A stretch of 64,000 nt of DNA from NCBI GenBank assembly GCA_025350685.1, contig JANXXK010000307.1, forward strand, positions 1-64,000, read 5' to 3'. The position numbers were made by a program, and so were the translations under genes. The DNA is from Alphaproteobacteria bacterium (GTDB lineage Bacteria; Pseudomonadota; Alphaproteobacteria; Caulobacterales; Caulobacteraceae). The notes below the pieces were generated by a model. The model worked only from the letters and a program-made list of their open reading frames with translations, was not told the origin of the DNA and did no database searches. Shown here one piece after another: positions 1 through 64,000 of this stretch; positions within the stretch are counted from its first letter, which is position 1, and each line of letters opens with the position of its first letter.

Positions 1-218
1 CCCGACCCGCAAAACACCACCCGCGGCCCAACCTCCGCCGGCAGGTCCCTGGTCAGGCGCGCACGCAGCCGGTCGAGCGCCGGCGGGCGGCTCCAGAGCC
101 TGAGCGCAGGTCCCAGGTCGCGCAGGTCGACGGCCTCGCCACCGCCGGCCGCCACCTGGGCGGCCAGCGCCGGCTGCCGGACCAAGGCGTCGTCGAGATG
201 GAGGAGCGCGGCGCGCAC
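1..218 (-). CDS. partial CDS (3' part outside window), possible arginase-family protein
   Basis: Reverse-strand reading from GTG at 218 is open to the window edge: VRAALLHLDDALVRQPALAAQVAAGGGEAVDLRDLGPALRLWSRPPALDRLRARLTRDLPAEVGPRVVFCGSG...; starts 12 bp after the aminotransferase stop. The arginase-like family call is tentative. Confidence 0.45.
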   Translation of the reverse strand, partial: MRAALLHLDDALVRQPALAAQVAAGGGEAVDLRDLGPALRLWSRPPALDRLRARLTRDLPAEVGPRVVFCGS

Positions 219-229
219 CGACCCCGGCT

Positions 230-1630
230 CTAGGCCTTCACGCAACGCCGCAGCAGCTGATCCAGCAGCCTGAGCGCCAAGTCGATCTCCTCGGTGGTGA
301 TGTCCAGCGACGGGGCGAGCGTGATCACGTTCTTGTAGTAGCCGCCGACGTTGAGGATCAGGCCCATTTTCTTGCCCGCCTCATCGAGGTCGCCGCTCAG
401 ACCCTCCGCCACCATCCGGTCCATCAAGGGCTTGTCCGGTGTGTAGCCGTCGGCTTCGCAGAGCTCGCAACGCAGCGCCAGGCCCAGGCCGTCCACGTCG
501 CCGATCTGCGGCCAGCGCTTCTGCAGCTCCTGCAGGCCGGCCAGGAAATAGGCGCCCTTTTCGGCGACAGACCTCTCGTAGTCGCCCTCGGTGGCCATCC
601 GCAGGGTTTCCAGCGCCACTGCCGTGCCCATCGGGTTGGCGTTGAAGGTCGAGTGGGTCGAACCCGGCGGGAACACTTTGGGGTTGATCAGCTCGTCGCG
701 GGCCCAGACGCCGGCCAGCGGATTGAGGCCGTTGGTCACCGCCTTGCCGAAGATCATCACGTCGGGCTTCACCCCGAAATGCTCGATCGCCCACAGCTTG
801 CCAGTCCGGTACATGCCCATCTGCACCTCGTCGACGACCATCAGGACACCGTGGTCGTCGAGCACCTTCTTCATCCCGGCGAAGAAATTCTTGGGCGGAA
901 TGACATAGCCGCCGGTCCCCTGGATCGGCTCGACGTAGAGGGCGGCGAACTCCGATTCCTGCGCCTTCACGTCATAGACGGCGTGAAAGTCGCTTTCGAA
1001 CAGCCGGGCGAAATCGGCGATGATCTTCTCGCCGTACTCTTCCTTGCTCATGCCCTTGGGGCCACGGAAGGCGTAGGGGAATTCCACGAAGTGCGCGGTG
1101 TCGCCGAAGTGGCCAAACCGGCGGCGGTAACGGTAGGACGAGGTGATCGCCGAGGCGCCGAGCGTGCGGCCGTGATAGCCGCCCTGGAAGGCGAACATCC
1201 GCGTCCGCCCGCCGGAGGAATTGCGCACAATCTTCAGGCTGTCGTCGACCGCCTGGGCCCCGCCGACATTGAAATGCACCCGCCCCTTGACGCCGAACTT
1301 CGCCTCGACATCGCGGGCGATCAGCGCGGCGAGTTCAACCTTCTCGCGGTGCAGGTGTTGAGAGGCGACCTGCGGCAGGCGGTCGAGCTGGCGATGGGCG
1401 GCGGCGTTCAGACGCGGATTGGCGTAGCCGAAGTTGACCGTCGAGTACCACATCTGCAGGTCGAGGTAGGACTTGCCCTCGGCGTCGAACATGTACGAGC
1501 CCTCGCAGGACTCGAAAAACTTCGGCTGGTCCATGTAGTGGACGGTGTCGCCCCACGAGCAATATTGTGCGTCGAGCTGACGAAGCTCGGCTTCACTCAG
1601 TGCGGGGGCCGGGGCGGGGGCGTCATACAT
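230..1630 (-). CDS. class III (PLP) aminotransferase, ornithine/diaminobutyrate aminotransferase-like
   Basis: 466 aa; VVDEVQMGMYRTG, IFGKAVTNGLNPLAGVWA and STHSTFNANPMGTA motifs typical of class III aminotransferases. Confidence 0.88.
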   Translation of the reverse strand: MYDAPAPAPALSEAELRQLDAQYCSWGDTVHYMDQPKFFESCEGSYMFDAEGKSYLDLQMWYSTVNFGYANPRLNAAAHRQLDRLPQVASQHLHREKVELAALIARDVEAKFGVKGRVHFNVGGAQAVDDSLKIVRNSSGGRTRMFAFQGGYHGRTLGASAITSSYRYRRRFGHFGDTAHFVEFPYAFRGPKGMSKEEYGEKIIADFARLFESDFHAVYDVKAQESEFAALYVEPIQGTGGYVIPPKNFFAGMKKVLDDHGVLMVVDEVQMGMYRTGKLWAIEHFGVKPDVMIFGKAVTNGLNPLAGVWARDELINPKVFPPGSTHSTFNANPMGTAVALETLRMATEGDYERSVAEKGAYFLAGLQELQKRWPQIGDVDGLGLALRCELCEADGYTPDKPLMDRMVAEGLSGDLDEAGKKMGLILNVGGYYKNVITLAPSLDITTEEIDLALRLLDQLLRRCVKA

Positions 1631-1648
1631 AGGGAACTCCGGGACAGT

Positions 1649-2320
1649 TCAGACCGAGGCCGCTTCGCCTAGCATAGCCGCCCGATCCTCGGCCAGCGAA
1701 GCTAGTGCGCGTCTCACGTCGTGGAAGGTGTTGTAAGGGTGGTAGGGCCGCCCGCGATCGGCGGCGTAGTCGGCCAGGGCGCCCTTGGCGAACAGCACGT
1801 CGGCGCGGTCGGAGACGCAGAAGTCCGAGCGGCCGTCGCCCACATAGACCAGCGGCCCGGTGTTCGCCGGGCCGGCGGCAACGGCGCACTTGCAGACGCC
1901 GGAGCCGCTGATGCAGTCTTCGGACTTGGCCGGGTGTTCCAGACGCCGTGCACCGGGCGTCCCGGCCAGCCGGTTGGTGGTCACCGGCACGTGCTCCAGG
2001 CCGTGGCGCTTCAGAATCCGGGCGATGAAATAGTCCACGCCGTCGCTGGCGATGCTCAGGCGCGCGCCCCGGGCCTCAGCCCAGGCTACGAAGGCCGGAA
2101 ACCCGGGATCGAGTTCGACGCGATCCAGCACCGCATCGAGCTCGGCCTGCGAGCCTGCGATCAGCGCGATCTGTCCCCGCATGCACTCCGCCCCGCCTAT
2201 CCGCCCCGCCAGCCACTCATCCTGCAGCTGCCGCCACGGCGGCTCGGCCAGATGCTCCAGCACCCAGTCCGTCGTGTCCTGCCGGGTTACTGTCCCGTCG
2301 AAATCACAGATGATGCGCAT
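1649..2320 (-). CDS. MtnX-like HAD-IB family phosphatase
   Basis: IICDFDGTVTRQDTTDWVL (DxDGT) motif I, VYVGDGRSDFC motif; 18 bp upstream of the aminotransferase. Confidence 0.8.
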   Translation of the reverse strand: MRIICDFDGTVTRQDTTDWVLEHLAEPPWRQLQDEWLAGRIGGAECMRGQIALIAGSQAELDAVLDRVELDPGFPAFVAWAEARGARLSIASDGVDYFIARILKRHGLEHVPVTTNRLAGTPGARRLEHPAKSEDCISGSGVCKCAVAAGPANTGPLVYVGDGRSDFCVSDRADVLFAKGALADYAADRGRPYHPYNTFHDVRRALASLAEDRAAMLGEAASV

Positions 2321-2623
2321 GCTTCAGATTTCGACTACGGGCGTCCACCGGACGCACCATGTTCCCCACAGCCTTCGACGCCGCCGAACGCGTTCATCCT
2401 CAGATCGCAAGCCAGCATAGACGCGCCTCATTTTCATCGAACGCCGTTTGATGGAGTGAAGCCTCCGCGGCGACTAACCTCTGCGAATCCGGCCCTCTAG
2501 CCCGCGCCGCCCGCGCCCATCCGGCGCGGAAATCGCCGGGGCGGCCTGCTTTAGCGCATCATATTCCACGATGGCGACCGCCAAATCAGCGCATCCAGCC
2601 GGTTGCCGGCCGCCAGGCGGAGG

Positions 2624-3070
2624 TCAGCGCCCGCCGACATAGGCCCAGCATTCCACCTCGACGCTGCCGCCGGCGCCGAGCGCTGCTGCGCCCATCGCCG
2701 TGCGCGCCGGCAGGCGGCCGGGCTTGAAATAGCTCATATAGATGGCGTTGAAGGCCGCGAACTTGCCCATGTCGGTGAGCAGGACGGTGCATTTGACTAC
2801 GTCGTTCATCGAAGCCCCGTGGCGGCCGAGGACGGCGGCGTTCTTGTCCATCGACTGGCGGGCCTGGTCCTCGAAGCTGGCCGGGGTTCCCGGGTTGAGG
2901 CCGAGCTGGCCGGACGCTATCAGGAAGTCGCCGGCGCGCACGGCTTCGGAGAACGGACTCTGCGGGTTGGCCGCCGGGTAATACTCCGCCGGCGCGGCGC
3001 CGGCGTCGCTGGGCGCCAGGGTCACGGTGAGGCTCGCGGCGAGCGTGGCGGCGATGAGATCGAGGCGCAT
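2624..3070 (-). CDS. RidA/YjgF family protein with signal peptide
   Basis: [32 protein letters not shown]... then [16 protein letters not shown]...[25 protein letters not shown]...[23 protein letters not shown]; start reassigned from the 3229 ORF start. Confidence 0.82.
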
Positions 3071-3261
3071 GGTCAGGCTCCTTCCGCCACCGGCGCGGGG
3101 CGGGTTCTCGTCCAGCCATAGTACGCAAACCGCGCCGCCAGCCAGCCGCCGGGGACGGCCGCGGCGAAGAGCTGCGGCCGAATCGATGACCCCGCCGCGG
3201 CCAAGAACACCGCCCCTCGGCGAGATCACGCGCCGATATTGCTCGCAGGCCCGCCTATCCG

Positions 3262-3552
3262 TCAGGTCTTGGCGAGACGGCGGCTGTTCGCTCTCACCTT
3301 GCGACGATAGTGGGCGAGGGTGCGGGCCGCCGTGGCCGCCGGCGTCACACCCAGGCCGCCGGTCAGGGCGAGCCGCTGCAGCGCGACACCGGCGTCGACC
3401 TTCTCGGACACCATGCGCAGCGCCTCGGCTCGGGCGGATGAACCGCCGGCGGCGAGCTTCAGCGTGCGCTGGGCGATGACGCCGGAGGCCTCGATCCCTA
3501 GCCTCCAGGCGTCAAAGCCGATGCCGACCCACGGGTTGCGGCGTGGACTCAC
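3262..3552 (-). CDS. hypothetical protein, phasin-like
   Basis: 96 aa, helical: [22 protein letters not shown]...[16 protein letters not shown]; stop/start overlap with the hemerythrin gene. Confidence 0.6.
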
Positions 3553-4064
3553 GCCAGCGCCGTGCCGCCGAGCGTCGGGGCCTTCGGCCTCGGCACGCCG
3601 CCGGCCTTGTAGCTGGCGATCAGGCGGGCCTTCTCCGCGGCCATCTCCTCACCGAGCGCGTCCATGTCGAGCCCGGCCTTGCGCGCCTGGCTGAACATGC
3701 CCTCGACGCGCTTTTCTTCCTCCTCGACGTGGTGCTCGATCATCTCCGACAGCACCTTGACCTTGGAGTCGTAGAATTCGTCGTCGGGGCCGCCCGCTTC
3801 GATCTCGGCGATCAGCACCTTGGCCGCGTCATGCTCGACATAGGCTTCCTTGAGGAGGGCTTCGTCGATCGCGCCTTCGCAGGCCGGATAGAAGACATCC
3901 TCCTCGATCTTCGTGTGGACGGTCAGCTCCATGCAGATCTGTTCGGCGAGCGCCTGTTTCTTCCCGGCCCCCTTGGCGGCCTTGAAGTCATCGAACAGGC
4001 CCGCGACCTTGCGGTGATCGGCCTTCAGCAAGGCGACGGCGTCGGGTTTGGCGGCTTCATCCAT
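3549..4064 (-). CDS. hemerythrin domain-containing protein
   Basis: ALLKADHRKVAGLFDDF...ELTVHTKIEEDVFYPA...EHDAAKVLI...EMIEHHVEEEEKRVEGMF: spaced His/Glu ligands of hemerythrin HHE domains. Confidence 0.88.
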   Translation of the reverse strand: MDEAAKPDAVALLKADHRKVAGLFDDFKAAKGAGKKQALAEQICMELTVHTKIEEDVFYPACEGAIDEALLKEAYVEHDAAKVLIAEIEAGGPDDEFYDSKVKVLSEMIEHHVEEEEKRVEGMFSQARKAGLDMDALGEEMAAEKARLIASYKAGGVPRPKAPTLGGTALA

Positions 4065-4098
4065 GGTCTCGTCTCCAGTTGCGGGTGCGTGCCGTCGA

Positions 4099-4123
4099 AA
4101 CGCCGCGGTCCCCACCTCGTTCC
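4099..4123 (-). promoter_or_regulatory. EcfG-type (general stress response) promoter
   Basis: Minus strand GGAAC-GAGGTGGGGACCGCGG-CGTTT: GGAAC-N16-CGTT match to the alphaproteobacterial EcfG consensus, 35 bp upstream of the hemerythrin ATG. Confidence 0.65.
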
Positions 4124-4171
4124 TGGCTCTGGGAAAATTCAGACGTGCTCGCAAAGAGGAGCCGGCGGGGC

Positions 4172-5076
4172 TCAGCCGACTCCCCGCAAGCGGTTGTGGA
4201 TGGCGGTCGCCGCGATCGCGGCTTCGCCCGCTGCGACGGCGATCTGGTTGAGGCCGCGTACGACGTCTCCGGCGGCATAGAGGCCCGATACGGAGGTCTG
4301 TTGATGGGCGTCGACGACGAGATTGCCGCTGTCGTCGTGTGTGGCGCCGCAGTCGATAGCGAGACCGTTCTGCGGCACGCAGCCGAGCGCGAGATAAAGG
4401 TGGTCAAAGGTCCGCACAGGCTCGCCGGCCTTCGCCACGCGGAGGCTCTTGTCGGTAAGACCGAGCTCGTCGAGCGCCACGTCGATGACCGCCCCGGGCG
4501 GCGGGTTCGCGCCTTCCGGCTCGCCGGCTGGAAATCGCAGCAGCGTGACATCCTGGGAATAGCCCCGCAGGAACGCCGCCTCGCGCGCGCCGTGGTCGCC
4601 GTGGCCGAGCACCGCGATTCGCCGGTTGATGGCCTCATAGGCGTCGCAGATCGGGCACATGCGCACGATGCTTCGTCGAATGGCGGCCTCCAGGCCCGCC
4701 AGCGCCGGCATCCGGTCGCGGACTCCCGTCGCCAGGACGACATAGGGAGCCTCCAGCCGCCCATGCGCGGTGGCGATGGCGAATCGTTCGCCCTGGCGCG
4801 TCAGGGAGGTTACCTCCGCGCCCCGAACCTCGGCCCCGAACTGGGTGGCCTGTTCGGTCAGGCGCTGCAGCAGCTGCGGTCCGCCGACGCCGTGCGAGAA
4901 CCCGGGAGTGTTGTGGCTCTCGGGGATCCAGCTGGCGCGCGAAGGGCCGTGGCTGAGGACCAGCACCCGGCGACGGAAGCGCGCGAGATAGGTCGCCGCC
5001 GTCAGCCCCGCGGGGCCCGCGCCGATGACGATCGCATCGTAGGCGCCCGGCGGCGCGCTCTCCGCAGTTCCCCCGC

Positions 5077-5080
<4 letters not shown>
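4172..5080 (-). CDS. thioredoxin reductase-like NAD(P)/FAD-dependent oxidoreductase
   Basis: DAIVIGAGPAGLTAATYLARF, CPICD CxxC motif, IAVLGHGDHGAREA, GLYAAGDVVRG. Confidence 0.88.
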
Positions 5081-7209
<2,129 letters not shown>

Positions 7210-7296
7210 GCTGGTCCCCGAGATGAGCAGGATCGCCCGGGCCTCCAACGCGCTGCGCCCCGTTTGGTGGCGCGGCGGGCTCAGTCCTTTTGGACG

Positions 7297-8781
7297 TCAG
7301 TCCGCGGCCGCCTCGCGCCCGCGCCGATCCGCGCTTCGCGACAGCGCCTTGCGCCGCCAGGGCTGCCAGCCGTCGACGGGGCTGAAGGGGTCGCCCATGT
7401 GGTAGGCGGCGATCACCGCGGCGAGCCCCTCCACTGGCTTGAGCTCGATCGGTCGCAGCCGCGCATAGCCGGCGTTGCGGAGCGCCTCCACCCCGGCCCC
7501 GACGCCGCCCGACTTGCGGATTGCCGCCGCCATGATGGCCTCGTCGCAGCCCAGCCAGTGGGCCAGCAGGCGGGTGCGCAGACGCTCGATCTCGGCCCGA
7601 TTGCCAGTCCCTGAACGGCCGGTCGCCTCGAAGCTCATGTCACACTCGGTGTCGAAGCCCATCGAACGGTTGTTGATATTGGCCGAGCCGATCCGCAGCA
7701 GCCGGTCGTCGATGATCGTCAGCTTGGCGTGGACGATGATGATCCGGCCCACCGTCGTGACCGGGCTGTAGGTGCGCAGGCGGCCGTGCTTGTCGGCCCG
7801 CTTCAGGCGCTCGATGAAGGTCACGCGGGTGCGGTCCATGGTCGCCTGGTCGAAGAAGCTGGGCGAATGCTCGGTGCCGATCAGCACCACCTCCGGCCCG
7901 TCCGGCTCGCTGAGCCGCCGCGCCAGCGCCGCGGCGATCAGCGGCGAGGTGAAGTACTGGTTCTCCATGTAGATGCAGTCTCGGGCCGCCGCGATCGACG
8001 TCAGGTGCAACCGCTCAATCTCGCGGACCTCCGGGTGATGCTTCCAGGCGCCGTGGGTGCGTGACAGCCCGACCTGGATCTCGGTGAACTGGGCCTTCAC
8101 CTGGGTGGGCCAGGCGGCCCGGGTCTTCGGCGGCTCCGGCAGGATCTCGCCGGTGCACCGGGCCCAGCGTTCGCGGAACAGCACCCCCAGCGCCTTGGCC
8201 GGCGCGCCTTCGACCACGCCCATCACCTCGTGGCGGCTGTCGAAGTCCTTGTCGGAGTTGCTGTGCGCGTGCCGGGTCTTCTGGCGGCGAGGGTCGTCAT
8301 CCAGATGGTCGGGGGTGTCCCAGCGGTCGGGTCCGATGTCGCCGCCGCCGCAGAAGCCGATGGCGTCGTCGATGATGATCGCCTTCTGGTGATGCGAGGC
8401 GCCCATCGGCAGCTTGCCATCGAGCACGAACTTCACGTCGCTGCCGGCGAATTCCTTGCGGTCGGCGAGCGGAAACCAGTTCTGGGTTGCCGCCACCGGC
8501 AAGGCCGACTTCCAGCACAGGATGCGTACATCGAGCTTCGGGTTCTCCCGGGCCAGCTGCTTGAGGAAGTTGGCGATCCGATCCTCCTCCGGGCCGGTGC
8601 AACCCGGCTGCGGATGAAACAGGGTCTGCGGCTCGAACGCCCAGTTGAGCAGGTGGACGGTGTGTCTCGCCTTGCGCATGGCCGCCATGGCGGCGTCGAA
8701 ATAGTCCGCCATATCGACGATCAGGGCGGCGCGGCCGGATGTCTCTCGCCGCCAGCAGGTCGTTCCCGGTTCCAACAACAC
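7297..8781 (-). CDS. phospholipase D-like / cardiolipin synthase-like protein
   Basis: Two HKD motifs: GASHHQKAIIIDDAIGFCGGGDIG and VHAKLTIIDDRLLRIGSANINNRS. Confidence 0.88.
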   Translation of the reverse strand: MLLEPGTTCWRRETSGRAALIVDMADYFDAAMAAMRKARHTVHLLNWAFEPQTLFHPQPGCTGPEEDRIANFLKQLARENPKLDVRILCWKSALPVAATQNWFPLADRKEFAGSDVKFVLDGKLPMGASHHQKAIIIDDAIGFCGGGDIGPDRWDTPDHLDDDPRRQKTRHAHSNSDKDFDSRHEVMGVVEGAPAKALGVLFRERWARCTGEILPEPPKTRAAWPTQVKAQFTEIQVGLSRTHGAWKHHPEVREIERLHLTSIAAARDCIYMENQYFTSPLIAAALARRLSEPDGPEVVLIGTEHSPSFFDQATMDRTRVTFIERLKRADKHGRLRTYSPVTTVGRIIIVHAKLTIIDDRLLRIGSANINNRSMGFDTECDMSFEATGRSGTGNRAEIERLRTRLLAHWLGCDEAIMAAAIRKSGGVGAGVEALRNAGYARLRPIELKPVEGLAAVIAAYHMGDPFSPVDGWQPWRRKALSRSADRRGREAAAD

Positions 8782-8857
8782 TGCGCACAGCTCCCGCCAA
8801 AGCTGACCTAAGCCGTCAAAGCAAAGGTTGTTCCCTTTCGGCTCCGGCGGCGCTCGG

Positions 8858-9076
8858 CTAGAGCGGCGGTTCCTCGCCCTTGCGCTTGGCCAGCACAGCC
8901 AGCCCCAGCATCAGCGCCCCAAAGCCGGCCATGATCGCCCCCCAGATCAGGTCTATGTTCACCCCGGCCGAGTGGGCGTCCAGCGCGGCCTTGTCACCGG
9001 TGAGGCCGGTGGCGGCGACCAGCAGGCCGATAGCCAGGAACAGGAGCCCGATGGGCAGGCGCACGTCGAACAGCAT
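8858..9076 (-). CDS. small two-TM membrane protein
   Basis: 72 aa, MLFDVRLPIGLLFLAIGLLVAATGL...GAIMAGFGALMLGLAVLAKRK; immediately follows the symporter gene. Confidence 0.65.
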   Translation of the reverse strand: MLFDVRLPIGLLFLAIGLLVAATGLTGDKAALDAHSAGVNIDLIWGAIMAGFGALMLGLAVLAKRKGEEPPL

Positions 9077-9085
9077 GGCGGGCTC

Positions 9086-10894
9086 CTAGCGGAAGATGAT
9101 GTTGAGGACGACGGTGGCGGTCAGCATGATCACTCCCAGCAGCACCGGGTTCATCCACCAGGCGCCGGTCTCCCGGGCGATCTTCGGCGTCAGCGAATAG
9201 ACCAGGCCGGCGAGCTCGGCCTCGGGCTTCGGCTTGGTCGCCAGGCTGACCACGATGGTGGTGAGGAAACACGCGCTCCAGGCCCAGATGGCGGTCCAGA
9301 AGTTCTGCGCCATTTCGCTGGGATAGCTGTGCGTCACCGCGATCCAGCCGCCCTTGATGCCGGGCAGGTTGTCGGTCGGTAGGGTCAGGCCGTGGTGCAG
9401 GGCGGCCATGCCGATGCCGGTGGCCAGGCCGACGAAGGCGCCGTGGCCGGTGGTCCGCTTCCAGAACATGCCGAGCAGGAAGGTGGCGAACACAGGCGCA
9501 TTCACGAAAGCAAGAACCAGCTGCATCACGTCCATGATGTTGTTGAACTGGCTGCAGAAGTAGGCGGCGCCCACCGAGGCCAGGACCCCGAACAGGGTGG
9601 TCAGCCGCCCGACCTGCAGATAGTGCCGGTCCGACCCGTCGGTGCGGATGTAGGCCTGGTAGATGTCGTAGGTGAAGACCGTGTTGAACGCCGTCACGTT
9701 GCCGGCCATGCCCGACATGAAGCTCGCCAGGAGCGCCGTCAGGCCCACCCCCAGCATGCCGGTCGGGAAGTAGCGCAACAGGAGGTTCGGGGTCGCCAGG
9801 TCGTAGTCGAGCTGCGGCCTGCCGCGGGCGTCGAGCATCGGCTGGCCGGTGGCGGAATCCACCTTGATCGGGATAACGCCGGGCTCGTGGTGGGCGATGG
9901 CGCCTACCGCCGCGGGCGGGCTCGCCGCCGCGCCCGGCCGATCCGGCGCCGAGGTCAGCGCGATGGCGATCAGCCCGGGCAGGATGACGATGAACGGGAT
10001 GAACAGCTTCACGCCCGCGGCGATCAACGGGGTGCGCCGGGCCGCCGACATGGAATTGGCCGCCATCGCCCGCTGGACCACCAGGAAGTCGGTGCACCAA
10101 TAGCCGAACGACAGGACGAACCCGAGACCCATGGAGAGGCCGAACCAATCGACGCCGAGGCGATTGTTGGTGGCGTGCGCCATGCCGGCCCAGGCGTGGG
10201 TGTAGCTGGGCCCTAGCGTGGCCTGCAGGCCCTCCCAGCCGCCGACCTGGCGCAGGCCCAGCCAGACCAGCGGGGCGAAGCCGGCGACGATCAGGAAGAA
10301 CTGCAGAACCTCGTTGTAGATCGCGCCTCTCAGGCCGCCAAGGTAGATGTAGACCAGCACCACCACCGCCGACACCAGGATGGCGGCGTGGAAGATCCAG
10401 GCCTGCGGCAGGCCGAGGTGGGCGAAGGGCGCATCGAAGACGTGCAGCGTCTGGATCAGCTTGGCCAGCGCGTACATCGAGATGCCGGACGACATGATGG
10501 TCATCAGGGCGAAGGCCACCGCGTTCAGGGCCCGGGTCTTTTCGTCGAACCTCATACGCAGGTATTCGGGCGCCGAGCGGGCCTTGGAGCCGTAGTAGAA
10601 CGGCATCATGAAGACGCCGATGAACACCATCGCCGGGATGGCGCCGATCCAATAGAAATGGGCGGTGACGATGCCGTACTTGGCGCCGGACGCGCCCATG
10701 CCGATCACCTCCTGCGCGCCCAGGTTCGCCGAGATGAAGGCCAGGCCGCAGACCCAGGCCGGGATCGCCCGGCCCGCCAGGAAGAAGTCGGTTCCGCTTT
10801 TCGCTCGCCGGGCCGCGACGATGCCGATGCCCAGCACGAACACCAGGTAGAGGCCAATCACGCCCCAGTCGACGGCGCCCAGATGCATGCGCAT
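9086..10894 (-). CDS. sodium:solute symporter (SSS/SLC5 family, sugar/polyol-type)
   Basis: ~602 aa multi-TM; GTDFFLAGRAIPAWVCGLAFISANLGAQEVIGMGASGAKYGI...; start trimmed to MRMHLGAVDWGVIGLYLVFVLGIG. Confidence 0.9.
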   Translation of the reverse strand: MRMHLGAVDWGVIGLYLVFVLGIGIVAARRAKSGTDFFLAGRAIPAWVCGLAFISANLGAQEVIGMGASGAKYGIVTAHFYWIGAIPAMVFIGVFMMPFYYGSKARSAPEYLRMRFDEKTRALNAVAFALMTIMSSGISMYALAKLIQTLHVFDAPFAHLGLPQAWIFHAAILVSAVVVLVYIYLGGLRGAIYNEVLQFFLIVAGFAPLVWLGLRQVGGWEGLQATLGPSYTHAWAGMAHATNNRLGVDWFGLSMGLGFVLSFGYWCTDFLVVQRAMAANSMSAARRTPLIAAGVKLFIPFIVILPGLIAIALTSAPDRPGAAASPPAAVGAIAHHEPGVIPIKVDSATGQPMLDARGRPQLDYDLATPNLLLRYFPTGMLGVGLTALLASFMSGMAGNVTAFNTVFTYDIYQAYIRTDGSDRHYLQVGRLTTLFGVLASVGAAYFCSQFNNIMDVMQLVLAFVNAPVFATFLLGMFWKRTTGHGAFVGLATGIGMAALHHGLTLPTDNLPGIKGGWIAVTHSYPSEMAQNFWTAIWAWSACFLTTIVVSLATKPKPEAELAGLVYSLTPKIARETGAWWMNPVLLGVIMLTATVVLNIIFR

Positions 10895-10993
10895 TTCCCC
10901 CCGGGCCGCCCCCGTCTCAACGGCGGGAGTCGGCGCCCGGCGGACATGTGGGGGTGCTGAACGCGCGCCCGTCAAGCCGACGCGCCGTCAGCC

Positions 10994-12433
10994 TCAGTCC
11001 TTTGGCGTGGTCCCGACGCGGGCGACCCGCAGGGAATTGGTGCCGCCGGACTTGCCGAACGGCACGCCGGCGACCACCACGATCTCCTCGCCCCGTCTGG
11101 CCAGGCCGGCGCGGGACGCCAGCTGTGTGGCCCGCGCCACCGTCTCGGTCATGGTGAAGGTGGGCTCGCAGACCAGCGGATGGACGCCCCAGGCCAGCGC
11201 CAGCCGCCGTGCGACCTCGGCGTCGGGCGTCAGCCCCAGGATGCCGCACTCCGGCCGCTGCCGCGACACCCGCAGCGCGGTGACGCCGGAGGTGGTGAAG
11301 GCCACGATGACGCTGGCCTCGATGGTCTCGGCCACCTGGCGCGCGGCGCCGGAGATGGCGTCGGCCGAGGATTTCTCCGGTTTCGGCCGCATGCCGGCCC
11401 GGGCCGCGCGCAGGTCGTCGTCGCGCTCGGTGCGGGTCAGGATGCGGTCCATCATCCGCACGGTCTCGATAGGGTATTTGCCGGTGGCGGTCTCCGCCGA
11501 GAGCATCACCGCGTCGGCCCCGTCGAACACCGCGGTGGCCACGTCGGAGGCCTCCGCGCGGGTGGGCGAGGGGTTCTCCGTCATGCTCTCCATCATCTGG
11601 GTCGCCACCACGATCGGTCGGCCCCAGCGGTGTGCCGCGCGGATCAGCCGCTTCTGGATCAGCGGCACGTCCTCCGGCGGCAGTTCGACGCCAAGATCGC
11701 CGCGGGCCACCATCACCGCGTCGGAGAGCCGGAAGATCTCCTCGATCTGTTCCAGCGCCTGCGGCTTCTCGATCTTGCTCATCAAGAGCGCCCGGCCGCC
11801 GACCAGCTCGCGCGCCTCGGCCACGTCCTCCGGCCGCTGGACGAACGACAGGCCGATGTAGTCGACCCCACAGTCGAGCGCGAAAGCCAGGTCCGCGCGG
11901 TCCTTCTCTGTCAGCGCCGGGATCGGCAGGACGGCGCCCGGCAGGTTCACGCCCTTGCGGTCCGACAGCCGCCCGCCGACCGCGACCCGGGTCTCCAGGT
12001 GATCCGGCTTCTGGCGCACCACCTCCAGCTGGATGCGCCCGTCGTCCAGCAGCAGGCTGTAGCCCGCCGAAGCCACCGCCATGATCTCCGGATGCGGCAG
12101 CTGCACCCGCGAGGAGTCCCCTGGCTGCGGCGACAGGTCGAGGCGGAACGGCCGGCCCCACTGCAGCACCACGTGGCCACCGGCGAAGCGCCCGACGCGC
12201 AGCTTGGGCCCCTGCATGTCCGCCAGGATGGCGATCGGTCGGCCGAGCTTTTTCTCCACCCGTCGGATCGAGGCGATGTTGGCGGCGTGATCTTCCTGGG
12301 CGCCGTGGCTGAAGTTCAGCCGGAATACGTCAGCGCCGGCCTTGAACAGCGCCTCGATCCGCCCGAGGTCGGAGGTCGCCGGACCCAGGGTCGCGACGAT
12401 CTTCATCCGGCGATTGCGCGGCGCCTCAGCCAT
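10994..12433 (-). CDS. pyk: pyruvate kinase
   Basis: KIVATLGPATSDLGRIEALFKAGADVFRLNFSHG, MQGPKLRVG, IGLSFVQRPEDV, VMVARGDLGVELP, ATQMMESMTENPSPTRAEASDVATAVFDGADAVMLSAETATGKYP. Confidence 0.95.
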   Translation of the reverse strand: MAEAPRNRRMKIVATLGPATSDLGRIEALFKAGADVFRLNFSHGAQEDHAANIASIRRVEKKLGRPIAILADMQGPKLRVGRFAGGHVVLQWGRPFRLDLSPQPGDSSRVQLPHPEIMAVASAGYSLLLDDGRIQLEVVRQKPDHLETRVAVGGRLSDRKGVNLPGAVLPIPALTEKDRADLAFALDCGVDYIGLSFVQRPEDVAEARELVGGRALLMSKIEKPQALEQIEEIFRLSDAVMVARGDLGVELPPEDVPLIQKRLIRAAHRWGRPIVVATQMMESMTENPSPTRAEASDVATAVFDGADAVMLSAETATGKYPIETVRMMDRILTRTERDDDLRAARAGMRPKPEKSSADAISGAARQVAETIEASVIVAFTTSGVTALRVSRQRPECGILGLTPDAEVARRLALAWGVHPLVCEPTFTMTETVARATQLASRAGLARRGEEIVVVAGVPFGKSGGTNSLRVARVGTTPKD

Positions 12434-13412
12434 TGAGCTTCACCGGGCGCCCGCTGGCGATGGACTGGACCGCCGCCTCGGCCAGCTTGAGCGCGGCGAC
12501 GCCGTCGGCATAGCCCACCGCCGGGCTGGTCTTGCCGGACAGCATGTCGGCGAAGTGGTCCATCTCGGCCCGGTAGGCGTCGCGGAAGCGTTCCAGGAAG
12601 AAGTTCTGGAACCTGTCGGCCCGCGCGCCGGCTTCAGTCCAGACCTGGACCGAGCTCTCCGTCAGATTGTCCATGCGGATCATGCCGTCCGAACCGAAAG
12701 CTTCGATTCGCTGATCGTAGCCGAAGCCGGAGCGGCGGCTGTTGGCGATTACGCACAACCGGCCCGATGCGGTCTTCAGCATCGTGCGCGCGGTGTCGAT
12801 GTCGCCCGCCTCGCCGATCGCCGGGTCTACCAGGCAGCTCCCCCAGGCGAAGATCTCCGATGGCTCCTCGCCCAGCAGCCAGCGAGCCATGTCGAGGTCA
12901 TGGATCGCCATGTCCTTGAAAAGCCCGCCGGAGGTCTTCACGAAATCGATCGGCGGTGGAAGGGTGTCGTTGCTGGTGATCTGCAGGCTCTCCAGCCGGC
13001 CGACCTCGCCGGCCGCCAGCCGCGCCTGCAGCGTGCGGATGTTGGGATCGAAGCGGCGGTTGAAGGCCAAAAACAACCGCGCGCCCTGCAGGTCCCGGGC
13101 GGCGGCCAGAACTGGCTGCAGGTCTATGCCGATAGGCTTCTCGCAGAAGATCGCCTTTCCGGCCGCGTGCAGCTGCCGGCATTCACCCAGGTGCCGGTCG
13201 GTGGAGGTGGCCACGATCACGCCTTCGATACTCATGTCCGCCAGCACGGCCTCAAGGGTGGTGATCTCCGCCCCGGTGTCGCGCGCCACGGCGCCTGCGT
13301 TGTCGGGGATGGGGTCGACCACATGGCTCAGATGCAGCGCCGGGTTGGCCACCGCATTGGCCGCGTGGATTTTCCCGATGCGGCCACAGCCGAGCAAAGC
13401 GATCTTGTGCAT
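12426..13412 (-). CDS. iolG: inositol 2-dehydrogenase-like Gfo/Idh/MocA oxidoreductase
   Basis: IALLGCGRIGKIHAANAVANPALHLSHVVDP, GKAIFCEKPIGIDL, FLAFNRRFDPN, GGLFKDMAIHDLDMARWLLGEEP; overlaps pyk by 8 bp. Confidence 0.85.
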   Translation of the reverse strand: MHKIALLGCGRIGKIHAANAVANPALHLSHVVDPIPDNAGAVARDTGAEITTLEAVLADMSIEGVIVATSTDRHLGECRQLHAAGKAIFCEKPIGIDLQPVLAAARDLQGARLFLAFNRRFDPNIRTLQARLAAGEVGRLESLQITSNDTLPPPIDFVKTSGGLFKDMAIHDLDMARWLLGEEPSEIFAWGSCLVDPAIGEAGDIDTARTMLKTASGRLCVIANSRRSGFGYDQRIEAFGSDGMIRMDNLTESSVQVWTEAGARADRFQNFFLERFRDAYRAEMDHFADMLSGKTSPAVGYADGVAALKLAEAAVQSIASGRPVKLNG

Positions 13413-13645
13413 GGCGACCTTCTACGGAACTCGGCGTGTGCGGAACACCACTTCCGCAACGCGGCCTAGGCCCGTGATCGGCGGGTCCTGGGAATGGGTC
13501 TCGTGACCGAGGCCCGCGCCTGCGACTTAGCGGAATCGGAACGGGAGGTCAGGTTGCGCGTGCGCTCGGGCGCCGTTGTGGGCTAAGAGACGCCTTCGCC
13601 CGGCTCGGCTCGCGCCCCGCCTGACAATCCACGGAGGCCCTCACC

Positions 13646-13810
13646 ATGGCGCGCAAGCCCAACTATCCCTTCGAGCGCATGGAGCGCGAACGCCAGAAGG
13701 CCGCCAAGACCGCCGCCAAGGCCGAAACCAAGCGCGCGGCGCGCGAGCAGGCCCGGCTCGACGCCGGCGGCGCACCCGAGCCCGACACCGCCCAAGACGA
13801 CGACGCCTAG
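13646..13810 (+). CDS. small basic protein of unknown function (54 aa; not in ORF track)
   Basis: ATG after ACGGAGGCC (RBS-like); MARKPNYPFERMERERQKAAKTAAKAETKRAAREQARLDAGGAPEPDTAQDDDA*; 9 bp before the next + ORF. Confidence 0.65.
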   Translation: MARKPNYPFERMERERQKAAKTAAKAETKRAAREQARLDAGGAPEPDTAQDDDA

Positions 13811-13819
13811 GCCCGACCC

Positions 13820-14077
13820 ATGGCCCAGGATGCGATCTTCAACCACGAGACCGTGGTCCTCGACGGCGAGCATTTCTCGTCCTGCGAGTTCCGCGACTGC
13901 CGCCTGGTCTACGCCGGCGGCGTACCGCCGGTGTTCGACAACTGCCGAATCGACGACTGCGAATGGAAGTTTGAGGAAGCCGCCGGACGGACGCTCGCCT
14001 ACCTGAAGGTGGTCTGGCTCGCCGGCGCCAAGGCGCCGGTCCAGAGCGCGATCAAGGAAATCACCGCCGCGCGTTAG
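13820..14077 (+). CDS. conserved hypothetical protein
   Basis: 85 aa MAQDAIFNHETVVLDGEHFSSCEFRDCRLVYAGGVPPVFDNCRIDDCEWKFEEAA... Confidence 0.65.
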   Translation: MAQDAIFNHETVVLDGEHFSSCEFRDCRLVYAGGVPPVFDNCRIDDCEWKFEEAAGRTLAYLKVVWLAGAKAPVQSAIKEITAAR

Positions 14078-14727
14078 GACGGCGACGTAATGCTCGTCGG
14101 CGCGCCGTGCGCGGCCACGGTCGCGGCGAACTCCTCGCGCGAATTGACCTTCGGCATCGGGCCTTCGGGAACCGCCACGCCGAGGAACCGGGCCAGCGGC
14201 TCCCACCCTTGGACCGCCTCATAGACCAGCAACCGCTCGGCCGGGATGACCTCGCGGACGCGCGCGTTGTGGGCTTTGAACACCGAGATCAGCTTGTCCC
14301 GGTCGTGCATTTGGCCGTCGAACAGCTCGCCGACCACCTTGCCGACCATCCGCCCGAACGGATTGTCACCGCCCGGCGGCGGCAGGTTCTTGAAGATCGT
14401 CGCCTGGGTGGACTCGAACCATTGGTCCGGGTCCCGCTCGCTGAGGATCACCTTGGCGTCCGGATAGGCGTCGGCCAGCTCCTTGTAATAGGTGGCGTTC
14501 GGCCAATCGACGGTCGAGCTGTAGCCCTCGAAGATCCGCGCCCAGTTGGCGTTGGCCGGATCGCACCCGGCCTCGTACCACCAGTCGGCGGCCTGCGGGT
14601 TCTTGAACACCTCGATCATGTGGTAGCAGGGCCCGAAGCCGAGCTGCTCCAGCGCCAGCTTGAGCGACATGGTCCCCGTGCGGCCATAGCCGGCCCCGAT
14701 CACCTTCAACAATGGTTGTCCCCCCAC
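14074..14727 (-). CDS. sulfotransferase family protein
   Basis: VIGAGYGRTGTMSLKLALEQLGFGPCYHM (PAPS-binding-like), AKVILSERDPDQWFEST. Confidence 0.85.
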   Translation of the reverse strand: MGGQPLLKVIGAGYGRTGTMSLKLALEQLGFGPCYHMIEVFKNPQAADWWYEAGCDPANANWARIFEGYSSTVDWPNATYYKELADAYPDAKVILSERDPDQWFESTQATIFKNLPPPGGDNPFGRMVGKVVGELFDGQMHDRDKLISVFKAHNARVREVIPAERLLVYEAVQGWEPLARFLGVAVPEGPMPKVNSREEFAATVAAHGAPTSITSPS

Positions 14728-14856
14728 ACGTGGCTTGATCGCCAGCTTGCGACCATAGGGCCTTCGGGCTCAAGTCCCCGCCTCATTTCATCTGGGCGCG
14801 ATTGACTCCGATGGGCCCCAGGATTTCAGTCACCCACCCGAAAGCAGGAGCGCCAC

Positions 14857-15906
14857 ATGGCCAAGTTCGACAGCATCCTTGGCGCCGTCGGCAACACGCC
14901 GTGCGTGAGGGTCAACCGCCTGGGCCCCGAGGGGGTAAACCTCTACGTCAAGGTCGAGGCGTTCAACCCGCTGGGCTCGGTCAAGGACCGCCTGGCGCTG
15001 GGCGTGATCGAGGCGGCCGAGCGATCCGGCGAGCTCAAGCCCGGTCAGACGGTGATCGAGGCGACCAGCGGCAACACCGGCATCGGCCTGGCCATGGTCT
15101 GCGCCGCCAAGGGCTATCCGCTGGTGGTGGTGATGGCCGAGAGCTTCTCCATCGAGCGGCGCCGGCTGATGCGCTTCCTGGGCGCCAAGGTGATCCTGAC
15201 CCCCGCGGCCCACCGCGCCACCGGCATGATCCTGAAGACCATTGAGCTGGCCAAGACCCACGGCTGGTTCATGACCCGGCAGTTTGAGAACGAGGCCAAC
15301 CCGGACATCCACTCGGCGACCACCGCCCAGGAGATCCTCAAGGACTTCGACAAGCTCGACTACTGGGTCACCGGCTACGGCACCGGCGGCACGTTGAAGG
15401 GCGTCGGGCGGGTGCTAAAGAAGGAGCGGCCGGACACCAAGATCATCGTCTGCGAGCCGGCCGACGCAGCCCTGATCGCCAGCGGCGCGCCCCAGGCGCG
15501 CAACGCCGACGGCACCCCCGCCGCCGGCCACCCGGCCTGGAAACCGCACCCGATGCAGGGCTGGACCCCGGACTTCATCCCCAAGCTGACCGGCGATGCG
15601 GTCGATCTGCACCTGGCCGACCAGCTGCTGGCGATCCCCGGACCCGAGGCGATGAAGATGAGCCAGGAGCTGGCGACCAAGGAGGGCATCTTCGTCGGCA
15701 TCACCTCCGGCGCCACCTTCGCCGGCGCTCTGAAGGTCGCTGCCATCGCGCCGAAAGGCTCGACCATCCTGGCCATGCTGCCCGACACCGGCGAGCGCTA
15801 CCTCTCCACCCCGCTGTTCGCCGATATCCCGGTGGACATGACCGAGGAAGAGGCCGCGATCTACAAGTCGACGCCGATGTATGTGGAAGCCGCCGCCGCG
15901 ACCTAG
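14857..15906 (+). CDS. cysK: cysteine synthase A-type PLP enzyme
   Basis: GNTPCVRVNRL, NPLGSVKDRLALGVI (PLP Lys), ATSGNTGIGLAMV, GYGTGGTLKGVGRVLK. Confidence 0.9.
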   Translation: MAKFDSILGAVGNTPCVRVNRLGPEGVNLYVKVEAFNPLGSVKDRLALGVIEAAERSGELKPGQTVIEATSGNTGIGLAMVCAAKGYPLVVVMAESFSIERRRLMRFLGAKVILTPAAHRATGMILKTIELAKTHGWFMTRQFENEANPDIHSATTAQEILKDFDKLDYWVTGYGTGGTLKGVGRVLKKERPDTKIIVCEPADAALIASGAPQARNADGTPAAGHPAWKPHPMQGWTPDFIPKLTGDAVDLHLADQLLAIPGPEAMKMSQELATKEGIFVGITSGATFAGALKVAAIAPKGSTILAMLPDTGERYLSTPLFADIPVDMTEEEAAIYKSTPMYVEAAAAT

Positions 15907-16187
15907 CGGAACACGTAGATGCCGCCGGCGCCCCCCTGCGGGGCTTCGGAGAGGCCGCGGATTTCCAGCCGCGCCCGCCTGGCGCCGCAGACGCAGCGCA
16001 GGCGGGTCTCCAGGTGCGCGGTGGCCTGGCGGGCAAGGCCCTGGCCGATCCAGGGTCCAGGGTCGATCGCCGCCTCGCGCCCGCAGCGGCAGACCGCCCA
16101 CAGGCTGGAGCGCGCCGCCAGCGCCTGGTTCAGCTTCGGCCAGGCCGGCCACGCCGGGGTGATCCGATGGAATGCGCCGTCCGCCAT
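15903..16187 (-). CDS. hypothetical protein with two CxC motifs
   Basis: MADGAFHRITPAWPAWPKLNQALAARSSLWAVCRCGREAAIDPG...LRCVCGARRARLEIRGL; possible metal-binding site (CRCG...CVCG). Confidence 0.6.
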   Translation of the reverse strand: MADGAFHRITPAWPAWPKLNQALAARSSLWAVCRCGREAAIDPGPWIGQGLARQATAHLETRLRCVCGARRARLEIRGLSEAPQGGAGGIYVFR

Positions 16188-16285
16188 GGCTCTATCTCCG
16201 TTCAAAGGAACAAAAGCAGAACAATCGTGCCTGCGCCAGCGCTTAGGAGGTGTAGGCCGGCGCCAACGCAACCGGGGCGGCGGTT

Positions 16286-16323
16286 CCTCCTCTCCCCTCT
16301 CGGCTTCGCCGGGGGAGAGGAGG
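16286..16323. repeat. strong inverted repeat/hairpin, possible terminator or REP-like element
   Basis: CCTCCTCTCCCC TCTCGGCTTCGCCG GGGGAGAGGAGG. Confidence 0.6.
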
Positions 16324-16325
16324 TG

Positions 16326-17759
16326 CTACCGCGGCCTCTCCGCGTGGTCGGCCAGGATGATCGCGGCCGCGGCGGTGACCTTCTGGCCGGTCGGCAGGTC
16401 GATGAATTCGTTGGGGCCGTGGGCGTTGGAGTGCGGGCCGAGCACCCCGGTGATCACGAACTGGGCGTCCGGGAACGTCTCGCCCAACATGCCGATGAAC
16501 GGGATCGAGCCGCCTTCGCCCATCAGCGCGGCGTCGCGCCCGAAGGTCGCCTTCGAGGCCTTTTGCACGGCGGCCTCCAGCCAGGGCGCCAGCGGCGGGG
16601 CGTTCCAGCCGGTGGCCGCGCCGGCGCTCTGGTAGGTGACCTTCGCCCCCTGCGGCGGGTCGGCGGTGAACGCCTGCTCGAAGGCCTTCTCGGCGGCGTG
16701 GGCGTCCGCTGTCGGCGGCAGGCGCAGGCTGAGCGCCAGCGTGGTCGAGGGGCGCAGCACATTACCGGCGTCGCTGGGCTTGGGCAGGCCATCGGCGCCG
16801 ATGACGGTGAGCTGCGGCCGCCAGGTGCGGTTCAGCACCAGCTCGGCGATCTCGCCCGTGGGCGGATGGGTGTCCCCGGCGAACGGGAATTTGCGCCACG
16901 CCTCCTCGCCCAGCGCCTGGGCCGCCACCTTGGCCTGGCGCACCCGGTCGGCGGGGATCTCGACGGTGCAGACCTTGGGCAGCACTTCGCCGGTGGCGGC
17001 GTCCTCGACCCGTGAGAGCAGGGCGCGCGCGATGCGGAAGCTGTCGGGGACCACGCCTGAGGCGTCCCCGGAATGCACGCCCTCGGTCAGCACCTCGACC
17101 GTCAGCCGCCCGCCGGTCATGCCGCGCAGCGACGTCGTCAGCCATAGCTGGTCGTAGTTCCCGCAGCCGCTATCCAGGCAGATCACCAGCGACGGCGCCC
17201 CGATCCGATCCTTCAGGTGCTCCACATAGAACGGCAGGTCGAAGGAGCCGCTCTCCTCGCAGGCCTCGATCAGCACCACGCAGCGGGCCCGCTTCACCCC
17301 CTGCCTCTGCAAAGCCACGAGCGCCGTCAGTGAGGCGTAGATCGCATAGCCATCGTCGGCGCCGCCGCGACCGTAGAGCCGATCGCTCCGGATTACCGGC
17401 TCCCAGGGCCCCAGCCCCTGCGACCAGCCGGTCATTTCCGGCTGCTTGTCCAGGTGGCCGTAGAGCAGAACGGTGTCGGCCCCGATTTCGGAAGACGGCT
17501 CGCCGGGCGACTCGATGAAGATCACCGGCGTGCGACCCTCGAGCCGCACCACCTCCAGCGTCGCGCCCGGCAGTTCGGCCACCTTGCCTCGGGCCCAGCC
17601 GACCATGTGCTCGACGGCGGCGTCGATATGGCCGTTGGCCGCCCAGTCCGGATCGAAGTGCGGCGACTTGGCCGGGATGCGGATGTAGTCGACCAGCGCC
17701 GGCGTGATCTCGTCGCGCCAGATGTCGGCGGTGAAGCTGTTCAGGGCGGCGATGTCCAT
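16326..17759 (-). CDS. M20/M28 family metallopeptidase (dipeptidase-like)
   Basis: VLLYGHLDKQPE, LYGRGGADDGYAIYASLTAL, LIEACEESGSFDLPFYVEHL, GGSIPFIGMLGE; start trimmed to MDIAALNSFTADIW. Confidence 0.88.
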   Translation of the reverse strand: MDIAALNSFTADIWRDEITPALVDYIRIPAKSPHFDPDWAANGHIDAAVEHMVGWARGKVAELPGATLEVVRLEGRTPVIFIESPGEPSSEIGADTVLLYGHLDKQPEMTGWSQGLGPWEPVIRSDRLYGRGGADDGYAIYASLTALVALQRQGVKRARCVVLIEACEESGSFDLPFYVEHLKDRIGAPSLVICLDSGCGNYDQLWLTTSLRGMTGGRLTVEVLTEGVHSGDASGVVPDSFRIARALLSRVEDAATGEVLPKVCTVEIPADRVRQAKVAAQALGEEAWRKFPFAGDTHPPTGEIAELVLNRTWRPQLTVIGADGLPKPSDAGNVLRPSTTLALSLRLPPTADAHAAEKAFEQAFTADPPQGAKVTYQSAGAATGWNAPPLAPWLEAAVQKASKATFGRDAALMGEGGSIPFIGMLGETFPDAQFVITGVLGPHSNAHGPNEFIDLPTGQKVTAAAAIILADHAERPR

Positions 17760-17914
17760 GGGCGTACTCGCGGAAACGGGTCGGCGGTGGCCCTTCCTAT
17801 AACAGCCGGCGTCTGCGCCCCAATGCCGCATCGCGGCGCACATCAGCTCTTGATTAAGGTCCGGCTGGCATTGATGCGGGCGTTGCGTTCGTTCGTCAGC
17901 TTGGGACCCCGCCA

Positions 17915-18121
17915 GTGATCACCCTGAAAGACTTCATTGACTGGATCACCGCCTCGCTGGTGATCATCTCCGGCGCGCTCGCCGGACACTACGTCGCCCT
18001 GGGCATGACCCCCGTCCAGTGGGCCGGGGCCGCGGCCGCGGTGCTGGGCTCAGTGGCCCTTGCCGTCGCCGTGCGGGTCTGGCCGATGAAGCTGGGCGTC
18101 GGTCAGCGTCAGCAGGACTAG
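17915..18121 (+). CDS. small two-TM membrane protein
   Basis: 68 aa, GTG start; MITLKDFIDWITASLVIISGALAGHYVALGMTPVQWAGAAAAVLGSVALAVAVRVW. Confidence 0.55.
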   Translation: MITLKDFIDWITASLVIISGALAGHYVALGMTPVQWAGAAAAVLGSVALAVAVRVWPMKLGVGQRQQD

Positions 18122-18867
18122 TCGGCGAAAACGTCGAGGCCCATGGCGTTCAGCAGCGCGTACTGCTGCGAGAGCGTGATCTTCATCCCGTCGTAGGCGC
18201 CGAGCGCCGCCAGATCGAGCCCCGAGACCTCCGCGCCCCGCAGGTCCGCGCCGCCGAGCTGCGCCCCGGTGGTGATCGCCTGGAACAAGTCGCACTTGCT
18301 CAGGTCTGCGCCGACCAGGTCGGCGTCCGTCAGGTCGGCCTCGCGCAGCGACGACCCCGCCAGCTCGCAGCCCTTCAGGCTCACCTCCGACAGGTCGGCG
18401 AGCTCCAGGTTGCAGGCCCTGAAACGTGCCGCTGTATGGATCGTCTTGGGGCTGAGCGCGCGGGAGAAATCCGCCCGGTGGAACCGCGCGCCGCGCAGGT
18501 TGCAGTTGTCGAACTCCACCGCATAGAGGCTGCTCCGCGAGATGTCAGCAAAGCTGAGGTCACAGGCGGTGAACGCCGCCTGGTCCATCTGCGAGAACGC
18601 GATCTCGACGCCGGAATGGCTGTCCGGATCGCCGAAGTTGCAGCGGGTGAACGTCGCGTCCCTAAGGTCCGCATGCGCGAACCGGCAGCGCACGAACCGG
18701 CACTCGGTGAACCGCGCGCCCTGGAAGATCACCGACGACAGCTGGCCATCGCTCAGACGGCAGTCGGTGAACGCCGCATCGCTCAGGTCCCGCTCGGCGA
18801 GGTCGTAGGCCGACAGGTCGAGGCCTTCGTAGGCGCCCCCGGATTTCAGGTCGGGGAGGTCCATCAT
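18118..18867 (-). CDS. pentapeptide repeat protein
   Basis: Repeated A(D/N)LxxAxLxxA-type pentapeptides: RFTECRFVRCRFAHADLRDATFTRCNF..., SLREADLTDADLVGADLSKCDLF. Confidence 0.85.
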   Translation of the reverse strand: MMDLPDLKSGGAYEGLDLSAYDLAERDLSDAAFTDCRLSDGQLSSVIFQGARFTECRFVRCRFAHADLRDATFTRCNFGDPDSHSGVEIAFSQMDQAAFTACDLSFADISRSSLYAVEFDNCNLRGARFHRADFSRALSPKTIHTAARFRACNLELADLSEVSLKGCELAGSSLREADLTDADLVGADLSKCDLFQAITTGAQLGGADLRGAEVSGLDLAALGAYDGMKITLSQQYALLNAMGLDVFAD

Positions 18868-19169
18868 CGCCGGAGTCTCTAGCCTCTATGCCGCCCCCGG
18901 CGAAGCCTCCGCGTCATCAAGCTGAACCCAGGATTAAAGAGCCCGCTCCCGGTTCCGTTCAGTTGGCGCGTCCCCAGTCTGCGGATCCACGGGGTCAGAC
19001 CTTTCTGCCCCTTCAACGGGTACGGCCAGTACATCTACCGACCGGTGGAAATCTGCTGCTAAGCCCGAGCCGGCGCAACCTCCGGGCAGGCTTGGCCGTT
19101 GTTGCAGCCGGCTCAGCCTGCCACGGGGACTGCCGCGTTCGCGCCTCAACCTGATCACGCCAACCAACA

Positions 19170-21569
19170 GTGAGCGCCATGAAGACTCGCCCAATCGCCC
19201 TTGTTTTCCTCGCCACCTGCGCGGCCGGCGCGCTGGCGACCGCCGCCGACGCCGATCCCTCGGCGCGCGTCGGACGCATCAGCTTGGTCGAAGGTCAGGT
19301 CTCGTTCAAGCCGCCGATGGAGACCTTCTGGACGTTCGCGACCCGCAACTTCCCGGTAGCGCCTGGGGAGTCGTTCTGGACGGGCGGGGCCGGCCGCGTC
19401 GAGCTGCAGATCGGGTCGATGGAGGCCTGGCTCGATAGCGAGACCGAACTCGACGTGCTGGATCTCGACTACGGCGAGACGCGCCTGGCCCTGACGCAGG
19501 GGTCGCTGGATCTGCGTCTGTGGCGGGTTCCGCGCGGCGGCGTGCGGATTTCGACGCCGGCCGGCCGGGTGTTCCTGAGCCGCGCCGGCGTCTACCGGAT
19601 CGACGTCGGCTCGCCGGGCGAGAATGACGGATACACCCCCGTCGAGGTGACGGTGTTCGATGGCGCCGCCGAGATCCCCGGCCGGGACGGCCTGGTGCGG
19701 ATCGATGGCGGCGAGGCGGCGCTGGTCTATCCCGGCGATGAACCCGACGCGATCGACGTCCAGGACGCCTCGATCGACGATTGGGCGCGCGACCGGGAAG
19801 GCCGTGAGCGCCGCGCCCGCAACGAGGCGATCGAACTGGCCGGCTACGGCGATCTCGACGGCCAGGGTGAGTTCGTGCAGACCCCGGACTACGGCGCGGT
19901 GTGGTTCCCGCGCGCCGTCCCGGCCGACTGGGCGCCTTATCGCTATGGCCACTGGGCCTACGTGCAGCCGTGGGGCTGGACCTGGATCGACGACCAGCCC
20001 TGGGGCTTTGCGCCCTTCCACTACGGGCGCTGGGCGCGGATCAACGACCGTTGGGGCTGGGTCCCGCCGAACCGCAGTGCGCCGGAACCTGTCTACGCGC
20101 CGGCCCTGGTGGCCTTCATCGGCGGACTGAGCGCCGGCGGCGGTGGCGCGGCCCTTGGCTGGATCCCGCTCGGACCCGAGGAGGTCTATCGCCCCCCCTA
20201 TCAGGTGAGCAACACCTACGTCCGCAACGTCAACATCACCAACGTCCGCGAGACGACGATCACCAATGTCGTGGTGAACAACATCACGGTGAACCAGTAT
20301 CGCAACGCGCCGGCCGCCACCGTGGTCCGCAGTGACGCTTTCGCCCGCGGCGCGCCCGTGCAGCGCGCCCTCTCGGCCGTGCCGGCCGCCGAAATCGCCC
20401 GAGCCACGCCGATGGCCGCCGCCGCCCGCCCGCCGTCCCCGATGCCGGAAGCCCGGACCGGCGCCTCGGCGCGACCCGACGCGGGTCCCGCCCGTTCGGA
20501 AGCTGTCGCTAACGCCGCGCCGCCGCCACCCGCAAAGCTGCAGGTGGTCAGGACCGCGCTCGCCGCCCAGCCCGCGACAGCAGTCAAGCCGCCGGTCATC
20601 CCCGGCGCGCCGCCGCCCGCACCCCGGCCGCCCGGCGCTCCGAAGCCGGCGATGGCCCTGATCGCCCCGGCGCAGGTTAGCCATCCCCAGGCGCAGGGGC
20701 AACGGCCGCCGCCTCCGCCGCAGGCCGTGACCGCCGCGGCCCCCGCGCAGAGCGCCGCCGAGCCGGGTGCGCGCGTCACGCCGTTGAAAGAGGTCGCGCC
20801 AAAGCCGGCGCTGGCGGCCCGGCCGAATGCGGTAGCGCCAACGCCCACGCCCGTCAGGCCGCCGCCCCAGGGCCCGGCCCCAGGTCAGGCTGCCGCCGTC
20901 CCGACGCCGGGCGGGGCCAACAAGGCCGCCACGGATCAGGCCCGGGCGCGCGACCGAGAAATGCAGCAGCGGCAGGATCAGGCGAGCGCCGCCCAGGCCG
21001 CCGACGCGGACCGCCGCAAGGCTGAGGCCCAGACCCGCGCCGCCGACGAGGCCCGCCGTCAGTCGCAGGCGGCCGAGGCCCAGCGCGCCGCCGAAGCCAA
21101 GGCCGCCCAGGTGCAGGCGGAGGCCAGCGCGGCGGCTGCAGCCAGGACCCGGGCCGACGCTGACAAGGCCGCCGCAGCTGCGACGGCGCGACAGCGCGAA
21201 GCCCAAGCGGCCAGGGCGGCTGCTGAGGCCCAGTCGCGCGCGGCGGCCGCGGCGGCGCAGCAGCAGCAACAGCGCGAAGCCAGCGCCAAAGCCGCGGCGG
21301 ACGCCAAGGCGGCCCAGGTGCAGGCTGAGGCCAGCGCGGCGGCTGCCGCCAGGACCCGGGCGGAGGCTGACAAGGCCGCCGCAGCGGCGGCGCGACAGCG
21401 CGAAGCCCAAGCCGCCCGGGCCGCTGCCGAGGCCCAGTCGCGCGCGGAGGTGGCGGCGGCGCAGCAGCAGCAGCGCGAAGCCCGCGCCAAGGCGGCGGCC
21501 GACAAGGCAAAAGCCGAGGCCGCCAAGAAGAAGCCCGAGGAGAAGCCTCCGAGCCAGCCCCAGCCCTAG
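19170..21569 (+). CDS. FecR/DUF6600-like secreted protein with Pro/Ala-rich and coiled-coil C-terminus
   Basis: Signal peptide; FecR-like beta region; WAPYRYGHWAYVQPWGWTWIDDQPWGFAPFHYGRWARINDRWGWVP motif; Ala/Gln/Arg-rich repeats. Confidence 0.8.
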   Translation: MSAMKTRPIALVFLATCAAGALATAADADPSARVGRISLVEGQVSFKPPMETFWTFATRNFPVAPGESFWTGGAGRVELQIGSMEAWLDSETELDVLDLDYGETRLALTQGSLDLRLWRVPRGGVRISTPAGRVFLSRAGVYRIDVGSPGENDGYTPVEVTVFDGAAEIPGRDGLVRIDGGEAALVYPGDEPDAIDVQDASIDDWARDREGRERRARNEAIELAGYGDLDGQGEFVQTPDYGAVWFPRAVPADWAPYRYGHWAYVQPWGWTWIDDQPWGFAPFHYGRWARINDRWGWVPPNRSAPEPVYAPALVAFIGGLSAGGGGAALGWIPLGPEEVYRPPYQVSNTYVRNVNITNVRETTITNVVVNNITVNQYRNAPAATVVRSDAFARGAPVQRALSAVPAAEIARATPMAAAARPPSPMPEARTGASARPDAGPARSEAVANAAPPPPAKLQVVRTALAAQPATAVKPPVIPGAPPPAPRPPGAPKPAMALIAPAQVSHPQAQGQRPPPPPQAVTAAAPAQSAAEPGARVTPLKEVAPKPALAARPNAVAPTPTPVRPPPQGPAPGQAAAVPTPGGANKAATDQARARDREMQQRQDQASAAQAADADRRKAEAQTRAADEARRQSQAAEAQRAAEAKAAQVQAEASAAAAARTRADADKAAAAATARQREAQAARAAAEAQSRAAAAAAQQQQQREASAKAAADAKAAQVQAEASAAAAARTRAEADKAAAAAARQREAQAARAAAEAQSRAEVAAAQQQQREARAKAAADKAKAEAAKKKPEEKPPSQPQP
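21099..21506 (+). repeat. internal tandem duplication (~207 bp unit, two copies)
   Basis: Copies beginning AAGGC(C/G)GCCCAGGTGCAG at 21099 and 21306 encode AKAAQVQAEASAAAAARTRA(D/E)ADKAAAAA..RQREAQAARAAAEAQSRA..AAAQQQQ. Confidence 0.8.
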
Positions 21570-21617
21570 AGCGCGTCAGGGTGAAATGGAGACCATTTCA
21601 CCCGTCCGACGTGCTCT
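21568..21617. repeat. 50-bp imperfect palindrome with perfect 11-bp stem hairpin (terminator/repetitive element)
   Basis: AGAGCGCGTCAGGGTGAAATGGAGACCATTTCACCCGTCCGACGTGCTCT; inner GGGTGAAATGG-AGA-CCATTTCACCC at 21579-21603. Confidence 0.75.
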
Positions 21618-21699
21618 AAGTGTTTGAAGATAGACCCTTCTACCCCGTCAGGGTCTAGGTGGCGTCCGCTCGCCCGCGATGGAGAGCGCGGGCGGCCAC

Positions 21700-23690
<1,991 letters not shown>

Positions 23691-23808
23691 GCAACCTAGG
23701 CCCGAAGCGGGCAGGGCGAAAGGCGGTTTTCGCGGGCTTGGACCTTAAGTCCGGCTTCACCACGTCGGCCTAGGCTCGCCCCATGCTGCGCACCCGCCTG
23801 GAGCGTCC

Positions 23809-25431
23809 ATGAACATCTCGCCGACAAGCGCCGTGGTCGCCGCCCTGCAGGCCGCGGTGGCCGACCTCATGGCCCGCGACCTGAACATGCTCGGCGAGAT
23901 CGTGGGCAAGTCTTCAGCCGTAACGCCGTCGACGGCATCGCCGACCGCCCCGGCCTCTGCGCCCTCCTCGACTCCCGCGGCCATCGCGCCGCCCAGCCCT
24001 CCGGCCGTCCCTCCGCCCAGCACGGTCGCCCAGGCCGTGACGGTCGCCCGCGCCGACGCCGCGGGACGCCAAGCCGGCCTCGCACCGCTGATGGCCGACC
24101 TCGCCCAGGTGGCCCAGAGCCCGGCCCTGCCGGTCCCGCTCAGGGCCGCCATTGGCCAGGTGTTGGCCCTGCAGACGCCTCTCTCCGGCCCGCTGAGCGC
24201 CCAGGTCGTTGCCCGCGCCGTCGCCCAGTCGGGCCTGTTTCTTGAGGCCCACCTGTCCGCCGCGAATGGAGTCGCTGCGCAAGGCGGGCCCACGCGGCCC
24301 GACCTAAAGGCCGCGCTGCTGACCCTGCAGCAGGCCCTGGCCGTGCCCGCCGCCGAAGAAGCCGCCCCGCCAGCCCAACCGCGCGCCGCCGTCGCCGTGC
24401 CGACCGCGTCGCCGACGCCGTCGCAAGCCTCGCCCACCGCCCGGACTGCGACACCGCCGGCGGCTCAATCCGCGACGGCGCAATCCCAGTCCGCCCCGTC
24501 TCAGTCTGGCCCGCCCCAGTCCGCCTCACGCCAGTCCGCCTCTCCTCAGTCGGCAGCGGTTCCGCAACCGACGCCGCCGCCCCCCGCCGCCCCGTCCGCG
24601 CCGGACCTCAAGGCCGCGGTGCAGACCCTGCAGCAGGCCCTGGCCGCGCCCGCGCAGGAGACCGCCGCCCTGCCGGCCCCCCTCAAGGCCGCGCTGGCCC
24701 AGGTGCTGGCGCCGCCGCCCCTCGTGCCGGGCGCGCCGCCGGCCCAGACCTTCGCCAAGGCCGCCGCCCAGCTGGCCACGCTGCTTGAGGCCTATCTCGC
24801 CGCGCCGCAGGAGGAGACCACGCCGGAGGTCAGGGCGGCGCTACAGACCCTGCAGCAAGCCCTGGCTGCGCCCGAACCGGACAAGCCCACGCTCCCGCCC
24901 CGCGCCGCAGGGCCGTCGCCACCGGCGCGTGACGGCGCTACGACCGCTCAGGCCGCCGCCCGCTCGAGCCTGCCCGAACACGCCGACGCCCAGACGATCG
25001 CCCAGGTGCTCAGCCGCGGCGTCGATCAGGCGCTGGCGCGGCAGACCCTGCACCAGCTGGCCTCTCTGCCGGACGGGCCGAACCAGGCCTGGATGTTCGA
25101 GCTGCCGGTCGCCACGCCTGGGGGCGCCGCCGTCGCCCAGTTCCAGATCGATCACAACGGCGGCTCGGCCGCGGGCGGCGAGGGCGACGCCGGCTGGCGG
25201 GTGCGGTTCTCCATCGACATCGAGCCCCTGGGCCCGGTCCACGTCCACCTGAACGCCGGGGGCGAGCGCGCCGCGGTCACCGTGTGGGCCGAGCGACCGG
25301 ACGGCCTCACCCGCCTGCGCAGCCTGGGCGGCGAGCTGGCCCGGGCGCTCCCGGCCGACGTCCGATTCCAGGGCGGCTCACCGCGCAAGGCCGCGCCCAG
25401 GCCCGGCCGTTTCGTGGACCAGACCTCGTGA
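23809..25431 (+). CDS. flagellar hook-length control protein FliK-like
   Basis: Long Ala/Pro/Gln-rich N-terminus and FliK C-domain-like WRVRFSIDIEPLGPVHVHLNAGGERAAVTVWAERPDGLTRLRSLGGELARAL. Confidence 0.75.
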   Translation: MNISPTSAVVAALQAAVADLMARDLNMLGEIVGKSSAVTPSTASPTAPASAPSSTPAAIAPPSPPAVPPPSTVAQAVTVARADAAGRQAGLAPLMADLAQVAQSPALPVPLRAAIGQVLALQTPLSGPLSAQVVARAVAQSGLFLEAHLSAANGVAAQGGPTRPDLKAALLTLQQALAVPAAEEAAPPAQPRAAVAVPTASPTPSQASPTARTATPPAAQSATAQSQSAPSQSGPPQSASRQSASPQSAAVPQPTPPPPAAPSAPDLKAAVQTLQQALAAPAQETAALPAPLKAALAQVLAPPPLVPGAPPAQTFAKAAAQLATLLEAYLAAPQEETTPEVRAALQTLQQALAAPEPDKPTLPPRAAGPSPPARDGATTAQAAARSSLPEHADAQTIAQVLSRGVDQALARQTLHQLASLPDGPNQAWMFELPVATPGGAAVAQFQIDHNGGSAAGGEGDAGWRVRFSIDIEPLGPVHVHLNAGGERAAVTVWAERPDGLTRLRSLGGELARALPADVRFQGGSPRKAAPRPGRFVDQTS

Positions 25432-25441
25432 GCGGCGCCCC

Positions 25442-25747
25442 ATGAGCGGAATTGGCAAGATCCCGCTGGCCGTCGCCCTGCGTTATGATGCGATGAAGGC
25501 GACGCGCGCACCCCGCGTGGTGGCTGTCGGCCGCGGCGAACTCGGCCGCAAGATCATCGAGACCGCCGAGGAACACGGCATCCCGCTGGAGACCAACGCC
25601 CCGCTGGCCGAGGCCCTCTCCGGCGTCGAGCTCGAGACCGAGATTCCGATTGAGCTCTATGAGGCGATCGGGACGATTCTGGCCTTCATCCTGCGCGCCT
25701 CGGTGCTGCCCACCGACACGCCCCGCGCCACAACCCTGCGGCCCTAG
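25442..25747 (+). CDS. FlhB-like C-terminal domain protein (EscU/YscU/HrcU switch family)
   Basis: 101 aa; IPLAVALRYDAMKATRAPRVVAVGRGELGRKIIETAEEHGIPLETNAPLAEALSGVELETEIPIELYEAIGTILAFIL aligns by eye with FlhB after the NPTH site. Confidence 0.82.
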   Translation: MSGIGKIPLAVALRYDAMKATRAPRVVAVGRGELGRKIIETAEEHGIPLETNAPLAEALSGVELETEIPIELYEAIGTILAFILRASVLPTDTPRATTLRP

Positions 25748-25847
25748 CCGGCGAGCTTCGGGTGCAGCCGGACCTCGACCCGTTCAGCCGCCGTTCAGCG
25801 GAGCCGGGCGAGACATGCTAGGTTGGCCGCAACCCGGAGGACCGCCC

Positions 25848-26231
25848 ATGAAGACCGCCCTAACCCTGATCGGCGCGGCAAGTGCGCTCATCCTCGCCCT
25901 GCCGGTGCAGGCCCAGCCCGCCCAAACCAAGCCAACCCAGTCGAGTTGCTTCCGCACCAGCGAGATGCGCAACCACACGACCGACGGCGACAAGACGCTC
26001 TATTTTGACGTCGGCGGCCGCTCGGTCTGGCGCGCCCAGATGAGCAACGGCTGCTTCGCCGGGTCCACCTCCTCGGACCCGATCGTGCTGCTCGACCGCG
26101 TCGGCTCGGGCCGCGTCTGCAGCGCCATCGAGCTGGACGTGTCGTCGAACGGCAACCGCTGCATCGTCAGCAGCCTGGCCAAGCTGACCCCCGAAGAGGT
26201 CGCCGCCCTGCCGAAGAAGACGAAGCCGTAG
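25848..26231 (+). CDS. secreted hypothetical protein
   Basis: [26 protein letters not shown] signal peptide; start trimmed from the 25650 ORF. Confidence 0.65.
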
Positions 26232-26278
26232 CCGGCTGGGGACTGTCCCTCGTCCTGAGTTCGATGTAGGCGAGGCCC

Positions 26279-27298
26279 ATGCATCTCGCCCGCTTCAATC
26301 CTGTACGGTTCGCCCATCTGCCCACGCCGCTGGAGCCCTTGCCCAGGCTCACCGAGGCGCTCGCGACCGCCGGCGGTGGCGGACCGAACCTGTGGATCAA
26401 GCGCGACGACTGCACCGGCCTGGCCGGCGGCGGCAACAAGACCCGCAAGCTGGAGTATCTGCTGGGCGACGCGCTGGCCAACGACGCCACCGCCTTGATC
26501 ACCCAGGGCGCGGTGCAGTCCAACCACGTCCGCCAGACCGCCGCCGCTGCGGCCATGTTCGGCATGGCCTGCGAGGTGATCCTCGAGGAACGCACCGGCT
26601 CCAACGCGGCCGACTACACCCTGTCCGGCAACGTCCTGCTTGACGAACTCCTCGGGGCGAACATCCGCCGGGTCCCCGGCGGCACCGACATGAACGCCCA
26701 GCTCGCGCAGGTCGCCGCCGAGGTCGCCGCAGCCGGCGGCCGACCCTACGTCATCCCCGGCGGCGGCTCCAATGTCATCGGCGCGCTCGGCTACGTCGAA
26801 TGCGCCATGGAGCTGGTTAGCCAGGCCAATGAGGCGGGCCTGGAGATCGACCGCATCGTCACCGCCACCGGCAGCGCCGGCACCCACGCGGGCCTGGTGG
26901 CTGGCATCGCGGTGATGGGCGCCGACATCCCCATCCTCGGCATCGGCGTGCGCGCGCCCAAGGACGTGCAGGAGGCCAATGTCTTCAAGCTGGCCCAGGA
27001 GACCGCCGACCTGCTGGGCCACAAGGACCGCGTCACCCGCGACCTGGTGGTCGCCGACTGCGACTATGTCGGCGCGGGCTACGGCCTGGTCGACGAGGCG
27101 GTGATCGACGCGCTGAAGCTCGCCGCCCGCACCGACGCGATCCTTCTCGACCCGGTCTACACGGGCAAGGCGATGAAGGGGCTTATCGCCCTCTCCAGGA
27201 AAGGCGCGTTCGACGGGGAGACGGTGGTCTTCCTGCACACCGGCGGCGCCCAGGGCCTGTTCGGCTACCAGACCATCATGGACGGCCACCTCGGATGA
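26279..27298 (+). CDS. D-cysteine desulfhydrase / L-cysteate sulfo-lyase-like PLP enzyme
   Basis: [89 protein letters not shown] deaminase/DcyD/CuyA family. Confidence 0.88.
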
Positions 27299-28038
27299 GC
27301 GAAGAGCCGGATGCCAACTCCTCCCTGCCCACCCCGTCTTTAGTGTTGGGCGTCCTCGGCGGCATGGGGCCGGCGGCGACGCTGGAGTTCCTGCAGAACC
27401 TCCAGGCCTTCACCCCGGCCAAGGGCGACTCAGACCACATCCGCGTGCTGATGGACCTCAATCCCAACGTCCCCGACCGCAACATGACCGGCACGGCGGC
27501 CGGCGTGGTGCTGGCCGAGATGGCCGGCGCGCTGGCCGGCGCGGGCGCCCAGGTGCTGGCCATGCCCTGCAACACCGCCCACGCCCACGCCGACCTGATC
27601 CAGCGCGCCTCTGGCCTGCCGCTGATCGACCTGATCGGCGAAGGCGCCAAGGCCGCCCGCCAGTCGGGCGCGCGGCGCGTCGGCGTGCTCGGCACCAAGG
27701 GCGCGCTGCGTCTCTACCGCGAATACCTCGCCGCCCAGGCGCTCGGCCTCGTCAGCCTCGAGCCCGAGCGGCAGGAGGAGTTCATGGCCACGATCTACAA
27801 GATCAAGTCCGGCGACACGGGCCCGGCGGTGCGCAAGGAGATGGCCGGCTTCGCCATGGACCTGATCGGTGGCGGGGCGGAAGCCATCATCGCCGGCTGC
27901 ACCGAGGCGCCCCTGGTGATCGGCCCCGCCGACCTGAAGGTCGAGTTCATCGATCCCGGTGAGCTGCTCGCGCGGCGCTGTGTGGCGGTCTGCCTCGGCC
28001 TTGAATCCGCCCCTACTGTGCTGGACGCTCGAACCTGA
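27295..28038 (+). CDS. aspartate/glutamate racemase family protein
   Basis: [44 protein letters not shown]: paired catalytic Cys motifs; ATGA overlap with the upstream gene. Confidence 0.88.
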
Positions 28039-28769
28039 TGAGCTTGGCTGGGGGGCGGTCGATGCGGCGCTGGATTGTGGTTGTCGGGGTGAGCGGACTG
28101 GTGGCGGGCGCCCTTCTGGCGAGCATGGCGATCGGCCAGCCCGCCGGGCCGCAGAGGATTTTCACCCAGCTGTTCATCAGCCCCTGCGGCGAGCCCTATC
28201 GCGCCGGACCCGGCGATCCCTATCCGGTGGACCTGTGGTTCAAGCAGGCCGACCTCAACCACGACGGGGCGATCGACAAGGCCGAGTTCCGCGCCGACCA
28301 CATGGGCTTCTTTGACGCCCTCGACGCCGACGGCAACGGCGTCCTCGATAGCACTGAGATCAGCTTCTACGAGAACAAGGTGGCCCCCGACGTCCTGCAC
28401 AACGAACGCTTCGGCGCCCTGACCGGTGGCGGGCTGATCCGGGTTCAGCTCCAGAGGGGGCCCAACGCTGAGCAGAACGGAACGGCCCACGGCCCCTCCG
28501 GCCCGGCCCCCGACCTCGGCGCGCGCCGGCATGCCCCCGCCATCCCGCTGGAGGGCGCGGCGCCGTTCAATTTCCTGCGTGAGCCCGAACCGGTGCTGGC
28601 CGCCGACGCCAATATCGATGGCCGGGTCACCAAGGCGGAGTTCCTCGACGCCGCTGACCGCCGCTTCAAGCGCCTGGACAAGAACGGCGACGGCAAGCTG
28701 ACGCCGGAAGAACTGCCGATGACCGTCAGCCAGGCCGAAACCGCCGGCGGCAAGCGCGGCAAGCGCTAG
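28038..28769 (+). CDS. EF-hand domain protein with signal peptide
   Basis: DLNHDGAIDKAEF, DADGNGVLDSTEI, DANIDGRVTKAEF, DKNGDGKLTPEEL. Confidence 0.82.
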   Translation: MSLAGGRSMRRWIVVVGVSGLVAGALLASMAIGQPAGPQRIFTQLFISPCGEPYRAGPGDPYPVDLWFKQADLNHDGAIDKAEFRADHMGFFDALDADGNGVLDSTEISFYENKVAPDVLHNERFGALTGGGLIRVQLQRGPNAEQNGTAHGPSGPAPDLGARRHAPAIPLEGAAPFNFLREPEPVLAADANIDGRVTKAEFLDAADRRFKRLDKNGDGKLTPEELPMTVSQAETAGGKRGKR

Positions 28770-28778
28770 ATGCGCCGC

Positions 28779-29135
28779 CTATTTTCGGTTGTCGGCCGCG
28801 GCCCGCACCTTGGCGTTGGAGTCGGCGAGCGTCGCATCGGGGATCGCGGCAAGCTTGCTGGTGTCGATCACCGGCGGCGGCGCGTTGGGATCGAGGACCA
28901 CGCTCGGTAGCGTCGGCCGCGCGCGCAGGGCGGCCAGGTCACTCAGGTGCTGCTCGGACTGCGCCCGGGCCTGCAGGGCCGACAGCTCGTTGGTCAGCGC
29001 GATGTCGCGCTGACGCGCGGCGGCCTCGGCGGCGACACGCTCGGCGTCGTTCGCCTGGGTCAGGGCGCGGTAGTCCTGCGCCTGCGCAGCGCCGGCCACG
29101 CAACTCAACGCCAGGATCGGGATCAGCGCGCGCAT
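28779..29135 (-). CDS. secreted hypothetical protein
   Basis: 118 aa, MRALIPILALSCVAGAAQAQ signal peptide. Confidence 0.6.
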   Translation of the reverse strand: MRALIPILALSCVAGAAQAQDYRALTQANDAERVAAEAAARQRDIALTNELSALQARAQSEQHLSDLAALRARPTLPSVVLDPNAPPPVIDTSKLAAIPDATLADSNAKVRAAADNRK

Positions 29136-29190
29136 GGTCGGGCTCCTTGCTCGGCCCCCGCCGATATGTGGGGTCTCTCAGGGCCCGCGG

Positions 29191-29748
29191 CTACTCTTTG
29201 CGTTCCACATGGAACCGCGCCAGTTCCTGTTTCGGCGCGACCCACTCGGGGCTGAGCTCCAGGGCCTTCTGGTAGTCGAAATAGGCCGACTTCACGTCGT
29301 CCAGCCCCTCATAGGCCAGCGCGCGGTTGTAGTAGACTTTGGCCGGCTCCTCGGTGCCCAGAGCGATGGCCTTGTTCAGGTCGATCAGGCTTGCCGCATA
29401 GCGGTGGTCGCCGATCGCCGCGGCGCCGCGGTTCACATAGGCCTCGCCCATCCTTGGCTCCATATGCACGGCGGCGTCAAAGTCCTTGGTGGCGGCGTTC
29501 CAGTCCAGCCGGCGCAGCTTCAGCACGCCGCGGTTCACATAGGTGCCGGCCTTGTCGCGGATGCTGAGCTGTTCGTTTTCCAGCGCCTCGGTGCAGGTGC
29601 GCTCGAAGCGCAGCTCGGCCTTGCCGGCGAGCGCGGCCTTCGAGCAGGCCTCGGCCAGGCCGCCGCCGATCACCGTCACCGCCGCCTGCGCCTGGGTCGC
29701 CGCCAACAAGGCCGCAACCGCCGCCGCGCATGCCATCAGCCGCTTCAT
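29191..29748 (-). CDS. TPR-repeat secreted protein
   Basis: MKRLMACAAAVAALLAATQAQA signal; AGTYVNRGVLKLRRLDWNAATKDFDAAVHMEP, AKVYYNRALAYEGLDDVKSAYFDYQKALELSP. Confidence 0.8.
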   Translation of the reverse strand: MKRLMACAAAVAALLAATQAQAAVTVIGGGLAEACSKAALAGKAELRFERTCTEALENEQLSIRDKAGTYVNRGVLKLRRLDWNAATKDFDAAVHMEPRMGEAYVNRGAAAIGDHRYAASLIDLNKAIALGTEEPAKVYYNRALAYEGLDDVKSAYFDYQKALELSPEWVAPKQELARFHVERKE

Positions 29749-29882
29749 CGGGTTCGCTCCTGCCTCCGGCGGCGGTGGACGCCTGCGTGCCGGAGTTCCT
29801 GGGCCGAGAGTCCTCCCGAGCCCCTCGGCTGTCAACGCCAAGCTGACCCAAGGTCAGGCAGCCCAGACATCGGGAGGCGGGA

Positions 29883-30824
29883 TCAGGCGATGACCGGCGA
29901 GGCGCTCCGCCGCCGGACCAGTTCACGGTGCAGGATGTAGACCCCGCTGGCGGCCACCACCAGCGCGCCGGCCAGCGTCGCGGCGTGCGGCAGCTCCCCC
30001 CATATCAGGAAGCCCAGGCCGGTGGCCCAGACCAGCTGGATGTAGTCGAACGGGGCCACGACGCCGACGGGAGCCACCCGCAGCGCCTCGGTGAGCAGCA
30101 GTTGCCCCACCCCGCCGACCAGCCCGCCGACCACCAGCAGGCTCAGGGTGAGGGCGTCGGGAACCACCCAATGGAATGCCGAGCCCACCAGCCCCAGGGC
30201 CGCACCGGCCAGGGTGAAATAGAAGACGATGGTCGGACCCTTCTCGGTGGCCATCTGGCGAATGGCGACCACCGCGCCGGCTGTCGAGATCGCCCCGCCC
30301 AGCGCCAGCGCCACGCCGATCAGGTTCATCTGCCCGGGCTCGGGCCGCACCATGATCAGCACGCCGATGAAGCCCACCACCACCGCGCCCCAGCGGTGCC
30401 AGCCGACCGCCTCGCGCAGGATCAGCGCGGACAGCGCGGTCATGAACAAGGGCGAGGCGAAGTTCAGCGCCGTGGCCTCGGTGAGCCTGAGGTGCTGCAG
30501 CGCCGAGAACCCGCAGGTCATGCCGATCACCCCGATGCCGCTACGCACCAGGTGGCCGACCGGCCGCTGGGTCCTGAGCACCCGAAAACCCGTCGTGCGC
30601 CAGACGTAGAGGAACAGCGGCACGAAGGCGAAGATGTTGCGGAAGGCGATGATCTCGAACACGGGCACGCCGTGCTGGCCGGTCCACTTCACAATCGCCG
30701 CGAGCACCGCCATGCAGGCCATGGCCGCCACCCGATAGGCGATGCCCAGCGCGTTGTGCTGCGGCGGCATGTCGAGGGCGGGGGGAGGCGAGGGGCTCAC
30801 GGCGGGCGGTTTGGGCAGGGTCAC
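29883..30824 (-). CDS. DMT/EamA family transporter
   Basis: Ten-TM-like hydrophobic protein; VKWTGQHGVPVFEIIAFRNIFAFVPLFLY, FASPLFMTALSALILREAVGWHRWGAVVVGFIGVLIMVRP. Confidence 0.87.
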   Translation of the reverse strand: MTLPKPPAVSPSPPPALDMPPQHNALGIAYRVAAMACMAVLAAIVKWTGQHGVPVFEIIAFRNIFAFVPLFLYVWRTTGFRVLRTQRPVGHLVRSGIGVIGMTCGFSALQHLRLTEATALNFASPLFMTALSALILREAVGWHRWGAVVVGFIGVLIMVRPEPGQMNLIGVALALGGAISTAGAVVAIRQMATEKGPTIVFYFTLAGAALGLVGSAFHWVVPDALTLSLLVVGGLVGGVGQLLLTEALRVAPVGVVAPFDYIQLVWATGLGFLIWGELPHAATLAGALVVAASGVYILHRELVRRRSASPVIA

Positions 30825-30849
30825 CCCGCGCTTTCCGGGATGACAGCGG

Positions 30850-32751
30850 CTATTTTCCGTCGACCGAGAAGGCCAGCAGCACGTTGACGCCGTTGGAGCC
30901 GACCCCGGCGGCGCCGTTGTTGCCGCTGGTCACGAAGACCATCCCGTGGGCGATCGTTGGGCCCATGCCGTCGATGCCGCCGCCGGGCTGGCCCTTGATG
31001 CCATTGAGCGTGTCGTAGGTCTGGGCGGTGGTCGAATACGCCCAGACGATCTTGCCGGTCTTGGCGTCATAGGCGCGGAACCAGCCGTCCAGCGCGCCTT
31101 CGAACACCAAGCCCGGGATGATCGCCGGGGCCGCCGACTGCGCGCGCATGCAGGCCGAGGGCTTGGCCTTGTCGGCGCCGTAGTGGCAGGGCGCGGCCGG
31201 CGACGGCGTGCCCCACAGAATGGCGCCCGTGGCGGGGTTGAGGGCGTAGAGGCCGGACTTGGCCGCCCGTGCGCGCATGAACAGGGGGACCAGGTCGGAG
31301 ATCGGCACATAGACGGCCGCCTCGTCCGCGCCGATCCCCCATTCCACCCCGCCGAGCGCCGAGCCGACGCCCACCTGGGTCTTCCAGACGAGCGCGCCGT
31401 CGTCGGGGTTGACGCCATAGACGATGCCCGACTTCTGCCCGGCCACCAGCACCTGCTTGCCGCCCTTCAGCGTCATCAGGATGGGCGTTGCGCCGAAGTC
31501 GTAGTCCGGGCCCATCGGCGTCGGGCAATTGCCGGAGGCCGACTGCGGGCCGCAGCCCATGACGAAGTTGTCGTTCTGCGTCACCTGCCTCCGCCAGCGG
31601 ACCTTGCCGGTGGCGATCTCCAGCGCGACGATGGCGTCGTCGCCGCCGGTAGTGACGTCGGTGTAGCTGTCGCCGGTGACCACGTAGACGAGGCCCCGCT
31701 TCAGATCGATCGAAGGCGCCGCCCAGATCGCCGCCCCGGCCGGGCCGCTCACCTTCAGCCCGCTGTCCTTCTCGCGGACCACCCGGGTGGGCTCGTCGAT
31801 CATCGAGGTCTTCCACAAGAGCTTGCCGGTCTTCAGGTCCAGCGCCGCGATCGAGCCCCGGAAGCTGCAGCAGGCGTAGGCCTTGCTCATCGCAAAAGCC
31901 TCCTCGATCGAGGAGATCGGCACCAGCAGCTTGTCGCCGGCCACCACTGGCGCCCCGGTCAGCACCGAGGCGGTGTGGGTTTCGATCCGCGGCGTGCGCC
32001 AGATTTCCTTGCCGGTCTGCGCGTCGAAGGCGCGCACCAGCCGATCGCTCTGGCCGACCACGGTCAGCCAGCCCGAGGGCGAGATCGGCGACTTGATGAC
32101 CAGCGGCGTGGTGCGTGACACCAGATCGTCGACGCTCCAGTGGACGCAGCCGGTCTTGGCGTCCATCGCGTAGAACTTGCCCGAGCGGTTGGTGACGAAC
32201 AGCCAGTCACCGACCACCGTCGGCTGGCCGCCCCCGGTCATCGAGAACGACCACTTCAGCTTCAGCCGCGGCAGGTCGGCCGCCGTCAGGCCGGGCTTCT
32301 TCTGGAAGCGGCTGGAGCGGTCGTCGATGCCCATGCTCGCCCAGTCGCCGGGCGCGGCGCTGATCGGCGGGTTGGTCGCACACTTGGGGTCGGGCGCGCT
32401 GGGGCCCTGCACGGCCACCTGCGGCATCTCCGAGTCGTCGCCGCCGCGCGCCGCCGTCAGGAACAGCGCCACCGCATGGATGTCGCCCGCGCTCATGCCC
32501 TGGGCCATCGGCGCCATGACGCCACCGGTCAGCGCGCGCTCGATGTCGGCGGCCGGCCGCTGGGCCAGCGCGTCGCGGGTCGGGGCGCGCTCGATCGCCG
32601 GCTCATGGCAGCTCTTGCAGCGGGTCTTGAAGATCGAGGCGCCGGGCGACGCCTGGGCGTGCGCCTGGCCCGCGAGAGTCACGGCCGCGAGGCCGGCGAG
32701 AGCAAGGCTGGAAAGCCCAAATCGTGCAAACCGGGAACCAACTGAGCGCAT
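30850..32751 (-). CDS. PQQ-dependent beta-propeller dehydrogenase with cytochrome c domain (polyvinyl-alcohol dehydrogenase-like)
   Basis: Signal peptide; IFKTRCKSCHEPAIER heme c; repeated AxDxxTGKxxW blades; YACCSFRGSIAALDLKTGKLLWK vicinal Cys-Cys; GDSYTDV. Confidence 0.85.
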   Translation of the reverse strand: MRSVGSRFARFGLSSLALAGLAAVTLAGQAHAQASPGASIFKTRCKSCHEPAIERAPTRDALAQRPAADIERALTGGVMAPMAQGMSAGDIHAVALFLTAARGGDDSEMPQVAVQGPSAPDPKCATNPPISAAPGDWASMGIDDRSSRFQKKPGLTAADLPRLKLKWSFSMTGGGQPTVVGDWLFVTNRSGKFYAMDAKTGCVHWSVDDLVSRTTPLVIKSPISPSGWLTVVGQSDRLVRAFDAQTGKEIWRTPRIETHTASVLTGAPVVAGDKLLVPISSIEEAFAMSKAYACCSFRGSIAALDLKTGKLLWKTSMIDEPTRVVREKDSGLKVSGPAGAAIWAAPSIDLKRGLVYVVTGDSYTDVTTGGDDAIVALEIATGKVRWRRQVTQNDNFVMGCGPQSASGNCPTPMGPDYDFGATPILMTLKGGKQVLVAGQKSGIVYGVNPDDGALVWKTQVGVGSALGGVEWGIGADEAAVYVPISDLVPLFMRARAAKSGLYALNPATGAILWGTPSPAAPCHYGADKAKPSACMRAQSAAPAIIPGLVFEGALDGWFRAYDAKTGKIVWAYSTTAQTYDTLNGIKGQPGGGIDGMGPTIAHGMVFVTSGNNGAAGVGSNGVNVLLAFSVDGK

Positions 32752-32862
32752 ATCGAAACCCCCGTACCGCTTCTTCTTGTTCAGGCGGGCCGCACAATGC
32801 CCGCGAAAAAGGGCGCGGTCACCTGTCGGCGCCGTGCCCTTGTCGTCTTCGCAGAGGTCCCC

Positions 32863-34938
32863 TTAGCGGGAGGCCACAACCGCCGGCTTGGCGTCGGCCG
32901 GCGCGGCCGTCGGCTTGGCGTCCGCCGGCTTCTGCGGGCCGCGTCGCGGCATCAGCTTGGCCGCGTTGGCCAGCTCCGTCGCATCCAGCGCCCCGTCATG
33001 GTTGGTGTCGATCAGCGCGAAGTACTTCTTCAGCACCGAAGCCGGACTCTGCGGGCCGCCCTTCAGTTCGGAAAGCTGGATCTTGCCGTCCATGTTGTCG
33101 TCCAGCACGCCCATCATCAGGTTGGCCCCCAGCAGCTTCTCGTACTCGGGCGTCTGGTGGGTGACGGTCTCATCCACCCAGCGGTAGTGCAGGTAAGTGG
33201 CCATCATCTCGTCCGAGGTCTGCTCGCCCCAGAACACCGTCTTGTTGTGGTCGGCGTTGGCCGGGTTGCGCGCGGAGTTGTCGTAGGTCCACCGGGCGAT
33301 GATCTTCGAGCCCGCCGGCACCTTCAGCGGCGTCTTCAGGAAGTACTCGTACTGCCAGTTGAAGTCGTAGCGGGGCAGGGACAGCAGCTTCTCGGTCTTG
33401 CCGTTCGGGTAGAGGATCGAGACGTTGGTCGAGCTGCCGCGCTTATGGGCGTGCGGCGTGATCCCGTAGAGGATCGCGTCCTTCGGGAACTCGATGTAGC
33501 TGGTCTCCGGGTGGAATTCCTCGTTCGGCGGAATCTCGATCGAGAAGTCGAAAATCCCGAAGGTCCTGAGCACGTACTTCGGCTCCTCGCCCTTCTTGTA
33601 GAAGTAGAGGCCCATCTGGGTCTGCTCGGTCGTTGCCTTGCCGTAGGGCGTGTAGTGGTTCTGGAAGCCGACGCCGCCGGAGGCGGGCACCCAGACGCCG
33701 GTGCTGACCGGCTGGATGTTGGAGCCGCGGCCCGGGCCGTAGCCGCCCAGCGAAGCGCCCCACTGGCTTTCGTCGAAGTCCGCGCCCTGGTGATCGGCGT
33801 TCACGGTCCCCGAGAGGATGTGGTGCACCACCTGGCGGTCGGAAATGCGGAAGGTGGTCGCCTTCATCCAGCGGCCTTCCGGCATGGTCATCGCCACCAC
33901 CGGATGCTGATAGTCCATGATGCCGCTCGCCGCGATCTTCACCGCCGGAATGTCGAGGATGATGTCGGGCTTGCCGAGCGGCCAGTCCTTGGCCTGGAAG
34001 GCGATCTTCTTCAGCGGGTCGTCGCCCCCGCCGCGCGGAGCCCCGGCGTCGATCCAGTGGACCAGGGTCTTCATCTGCTCGGGCGTCAGGCGGTCGTCGT
34101 CCTGGAATGCGCCCACGGTCTCGTCGGCCAGGTAGGGCGGCATGCGGTGGGTGCGGATCACCTCGCGGATCATCGGCGAGAAGCCCTTGATCTGCTCATA
34201 GGTGTTGAGCGGCATCGGCCCGATCCCGCCCGGCTGGTGGCACGTGGCGCACTTGGCCTCGACGATCGGGGCGATGGTCTTGGCGTAGGAGATCTGCGCG
34301 AAGCTCGCGGCCTTGGCCCGCTCGGGGAAGGCGATCATCTGGCCTAGCGCCGGACGGGCGCTCAGCGCGACCTTCTGGCCGGCGACCAGCGCGTCGACGG
34401 CGGCTTTGGCCCAAGCTTCACCAGAAGGGCTGGCGACCGGGCCGCGGTAGGCGACGGTCCAGCCGCGCGGATCGATGACGATCACCTCGGCGGCGCGGGT
34501 CACCCGCAGCTCCTCGCCGACCAGCTGCTCGTAGTCGAACAGGATCGGCATCTCCAGGCCAGCGGCTTTGGCGTCAGCGATCACCGAGTCGCGCTTGTCG
34601 CCGATGCGGCTGTCGATGGCCATCATGTCCACGCCCTTGCCGGCGTAGGCGGCCTTCAGCGCCATCAGCGCCTTGGCGTCGGCGTGCAGCGTCGCATCGC
34701 CCGAGGCGTAGCTCACCAGCACAACCGCCTTGTCGTTCGAATGCCGATAGAGCTGGCGGGCCAGCAGATTCTGGTCGGCCAGCATGAAGTCATCGACCGT
34801 CGCCGGTCCCACCGACGGCGCGGACTGCGCGCTCGCCTGGGAAACCCCGTGACCGCCGCTGGCCAGCGCCAGCGCGCCGGCCGCGACCGCCAGCCCGGCC
34901 GCCGCAGCGACCCCGGCGATCTTGCGAGAAATGGTCAT
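32863..34938 (-). CDS. redoxin-like / cytochrome c-like / copper type II monooxygenase-like (PHM/DBH) / EF-hand fusion protein
   Basis: N-terminal thioredoxin-fold-like region without CxxC; CATCHQPGGIGPM heme site; VVHHIL, NHYTPYGK, PHAHKRG and TSDEMMATYLHYR resembling the Cu ligands of PHM/DBH; C-terminal DTNHDGALDATEL EF-hand. Confidence 0.72.
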   Translation of the reverse strand: MTISRKIAGVAAAAGLAVAAGALALASGGHGVSQASAQSAPSVGPATVDDFMLADQNLLARQLYRHSNDKAVVLVSYASGDATLHADAKALMALKAAYAGKGVDMMAIDSRIGDKRDSVIADAKAAGLEMPILFDYEQLVGEELRVTRAAEVIVIDPRGWTVAYRGPVASPSGEAWAKAAVDALVAGQKVALSARPALGQMIAFPERAKAASFAQISYAKTIAPIVEAKCATCHQPGGIGPMPLNTYEQIKGFSPMIREVIRTHRMPPYLADETVGAFQDDDRLTPEQMKTLVHWIDAGAPRGGGDDPLKKIAFQAKDWPLGKPDIILDIPAVKIAASGIMDYQHPVVAMTMPEGRWMKATTFRISDRQVVHHILSGTVNADHQGADFDESQWGASLGGYGPGRGSNIQPVSTGVWVPASGGVGFQNHYTPYGKATTEQTQMGLYFYKKGEEPKYVLRTFGIFDFSIEIPPNEEFHPETSYIEFPKDAILYGITPHAHKRGSSTNVSILYPNGKTEKLLSLPRYDFNWQYEYFLKTPLKVPAGSKIIARWTYDNSARNPANADHNKTVFWGEQTSDEMMATYLHYRWVDETVTHQTPEYEKLLGANLMMGVLDDNMDGKIQLSELKGGPQSPASVLKKYFALIDTNHDGALDATELANAAKLMPRRGPQKPADAKPTAAPADAKPAVVASR

Positions 34939-35138
34939 TCGTCGGTCCTCCAACCTGTCGTCGGCGCCAGCCCTTGGCGACACCGCTGCCCTATTCCGGG
35001 GCCCTCTGCGCGCAACCGGATCCTGGCGACGCGTTCCTGAAGGGTCATCGCCAACGCTGGTTGCCGTAAGGTACGGTGCCAGCCATAGTTGGCCCCAGTT
35101 ACGATATACAGTGGATCATAGTGGATTCGGCCCCCCAG

Positions 35139-35729
35139 ATGTCAATAGTTTCGGAGATCAAGGCGGCTGATGCGCGGGTGGTGCGCACCCGCGACGCCCT
35201 GCGCCTGGCGATGACCGAGCTGGCCGCCGAACTGCCGCTCGATGCGATCACCGTCCGCGCCATCGCCGCCCGCGCCGACGTCGGCTACGCCACCTTCTTC
35301 CGCCACTACCCGGACAAGGAAGCCCTGCTGGCCGACGTGGCCGACAAGCTGATCCGCGAATTCCTCGAACAGGCCGCGCCGCTGCTGCAGCAGCGCGACC
35401 GTCTGGGCGCCGCGCGCTCGATCTGCACCTTCGTCAATGGCCACCTGCCGATCTACCAGGCGCTGATCGCCGGCGGCTCGGGCGAGACGGTCCGCGCCGA
35501 GATGCTGCGCCAGACCATGGCCACCATGGCTGCGACCCGCCAGCGCAAGGCCGATGGGCCGATGGACGACCTGATCCTGTTCCACATGGTCTCGGCGATC
35601 CTCAATCTGCTCGCCTGGTGGCTGCGCAACCTCGACACGGTCGACGCCGACGCGATGGGCGAAATCATCGAGCGCACCGTGCTCACCCCCCTGAGCCAGC
35701 TGCGTCTGCAGCCGCCGGCCGGGCTCTGA
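35139..35729 (+). CDS. TetR/AcrR family transcriptional regulator
   Basis: RTRDALRLAMTELAAELPLDAITVRAIAARADVGYATFFRHYPDKEALLADVADKLI HTH; divergent from the fusion gene. Confidence 0.88.
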   Translation: MSIVSEIKAADARVVRTRDALRLAMTELAAELPLDAITVRAIAARADVGYATFFRHYPDKEALLADVADKLIREFLEQAAPLLQQRDRLGAARSICTFVNGHLPIYQALIAGGSGETVRAEMLRQTMATMAATRQRKADGPMDDLILFHMVSAILNLLAWWLRNLDTVDADAMGEIIERTVLTPLSQLRLQPPAGL

Positions 35730-35837
35730 TCTCCTCTCCCCTCTACGTGGCGCGCGGGGGCGAGGAGATATTTTGCGGTCCCCTGTCGGAGGCGGCTAGG
35801 TTGGGCCGTCCTAGGCTCCATGAGGAACCGCGCTCCC

Positions 35838-36233
35838 ATGCTTTACGCCGTGCTCTGCTACAATTCCGAAGACGCCGTCTTCTCGTGGACCGCCGAACAG
35901 GACGCCAAGGTCATGGCCGATCTCGGCCAGGTCCAGCAACGCTGGTCGCACAAGCTCGGCCCGACCGCGCGCCTGATGCCGACCACCGCGGCCACCACCC
36001 TGCGCAAGGGCGATCCCCCGCTGGTCATCGACGGCCCCTTCGCCGAGACCAAGGAGCAGCTCTTGGGCTTCTACTTGGTCAACTGCGACGACCTGGATGA
36101 GGTGCTGACCTTCTGCAAGGAACTGGGCGCGGCGAACCCGGGCGGCGCCTATGAGGTCCGCCCGCTGCACTTCTTCTCCAACGGCGTCCTGCCGGCCGAC
36201 GCGGTCTCAGCCCGGGTTTCGGAAAGCGCCTAG
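35838..36233 (+). CDS. YCII-related (DGPF-type) protein
   Basis: MLYAVLCYNSEDAVFSWTAEQDAKVMADL...VIDGPFAETKEQLLGFYLVNCDDLDEVLTF. Confidence 0.87.
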   Translation: MLYAVLCYNSEDAVFSWTAEQDAKVMADLGQVQQRWSHKLGPTARLMPTTAATTLRKGDPPLVIDGPFAETKEQLLGFYLVNCDDLDEVLTFCKELGAANPGGAYEVRPLHFFSNGVLPADAVSARVSESA

Positions 36234-36246
36234 TGGAGCGCCTGAG

Positions 36247-37503
36247 ATGAGCGACCTCGCCTGGATCGATGCGGCCATCACCTCGGCCCGTCCCCAGGCG
36301 GTGGGCGCCCTGCTGCGCTACTTCCGCGACCTCGACACGGCCGAGGAGGCCTTTCAGGAAGCCTGCCTGCGGGCGCTCCGCACCTGGCCGGAGAAAGGCC
36401 CGCCGCGCGACGCCGCGTCCTGGCTGATCATGGTCGGGCGCAACGCCGCGCTGGACGGCAAGCGCAAGACCTCGCGCCAGGCCGAGCTGCCACCGGAGGA
36501 CCAGATTTCCGACGTCGAGGACGTCGAGACGCCCATGGCCGAGCGGCTCGACGGCGCCCACTACCGCGACGACATCCTGCGGCTGATGTTCATCTGCTGC
36601 CATCCGGACCTGCCGGCCACCCAGCAGATCGCGCTCGCCCTTCGCATCGTCTCCGGCCTCACGGTCAAACAGATCGCCCGGGTGTTCCTGGTCGGCGAGG
36701 CGGCGATGGAACAGCGGATCACTCGCGCCAAGGCCCGCATCGCCAAGGCCGAGGTGGCCTTCGAAGCCCCCGGTCCGGTGGAGCGGTCCGAACGCGTGGC
36801 GGCCGTCGCCCACATGGTCTACCTGGTGTTCACCGAGGGCTACACGGCCGGCTGGGAGACCGCACAGACTCGCGCGCCGCTCTGCGAGGAGGCGATCCGC
36901 CTGTCGCGCCTGGTGCTGCGTCTGTTCCAGGCCGAACCTGAGATCATGGGGCTGACCGCGCTGCTGCTGCTGCAGTATTCCCGCGCCGCCGCCCGCTTCG
37001 ACCCGCAAGGCGCCGCAGTCCTGCTCGACGACCAGGACCGCGGCCGCTGGGACCGCGAGGCGATCGGCGAGGGCCTGGCGCTGATCGACAAGGCCATGCG
37101 GCATCGTCGCCCAGGACCTTACCAGGTGCAGGCCGCCATCGCCGCCCTGCATGCCCGCGCCGCGCGCCCGGAGGACACCGACTGGGCCAATATCGAGCAG
37201 CTCTACGCCGCACTGGAGGTCATGACGCCGTCGCCGGTGGTGACGCTGAACCGCGCGGTGGCGGTCTCCAAGGCGCGCGGGCCCGCCGAAGCCCTGGCGA
37301 TGATCGAGCCGCTGGAGACGCCGCTCGCCGGCTACTTCTACTGGCACGGCGCGCGCGGCGCCTTCCTCCTCCAGCTCGACCGCAAGGCCGAGGCCCGCGA
37401 GGCCTTCAACCGCGCCATCGCGCTCGCCAACACCGCCGCCGAAGCCGCCCACATCCGTGGCCAGATCGACCGGCTGCAGGCCGATGTGACGGCCGCCGGC
37501 TAG
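36247..37503 (+). CDS. ECF RNA polymerase sigma factor with C-terminal TPR-like extension (ECF42-like)
   Basis: DTAEEAFQEACLRALRTWPEKGPPRDAASWLIMVGRNAALDGKRK; LPATQQIALALRIVSGLTVKQIARVFLVGEAAMEQRITRAKARI; preceded by YCII gene. Confidence 0.88.
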   Translation: MSDLAWIDAAITSARPQAVGALLRYFRDLDTAEEAFQEACLRALRTWPEKGPPRDAASWLIMVGRNAALDGKRKTSRQAELPPEDQISDVEDVETPMAERLDGAHYRDDILRLMFICCHPDLPATQQIALALRIVSGLTVKQIARVFLVGEAAMEQRITRAKARIAKAEVAFEAPGPVERSERVAAVAHMVYLVFTEGYTAGWETAQTRAPLCEEAIRLSRLVLRLFQAEPEIMGLTALLLLQYSRAAARFDPQGAAVLLDDQDRGRWDREAIGEGLALIDKAMRHRRPGPYQVQAAIAALHARAARPEDTDWANIEQLYAALEVMTPSPVVTLNRAVAVSKARGPAEALAMIEPLETPLAGYFYWHGARGAFLLQLDRKAEAREAFNRAIALANTAAEAAHIRGQIDRLQADVTAAG

Positions 37504-37504
37504 C

Positions 37505-38065
37505 TCACTCCGGCTTGCCCGCGAACGCCGGGGCGTTCTGGATCGGCACGTCGATGGTCGCCAGGCCCTCGACCTTCAGCGCGTCGGCGATGTTGCGCGG
37601 CCCGTCGGCGTCGGTGGTGCTGAAGCTGAGCGTCGCCGGCGCGGCCCGCTGCTGGCCGATATTGGCAAAGCCGCCGGTCGGCTGAGCGTTGAACGCCAGC
37701 GCGTAGCGCGTCTTCTCGTGGCTGGTGCAGAGCAGCGCGAAGGTCTTGCCGTCGTTCAGCAGCCTGGGCGTCTTCAGGCATTGCAGGGCGTCGGCACCTT
37801 GCGTCGTTGTGATGCTGAAGGCCTCAGGCGTCATCTTCTGATCGAAGGTGATGGTCAGGACCATCACGCCGCCGGCCACCGCCGCCCCGGCCGCGGGCCA
37901 GGTCGCCACCACCTTGGGCCGATCGCCGGGCGGCGTCACGGTCACCGGCGAGACGGTGTTCGCAGGCCGGTCCTGGGTGGGCCCTTCTTTCGTGACAGGG
38001 GTTGGCGCGGCCAGCGCGGCGCTGCTGCAAAGACCGGCGATCAGGGCAAGGACGACGAAACGCAT
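37505..38065 (-). CDS. secreted hypothetical protein with Ig-like region
   Basis: MRFVVLALIAGLCSSAALAAPTPVTKEG signal; VVATWPAAGAAVAGGVMVLTITFDQKMTPEAF. Confidence 0.65.
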   Translation of the reverse strand: MRFVVLALIAGLCSSAALAAPTPVTKEGPTQDRPANTVSPVTVTPPGDRPKVVATWPAAGAAVAGGVMVLTITFDQKMTPEAFSITTTQGADALQCLKTPRLLNDGKTFALLCTSHEKTRYALAFNAQPTGGFANIGQQRAAPATLSFSTTDADGPRNIADALKVEGLATIDVPIQNAPAFAGKPE

Positions 38066-38227
38066 GGGCGAAGATTGGCCGCCGTGCGCGTCAACAACAA
38101 GGCCAAGGTGTTTCAGCCGCGCATCCGGCTTGCGCCGGTCGGGCGTGTCGCCGCAAGTTCGCCGGCGAGGCCATGAGCCTGGCGCCATAAGGCTGGCGCC
38201 AAGAGTCTGGGGAGGGAGCGGGGGCGC

Positions 38228-39544
38228 ATGCTGGAACGTCTGTTCGGGCTCAAGCGCCATGCGACGACGGTGCGCACAGAGCTGCTCGCCGGCCTGACCA
38301 CCTTCCTGACCATGGCCTATATCGTCGTGGTCAACCCGGCGATCCTCGGCGACGCCGGCCTGCCGGTGACTGCCGTAGCCGCCGCCACCTGCCTGGCCGC
38401 CGGCTTCGGCTCCATCCTGATGGGGCTGCTGGCCAACTACCCGCTGGCGCTGGCGCCGGGCATGGGGCTGAACGCCTACTTCGCCTACACCGTGGTCAAG
38501 ACCATGGGGGTGCCGTGGGAGACGGCGCTCGGCTGCGTCTTCCTCTCCGGCCTGGCCTTCCTGATCCTCACCGCCGTCGGCGTGCGCCAGGCGATCATCG
38601 CCGCCATCCCGCGCTCGCTGTTCGCCGCGGTGGCCGGCGGGGTCGGGCTGTTCATCGCCTTCATCGGCCTGAAGTCGGCCGGCGTGATCGTCACCAATCC
38701 GGCGACGGCCGTGGCGCTCGGCGACCTCACCCAGCCCACCGCCGCCCTGGCGATCGTCGGCCTGGTGCTGATTGCGGCGCTGCAGGCCTGGAAGGTGAAG
38801 GGCGCGATCCTGATCGGCATCGTCGCCACCACCGCGATCGGCTGGGGACTCGGCCTCGCCCACGTCGCGCCCGGCGGCTACAGCCTGACCGACATCTCCG
38901 CCACCGCCTTCAAGCTCGACGTGGCCGGCGCGCTCAACCTCAAGGGCAGCCTTGGCCTCACCCTGCTCGAGGTCGTCTTCGTCTTCCTGTTCGTCGACCT
39001 GTTCGACAATGTTGGAACGCTTGTCGCGGTCACCAAGGAGGCGGGCCTGACTGACGAGGCCGGTTCGATCCCGCGCCTCAATCGCATCCTCTTCGCCGAC
39101 TCCATCGCCACCATGGCGGGCTCCTTGATGGGCACCAGCACCACCACCAGCTACATCGAGAGCGCCGCGGGCGTCGCCGTCGGCGGGCGCACCGGCCTGA
39201 CCGCCGTGGTGGTCGGCGTGCTGTTCCTCATCGCCTTCCTGTTCGCGCCGCTGGTCCAGGCGATCCCGGCGGCGGCCACCGCCCCGGCCCTGGTGCTGGT
39301 CGGCGCGATGATGCTGGGCGCCGTGGCCGAGATCGACTGGAAGGATCCCGAGGTCGCCATCCCCGCCTTCCTCACGGTGATCGCCATCCCGCTGACCTTC
39401 TCCATCGCCAACGGCCTGGCCTTCGGCATCGTCAGCTACGCGGCGCTACGCCTGCTACGCGGCCACGCGCGGCGCGGCGACTGGCTACTCTATGTGCTGG
39501 CGGCCCTGTTCATTGCGAGGTTCGTCTATTTGGCGAAGGGCTAG
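38228..39544 (+). CDS. NCS2 family permease (AzgA/purine type)
   Basis: MAYIVVVNPAIL, ANYPLALAPGMGLNAYFAYTVV, VDLFDNVGTLVAVTKEAGL, GSLMGTSTTTSYIESAAGVAVGGRTGLTAVVVG. Confidence 0.92.
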   Translation: MLERLFGLKRHATTVRTELLAGLTTFLTMAYIVVVNPAILGDAGLPVTAVAAATCLAAGFGSILMGLLANYPLALAPGMGLNAYFAYTVVKTMGVPWETALGCVFLSGLAFLILTAVGVRQAIIAAIPRSLFAAVAGGVGLFIAFIGLKSAGVIVTNPATAVALGDLTQPTAALAIVGLVLIAALQAWKVKGAILIGIVATTAIGWGLGLAHVAPGGYSLTDISATAFKLDVAGALNLKGSLGLTLLEVVFVFLFVDLFDNVGTLVAVTKEAGLTDEAGSIPRLNRILFADSIATMAGSLMGTSTTTSYIESAAGVAVGGRTGLTAVVVGVLFLIAFLFAPLVQAIPAAATAPALVLVGAMMLGAVAEIDWKDPEVAIPAFLTVIAIPLTFSIANGLAFGIVSYAALRLLRGHARRGDWLLYVLAALFIARFVYLAKG

Positions 39545-40446
39545 GGCAACGCCGCCACGAAGGCCCGCACCATCGCCGCCGAGTTCTCCGAGGCGAGCTG
39601 GAAGAAGACGTTGGCCTGGTTGCGGCCGGGGTCGCCGCCGGCCAGGTCCGAGAGGCTGCGGAAGCCCACGAACGGTACGCCATTGGCATAGGCGACCTGA
39701 CCCACCGCGGCGGTCTCCATGTCCAGCACGCGGGCGTGGAAGGTGGCGAACGCCCAGGTGCGGAACGCCGCATTGTCCACGAAGCTCTGGCCCGACACCC
39801 CGTTGCCGCCGACCACCACCTTGGGCGGCTTCTCCAGGCAGCGGTCGGCGGCGGCGCAGCGCTTCAGCGCCACCTTCGGCGCCACCTGCCGCGCCAGCGC
39901 GATCAGCGCGGGGTCTGCCGGGAACCAGGTCCGTTGCTCCAGCGTCCCGCCCGGTCCGGTCACCTCCACCACCTTGGGGAAGATCATCCCGAAGTTCGCG
40001 CCCACAATCGGGTCGCGGTAGGTCGAAGCGTAGTGGCCGGGCGCGTCCTCCCGCGCCATCACGCTCTCCAGGTATTCGCCCCACTGGTCGGGCACGACCA
40101 CGTCGCCCACGTCGAGGTTCGGGTCCACCCCGCCGGCGATGCCGGAGAAGACGATGCGGCTGACCCTGAACCGGTCGAGCACCCGCTGGGCGTTCATCGC
40201 CGCATTGACCATCGAGACGCCGGACTGGAACAGCACCACCGGCTTGCCCTCCAGCGTTCCGGTGATGAACTCCGTGCCCGAGACTTTGTAGCTGTGCTTG
40301 CCGGTCAGCGCCGCGGCGAGCGGCACGATCTCCGGCGCGAAGGCGGTGATCACCGCCGTGCGCGGCGTCGGGTCGAGCAGGTCGGCGGCCCGCGCCGGGC
40401 TCCAGGTCAGCAACAGCGCCAGCGCGGCGATCGGACGGAGCTTCAT
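39541..40446 (-). CDS. exported 5'-methylthioadenosine/S-adenosylhomocysteine nucleosidase-like protein
   Basis: MKLRPIAALALLLTWSPARAADLLDP signal; VSMVNAAMNAQRVLDRFRVSRIVFSGIAGGVDP; LDMETAAVGQVAYANGVPFVGFRSLSDLAGG. Confidence 0.86.
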   Translation of the reverse strand: MKLRPIAALALLLTWSPARAADLLDPTPRTAVITAFAPEIVPLAAALTGKHSYKVSGTEFITGTLEGKPVVLFQSGVSMVNAAMNAQRVLDRFRVSRIVFSGIAGGVDPNLDVGDVVVPDQWGEYLESVMAREDAPGHYASTYRDPIVGANFGMIFPKVVEVTGPGGTLEQRTWFPADPALIALARQVAPKVALKRCAAADRCLEKPPKVVVGGNGVSGQSFVDNAAFRTWAFATFHARVLDMETAAVGQVAYANGVPFVGFRSLSDLAGGDPGRNQANVFFQLASENSAAMVRAFVAALP

Positions 40447-40451
40447 ACGCC

Positions 40452-40859
40452 TTAGTCGCCGATCCGCGCCGTGGTCGTCCAGGCCGCGGCGACCATCTCC
40501 TCCAGCACGCCGGCGTCCACGTCGGCGAGCTTGTTGATGTAGAGGCAACCCGTGCCCGTGCCGTGCTTGCCGAGCCGGGCCAGGCGATCCTCCCAGCCCT
40601 CGGCGTGCTTGATGTAGAGCACCAGCGAGGCCTTGCGCGGCGAAAAGCCCATGGCCAGCATCTTGCCCGTCTTGCCGCCCGCCAGCTCATATTCGCGCAG
40701 GCCGAAACCGACGATGCTCGGCCCCCACATCTTCGGCTCCAGCCCGGAGACCCGGCGCATCAGCGCGCAGAGCACCGCGCCGTCCGCGGGCTTCGGCGAG
40801 CCGGCGATGAACCCGTCCACGTCGACGCCGGTCGCCTTGGTCTTGGCTTCATAGGCCAT
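40452..40859 (-). CDS. DUF1801 (YdhG-like) domain protein
   Basis: PKMWGPSIVGFGLREYELAGGKTGKMLAMGFSPRKASLVLYI. Confidence 0.8.
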   Translation of the reverse strand: MAYEAKTKATGVDVDGFIAGSPKPADGAVLCALMRRVSGLEPKMWGPSIVGFGLREYELAGGKTGKMLAMGFSPRKASLVLYIKHAEGWEDRLARLGKHGTGTGCLYINKLADVDAGVLEEMVAAAWTTTARIGD

Positions 40860-40874
40860 GACCGAAAGCCTGCC

Positions 40875-42782
40875 CTATTTCCCGTCGACCGAGAAGGCCA
40901 GCAGCACATTGTCCGGCCCCGACGAGCCCGACGCGCCGTTGAACCCGGCCATCAGGAAGGCCATGCCGCCAGCGAAGGCGATGCCGTTGGAATCCAGGTT
41001 GCCGCCGCGCTGGCGCCTCACCCCGTTGACCGTCTCGTAGGTTCGCCCGGCGGTGTCGTAGTCCCAGATCATCTCGCCGGTCTTGGCCTTGAACGCGCGC
41101 ACATGGCCGTCCTGGTTGACCCCATAGACCACCCCATTGGCGATCGACGACGGGCCGGAATAGCCGTTGCCGCACCGACCCTCGAAGCTGCACTTGGCGG
41201 GCTCCGGCGCGCGGTGGCGCCAGATCAGCGCCCCGTCGGTGAGCCTGAGCGCCGACAGCGTCGGCATCCCCCTGTCGGCGACGCCCACGTAGAGGTTGTC
41301 GTCATCCGCCGCCATGCCCCACTCGACGCCGCCCAGTGCGCTGCCCTTGCCGATGCGGGTCTGCCAGATGAACGATCCGTCGTCCGGGTTGAGCCCGTAG
41401 ACCTGGCCCGACTTCTGCCCGGCCAGCAGGATGTCTTTTCTACCCTTCAGGTGCTTGAGGATCGGCGAGGAGCCGAAGTCGAAGTCCGGCCCGTTCGGCG
41501 TCGGGCAGTTCACGCCAGGTCTTTGGGGAGGACAACCGACCAGGAAGTGGTCCAGCTCGGTCATCTGGTGCGACCACTTGATCTTACCTGTTTTCAGATC
41601 CATCGCCTCGACTGCGTCGGAGTTGTCCTCCGGCACGTCGGTGTAGCTGTCGCCCGTCGCCACGTAGAGCACGCCGCGCTTCGGATCGATGGTCGGCGAC
41701 GACCAGATCGCCGCCCCGGCCGGCCCGTACATCTGGGTCCCCGCCGCGTTCTTCTTGAACGGCGCCGGCGTCGTTGGGATCGCATAGCTCTTCCACTTGA
41801 TCTTGCCGGTGGCGATGTCGAGCGCCGCCACGGCGCCGCGCTGCTTGCAGCACTCATAGGCCGCCAGCCCCGCCACGCCCTCCTCGAACGAGGACAGCGG
41901 CACATAGAGCGTGTCGCCCCAAAGGCTGGGCGCCCCGGTCAGGATGCCGCGCCCGCCGCTATCGATGTTGGTGACCCACAGCTCCTTGCCGCTGTTGGCG
42001 TCCACCGCCACCTGGTTGCGACCCATGTCGCCGAAATAGGCCGCCCAACCGGACGCCGCCTTGGGGTTCTTGCCCACCGAGACCGTCACCCGCACCGAGC
42101 CGCGCGCCTTGTAGGCCCAGGCGACGCAGCCGGTCTGCTTGTCCAGCGCATAGACCTGGCCGGAGGATGAGGTGGCGAACACCCGGTTGCCCACCACGCT
42201 CGGCTGGCCGTAGCGCCCGCCCTGGTAGGCGAAGGCCCACTTCACCTTCAGCTTGGCCACATTGGCCGCGGTGATCGTCGTCGAGGTCGCCACTCGGCTG
42301 TTCTGCTTGTCCGGGCTCCAGCCGTTCCACGAGGGGCCGGCCGGGTTGAACTTGGCGCCCGCCGGGCAGCTGTTCTTGGCCTCGCCCGCCAGGTCGAACT
42401 TGGCGTCCGGCGCCTGGCCGGTGACGAACACCGCGACCGCGTCGATGTCGTCGCTCGACAGGCCGGCCGCCATCGGCTGCATCTTGCCGGTCTTCAGCGC
42501 GTCGATGATCACATTGGGGAACTGGGCGGCGAGCTCGGCGCGCGAGGGCGCATGCTCCACCGCGGGCATATGGCAGGACTTGCAGCGTTGGCCGAAGATC
42601 TCCTCGCCATGCGCGGCCATCTTGGCCATGGCCGCCCGCTGCAGGGTGCGGGCTGCGAAAGCGTCCCGAATGGCAGGGTCCGCTGGCGCTGGCGCCGGCG
42701 GCGCCTGGCCGAAGGCCTGATGGGTCATCAGGGCGCCGGCGACGGCGGCGGCCACGATGGCCGCGCTCCAAGCTCTCTTCAT
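40875..42782 (-). CDS. second PQQ-dependent beta-propeller dehydrogenase with cytochrome c domain
   Basis: IFGQRCKSCHMPAVEHAPSR heme c; YECCKQRGAVAALDIATGKIKWK; GDSYTDVPEDNSDAVEAMDLKTGKIKW; same VLLAFSVDGK C-terminus as the 30850-32751 protein. Confidence 0.85.
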   Translation of the reverse strand: MKRAWSAAIVAAAVAGALMTHQAFGQAPPAPAPADPAIRDAFAARTLQRAAMAKMAAHGEEIFGQRCKSCHMPAVEHAPSRAELAAQFPNVIIDALKTGKMQPMAAGLSSDDIDAVAVFVTGQAPDAKFDLAGEAKNSCPAGAKFNPAGPSWNGWSPDKQNSRVATSTTITAANVAKLKVKWAFAYQGGRYGQPSVVGNRVFATSSSGQVYALDKQTGCVAWAYKARGSVRVTVSVGKNPKAASGWAAYFGDMGRNQVAVDANSGKELWVTNIDSGGRGILTGAPSLWGDTLYVPLSSFEEGVAGLAAYECCKQRGAVAALDIATGKIKWKSYAIPTTPAPFKKNAAGTQMYGPAGAAIWSSPTIDPKRGVLYVATGDSYTDVPEDNSDAVEAMDLKTGKIKWSHQMTELDHFLVGCPPQRPGVNCPTPNGPDFDFGSSPILKHLKGRKDILLAGQKSGQVYGLNPDDGSFIWQTRIGKGSALGGVEWGMAADDDNLYVGVADRGMPTLSALRLTDGALIWRHRAPEPAKCSFEGRCGNGYSGPSSIANGVVYGVNQDGHVRAFKAKTGEMIWDYDTAGRTYETVNGVRRQRGGNLDSNGIAFAGGMAFLMAGFNGASGSSGPDNVLLAFSVDGK

Positions 42783-42949
42783 TCCGCTCCCCCGATACCC
42801 TGGGTGCCCTGTGGCCGGGCGCTCCGTCGGCGGATCAGACCCGCCGCAGATTTCAATCAGATTTCGCCGCCTACTTCCCGTCGTCCGGCCCGCATAATCG
42901 TCCTCCCGGCGTCCGGCTGTCCCGCCGGATCACCTCAAATGGCTGGCGC

Positions 42950-44572
42950 CTAAAGATGCGCCTCCGCTGGAATGACCGTGTCGTCGTCGTCCGCGTCTTC
43001 CTTGGGCGAGGCCTGGGCGCCCATCATGCTGCGCTCGCGCATCGGCAACTGCGGGATCAGCAGAGCCACCAAGAGCGCGGCGGCCACCACATAGAGGCCA
43101 AGGGCGAAGACGCCGGTGATCGCGTCGGTGATGATCGTCTTGATAAACGGCGGCAGCTGCATCGCCGCCCCGCCGGCCCGCGCGGCGCCCATGCCCTGCA
43201 GCTTGCCCACGTCGACGCCCGGCATGATCTTGCCCAGTCCCGCGTTCAGGTTGCTGGTCAGGAACGTCCCAAAGATCGCCACCCCCATGGTCGAGCCGAT
43301 CTGGCGGAAGAACTGGCTGGACGAGGTCACCACGCCCAGCCGCTCGATCGGCATGGCGTTCTGAACGGCGAGGCTGAACAGGCTCTGGCCGGGGCCCAGC
43401 CCTATCCCCAGCACCGCCATCCGCCAGGCCAGGTCGAGCCGGGTGGTGTCGGCGTGCATCCGGCTGAGCAGGAAGATGCCCAGGAAGGTCACGCAAATCC
43501 CGGCGATCATCATCGTCTTGTACTTGCCGGTCTGGCTGACCCGGCGACCCGCCAGGATGGAGCTGGCCATCAGCCCGGCCATCAGCGGCAGGGTGGAAAG
43601 CCCGCTGGTCGTTGCCTTCACGCCCTGGCCGAGCTGCATGAACAGCGGCAGGAAGGCCACCGTCGACATGAACGACATGGAGACCAGGAAGCCCGCTAGG
43701 TTGGCGGTGGTGAACACCCGGTTCTGGAACAGGTCGAGCGGCAGGATCGGGTCCGGCGCGAACCGCTCGTTGATCGTATAGAGCACCAGCCCCACCGCCG
43801 ATCCGGCGAACAGGCCCAGCACCAGCGGCGAGCCCCACGGATGGTTGTGCCCGCCGAAGGTCAGCGCCAGCAGGAGCGGCACGAAGGTGGCGATGATCAG
43901 CCCGGCGCCCAGGAAGTCGATCTTGCCTTTCGCGTGGTGGCTCATCTTCGGCATCTTCACCAGGATCATGAACAGCGAGAGCAGGCTGAGCGGCAGGTTC
44001 AGGTAGAAAACCCAGCGCCAGCCGGCCACCACATGGCCCGCCAGGGTCACCGTCCCATGGTCGGTGAAATAGCTGCCGATCAGCGGCCCCACCGTCGAGG
44101 AGAGCCCGAATATCGCCCCGAACATCCCGGCCATCCGCCCCCGCTCGCGGGGCGGGAACAGGTCGCCGATGATCGCAAAAGCCGTGGTGAACAGCGCCCC
44201 GCCGCCGATCCCCTGGATCGCCCGGAACACGATCAGCTGCACCATGCCCCCGCCCAGCAACGGCAGGTCGCCGAACTCGCCCGAGAGCCCCGACAGCCAC
44301 GAGCCGGCCAGGAAGATAATGATGCCCGCCAGCAGCACGGGCTTCCTGCCGAACAGGTCGCCCAGCTTGCCCCAGATCGGCACCATCACGGTGGAGGACA
44401 AAAGATAGGCCGTGGTCACCCAGCTATAGAGCGCCAGGCCGTTCAGCTCGGCGATGATCCGCGGCATGGCGGTCGCCACGATCGTCTGATCCAGCGCCGA
44501 CAGCAGGAAGACGATGGCGATGCCCCACAGCGTGATCCGCCGCTCGGCCTCGGTGAATTCCCGGGTGCTCAA
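42950..44572 (-). CDS. DHA2/EmrB-QacA family MFS transporter (probable TTG start)
   Basis: LSALDQTIVATAMPRIIAELNGLALYSWVTTAYLLSSTVMVPIWGKLGDLFGRKPVLL; start placed at TTG (LSTREFTEAERR) because upstream codons belong to another frame with a better match. Confidence 0.88.
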   Translation of the reverse strand: MSTREFTEAERRITLWGIAIVFLLSALDQTIVATAMPRIIAELNGLALYSWVTTAYLLSSTVMVPIWGKLGDLFGRKPVLLAGIIIFLAGSWLSGLSGEFGDLPLLGGGMVQLIVFRAIQGIGGGALFTTAFAIIGDLFPPRERGRMAGMFGAIFGLSSTVGPLIGSYFTDHGTVTLAGHVVAGWRWVFYLNLPLSLLSLFMILVKMPKMSHHAKGKIDFLGAGLIIATFVPLLLALTFGGHNHPWGSPLVLGLFAGSAVGLVLYTINERFAPDPILPLDLFQNRVFTTANLAGFLVSMSFMSTVAFLPLFMQLGQGVKATTSGLSTLPLMAGLMASSILAGRRVSQTGKYKTMMIAGICVTFLGIFLLSRMHADTTRLDLAWRMAVLGIGLGPGQSLFSLAVQNAMPIERLGVVTSSSQFFRQIGSTMGVAIFGTFLTSNLNAGLGKIMPGVDVGKLQGMGAARAGGAAMQLPPFIKTIITDAITGVFALGLYVVAAALLVALLIPQLPMRERSMMGAQASPKEDADDDDTVIPAEAHL

Positions 44573-44817
44573 GAGGTCACCGGCCGTCGGCCCGGACCCT
44601 CGGGCAGATAGACGTCGGCGGCGAGCTTCACGCCGTCGCGCATGGTGGAGAAGACCTCCATCGCCGGCTTGACGGCAGGCTGCGCGGGCGCCGCCACGGC
44701 GGGCGCGGCGCGCGCCGGGGCCTGGGCCAAAGCCCCCGTCGCAATGCCCCCCGTCGCAAAGACCGTCGTGGCCGTCGCGATGGCCGCACACACACTCGTG
44801 CGCAAAACTGGTTTCAC
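44569..44817 (-). pseudogene. N-terminal remnant of a CocE/NonD-type (X-Pro dipeptidyl-peptidase/S15) hydrolase
   Basis: MKPVLRTSVCAAIATATTVFATGGIATGALAQ signal then MEVFSTMRDGVKLAADVYLPEGPGRRPVTS*; family N-terminal motif MRDGVxLAxDVYxPxG, ends after 82 aa at the MFS start (TTGA overlap). Confidence 0.65.
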
Positions 44818-44971
44818 ACCTATCCCCCCGGTTGGGCCGTCAGCTTAGCAAGGACGCGCCTTGCCGCGAGGATGACCGGCGTCAGATTTCAGTGAGATTT
44901 CGCCGCGACCCGTCCCAGCCTTCTGCGCGCGGACTTGCTCGCCGAGCCGAAGCGTCCTTGGACGCGACGGC

Positions 44972-45056
44972 TGGTGCCCGAGGTCGGACTCGAACCGACA
45001 CACCTTGCGGTACCGGATTTTGAGTCCGGCGCGTCTACCAATTCCACCACTCGGGC
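44972..45056 (-). tRNA. tRNA-Leu (anticodon CAA)
   Basis: Minus strand GCCCGAGTGGTGGAATTGGTAGACGCGCCGGACTCAAAATCCGGTACCGCAAGGTGTGTCGGTTCGAGTCCGACCTCGGGCACCA; class II long variable arm; CCA encoded. Confidence 0.96.
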
Positions 45057-45133
45057 CACGCATGGCCCCTATAGCGGTGGGCGCCGGGTTCGCCAACATG
45101 GGGTGAGGCGCCTTGCGCATCGACTTTGCCTCG

Positions 45134-45154
45134 CGTAAATGATAATCACTCGCA
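45134..45154. promoter_or_regulatory. Fur-box-like iron-responsive operator
   Basis: CGTAAATGATAATCACTCGCA with TGATAATCA core, ~35 bp upstream of feoA in a GC-rich background. Confidence 0.6.
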
Positions 45155-45188
45155 AGTACATCCGCCCGAAGGTCCCGCGTTGCACGAT

Positions 45189-45503
45189 ATGCTCCCAGAG
45201 CCGGCGAAGTTGGCGACCGCGCCCAAGCCCGCAGATGCCGTGCGCCTCTCGACCGCGCGGCCGGGCGACAAGGGCGTGATCGTCGACGTCCGCGCCGAAA
45301 CCCATCCCGGTGATCACGGCGTCGCCGTGGACGAGCTGCAGCGCCGTCTGCTGGAATTCGGCTTCGTCGAGGGCGCCCATATCGAGGTGCTGCACGAGGG
45401 CGCCATTCGCCGCGACCCGATCGCCGTGCGCCTCGACGACATGAGGGTGGCGCTCCGCCGCCGCGACGCCGAGGACGTATGGATTCAGCTGGACGCGGAA
45501 TGA
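45189..45503 (+). CDS. feoA: FeoA family protein
   Basis: DAVRLSTARPGDKGVIVDVRAE...LQRRLLEFGFVEGAHIEVLHEGAIRRDPIAVRLDDMRVALRRRDAEDVWIQ; precedes feoB with ATGA overlap. Confidence 0.87.
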   Translation: MLPEPAKLATAPKPADAVRLSTARPGDKGVIVDVRAETHPGDHGVAVDELQRRLLEFGFVEGAHIEVLHEGAIRRDPIAVRLDDMRVALRRRDAEDVWIQLDAE

Positions 45504-47374
45504 CCGACCTCACGTTAGCTCCGGCCCGTATCGCCCTGGTCGGCAACCCCAACTCCGGCAAGACCGCCCTCTTCAACGCGCTCACTGGCAGCCGCCAGAA
45601 GGTCGCCAACTACGCCGGCGTCACCGTCGAGCGAAAGGAGGGCGTGATCTCCACGCCCAGCGGCCGCACCCTGTCGGTCCTCGACCTGCCCGGCACCTAT
45701 TCCCTGCGCGCCCGCAGCCCGGACGAGGTGGTCACCCGCGACGCGGTGCTGGGCAAGCTCGCCGGTGAGACCGCCCCCGACGTGCTGGTCTGCGTCGCTG
45801 ACGCCACCAACCTGCGGCTGGTTCTGCGGCTGATCCTGGAGCTGAAGGCCGTCGGGCGGCCGATGGTGCTGGCGCTGAACATGTACGACATCGCCCAGCG
45901 ACAGGGCCTGCGGATCGACGTCGAGGGTCTGGCCGCGGCGATCGGCTGTCCGATCGTCACCACCGTGGCCACCCGCAAGCGCGGCATCGACGACCTGGTC
46001 GCCCAGGTCGAGGCGATGATCGAGGCCGGCGCGCTGGGCGCCGCCAGCACCTGGCATGAGCCCGCCGCCGGCGAGATCCGCGACGCCCACCGCGAGGCCC
46101 AGCGCATCCTCAAGGCCCACGTCCGCGCGCCCGAACGCCCCGACACCTTCACCGGCAAGGTGGATAGCGTGCTGCTGCACCCGGTCGCGGGCCTGGCCAT
46201 CCTGTTCACCCTGCTGTTCGTCATGTTTCAGGCGGTGTTCAGCGGAGCCAAGGGGCTCAGCGACCTGATGACCGACGGTTTCACCAACGTCGCCGCCTTC
46301 ATCGCCGCCCACCTGCCGGCCGGCATTCTCACCAGCTTCCTCACCGACGGGGTGATCTCCGGCGTCGGCTCAGTGCTGGTCTTCCTGCCGCAGATCCTGG
46401 TGCTGTTCTTCTTCATCATCCTGCTGGAAGACTTCGGCTACATGGCCCGGGCCGCCTTCCTGATGGACCGGATCATGGGCGGCGCCGGCCTGCATGGGCG
46501 GGCCTTCATCCCGCTGCTCTCCAGCTTCGCCTGCGCCATCCCAGGGATCATGGCCACCCGGGTGATCGACAACAAGCGCGACCGGCTGACCACCATCCTG
46601 GTGGCGCCGCTGATGACCTGTTCGGCGCGCATCCCGGTCTACACCTTGATCATCTCGGCCTTCATCCCCAGCCGCACCGTGGCGGGCGTGTTGAACCTGC
46701 AGGGCCTGGTGATGTTCGGCCTCTACGCCGCCGGCATCCTCTCCGCGCTCGGCGTTTCCTTCATCACGCGCAAGCTGTTCTGGCGCGGCGCCGTCGAGCC
46801 CTTCCTGATGGAGCTGCCGGCCTACAAGACGCCCGACCCGGCCAACGTCGCGCGCAACGTCATCCTCCGCGGAAGAATCTTCCTCACCCGCGCCGGCACG
46901 ATCATCTTCCCGCTGATGATCGCGGTCTGGTTCCTGTCGTCCTTCCCGGGGGCGCCGGCCGGGGCGACCGAGCCGGCGATCAACTATTCCATCGCCGGCC
47001 AGCTCGGCCATCTGCTGCAGCCGCTCCTGCAACCCATAGGCTTCAACTGGCAAATGACCGTGGCCCTGATCCCGGGGTTTGCCGCCCGCGAGGTTGCGGT
47101 GGCCGCGCTCGGCACCGTCTACGCCATCGGCAACACCGGCGACGCCCCCAGCGTCCTGGGCGCCACGCTGGCCCACCACTGGTCCGTCGCCACCGGCCTG
47201 TCGTTCCTCGCCTGGTATGTCTTCGCCCCGCAGTGCGCGTCGACCATCGGCGTCGTCAAACGCGAGACCAACTCCTGGACCTGGCCGGCGGTGATGCTGG
47301 TCTACATGACTGCCCTGGCATACCTGGCCGCTCTGCTTACCTACCAATCGGCCGTCGCATTTGGCCTCGGATGA
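45500..47374 (+). CDS. feoB: ferrous iron transporter B
   Basis: IALVGNPNSGKTALFNALTGSRQKVANYAGVTVERKEG, LDLPGTYSL, GYMARAAFLMDRIMGGAGLHGRAFIPLLSSFACAIPGIMATRVIDN, FAPQCASTIGVVKRET. Confidence 0.96.
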   Translation: MTDLTLAPARIALVGNPNSGKTALFNALTGSRQKVANYAGVTVERKEGVISTPSGRTLSVLDLPGTYSLRARSPDEVVTRDAVLGKLAGETAPDVLVCVADATNLRLVLRLILELKAVGRPMVLALNMYDIAQRQGLRIDVEGLAAAIGCPIVTTVATRKRGIDDLVAQVEAMIEAGALGAASTWHEPAAGEIRDAHREAQRILKAHVRAPERPDTFTGKVDSVLLHPVAGLAILFTLLFVMFQAVFSGAKGLSDLMTDGFTNVAAFIAAHLPAGILTSFLTDGVISGVGSVLVFLPQILVLFFFIILLEDFGYMARAAFLMDRIMGGAGLHGRAFIPLLSSFACAIPGIMATRVIDNKRDRLTTILVAPLMTCSARIPVYTLIISAFIPSRTVAGVLNLQGLVMFGLYAAGILSALGVSFITRKLFWRGAVEPFLMELPAYKTPDPANVARNVILRGRIFLTRAGTIIFPLMIAVWFLSSFPGAPAGATEPAINYSIAGQLGHLLQPLLQPIGFNWQMTVALIPGFAAREVAVAALGTVYAIGNTGDAPSVLGATLAHHWSVATGLSFLAWYVFAPQCASTIGVVKRETNSWTWPAVMLVYMTALAYLAALLTYQSAVAFGLG

Positions 47375-47499
47375 GCGCTGACGACCGCTAAACCCAGGGT
47401 CGCGGATTAACTTTGAATTCAACCTGCTACTTAACCCGGCGCTAAACCCATCGGGCGCACGGTGCTGTCATCAGCAGAACCCCGAACGGGATCACGTCC

Positions 47500-47814
47500 A
47501 TGGCCGACAGCTACGCCTACGCCGCTCCGAGCAAAAAGCCGGCGCGCCCGACACAGACCCTCGCCAAGCGCGTCCGCGAGGCCCTCATCTCCCTCGGTGG
47601 CGAAGCCCATCGCGGCATGGTCATTGAACAGGTGGCCCGACACTACGGCCACGACGTCCGCCAGATCCCCGAGGACCTGGAAGAGGCGGTGATCCTCTCC
47701 TTCGAACAGAACTGGCGCGACGAGCGCCGCCGCGCGACCTACGGCTTCCACCTGCCGTTCGGCGAAGGCTCCCACCGCTGGGGCGTCCGCGCCGAACCCG
47801 AGTTCGCGCACTAA
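47500..47814 (+). CDS. hypothetical protein
   Basis: 104 aa, TLAKRVREALISLGGEAHRGMVIEQVARHYGHDVRQIPEDLEEAVILSFEQNW; followed by a hairpin. Confidence 0.65.
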   Translation: MADSYAYAAPSKKPARPTQTLAKRVREALISLGGEAHRGMVIEQVARHYGHDVRQIPEDLEEAVILSFEQNWRDERRRATYGFHLPFGEGSHRWGVRAEPEFAH

Positions 47815-47816
47815 GG

Positions 47817-47847
47817 AACCCCTTCTCCCGCAAGGGGAGAAGGGTTT
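47817..47847. terminator. intrinsic terminator-like hairpin
   Basis: AACCCCTTCTCCCGCAAGGGGAGAAGGGTTT between convergent genes. Confidence 0.7.
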
Positions 47848-47849
47848 CG

Positions 47850-48329
47850 CTACGGCGCCACGTCCCCCGCCAACTGCCCCGCGGCGCTCTGCAGCCGCGA
47901 CAACAGCCGCTTCAGCAGCGCCACCTCCTCCGGCGCTAACCCCGCGATCAGCGCCGCCTCATAGGCCAGCGCCAGCGGCGCGATCTCGGCGTGCAGGCTC
48001 GCGCCTGCTTGGGTCAGGCCCAAAACGTGGCTGCGCCCGTCCGCCTCGTGGTCGGACCGCGCGATCAGCCGCCGCTTCAACAGGCCCTGCGCTGCGCGAG
48101 AGACCATAACCTTGTCCATCACCGTGCGCGCGACGATCTGGCCCTGGGTCAGGCCGCCGTCCTCGGCCAGCACGCAGATCAGCCGCCACTGTGGCACGCC
48201 CAGCCCGAAGCGGTCCTGATAGGCCCGCGCGATCAGCCCTGAGACCGCGTTTGAGGCCACCGACAGGCGATAGGGCAGGTAGGCGTCGAGCCTCAGCTCG
48301 CCGTCCGTCCTGTCGCCATCGGGGCTCAT
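47850..48329 (-). CDS. MarR family transcriptional regulator
   Basis: YRLSVASNAVSGLIARAYQDRFGLGVPQWRLICVLAEDGGLTQGQIVARTVMDKVMVSRAAQGLLKRRLIARSDHEADGRSHVLGLTQAG. Confidence 0.87.
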   Translation of the reverse strand: MSPDGDRTDGELRLDAYLPYRLSVASNAVSGLIARAYQDRFGLGVPQWRLICVLAEDGGLTQGQIVARTVMDKVMVSRAAQGLLKRRLIARSDHEADGRSHVLGLTQAGASLHAEIAPLALAYEAALIAGLAPEEVALLKRLLSRLQSAAGQLAGDVAP

Positions 48330-48330
48330 C

Positions 48331-49332
48331 TCAGCCGGCGACCTTCTGTTCAATCGCTCCGAAGATCGAGTGTCGCTTGGCGTCGCGCATCTCGATCCGC
48401 ACCACGTCGCCGGCCGTCAGGAACGGGGTCTTGGCCGCACCCGACGCCAGGGCCTCCACCAAACGCAGCTCGGCTAGGCAGGAATAGCCGACGCCACCGG
48501 CGGCCACCGGCTTGCCGGCCCCGCCGTCCGGACCGCGGTTCGACACGGTGCCCGAGCCGACGATCGTCCCGGCCGCCAGGCTCCGCGTGCGCGCCGCATG
48601 AGCAATGAGCGTCCCGAAATCGAAGGTCATGTCGACGCCGGCGTCGGCCTCGCCCAGTGGCTTGCCGTTCAGCTCCACCGACAGGGCGCCGTGCAGCTTG
48701 CCGTCCTTCCAGTCCGCCAGGCTGTCCGGCGTCACCGCCACCGGCGAGAAGGCCGAGGCCGGCTTGGACTGGAAGAAGCCGAAGCTCTTGGCGAGCTCGC
48801 CCGGGATCAGGTTGCGCAGGCTGACGTCGTTGCACAGCATCACCAGTCGGATCGCCGCCAGCCCCTGCTCGCGGGTCGCGCCCTGCGCCACGTCGCCGAC
48901 CACCACGGCGATCTCGCCTTCGAGATCCAGCCCCCATTCGGGGTCAGCAAGGGGTATCGCATCGCGGGGCCCCAGGAACCCGTCCGACCCGCCTTGGTAG
49001 ATCAACGGATCGGTCCAGAAGCTCTGCGGCATGTCGGCGCCGCGCGCCTGGCGCACCAGGGCCACGTGGTTCACGTAGGCCGAGCCATCGGCCCACTGAT
49101 AGGCGCGGGGCAGGGGACTGGCCGCCTCATGCTCGTGGAACCGTTCGCGCGGCACGGCGCCGTGCTCCAGGCTTTCCGCCAGCCCGCGCAGCGCCGGCTC
49201 GCAGCCCGCCCACTGATCCATCGCCGCCTGCAGGGTCGGTGCGATGTGGTGCGCCTCGGTGAACCAGGCCAGGTCGTTCGACACCACCACCAGCCGCCCG
49301 TCTCGGCCGCCCTTCAGGGACGCAAGCTTCAT
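48331..49332 (-). CDS. fumarylacetoacetate hydrolase family protein
   Basis: GLDLEGEIAVVVGDV (metal ligands), SFGFFQSKPASAFSPVAVTPD, TIVGSGTVSNRGPDGGAGKP; in the tyrosine catabolic cluster. Confidence 0.88.
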   Translation of the reverse strand: MKLASLKGGRDGRLVVVSNDLAWFTEAHHIAPTLQAAMDQWAGCEPALRGLAESLEHGAVPRERFHEHEAASPLPRAYQWADGSAYVNHVALVRQARGADMPQSFWTDPLIYQGGSDGFLGPRDAIPLADPEWGLDLEGEIAVVVGDVAQGATREQGLAAIRLVMLCNDVSLRNLIPGELAKSFGFFQSKPASAFSPVAVTPDSLADWKDGKLHGALSVELNGKPLGEADAGVDMTFDFGTLIAHAARTRSLAAGTIVGSGTVSNRGPDGGAGKPVAAGGVGYSCLAELRLVEALASGAAKTPFLTAGDVVRIEMRDAKRHSIFGAIEQKVAG

Positions 49333-49619
49333 GGTGTTTTCTCCTGGCCGTCAGCGGTCTCGTTGCGGAGCGAGCGGTTGAGGGTCACGCCCTCCTCGAA
49401 GTTCTGCGGCTCGTAGACGGTGACCTCGACACGGATATCCCCGCCCGAGTCGCTGTCCCACAGATAGCTGCGCTCGAAGGTGACGTCGCGGCCCTCGGGC
49501 GTGAAGCCCTCGAAGTTGTCGCCCCAGGGCGTCAGCTTAGCGAGCGCGCGCCAGCCGAGCGTGCAGGCCCGCTCCAGTTCCTCGCGGGCGGCCGCCTCCA
49601 GGTCGTCGGCGTAGCTCAC
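49329..49619 (-). CDS. hypothetical protein in tyrosine cluster
   Basis: 96 aa MSYADDLEAAAREELERACTLGWRALAKLTPWGDNFEGFTPEGRDVTFERSYLWDS; ATGA overlap with the FAH gene. Confidence 0.7.
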   Translation of the reverse strand: MSYADDLEAAAREELERACTLGWRALAKLTPWGDNFEGFTPEGRDVTFERSYLWDSDSGGDIRVEVTVYEPQNFEEGVTLNRSLRNETADGQEKTP

Positions 49620-50750
49620 TCAGGATTTCCAGCTGTCGACGTAAGCGGGGTTCTCGACACTGGCTGCGGCCTCACCGACCTCCAGCGGGTCACGGGTGTC
49701 GATCATCACCGCATATTCGTCGGTCGCCGCCTTGGGCTGGCTCAGCATGTTCTTCAGCGCCTTCGGGTGCGGGCCATGGGTGAAGCCCGACGGATGAAAC
49801 GTCATCATGCCCGCTTCGATGTGGTCGCGGCTGAAGAAATCGCCGGCGTGGTAGAACAGCACCTCGTCGAAGTCGTCGTTGTTGTGGAAGAACGGCACCT
49901 TCAGCGCGCCGGGGTCGGTCTCGAAAGGCCGCGGTGCGAAGGTGCAGACCACGAACCGGTCGCTGAGGAACGTCGTGTGGACGGATGGCGGCAGGTGGTA
50001 GCGGTGGCTGGTCACCGGGCGCAGGTCCTTCACGTTCAGCCGCACCGGCGCCAGGTCGCCGTGCCAGCCGACCGCGTCGAGCGGATTGTAGCCATAGGTC
50101 ACCGTGGAGACCGCGCCGCGCTTCTTGATCTCCACGCGATATTCGCCGGCCTGCGCCTGGTGCGCCTTGAACGCCTCGTCCAATGCCGGCGTCTCCAGCA
50201 TCGCCGGATCGAACAGGGCGTGGCCGCCCAGCAGGCCTTTGTCCGGCAGGCCGAAGTGGGTGTTGGTCGCCTGGATCATCAGGATCGCGGTCGGCGATGC
50301 AGGGCTCAGCCGCCACATGGTCCCGCGCGGCAGGTAGAGATAGTCGCCGGCGCTGTAGGCCAGCCGCCCATAGTCGCAGAACAGATCACCCGCGCCCTCG
50401 TGCACGAACAGCAACTGATCGCCGTCGGCGTTGCGGGCGAGCGCCGGCATGGCCTGCGCCAGTTTCCAGAACCGGATCTCGACCGCGGCATTGAACAGCA
50501 CCTTGCCCGCCGCCCACGGGCCGGGCTCGGCGGCGTTCAGGCCATTCAAGTCGAAGGCCCGCGGGCGCAACGGCCCCTCGAATGTCGTCCAGCTGGTCGG
50601 CGGCCGGGCGTGATGGATGAAGGCGGCGGGGCCGAAGAACCCTTCCTTGGAAATCTCCCGCTCATAGGTGCCGGCCGGCATGTCGGCGTGGGCCTGGCGC
50701 GAGTGCGTCCCCTGCGCGCCGCGGACGGGAATCCAGTTTCGGCCGGCCAT
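49620..50750 (-). CDS. hmgA: homogentisate 1,2-dioxygenase
   Basis: NNDDFDEVLFYHAGDFFSRDHIEAGMMTFHPSGFTHGPHP metal-binding region; adjacent to FAH and HppD genes. Confidence 0.9.
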   Translation of the reverse strand: MAGRNWIPVRGAQGTHSRQAHADMPAGTYEREISKEGFFGPAAFIHHARPPTSWTTFEGPLRPRAFDLNGLNAAEPGPWAAGKVLFNAAVEIRFWKLAQAMPALARNADGDQLLFVHEGAGDLFCDYGRLAYSAGDYLYLPRGTMWRLSPASPTAILMIQATNTHFGLPDKGLLGGHALFDPAMLETPALDEAFKAHQAQAGEYRVEIKKRGAVSTVTYGYNPLDAVGWHGDLAPVRLNVKDLRPVTSHRYHLPPSVHTTFLSDRFVVCTFAPRPFETDPGALKVPFFHNNDDFDEVLFYHAGDFFSRDHIEAGMMTFHPSGFTHGPHPKALKNMLSQPKAATDEYAVMIDTRDPLEVGEAAASVENPAYVDSWKS

Positions 50751-51724
50751 TACGGATCGTCCTTGTAGATGCCGACGGCCAGGGCCTGGCCCTCGGCGAT
50801 GCGCGCACGATACATGCCCGAGGTGTTGAAGCTCCAGGCCATCTGCCCGTCCGGCGCGACGCAGATCGCCCCGCCCTGGCCGCCCAGCTTCGTCAGGTCT
50901 TCCTGCACGACCCGGTCGGCCGCGGCCTGCAAGCCCATCCCCTGGAACTCCACTAGGGCGCAGATGCGGTGCGCCACGCCTAGGCGGATGAAATATTCAC
51001 CCTCGCCGGTGCCGGACACCGCCGCCGAGGCGTTCGACGCATAGGTGCCCGCGCCGATCAGCGGGCTGTCGCCGACCCGGCCCCAGCGCTTGGCCGTGGT
51101 CCCGCCGGTCGAGGTGCCCGCCGCCACGTTCGCATTCACGTCGCGCGCGACGACGCCGACCGTTCCGCGCTTGCCCTCGTCGTGTGCCAGCGCTCCCAGG
51201 TTTTCATCCGCCACCGAGCCCGCTGGCCGCGGCGGAACCGCCAGGCCCTCGCGCTTCAACTGCTTCTCCAGAGCCCGCCAGCGCCGCTCGACGAAGAAAT
51301 AGCTCGGATCGACCTGCTCGAACCCCTCGGCCGCGGCGAACGCATCGGCGCCGCTTCCCACCAGCAGCACATGCGGCGAACGCTCCTCCACCGCCCGCGC
51401 CAGCGAGATCGGGTTGCGTGTCCGCGTCACCGCCGCCACCGCGCCCGCCGCCAGGGTCTGGCCGCACATGATCGCCGCGTCCAGCTCGACGCAGCCGTCG
51501 GCGGTGAACACCGCCCCGCGCCCGGCGTTGAACAGCGGATCGTCCTCCAGCACGCGCACCGCGGTCTCGACCGCGTCCACCGCCGAGCGGCCCGCGCGCA
51601 GCACCGCTGCGCCGGCCTCGGACGCCGCGGCGAGCGACGCCCGATAGGCCACATCCTGTTCCGCCGACAGATCCGCGCGATCGATAACGCCCGACCCGCC
51701 GTGAACCACCAGTGACCAACTCAA
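50750..51724 (-). CDS. isoaspartyl peptidase / L-asparaginase (Ntn-hydrolase)
   Basis: LVVHGGSGVIDR, DDPLFNAGRGAVFTADG, GTVGVVARDVNANVAAGTSTGGTTAKRWGRVGDSPLIGAGTYA (Thr nucleophile). Confidence 0.93.
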   Translation of the reverse strand: MSWSLVVHGGSGVIDRADLSAEQDVAYRASLAAASEAGAAVLRAGRSAVDAVETAVRVLEDDPLFNAGRGAVFTADGCVELDAAIMCGQTLAAGAVAAVTRTRNPISLARAVEERSPHVLLVGSGADAFAAAEGFEQVDPSYFFVERRWRALEKQLKREGLAVPPRPAGSVADENLGALAHDEGKRGTVGVVARDVNANVAAGTSTGGTTAKRWGRVGDSPLIGAGTYASNASAAVSGTGEGEYFIRLGVAHRICALVEFQGMGLQAAADRVVQEDLTKLGGQGGAICVAPDGQMAWSFNTSGMYRARIAEGQALAVGIYKDDP

Positions 51725-51747
51725 AGTTCACTCCAAAATATAGAATC

Positions 51748-51874
51748 GTCATGGCCGGGCTCGTCCCGGCCACCCAGAAACGTCGGCGGGCGCCGGAGAA
51801 AGCGCAAGCGGCGATGCTGAACCTTTCCGGCTTCGCCGGCGCGTATGGGTCCCCGGGACGAGCCCGGGGATGAC
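51748..51874. repeat. REP-like palindromic intergenic element
   Basis: GTCATGGCCGGGCTCGTCCCGGCCACCCA ... TGGGTCCCCGGGACGAGCCCGGGGATGAC, each internally palindromic and mutually inverted. Confidence 0.75.
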
Positions 51875-51896
51875 GGGAGGGGAGGGGAGGGCAATA

Positions 51897-52994
51897 TCAG
51901 TCCTTCGCCGGCAGCACGCCCCGCCGTAGTTGGTCAGCCTCGATCGACTCGAACAAGGCCTTGAAGTTGCCCTCGCCGAAGCCCTCGTTGCCCTTGCGCT
52001 GGATCAGCTCGAAGAAGATCGGCCCGATCATGTTCTCGGTGAAGATCTGCAGCAGCAGGCCCTGGCCCTCGGTGGGCGCCCCGTCGATCAGGATCTTGTC
52101 GGCCTGCAGCCGTTGCACGTCCTCGCCGTGGCCCGGAACCCGCGCGTCGATGCCCGCGAAATAGGTATCGATGGTGTCCTGGAACTTTACGCCCTGGTCG
52201 CGCATCGTTTCGACGGAGACGTAGATGTCGTCGGTCCCCAGCGCCACGTGCTGGATGCCCTCGCCCTTGTAGTCCTTCAGGAACTCCTCGATCTGCGAGT
52301 GCTCGTCGCGGCTCTCGTTGAGCGGGATGCGGATCTTGCCGCAGGGGCTGGTCATCGCCTTGGAGATCAGCGCCGTCTGCTTGCCCTCGATGTCGAAATA
52401 GCGGATCTCGCGGAAGTTGAAGATGCGCTCGTAGAATTCCGCCCACGTCGCCATCTGGCCGCGATGCACGTTGTGCGTCAGGTGGTCGAGGTAGGTCAGG
52501 CCCCTGGAATTGGCCGCCATCGTCGCCTCGGCCCCCTCGATGGGGACGAAGTCGACGTCATAGATCTCCTGCGCCCCATAGCGGTCGACCAGATAGAGGT
52601 TCGAGCCGCCGATCCCCTCGATGGCCGGGATGTTCAGCTCCATCGGTCCCACCGGTCCGACCACCGCCTTGGCGCCGCGCTCGACCGCCAGCTTCAGCGC
52701 CTTGGCGGCGTCGCGCACCCGGAACGCCATGGCGTTGGCCGACGGCCCGTGCGCCTCGCGGAACGCCGCGGCTTGGCCGGACGGCTCCATGTTGAGGATG
52801 AAGTTGATGTCGCCCTGGCGGAAGCGCAGCACGTTCTTCGAGCGGTGCCTGGAGACCGCCGTGAAGCCCATCAGCTCGAAGAGGCCCTTCAAACGTTCCG
52901 GCTCCGGCGAGGTGAACTCGACGAACTCGAAGCCGTCGGTGCCCAGCGGGTTGTTGAACAGGTCGCGAGTAGGGGCGGGGGCTTCGACAGTCAT
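51897..52994 (-). CDS. hppD: 4-hydroxyphenylpyruvate dioxygenase
   Basis: LTYLDHLTHNVHRGQM, GIQHVALGTDDIYVSVE, LLLQIFTENMIGPIFFELIQRKGNEGFGEGNFKALFESIE. Confidence 0.96.
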   Translation of the reverse strand: MTVEAPAPTRDLFNNPLGTDGFEFVEFTSPEPERLKGLFELMGFTAVSRHRSKNVLRFRQGDINFILNMEPSGQAAAFREAHGPSANAMAFRVRDAAKALKLAVERGAKAVVGPVGPMELNIPAIEGIGGSNLYLVDRYGAQEIYDVDFVPIEGAEATMAANSRGLTYLDHLTHNVHRGQMATWAEFYERIFNFREIRYFDIEGKQTALISKAMTSPCGKIRIPLNESRDEHSQIEEFLKDYKGEGIQHVALGTDDIYVSVETMRDQGVKFQDTIDTYFAGIDARVPGHGEDVQRLQADKILIDGAPTEGQGLLLQIFTENMIGPIFFELIQRKGNEGFGEGNFKALFESIEADQLRRGVLPAKD

Positions 52995-53023
52995 GGGCTC
53001 AAGTCTCCGGTTCGGCGCAGTTC

Positions 53024-53037
53024 GTATCATATGAAAC
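53024..53037. promoter_or_regulatory. palindromic operator candidate upstream of hppD (MarR-type)
   Basis: GTATCATATGAAAC, imperfect inverted repeat centred on CATATG, 30 bp upstream of the hppD ATG. Confidence 0.5.
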
Positions 53038-53146
53038 TAGTTTGCGGTAGCGGGAAGACAAGGTTTGTCCGGCCTGCTAGCTGCCCATCTGATACCTCAA
53101 CGCAGACAACCTCTCCCGGGATCGCCGATGCTTCGCAAAGCCGCCC

Positions 53147-53707
53147 ATGCTTCGTAAGACCTATGACTGGGTCATGTCGCTCGCCGCTTCACCCCGTGCG
53201 CCGCTGGCGCTGGGGATCGTGGCCTTCTGCGAGGGCCTGTTCTTCCCGATTCCGCCGGACGTGCTGTTGATGCCGGTGGTGCTGTCGCGCCGCGAGCATG
53301 CCCTGCGTTACGCCGCCATCACCGTGGTCTGCTCGCTCGCCGGCGGCTCCTGCGGCTTCGCCGTGGGCCATTTCCTGCAGCCGGTCGGCGAGTGGATCCT
53401 GTCGCTCACCGGCGGCGACTTCCACACTTTCCAGGCCTGGTACGGCCGCTATGGCCTGGTGCTGATCGCCGTGCCGATTCCCTACAAGCTGACAGCCATC
53501 GCCTCCGGCTTCGGGCAGGTGCCGTATTGGCAGTTCCTGCTGGTCTCCTTGCTGGTCCGCGGCCTGCGCTTCGGCGGCGAGGCGCTGCTCTTGAAGATCT
53601 ACGGCCCGCCCATCCAGGCCTTCGTCGAAAAGCGCCTGGCCCTGGTCGCCAGCGGCGTAGCGCTCGCCGTCGTTGGCCTGGTCCTGGCGCTGAAGTTGGC
53701 CCACTAG
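53147..53707 (+). CDS. YqaA/DedA-like (VTT domain) membrane protein
   Basis: AFCEGLFFPIPPDVLLMPVVLSRREHALRYAAITVVCSLAGGSCGFAVGHFL...FHTFQAWYGRYGLVLIAVPIPYKLTAIASGFG. Confidence 0.85.
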   Translation: MLRKTYDWVMSLAASPRAPLALGIVAFCEGLFFPIPPDVLLMPVVLSRREHALRYAAITVVCSLAGGSCGFAVGHFLQPVGEWILSLTGGDFHTFQAWYGRYGLVLIAVPIPYKLTAIASGFGQVPYWQFLLVSLLVRGLRFGGEALLLKIYGPPIQAFVEKRLALVASGVALAVVGLVLALKLAH

Positions 53708-53749
53708 CCGCCTGCCTCCGCGCCAGCGGAGGCCGCCAAATTTCAAAAC

Positions 53750-53775
53750 CACGGAAAACACGGAAAACACGGAAG
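53750..53775. repeat. 9-bp tandem repeat (CACGGAAAA x3)
   Basis: CACGGAAAA CACGGAAAA CACGGAAG. Confidence 0.8.
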
Positions 53776-53847
53776 GCGCCCGCTGCGCGGGGCTATCTGG
53801 CCAACCCGCTAGGGCAGGTCCAAGAGCCGGGCTATAGAGGCTGTCCC

Positions 53848-54360
53848 ATGCCGACCGTGCTCAATCCGATCCTCGACCGCTGGCGTTTCTTCGCCCTGTT
53901 GGCCTCGGCCGCCATGCTGGCGATCGCCCACGCCTTCCAGACCTTCGACCACCTGGCCCCCTGCGAGCTCTGCCTGAAGCAGCGCACCGTCTATTGGACC
54001 GCCACGGGCGTCGCCGCCGTGGCCATGGTGATCGTGCGCCGTCCCGGCGGCCCCTTGATCCGCGAGGCCACCTGCTGGCTGCTGGCTGCGATCTTCCTCA
54101 CCGGCTTCGGGATCGCCGTCTACCACGCCGGCGCGGAGTGGAAATTCTGGCCCGGCCCGCAGAGCTGCTCCGGCGGCGGCAGTGTCAACATGAAGGACCT
54201 GCAGGACCTGCTCGCCGGCAAGAGCGGCAAGGTCGTGCGCTGCGACGAAGCCGCCTGGGTCTTCGCGGGCCTCTCCATGGCCGGCTGGAACGCGGTGGCC
54301 TCGCTGATCATGGCGGGCCTCAGCGCCGCCTCGGCTGTGCGCGAGCGCAGGAAGTCATGA
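53848..54360 (+). CDS. dsbB: disulfide bond formation protein B
   Basis: FDHLAPCELCLKQRTVYW CxxC; GPQSCSGGG...VVRCDE; four TM helices. Confidence 0.88.
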   Translation: MPTVLNPILDRWRFFALLASAAMLAIAHAFQTFDHLAPCELCLKQRTVYWTATGVAAVAMVIVRRPGGPLIREATCWLLAAIFLTGFGIAVYHAGAEWKFWPGPQSCSGGGSVNMKDLQDLLAGKSGKVVRCDEAAWVFAGLSMAGWNAVASLIMAGLSAASAVRERRKS

Positions 54361-54920
54361 CTGAAAAGCCCGTTCCCCCGAGACCAGGCCGCGGCGCGCT
54401 CGCCGCCCGCATGGCCGAGATCCTGCGCGTCGACCACGCCGGCGAGATGGCCGCCGTCGCCATCTACAAGGGCCAGCACGCCGTGCTCGGCAAGGCGCCC
54501 GGCCACGAGCGCATAGCCGGCCAGCTCGCCCACATGGCCGACCAGGAGGCCGTCCACCTCGCCCGCTTCGACGCCCTGATCACCGAGCGCCGGGTCCGCC
54601 CGACCGCGCTCGCCCCGGTCTGGCGCCTGGCTGCTTTCGCGCTCGGCGCCGGCACAGCCTTGATGGGCGACAAGGCCGCGCATGCCTGCACCGAGGCTGT
54701 CGAGACGGTGATCGAGGAACACTACGCCCACCAGATCGCCGAGATCGCCGGCCGCGACCCGGCGCTCGCCGCCGAGCTCTCGCAATTCCGCGACGACGAA
54801 CTCGCCCACCGCGACCTGGCGGTGGAGGAGGGCGCCCACGAAGCGCCCGGCTACGCCCTGCTCGCCGCCGTCATCCGCACCGGCTGCCGCACCGCCATCA
54901 AGATCAGCGAGAAACTGTAA
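54357..54920 (+). CDS. coq7: demethoxyubiquinone hydroxylase family (Coq7)
   Basis: EILRVDHAGEMAAVAIYKGQHAVL, HMADQEAVHLARFD, GDKAAHACTEAVETVIEEHYAHQI, DELAHRDLA diiron ligands; ATGA overlap with dsbB. Confidence 0.93.
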   Translation: MTEKPVPPRPGRGALAARMAEILRVDHAGEMAAVAIYKGQHAVLGKAPGHERIAGQLAHMADQEAVHLARFDALITERRVRPTALAPVWRLAAFALGAGTALMGDKAAHACTEAVETVIEEHYAHQIAEIAGRDPALAAELSQFRDDELAHRDLAVEEGAHEAPGYALLAAVIRTGCRTAIKISEKL

Positions 54921-55113
54921 CCTCCCGGCCCATCGCGAAGATCGGCTCGAAGCAGTCGAGGATCAGCCGCCTGGCGTCGAACGGCGGCTCGCCGGCGCTG
55001 TCCATGCGCGGGTCCTGATGCATCCGCTCCTCGGCCTCATAGAAGCTCGCCCTGTCCGGCCAGACCTGCCAGGAAAACACGATCTTCTCGCCCGCCTCAA
55101 CGCCCCCCTTCAA
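54904..55113 (-). pseudogene. C-terminal remnant of a DUF1428-like protein (TTG start)
   Basis: 69 aa: EKIVFSWQVWPDRASFYEAEERMHQDPRMD...PPFDARRLILDCFEPIF resembles only the C-terminal half of DUF1428 proteins; TTGA overlap with the upstream gene. Confidence 0.5.
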
Positions 55114-56069
55114 CGCCGTGCGGCGGCCGCGGCCGCCCGCGCCACGGCTTCTTCGTGGCGTGCGCCGGCCAGGATGTTGGGCAACGAATAGTTCCCCTCG
55201 TGGCAGGCGTGCTCGTACATCAGCTTGTCGGTGCGGAACCAGGAGAATTCCCCCAGCCAGGGCGCCGCATAGGTCTTCGGCTCGATCACCGTGAATTGGT
55301 AGAGCAGTTCGCGTTTGGAGACCGGCGTCAGCCGCTCGATCACCGTCGCCGCGCCCGGCACCAGCATGATCGGGCCGATCCGGAAGCTATCGGCGTCGGG
55401 CATGCCCACGGTCTCGACGACCAGGGTCGCCCCCTCCCAATGCCCGATGGAGTCCCCCAGCCGCGTCCACTGCCCTTTGGGCGCGTGCTGGTCGGTGATC
55501 GGGACGACGCGCAGATCGTCGCCATACTCGCTGTGCAGGACGACCTTGTCCGGCAGCACAAGGATCTGCAGCTGGCCGCCGAGAACGATGGACGCCATCG
55601 GCGGTTGGCCATCGCCGACCAGGCACCGCTCGGGATTGGGCCGCTGCTCGGGATTGTCGAAGATCTCGGGGGGCGGCGGAGACCTGAGCATCTTCTGCGC
55701 CGCCGGCGTGTAGGGCATCTTGCCGTCGGCCGGCTGGACTAGGATGCGAGTTCGCCGCTCGCCCCGCACGATGGGCAGGCCATCCGACCGCAGCACCAGC
55801 TCCGGCACCTCTGGGTCCAGGCCCCTCACGAAGAAGGCGGCGAACGCCGGGCCGGCGACGGCGGCGGCCGCCTTGGCCTCGCGTTCCGGGATGACCAGGT
55901 TCGGGGTCTGCGGCGTGGCCTCCAACGGCATGATGAAGTTCGCCGACCAGCGGCCTTCGAGGCTGAGTTTCGCATGGCTCGGCGCGGCGTGCGCGCGGGG
56001 CTGGGCGGCCGCTGCGCCGGCGCCTAGGAGCGCGCAGACGAGAAGCCCTGCGGCCGGCTTGAGCGTCAT
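55110..56069 (-). CDS. secreted hypothetical protein
   Basis: MTLKPAAGLLVCALLGAGAAAAQPRAHA signal; RLGDSIGHWEGATLVVETVGMPD motif. Confidence 0.72.
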   Translation of the reverse strand: MTLKPAAGLLVCALLGAGAAAAQPRAHAAPSHAKLSLEGRWSANFIMPLEATPQTPNLVIPEREAKAAAAVAGPAFAAFFVRGLDPEVPELVLRSDGLPIVRGERRTRILVQPADGKMPYTPAAQKMLRSPPPPEIFDNPEQRPNPERCLVGDGQPPMASIVLGGQLQILVLPDKVVLHSEYGDDLRVVPITDQHAPKGQWTRLGDSIGHWEGATLVVETVGMPDADSFRIGPIMLVPGAATVIERLTPVSKRELLYQFTVIEPKTYAAPWLGEFSWFRTDKLMYEHACHEGNYSLPNILAGARHEEAVARAAAAAARR

Positions 56070-56489
56070 GTTGCTGTCCTCCCCGACGCCCGGCCGTCCG
56101 GCTTGCGCCGCCAGCCTACTCACCGACCTGCATTACTGGCAATCTCGCGCCGCCGCGCAGGGGGTGTTGCGCGCCGCGCAGTTGGCGGTCTTCACCGCCA
56201 CCTCGAGCGGTTGATAGAGGCGCCCGACTCTCCTCTCCCAAGGGCGCCCTCTCCCAGCCTCTCCCACAGGACCGCGACCCGACAGCCTTGGACCAAGGGC
56301 CCTCAAAGCCCCATCGGGTCCAATGCAGAGACCGTCCCTACCGCCGGCGCCGCCCTCTCCCAACCTGTCCCACGATGCTCCTCATCTGGGAGACGAGCGG
56401 GTTGTGGGAACACCTGTGGCCCCCCGCCTCATCCTGGCCGATAGTGCCTGCCAGGAGCGCGGACGCAGACCCGCCCAGGAGGACGCCCC

Positions 56490-57704
56490 ATGACCTACGC
56501 CCCCGCCGACCGCGTCATCTATGACGCCGACAGCCACATCATGGAGCTGCCGGACTTCCTCAAGCGCTACGCTGATCCGGCGCTGCGGGAGGAAATCCCC
56601 GAGGTCTCCTACAAGGCCTCGATCGTCACCGACGAGGAGGTGGCGGTGATCATGGGGCAGGGCGGGCGGCACAGCCCCGAGCACGTCGCCGCCCAGATCG
56701 CGCTCGGCGACCAGCTCATCGAGAAATCGAAAGAGATCCAGGCGCTGGGCGCCTTCAATTCCGCCGACCGCACCACCGCGCTCGACCTGCTGGGCTTCCG
56801 CAAGCAGCTGCTGTTCGCCACCCACTCGGTGGCCATGCCGTTCTCGCCGTCATCCAAGCTGGAGCACCGCCTGCGCTATGGTGCCGCGCGCGCCCACAAC
56901 CGCCACATGGCCGAGTTCTGCAAGACCGAGAAACGCCTGATCGGCGTCGCCGTCGTGCCGCTGGACGACCCGGAGCTGGCCATGGCCGAGCTCGACTTCG
57001 CCATCGAAAACGGTCTCGGCGCCGCCTGGCTGCCGCATCGCCCCTGCGGCGACCGCTCCCCCGGCCATGTGGACCTAGACCCTCTATGGGCGCGGATGGC
57101 CGAGGCCGGCCTGCCCTTCGTCCTGCACGTGGGCGGCGCGCCGCTGCAGATGGCCAAGGCCTGGATGAATAACGGCCGCCCGCCGACCAAGGACTGGCTG
57201 GGCGGCGGCGAGAACCTGCGCACCAAGGACATCGCCCTGCTGCACGAGGGCCCCGAGGCCTTCCTCACCATGCTGGTCCTGGACGGCGTTCTAGAACGCC
57301 ACCCCACCCTGCGCGGCGCGGTGGTCGAGCTGGGCGCCGGCTGGGTGCCGGAGCTGCTTCGCCGCCTCGACTGGGTGGTCAAGCACTGGAGCCGCAATGA
57401 CGCCAACCTGCAGGGCTTGAGCCGCGTCCCCTCCGAACAGATCACCCAGCAGCTGGCCTTCACCCCCTTCGTCTTCGAGGAGGTGGGTGTGTTCATCGAC
57501 GGGTCGAACCCGGACCTCTACCTGTTCTCCAGCGACTACCCGCACATCGAGGGCGGGCGGAACCCGATCGGCCGTTTCGAGGCCTCGCTGGGCGACCGCT
57601 CCGAAGCCATCCGCGCGAAGTTCTACACCGACAACTTCCTGCGGATTTTCCCGGACGCCGGGGCCGCGCCGGGCAAGGCGGCGAGGACGAGCGCTGCGGC
57701 CTAG
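56490..57704 (+). CDS. amidohydrolase family (ACMSD-like TIM barrel) protein
   Basis: VIYDADSHIMELPDFLKRY, LIGVAVVPLDDPELAMAEL, LPFVLHVGG, LFSSDYPHIEGG. Confidence 0.88.
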   Translation: MTYAPADRVIYDADSHIMELPDFLKRYADPALREEIPEVSYKASIVTDEEVAVIMGQGGRHSPEHVAAQIALGDQLIEKSKEIQALGAFNSADRTTALDLLGFRKQLLFATHSVAMPFSPSSKLEHRLRYGAARAHNRHMAEFCKTEKRLIGVAVVPLDDPELAMAELDFAIENGLGAAWLPHRPCGDRSPGHVDLDPLWARMAEAGLPFVLHVGGAPLQMAKAWMNNGRPPTKDWLGGGENLRTKDIALLHEGPEAFLTMLVLDGVLERHPTLRGAVVELGAGWVPELLRRLDWVVKHWSRNDANLQGLSRVPSEQITQQLAFTPFVFEEVGVFIDGSNPDLYLFSSDYPHIEGGRNPIGRFEASLGDRSEAIRAKFYTDNFLRIFPDAGAAPGKAARTSAAA

Positions 57705-57850
57705 GTTGACTCAGGGAAGGTGGGGATCGGTCGCCGCAGGCGAGACGCCCCGTCGCCCTACCGCTCGCGGGGCGGGCGATCCGGTTGGCCCTGCGCCGCG
57801 TTAATTCGCCGGGTCGCCGACGGCCATGTCCTGGCCTCCGTCGCGTCATG

Positions 57851-57890
57851 AAAGAGCCGCCCCCGGCGCGCGGAAGCGGCTCTCATCTTT
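57851..57890. terminator. bidirectional terminator-like hairpin
   Basis: AAAGAGCCGC...GCGGCTCT-CATCTTT between convergent genes. Confidence 0.7.
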
Positions 57891-57908
57891 AACAGTAAGG
57901 GCTCGACG

Positions 57909-58664
57909 CTACTGCGGCGCGGTCTCGGTCGGCGCGGGCGAGGTCGCCGCAGGCGCGGGAACCTCAGCGGCCGGAGCCGATTGCACGGGCGCCGGGCTTA
58001 GGGCCGGCGCCAGGCCGTGGAACGCCGGAGTCGTGGGGCTGGTCGGGGCCTGGGTCGAGGCGGTGGGCGCATAGGCCTGCGGTCCGGCGGGAAGCACGGC
58101 GCGTGCGGTCGCGCCGGCGATGGGGTTGCGGGACGCCGGCGCTGCGTGAGTGGTCGTTGTGGTGATCGTGTGGGTCGCCGCGGGGCGGATCACCGGCGGG
58201 GCGGGCGAGGCGGTGTTGATCGCCAGCTGGCGCGGCGCCGGTGTTGCGGCGGCCGGCGGGGCGGGGGTGGTGGTGGTCGTGGTCGCCGAGCCGGGCGTCA
58301 GCTCGGCCACCCCCTGGCTGGCAGGCTGGGTCGCATACCAGCCGGCCGCGGCCAGGCCAGCGACCAGGATGATCCCCGCGCCGACGACCAGCGGCGCGGC
58401 GCTGCGCTTGCGGACGGTCGTTCGCGTCGCATAGGCCGGCGCGGCGGCGAAGGTGCTGGTCGCCGGGTCGGCGAAATCGGTTCGGCTGGACACCGGCGCA
58501 CTCGGCGCGAACGAGCGTCCCTCGGCGGCGACGGTGTCGACGGACTGCGGCGAGGTGATCCCGCCGCTGCGGCGCTTCTTGCCGCGCTCCCACGCCGGGA
58601 TCGGCGCGAACATCGGGCTCTCGGTGTCGGCGGGGTTGGGTGAGTTGGAAAAATCGATGGTCAT
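57909..58664 (-). CDS. single-TM protein with Ala/Thr/Pro-rich low-complexity domain
   Basis: RSAAPLVVGAGIILVAGLAAAGWYATQPAS TM segment; TTTTTTPAPPAAATPAP, HTITTTTTHAAPAS. Confidence 0.65.
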   Translation of the reverse strand: MTIDFSNSPNPADTESPMFAPIPAWERGKKRRSGGITSPQSVDTVAAEGRSFAPSAPVSSRTDFADPATSTFAAAPAYATRTTVRKRSAAPLVVGAGIILVAGLAAAGWYATQPASQGVAELTPGSATTTTTTPAPPAAATPAPRQLAINTASPAPPVIRPAATHTITTTTTHAAPASRNPIAGATARAVLPAGPQAYAPTASTQAPTSPTTPAFHGLAPALSPAPVQSAPAAEVPAPAATSPAPTETAPQ

Positions 58665-59167
58665 GGTGATCTCCCTCCTAGGGATGTGGTTGCGGCCTCA
58701 ACGGCAGGGGGGCGGGGTGGTTCCGCCGCGCTCGGCCGTGGCCGACCCGCCGCCGCAGATCTGCCGACCCACGAAATCGGAAGGAGATTTGTGGAAAAAC
58801 AGAGCTCTAGCGGCGCCGAAGATTTTGGCGCCGGCGCCGGTGAGCACCTACATTGCCTTGCAATGACCTTAATTTCCAACCCTGCGGCACGGTCCCATGC
58901 CGGCTAGGTGCCGAGGCCCAGGCCCGCCTCCAGCGCTTGGCGTCGATGAGGACCCGAGCCAGGTATATTTCCATTGGGCCGTACGAAATTTAAGTTTGCG
59001 TCGGCGCTCGACCTCGTTGCGTGCGCGCTTCAAATTCAAGACACCTGGACGCCAGGCGACAAGGGTGTCGCCAATTCGCGGCTGGCTGTAGGGTCCGGCG
59101 TGCGTCTTGGGCATCGGCTCCCAGGTCGAGCCATTGAGCTGCGAACGCGATCAAGGAATCGACGGTG

Positions 59168-59698
59168 ATGGACCGACCACTGGAAAGCGTGACCCTGGTT
59201 GTAGCCTTGGCGCTCTTGGCGCCCGGCGCGGCCCGCGCCGCGGAGCCCAAGCCTGCCCCGGAGGCTGTGCAGCACGTCTTGGATTGCATGGCTGAGCCGT
59301 CCGACGCCAAACGGGTGACGTGTTACGACACGGCCGCCGCGCGGCTGCGAGACGCCCTCAAGTCCGGGCAGATCGTCGCCCTGGAGCACGAGGCTATCAT
59401 GGCCGCAAGGCGCCAAGCCTTTGGCCTCACGCTTCCCGCATTCGATCTGTTCGGACGAGGCGATCGTCCTGAGCCCATCGTCAGTATTTCGGCGAAGATC
59501 GAAGGCGTCTCACGCGATCGCGACGGGCGATTGGTCGTGACGCTGGAGGGCCAGGGCGCCTGGCGCCAGACGGACGTGCGCGAGCTCTCGCCGCTGCCAC
59601 GCCCTGGGATGACCGCGAGCGTGGAACGCGGCGCGCTAGGAAGCTATTTCATGGACGCGGGCGGCCCCTTCAAGATGCGGGTTCAGCGCGACCGATAA
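59168..59698 (+). CDS. secreted hypothetical protein
   Basis: MDRPLESVTLVVALALLAPGAARAAEPKPAPEAVQHVLDCMAEPSDAKRVTCYDTAAARL (Cys-containing secreted domain). Confidence 0.7.
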   Translation: MDRPLESVTLVVALALLAPGAARAAEPKPAPEAVQHVLDCMAEPSDAKRVTCYDTAAARLRDALKSGQIVALEHEAIMAARRQAFGLTLPAFDLFGRGDRPEPIVSISAKIEGVSRDRDGRLVVTLEGQGAWRQTDVRELSPLPRPGMTASVERGALGSYFMDAGGPFKMRVQRDR

Positions 59699-59853
59699 GC
59701 CCAACGCGCGCCAGCCCGGCATGGCGGCTCCCTCCATCGTGGAATTGTCCGAGGCACAGACCGGCGCCCAGACGCACATCGGGTTTCGACGCGTCCGCCA
59801 GTACGCGCCATCGCGCCCGCAATGCCCTTGTTTCGGGAACCACGGCGAAGGCC

Positions 59854-59914
59854 GTCAGGTTCAGCTTGACACTTTATGCGTCAGGAAATACCTGACAGTC
59901 AGGTCCAACCTGAC
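59854..59914 (+). promoter_or_regulatory. promoter with three 17-bp palindromic operator candidates
   Basis: 59854 GTCAGGTTCAGCTTGAC (imperfect), 59880 GTCAGGAAATACCTGAC (perfect arms), 59898 GTCAGGTCCAACCTGAC (perfect arms); TTGACA -35-like at 59866-59871. Confidence 0.75.
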
Positions 59915-59928
59915 GCGAGGACGCCGCC

Positions 59929-60345
59929 ATGAGCGAGCCAAAGCCCACCCGCACAAAAGCCGAGGCCAAGGCCCGTCGCCAGCTCGAGCGCACCCAGCGG
60001 CAGAAGCTGCCCAAGACCCTGCACTGCGGGTTCTGCGGCAAGTCCCAGCACCAGGTGGAGAAGCTGATCGCCGGGCCTTACGTCTTCGTCTGCTCGGAGT
60101 GCGTAGCGCTTTGCCACACCATCGTGACCGGCGGGCCGCTGCCCGACCACGCGGAGTTCAAGCCCCTGGAGCGCCCCACCGACGAGCTTCTGTCGCTGAT
60201 CGGGTCGGTCAGCCACACCGCCGAGGCGTCGGCCAACTTCCTGCAGTCGGTCGTCGACACCCTGCGCGGGCGCGAGGTCAGCTGGGCCGCCATTGCCGAG
60301 CCCCTCGGCGTCTCGCGCCAGTCCGCCTGGGAGCGGTTCTCCTGA
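59929..60345 (+). CDS. ClpX C4-type zinc finger protein with C-terminal HTH-like motif
   Basis: [36 protein letters not shown] (CxxC...CxxC ClpX ZBD-like); [25 protein letters not shown]-like. Confidence 0.85.
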
Positions 60346-60486
60346 ACGCGCCCGCGCGCCGTTAACGATTTGTGGCCCCGGCGCCGCGTTCGGCGCCCAC
60401 GTTACCCATGTGACCCTTTGCGCCGATCAAACGATTGACCCGCTCGCCGCGGCCCCGGCAAGCTGGCCCCCAAGGTCGGAGGTCCC

Positions 60487-62274
60487 ATGCCGCTTAAGGC
60501 CAATCTCCAGCGCGAGTGGCGTTTCCTGCGCGGACTGAACCGGACGCTGGCCCGCGTGAAGTCGATCGCGCCCGACAGCGCCAACCTGATTTGCGACGAC
60601 CTGCAGGAGGCCGTCGACAAGTGGCGCGACCGCACCGCCATGACCTTCGAGGGCCGCACGCTCAGCTACGCCGAGCTCGATGCCATCGCCAACCGCTTCG
60701 CCCACTGGGGCAAGGGCCTGAACCTGCGCCGCGGCCAGACCGTCGCGCTGTTCATGCCCAACCGGCTGGAATATTTCGCCGTCTGGTACGGCTTGTCGAA
60801 GATCGGCGTGGTCACGGCGCTGATCAACAACCAGCTGTCCGGCCAGGCTCTGGCCCACTGCCTGAACATCTCCGGCGCCGCCCAGGTGGTGGTCGACGCC
60901 GAGACCTCGCCGGTGTTCGAAGCGGCGCGCACCCTGCTCGAAAAGCCGATGCAGCAGTGGATCCTCGGTCCCGCCCACGGCGAGCAGCGCGACCTCGTCC
61001 AGGCGCTGAAGAGCTGCAGCCAGCTGCCGCCGGACAGGTCGGTTCGGGAGGATGTCCGCGCCCACGACACCGCGCTCTATATCTTCACCTCGGGCACCAC
61101 CGGCCTGCCCAAGGCCGCCCGCATCACCCACGTCCGCGCCCAGCTATATATGCGCGGTTTCGCCGGCGCGACGGGATCGAAAGCGTCGGACCGCATCTAC
61201 GTCGCCCTGCCGCTCTACCATGCCACCGGCGGGCTCTGCGCGCTGGGCGCCGCCTTCCTCAACGGCGGCTCGGTCTTCCTGCGCAAGAAGTTCTCAGCCA
61301 CCCATTTCTGGCGCGAAGCCATCGAAGAGGGCTGCACCATGTTCGTCTACATCGGCGAGCTCTGCCGCTACCTGGTCAATCAGCCGCCGTCCGACGCGGA
61401 GACCGGCCACAAGATCCGCATGGCCTTCGGCAACGGCCTGCGCCCCGACATCTGGCCGACGATGAAGCAACGCTTCCGCATCCCTGAGATCCTGGAGTTT
61501 TACGGATCGACCGAGGGCAATGTGTCAATGTTCAACTTCGACGGCCGCGAGGGCGCAATCGGCCGCGCACCCAGGTGGCTGCGCAAACGCTTCAACGTCC
61601 GCCTCGTTCAATTCGACGTGGAGACCGAGACGCCGGTCCGCGGTATCGGCGGCCTCTGCGTGGAGGCGCGTCCCGGCCAGATCGGCGAATGCATCGGCCA
61701 GATCGGCGGCGACGCGCGAAGCGAATACACCGGCTACGTCGACAAGGCCGCGTCGGAAAAGAAGGTGCTGCACGACGTGTTCGAAAAAGGGGATCGCTGG
61801 TTCGCCACGGGCGACCTGATGAAGACCGACGCCGACGGCTATTTCTACTTCGTCGACCGCATCGGCGACACCTTCCGCTGGAAGGGCGAGAACGTCTCCA
61901 CCAACGAGGTGGCCGAGCGGCTGCAGGGCTGCCGCGGCGTGCTCGAGGCCCTGGTCTACGGCGTGGCGGTGGCGGGCGCCGAGGGCAAGGCCGGCATGGC
62001 CGGGCTGGTGGTCGGTCCCGACTTCGACATCACGACGTTCGGTGAGCACGTCGCCCAGGACATCCCCGCCTACGCCCAGCCGGTGTTCGTCCGAACCCTG
62101 CCGCAGATCGATACCACCGGCACTTTCAAGGCTCGCAAGATGGACCTGGTCGCCGACGGCTTCGACCCGGGCAAGATCAAGGGCCCGCTGTTCTTCCACG
62201 ACCCGAAGAAGGGCTATGTGAAGATCACCAAGGGCGTCTTCGAAAAGCTCTCCGCCGGCGCGATGAAGCTCTGA
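60487..62274 (+). CDS. long-chain acyl-CoA synthetase (FATP/VLACS type)
   Basis: LYIFTSGTTGLPKAARITHVR AMP-binding motif, EFYGSTEGNVSMFN, DRIGDTFRWKGENVSTNEVAE. Confidence 0.93.
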   Translation: MPLKANLQREWRFLRGLNRTLARVKSIAPDSANLICDDLQEAVDKWRDRTAMTFEGRTLSYAELDAIANRFAHWGKGLNLRRGQTVALFMPNRLEYFAVWYGLSKIGVVTALINNQLSGQALAHCLNISGAAQVVVDAETSPVFEAARTLLEKPMQQWILGPAHGEQRDLVQALKSCSQLPPDRSVREDVRAHDTALYIFTSGTTGLPKAARITHVRAQLYMRGFAGATGSKASDRIYVALPLYHATGGLCALGAAFLNGGSVFLRKKFSATHFWREAIEEGCTMFVYIGELCRYLVNQPPSDAETGHKIRMAFGNGLRPDIWPTMKQRFRIPEILEFYGSTEGNVSMFNFDGREGAIGRAPRWLRKRFNVRLVQFDVETETPVRGIGGLCVEARPGQIGECIGQIGGDARSEYTGYVDKAASEKKVLHDVFEKGDRWFATGDLMKTDADGYFYFVDRIGDTFRWKGENVSTNEVAERLQGCRGVLEALVYGVAVAGAEGKAGMAGLVVGPDFDITTFGEHVAQDIPAYAQPVFVRTLPQIDTTGTFKARKMDLVADGFDPGKIKGPLFFHDPKKGYVKITKGVFEKLSAGAMKL

Positions 62275-62281
62275 GCGCGCC

Positions 62282-63007
62282 TCAGACCAGCGTCGCCCCG
62301 CCGTCCACCACGATCACCTGGCCGGTCGTGTAGCCGCCCTTCATCAGGTAGAGGAACGCCTGCGCCGCCTCGGCAGGATCGGCGGCCCTGGGTAGGGGCA
62401 GGCGGGCTGTCATCTGGCCGATCATCTCCGCCGGCCACCCGGCCAGCCGCTCGGTCATCACCAGGCCCGGGCAAACGCTGTTCACGCGGATCGGCGCCAG
62501 GTCCACCGCCAGGCCCTTCACCAGGTGCTCGACCGCCCCGCCGAACGCCGTCGCCAGCGGCATGCCCTTCATCGGCAGCAGCGCCAGCACGCCGTCCGTC
62601 AGGGTGATCGATCCCGTCGGCGAGATGGCGCTGAGCGCATGTTTCACCGTCATCAGCGCGCCCCAGAACCTGACGTTCGCCCCCTCCTTCGCGGCGTCGA
62701 AATCGAGCTGCGCGATCGGCCCGGGCGCGCGGCCGAGCCCGGCTTCCCCGGCCGTGAACACCAGGTGGTCGAAGCCGCCGACCTGGGCGAAAAATGCCGC
62801 GACCCTGGCCTCGTCCGAGACGTCGATCACGCCCCCCGACGCACCTGCGCCCAGCCGCGCCACCGCGGCGTCGACCTTCGCTTTGTCGCTCGACGCGACG
62901 ACCACCTTCGCGCCGTCCGAGAGCGCGCCCTCGGCCACGGCGTAACCCATCCCTGAGCTGCCGCCGACGATCACGACGCGTTGGCTCTTGAGAGTAGCGA
63001 CGGCCAT
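62282..63007 (-). CDS. SDR family oxidoreductase
   Basis: VVIVGGSSGMGYAVAEGAL, NVRFWGALMTVKHAL, IRVNSVCPGLVMTERL; catalytic Tyr position appears atypical. Confidence 0.85.
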   Translation of the reverse strand: MAVATLKSQRVVIVGGSSGMGYAVAEGALSDGAKVVVASSDKAKVDAAVARLGAGASGGVIDVSDEARVAAFFAQVGGFDHLVFTAGEAGLGRAPGPIAQLDFDAAKEGANVRFWGALMTVKHALSAISPTGSITLTDGVLALLPMKGMPLATAFGGAVEHLVKGLAVDLAPIRVNSVCPGLVMTERLAGWPAEMIGQMTARLPLPRAADPAEAAQAFLYLMKGGYTTGQVIVVDGGATLV

Positions 63008-63010
63008 GGA

Positions 63011-63907
63011 TCAATCCTTCACGGAGAGGTAACCGTTCTCACGGATGTCGGTGAGCAGATCCGGCCCGGTCGGGGTCCAGCCGAGCATCTCGCGGGTCCG
63101 CGCGCTGGACGTTCGGTTGTCCACGCCGGCGAACATCGCCAGGAACTCCAGGAGGGCCGGGGCCTCCTCTTGCGTGACGCTGCGCGCGGGAAGGCCGAGG
63201 CCCGCGCCGATCGCCTCGGCGATGGCTCGCATGGTCACGCCTTCCTCGGCGACCGCATGCAGGGCCGATCCCGGCGCCGCTTTCTCAACCGCCAGGCAGA
63301 ACACCCGCGCCGCGTCCAGCCGATGGACCGCCGGCCAGTGATTGGCGCCGTCGCCGATGTAGGCCGCCGCGCCGTTGCGTCGCGCCAGCTCAATCATTCG
63401 GGGCACGAAGCCCTTGTCTCCCGCGCCGTGCACCGTGGGCGGCAGGCGCACCACCGCCCCCCGCACGCCGCGCGCCGCGGCCCCGCGCACGATCGTCTCC
63501 GAAGCGGCGCGCGGTCCGTCGGGATTGGCTGGCGCGTCCGCTTCCGTCGCCACGCCGTCCCGCGCCACCATCAGGGTGCCCGAGGCGATCACCAGCGGCT
63601 TGTTGGAGCCCTCGAGCGACGCGGCCATGGCCTCCACGGCGCGCCGGTCGGTCTCGATGTTGGCCATGAACTGGCTGAAGTCGTGGATGAAGGCGGTGTG
63701 GATCACCCCGTCGCAGGCCGCCGCACCGGCCACCAGGCTCGCGGTGTCGGTCAGGTCGCCGCGGTGGACCGCCACGCCGATCGCCTTCAGCGCGTCAGCG
63801 CTGGCGTCGCTGCGAGCCAGGCCCAGCACCTCGTGGCCAGTGGAGATCAGCTCGGTCACAATGGCCGAGCCGATGAAGCCGGTGGCTCCGGTCACGAATA
63901 CACGCAT
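63011..63907 (-). CDS. NAD(P)-dependent epimerase/dehydratase (atypical/extended SDR)
   Basis: MRVFVTGATGFIGSAIVTELISTGHEVLGLARSD; RGDLTDTASL. Confidence 0.87.
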   Translation of the reverse strand: MRVFVTGATGFIGSAIVTELISTGHEVLGLARSDASADALKAIGVAVHRGDLTDTASLVAGAAACDGVIHTAFIHDFSQFMANIETDRRAVEAMAASLEGSNKPLVIASGTLMVARDGVATEADAPANPDGPRAASETIVRGAAARGVRGAVVRLPPTVHGAGDKGFVPRMIELARRNGAAAYIGDGANHWPAVHRLDAARVFCLAVEKAAPGSALHAVAEEGVTMRAIAEAIGAGLGLPARSVTQEEAPALLEFLAMFAGVDNRTSSARTREMLGWTPTGPDLLTDIRENGYLSVKD

Positions 63908-64000
63908 GCTTTTCTCCTCAAGGCCCCGAGCTCGGGTTATCGTCCGCCGCGAGACGCTCGAAAAGCCGAGGGCTTATACAGGTATGACCGCTAACACCCT

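Follow-up and report, generated by a model that had tools for sequence, protein, structure and literature searches.

A three-gene locus in a bacterium of the genus Phenylobacterium is best read as a periplasmic oxidation module under TetR repression: a cytochrome-fed copper monooxygenase would work alongside a dehydrogenase that oxidizes an alcohol, plausibly the product of the copper enzyme. We put the probability of this reading at about 0.45, that is, slightly short of even odds. The support is computational and comes from the domain make-up of the proteins, the PHM fold, ligand conservation, the operator and partial co-conservation; from sequence and models we infer repressor binding, catalysis, the electron route, the link between product and substrate, and the inducer.

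The locus lies in the window, the 64,000-nucleotide stretch of contig that was analysed. Re-reading the three open reading frames, their strands and their spacings from the window sequence gave the same coordinates as a preliminary description of this DNA: two redox genes, hereafter the copper gene and the dehydrogenase gene, run co-directionally on the minus strand with 111 bp between them (32752-32862), and the TetR gene diverges from them, starting with an ATG at 35139 (Table 1). The copper gene starts at ATG 34938 with GGAGG upstream, and a longer GTG frame is unnecessary. Hydrophobic signal sequences are found at the N-termini of both minus-strand products. Since full-length homologues of these frames are found in dozens of other genomes, we rejected the reading of them as chance ORFs. 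The fusion of heme c with a Cu2-monooxygenase proposed in the preliminary description is borne out by Pfam, but an N-terminal redoxin-like domain and C-terminal EF-hands had been overlooked. The TetR operator and the second dehydrogenase at 40875-42782(-) were likewise missing from that account.

Table 1. Features of the TetR, copper protein and dehydrogenase locus (positions in the window)
Feature	Position	Strand	Basis or remark
TetR-family regulator gene, 196 aa	35139..35729	+	ATG 35139; TetR_N 38.8 bits vs cut-off 24
Copper gene, 691 aa: redoxin-like / cytochrome c / PHM-type copper monooxygenase / EF-hand protein, predicted exported	32863..34938	-	
Quinohaemoprotein dehydrogenase, 633 aa, predicted exported: N-terminal cytochrome c (C45-x2-C48-H49) and PQQ beta-propeller	30850..32751	-	
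EamA-family transporter	29883..30824	-	Downstream neighbour kept in several relatives
Second cytochrome c-PQQ dehydrogenase	40875..42782	-	47% identity to the 30850-32751 dehydrogenase
Putative TetR operator, imperfect palindrome TTACGATATACAGTGGATCATAG	35099..35121		Alignment of 17 intergenic regions
Promoter-like elements of copper gene: TTGACA 35145-35140, 19-nt spacer, TATGAT 35120-35115	35115..35145	-	Alignment
Hairpin followed by TTTTT in the 111-bp gap	32806..32839	-	Folding of this gap and of its counterparts in nine orthologues
Redoxin-like (AhpC/TSA) domain, aa ~45-200	34339..34806	-	Pfam below cut-off; thioredoxin-like Foldseek matches
Haem c motif C230-A-T-C233-H234	34237..34251	-	Conserved in 51/51 covering homologues
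PHM-type double jelly-roll copper domain, aa 318-595	33154..33987	-	Foldseek; PF03712 above cut-off
CuH ligand pair H372-H373 (PHM H107, H108 by order/spacing)	33820..33825	-	52/52 homologues
CuH ligand H428 (PHM H172 by order/spacing)	33655..33657	-	52/52 homologues
CuM ligands H496-A-H498 (PHM H242, H244 by order/spacing)	33445..33453	-	52/52 homologues
CuM ligand M578 (PHM M314 by order/spacing)	33205..33207	-	52/52 homologues
C-terminal EF-hand pair, aa ~608-662	32953..33117	-	EF-hand_5 34.5 bits vs cut-off 25.9
Putative PQQ/metal-site residues E284, D361, D418 of the dehydrogenase; vicinal C294-C295	31498..31902	-	Profile alignment to 1kb0, 1kv9

The copper protein is built, in this order, of a signal sequence, a redoxin-like domain, a cytochrome c, a PHM-type copper domain and EF-hands. 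In Pfam searches Cu2_monoox_C (PF03712) scores 36.2 bits against a cut-off of 23 and Cytochrom_C 22.0 bits against 21.3, with AhpC-TSA, at 20.1 bits, under its cut-off of 26; among 18 members of the copper-protein family, 17 match AhpC/TSA and 14 match Cu2_monoox_C at E<=0.01. The PHM-like double jelly-roll that had been suspected in the fusion was recovered in an AlphaFold model (pLDDT 80.5): the best Foldseek matches in the PDB are PHM (3mll, E 8e-14) and DBH (4zel, E 1.5e-13), the top 29 are all PHM or DBH entries, and the N-terminal domain of the model matches thioredoxin-like proteins. Compared with PHM, the model gives a moderate TM-score (~0.6 of target) and a high rmsd; a different angle between the two jelly rolls could account for this. 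A sequence profile of the copper domain did not retrieve PHM from the PDB, so the link to PHM rests on the fold, PF03712 and the ligand pattern. PF01082, the model of the N-terminal copper domain, stayed without a match when the fragment was searched by itself at a threshold as loose as E<=1.

The correspondence of the copper ligands to those of PHM (Table 1) was drawn from order, spacing and fold, not from direct residue alignment; the CuM residues of PHM are named in PMC6123673, and the PDB titles of Foldseek matches name H107 and H172 as CuH residues. All six ligands and the CxxCH motif are kept in homologues down to ~31% identity. Also invariant in the 51 covering homologues are M256 and M266, either of which is a possible axial haem ligand. 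The copper protein contains only two Cys residues, Cys230 and Cys233, both within the haem motif, and it therefore lacks disulphides. In the redoxin domain the motif GCP of distant members has become GDA (Cys to Asp) in the window clade, and with this Cys lost, a catalytic role as a redoxin is improbable there. PHM anchors the carboxylate of its peptide substrate through Arg240, Asn316 and Tyr318, to which T494, A580 and Y582 of the copper protein correspond by spacing. Y582 is kept in the close clade and variable outside it; in most members of the family the Arg240 position is Thr or Phe and the Asn316 position Ala, Tyr or Phe, substitutions by which the copper protein is probably not a peptide-amidating PHM.

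The neighbouring dehydrogenase likely uses PQQ, judging from its sequence and fold. Its PQQ domains give strong Pfam matches, and the top 30 Foldseek matches of its model are all PQQ dehydrogenases, PQQ alcohol dehydrogenases being the best among them; it scores under every NCBIfam cut-off for a PQQ dehydrogenase. Profile alignment to 1kb0 and 1kv9 places E284 at the metal-type Glu and D418 at the WD-position Asp of quinohaemoprotein alcohol dehydrogenases, while D361 replaces the metal-ligand Asn of the classical enzymes and the vicinal pair C294-C295 is displaced in sequence relative to theirs. These putative site residues are invariant in 15 relatives, and pqqC was found in the host genome.

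The earlier idea of a substrate-inducible system gains support from a putative TetR operator lying over the copper-gene promoter. The operator corresponds to a near-invariant block, with the family consensus TTAYGATMYACWGTRKATCRTAA, in 17 intergenic regions between TetR and copper genes. The number of matches expected by chance in the shuffled window is 0, and in the host genome the site occurs once at <=2 mismatches, with 0 matches for control patterns. Among the loci that were fetched, intact TetR-carrying copper loci have the operator exactly or, in one case (G109), with one mismatch, and it is absent from those without TetR (e.g. L007, L013, L017-L021). TetR orthologues, 67-77% identical, diverge from a copper gene in ~17 other loci; the host genome holds a single TetR copy at E<=1e-15. 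The TATGAT element lies inside the operator, which begins in it; a generic promoter scan missed the pair of elements, as it covers only spacers of 16-18 nt. A TetR HTH together with a palindromic operator across the divergent promoter places the locus, as predicted from sequence, among TetR-regulated divergent operons. The hairpin in the gap between copper gene and dehydrogenase, which a strict terminator scan does not list, has strong counterparts in most orthologues with a long gap. It is possibly an attenuator or a partial terminator, and given the hairpin and its T-run the downstream dehydrogenase may be expressed at a lower level than the copper gene or partly independently of it.

Similar operators are found in other gene contexts. 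In one genome of genus g12 (G029), near-identical sites lie upstream of an 819-aa PQQ alcohol dehydrogenase and before a related TetR (40%) that has P450, Rieske, 3-ketosteroid-dehydrogenase-like and CoA-transferase genes as its neighbours; in the genome G092, a 35% TetR homologue with a similar site adjoins an operon that reads from its sequence as an apparent RND efflux system. From these contexts the TetR subfamily seems to hold on to its operator while its targets change. That the inducer is lipophilic is at most a reasonable guess. A steroid-type inducer was suggested by the cluster in G029, whose FAD protein comes closest to 3-ketosteroid dehydrogenase models without reaching their cut-offs; we left this idea weak, and the RND efflux context in G092 counters it.

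How constant is the company of the three genes? The copper protein was found in 21 of 150 genomes of the family, in one to seven copies each, and the host genome alone holds six copper-protein genes or fragments; in a phylum-wide sample the copper-domain profile matched 3 of 299 genomes, two of them from the window's own genus. The trio of TetR, copper gene and dehydrogenase is kept together in ~10 Phenylobacterium loci (the window, L008, L009, L011, L014, L015/L088, L028, L029, L032/L087), and a further locus (L007) has the copper gene and dehydrogenase without TetR. In L014, L029 and L088 the outer neighbours of the trio differ from those of the window, and retention of the trio while its flanks vary points to selection on the module. 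Several close relatives carry a further PQQ dehydrogenase (42-45%) downstream and a third one upstream; the window gene at 40875-42782 is the orthologue of the latter, and in relatives its orthologues lie within ~6 kb of the copper gene. In another genus (L089), a 63% dehydrogenase of the same subfamily immediately precedes a 51% copper protein on the same strand, the reverse of the order in the window. This copper protein belongs to a distant clade and its dehydrogenase branches near the window's group, a mismatch that reads as an independent pairing. Most copper homologues, the host paralogues included, have other neighbours, many of them without TetR and dehydrogenase, and the pair is thus a recurrent module and not an obligatory one; we rejected obligatory coupling, as most copper homologues have no adjacent dehydrogenase. 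The co-conservation that had been anticipated therefore holds in part, for the Phenylobacterium loci and one reversed pair elsewhere, but fails for most copper homologues. L010, L016 and L023-L025 have TetR and the copper gene but no dehydrogenase, and members of the dehydrogenase subfamily are found in genomes without a detected copper protein (e.g. G020, G046, G071, G091). Downstream of the copper gene, L010 and L016 have other proteins in the dehydrogenase's place, and these gave no family match (Pfam and NCBIfam on the L016 protein, Pfam on the L014 relative). Neighbourhood genes were called with a heuristic based on GC by codon position, by which small genes may be missed.

In the proposed module, TetR would sit on the palindrome overlapping the copper-gene promoter until it is released by an inducer that is probably lipophilic. 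As a two-copper monooxygenase of PHM/DBH type, the copper protein would hydroxylate its substrate at a C-H bond, with the fused c-type cytochrome taking the place of ascorbate as electron-entry domain and the Cys-less redoxin-like domain perhaps serving as a scaffold or docking domain. The cytochrome c-PQQ dehydrogenase would oxidize an alcohol, plausibly the hydroxylation product, and its electrons would pass through its own cytochrome into the periplasmic cytochrome pool, from which the cytochrome of the copper protein could be re-reduced. Ascorbate is not a usual reductant of the bacterial periplasm, which would make a fused cytochrome c a natural replacement for it. Two electrons are required for each O2 that a PHM-type enzyme consumes, and the oxidation of each alcohol by an alcohol dehydrogenase yields the same number; were this alcohol the product of the copper enzyme, the electron cycle would be closed. 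We regard as doubtful such a closed, ascorbate-free cycle, in which the copper enzyme receives its electrons, via the fused cytochrome, from a PQQ dehydrogenase oxidizing its own hydroxylated product; if it is true, periplasmic conversion of C-H to C=O would run on O2 with electrons recycled internally. Bacterial LPMOs are reduced by a c-type cytochrome domain (PMC8981238), and fungal LPMOs are driven by a PQQ-cytochrome dehydrogenase (PMC5960967). Counting against the module are the unmatched PF01082, the gap hairpin, the exchange of Asn for Asp and the moved Cys pair in the dehydrogenase, as well as the copper homologues without a dehydrogenase and the genomes that have the dehydrogenase but no detected copper protein.

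A serious competitor, nearly as likely as the coupled module, is that one TetR controls two independent periplasmic oxidoreductases answering a common xenobiotic or lipophilic signal, with no exchange of electrons and with a dehydrogenase whose substrate is something other than the product of the copper enzyme. The occurrence of either gene without the other, and the different genes adjoining similar TetR operators in G029 and G092, favour such independence, whereas the persistence of the pair amid varying flanks and the pairing of a related dehydrogenase with a different copper-protein lineage in another genus speak for coupling. We consider it unlikely that the copper protein, instead of being a monooxygenase, has kept the PHM fold for redox or metal handling, whether as sensor of copper or haem, as oxidase or as peroxide-dependent enzyme. 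Such a role would agree with the lost redoxin Cys, the missing disulphides, the 1 to 7 paralogues per genome with their varied neighbours and our finding no characterised bacterial member in the literature searched, but the two copper sites keep all six of their ligands, with the CuM Met among them, strictly unchanged, which argues for a PHM-type reaction.

PVA-DH has an N-terminal cytochrome c followed by a PQQ propeller. The window dehydrogenase shares this domain order, and a 42.5% match to it lies on a plasmid of the PVA degrader Sphingopyxis 113P3, so that a system for degrading a polyvinyl-alcohol-like polymer, towards which the PVA-DH comparison in the preliminary description would point, might be thought of; we find it very improbable. 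The pva operon of this strain is reported on the chromosome (PMC4611681), while the plasmid locus presents a different gene context, with MFS, acyl-CoA ligase and SDR genes and without any gene annotated as oxidised-PVA hydrolase, nor was such a hydrolase recognised beside the window genes. The plasmid match was rejected as a PVA-DH reference, its locus not being the pva operon, and the collections searched yielded no reference sequence of a PVA-DH.

The component domains are all known; what is new is that one protein joins redoxin, cytochrome, PHM and EF-hand parts and is combined with a TetR operator and with a quinohaemoprotein as partner. With PHM and DBH (Cu type II ascorbate-dependent monooxygenases, PF01082 and PF03712), the copper protein shares the double jelly-roll, the order and spacing of the six ligands, predicted secretion and PF03712. 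It differs in its fused redoxin-like, cytochrome c and EF-hand domains and in having neither the disulphides of their secreted catalytic core nor a PF01082 match. The dehydrogenase has in common with the PVA-dehydrogenase type and the type II quinohaemoprotein alcohol dehydrogenases a cytochrome c, a PQQ propeller and, by profile alignment, a catalytic-type Asp and a metal-type Glu; unlike the type II enzymes its cytochrome is N-terminal, and the Asp in place of Asn and the shifted Cys pair set it apart from classical quinohaemoproteins. The link of a periplasmic PQQ dehydrogenase to cytochrome c is shared with the pva operon of Sphingopyxis sp. 113P3 (PVA dehydrogenase, oxidised-PVA hydrolase, cytochrome c; PMC4611681), which has no copper monooxygenase, just as the window has no recognised oxidised-PVA hydrolase. 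CcPDH, a PQQ-cytochrome pyranose dehydrogenase (AA12), and the CjX183 cytochrome of Cbp2D deliver electrons to a separate copper monooxygenase (PMC5960967, PMC8981238), but there the copper enzyme is an LPMO and CcPDH carries haem b, so the likeness is one of working and not of homology. According to a structural comparison, PHM is widespread in eukaryotes (PMC8812541), and no characterised bacterial PHM was found in the literature searched, whose coverage excludes most subscription journals.

How the distant copper sites of PHM and DBH receive and share electrons is a long-debated question, and both have been studied as animal enzymes that need ascorbate. A bacterial PHM-type member with a covalent cytochrome, a candidate dehydrogenase partner and a regulator would offer a genetically tractable system with a natural donor to test. 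Together the copper protein and the dehydrogenase may give a route into a periplasmic oxidation pathway in a family whose genomes hold up to seven copies of the copper protein.

The gene encoding the exported copper protein is followed by different genes in different genomes. At two loci that carry the TetR and copper genes without the dehydrogenase (L010 and L016), a secreted protein of ~370 aa with the motif GQPDLSGxWTN or similar substitutes for the dehydrogenase 3' of the copper gene, and at L014 such a protein is encoded nearby; Pfam gave no match for it. Hairpins of unlike sequence recur in the gap between the copper and dehydrogenase genes, in the window and at five other loci (L008, L009, L011, L028 and L032). 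Elsewhere, copper-protein homologues at L026 and L027 are accompanied by divergent DUF6152-like arrays of two to five genes each, and the homologue of Phenylobacterium sp. J426 is broken across two frames, by either a frameshift or a sequencing error.

Features at and around the copper-protein loci
Feature	Locus	Coordinates	Strand
Secreted protein, ~370 aa	L010	12063-13139	
Secreted protein, ~370 aa	L016	10076-11209	
Secreted protein, ~370 aa	L014	8052-9152	
Intercistronic hairpin, copper gene/dehydrogenase gap	window	32806-32839	-
DUF6152-like gene array	L026	8544-9688	
DUF6152-like gene array	L027	4796-9743	
Split copper-protein homologue	L035 (Phenylobacterium sp. J426)	10001-11837	
TetR relatives with near-identical operators	L128, L127 (G029)	8559, 8263	
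TetR relative with near-identical operator	L143 (G092)	9316	
EF-hand protein, apparent signal sequence	window	28038-28769	+
YCII-domain gene paired with that of an ECF-type sigma factor (DUF6596)	window	35820-37503	+
Second cytochrome c-PQQ dehydrogenase	window	40875-42782	-
DUF1801 gene, after second dehydrogenase	window	40452-40859	-
Redoxin GCP motif position, Cys to Asp	window, copper gene	34693-34701	

The genes beside the tabulated TetR relatives differ widely: a PQQ dehydrogenase, a P450/Rieske/KstD-like cluster and an RND-efflux-like operon. Several relatives keep the YCII-domain/sigma factor pair adjoining TetR; in relatives, the second PQQ dehydrogenase and DUF1801 pair lies ~6 kb or less from the copper gene, adjoined by an S15-peptidase/esterase-like gene. 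EF-hands occur both in the separate protein encoded near the locus and at the C-terminal end of the copper protein.

In the window's clade of copper proteins, Asp replaces the Cys of the redoxin GCP motif, which several distant paralogues retain. With this substitution, the redoxin domain in this clade apparently no longer has a redox centre.
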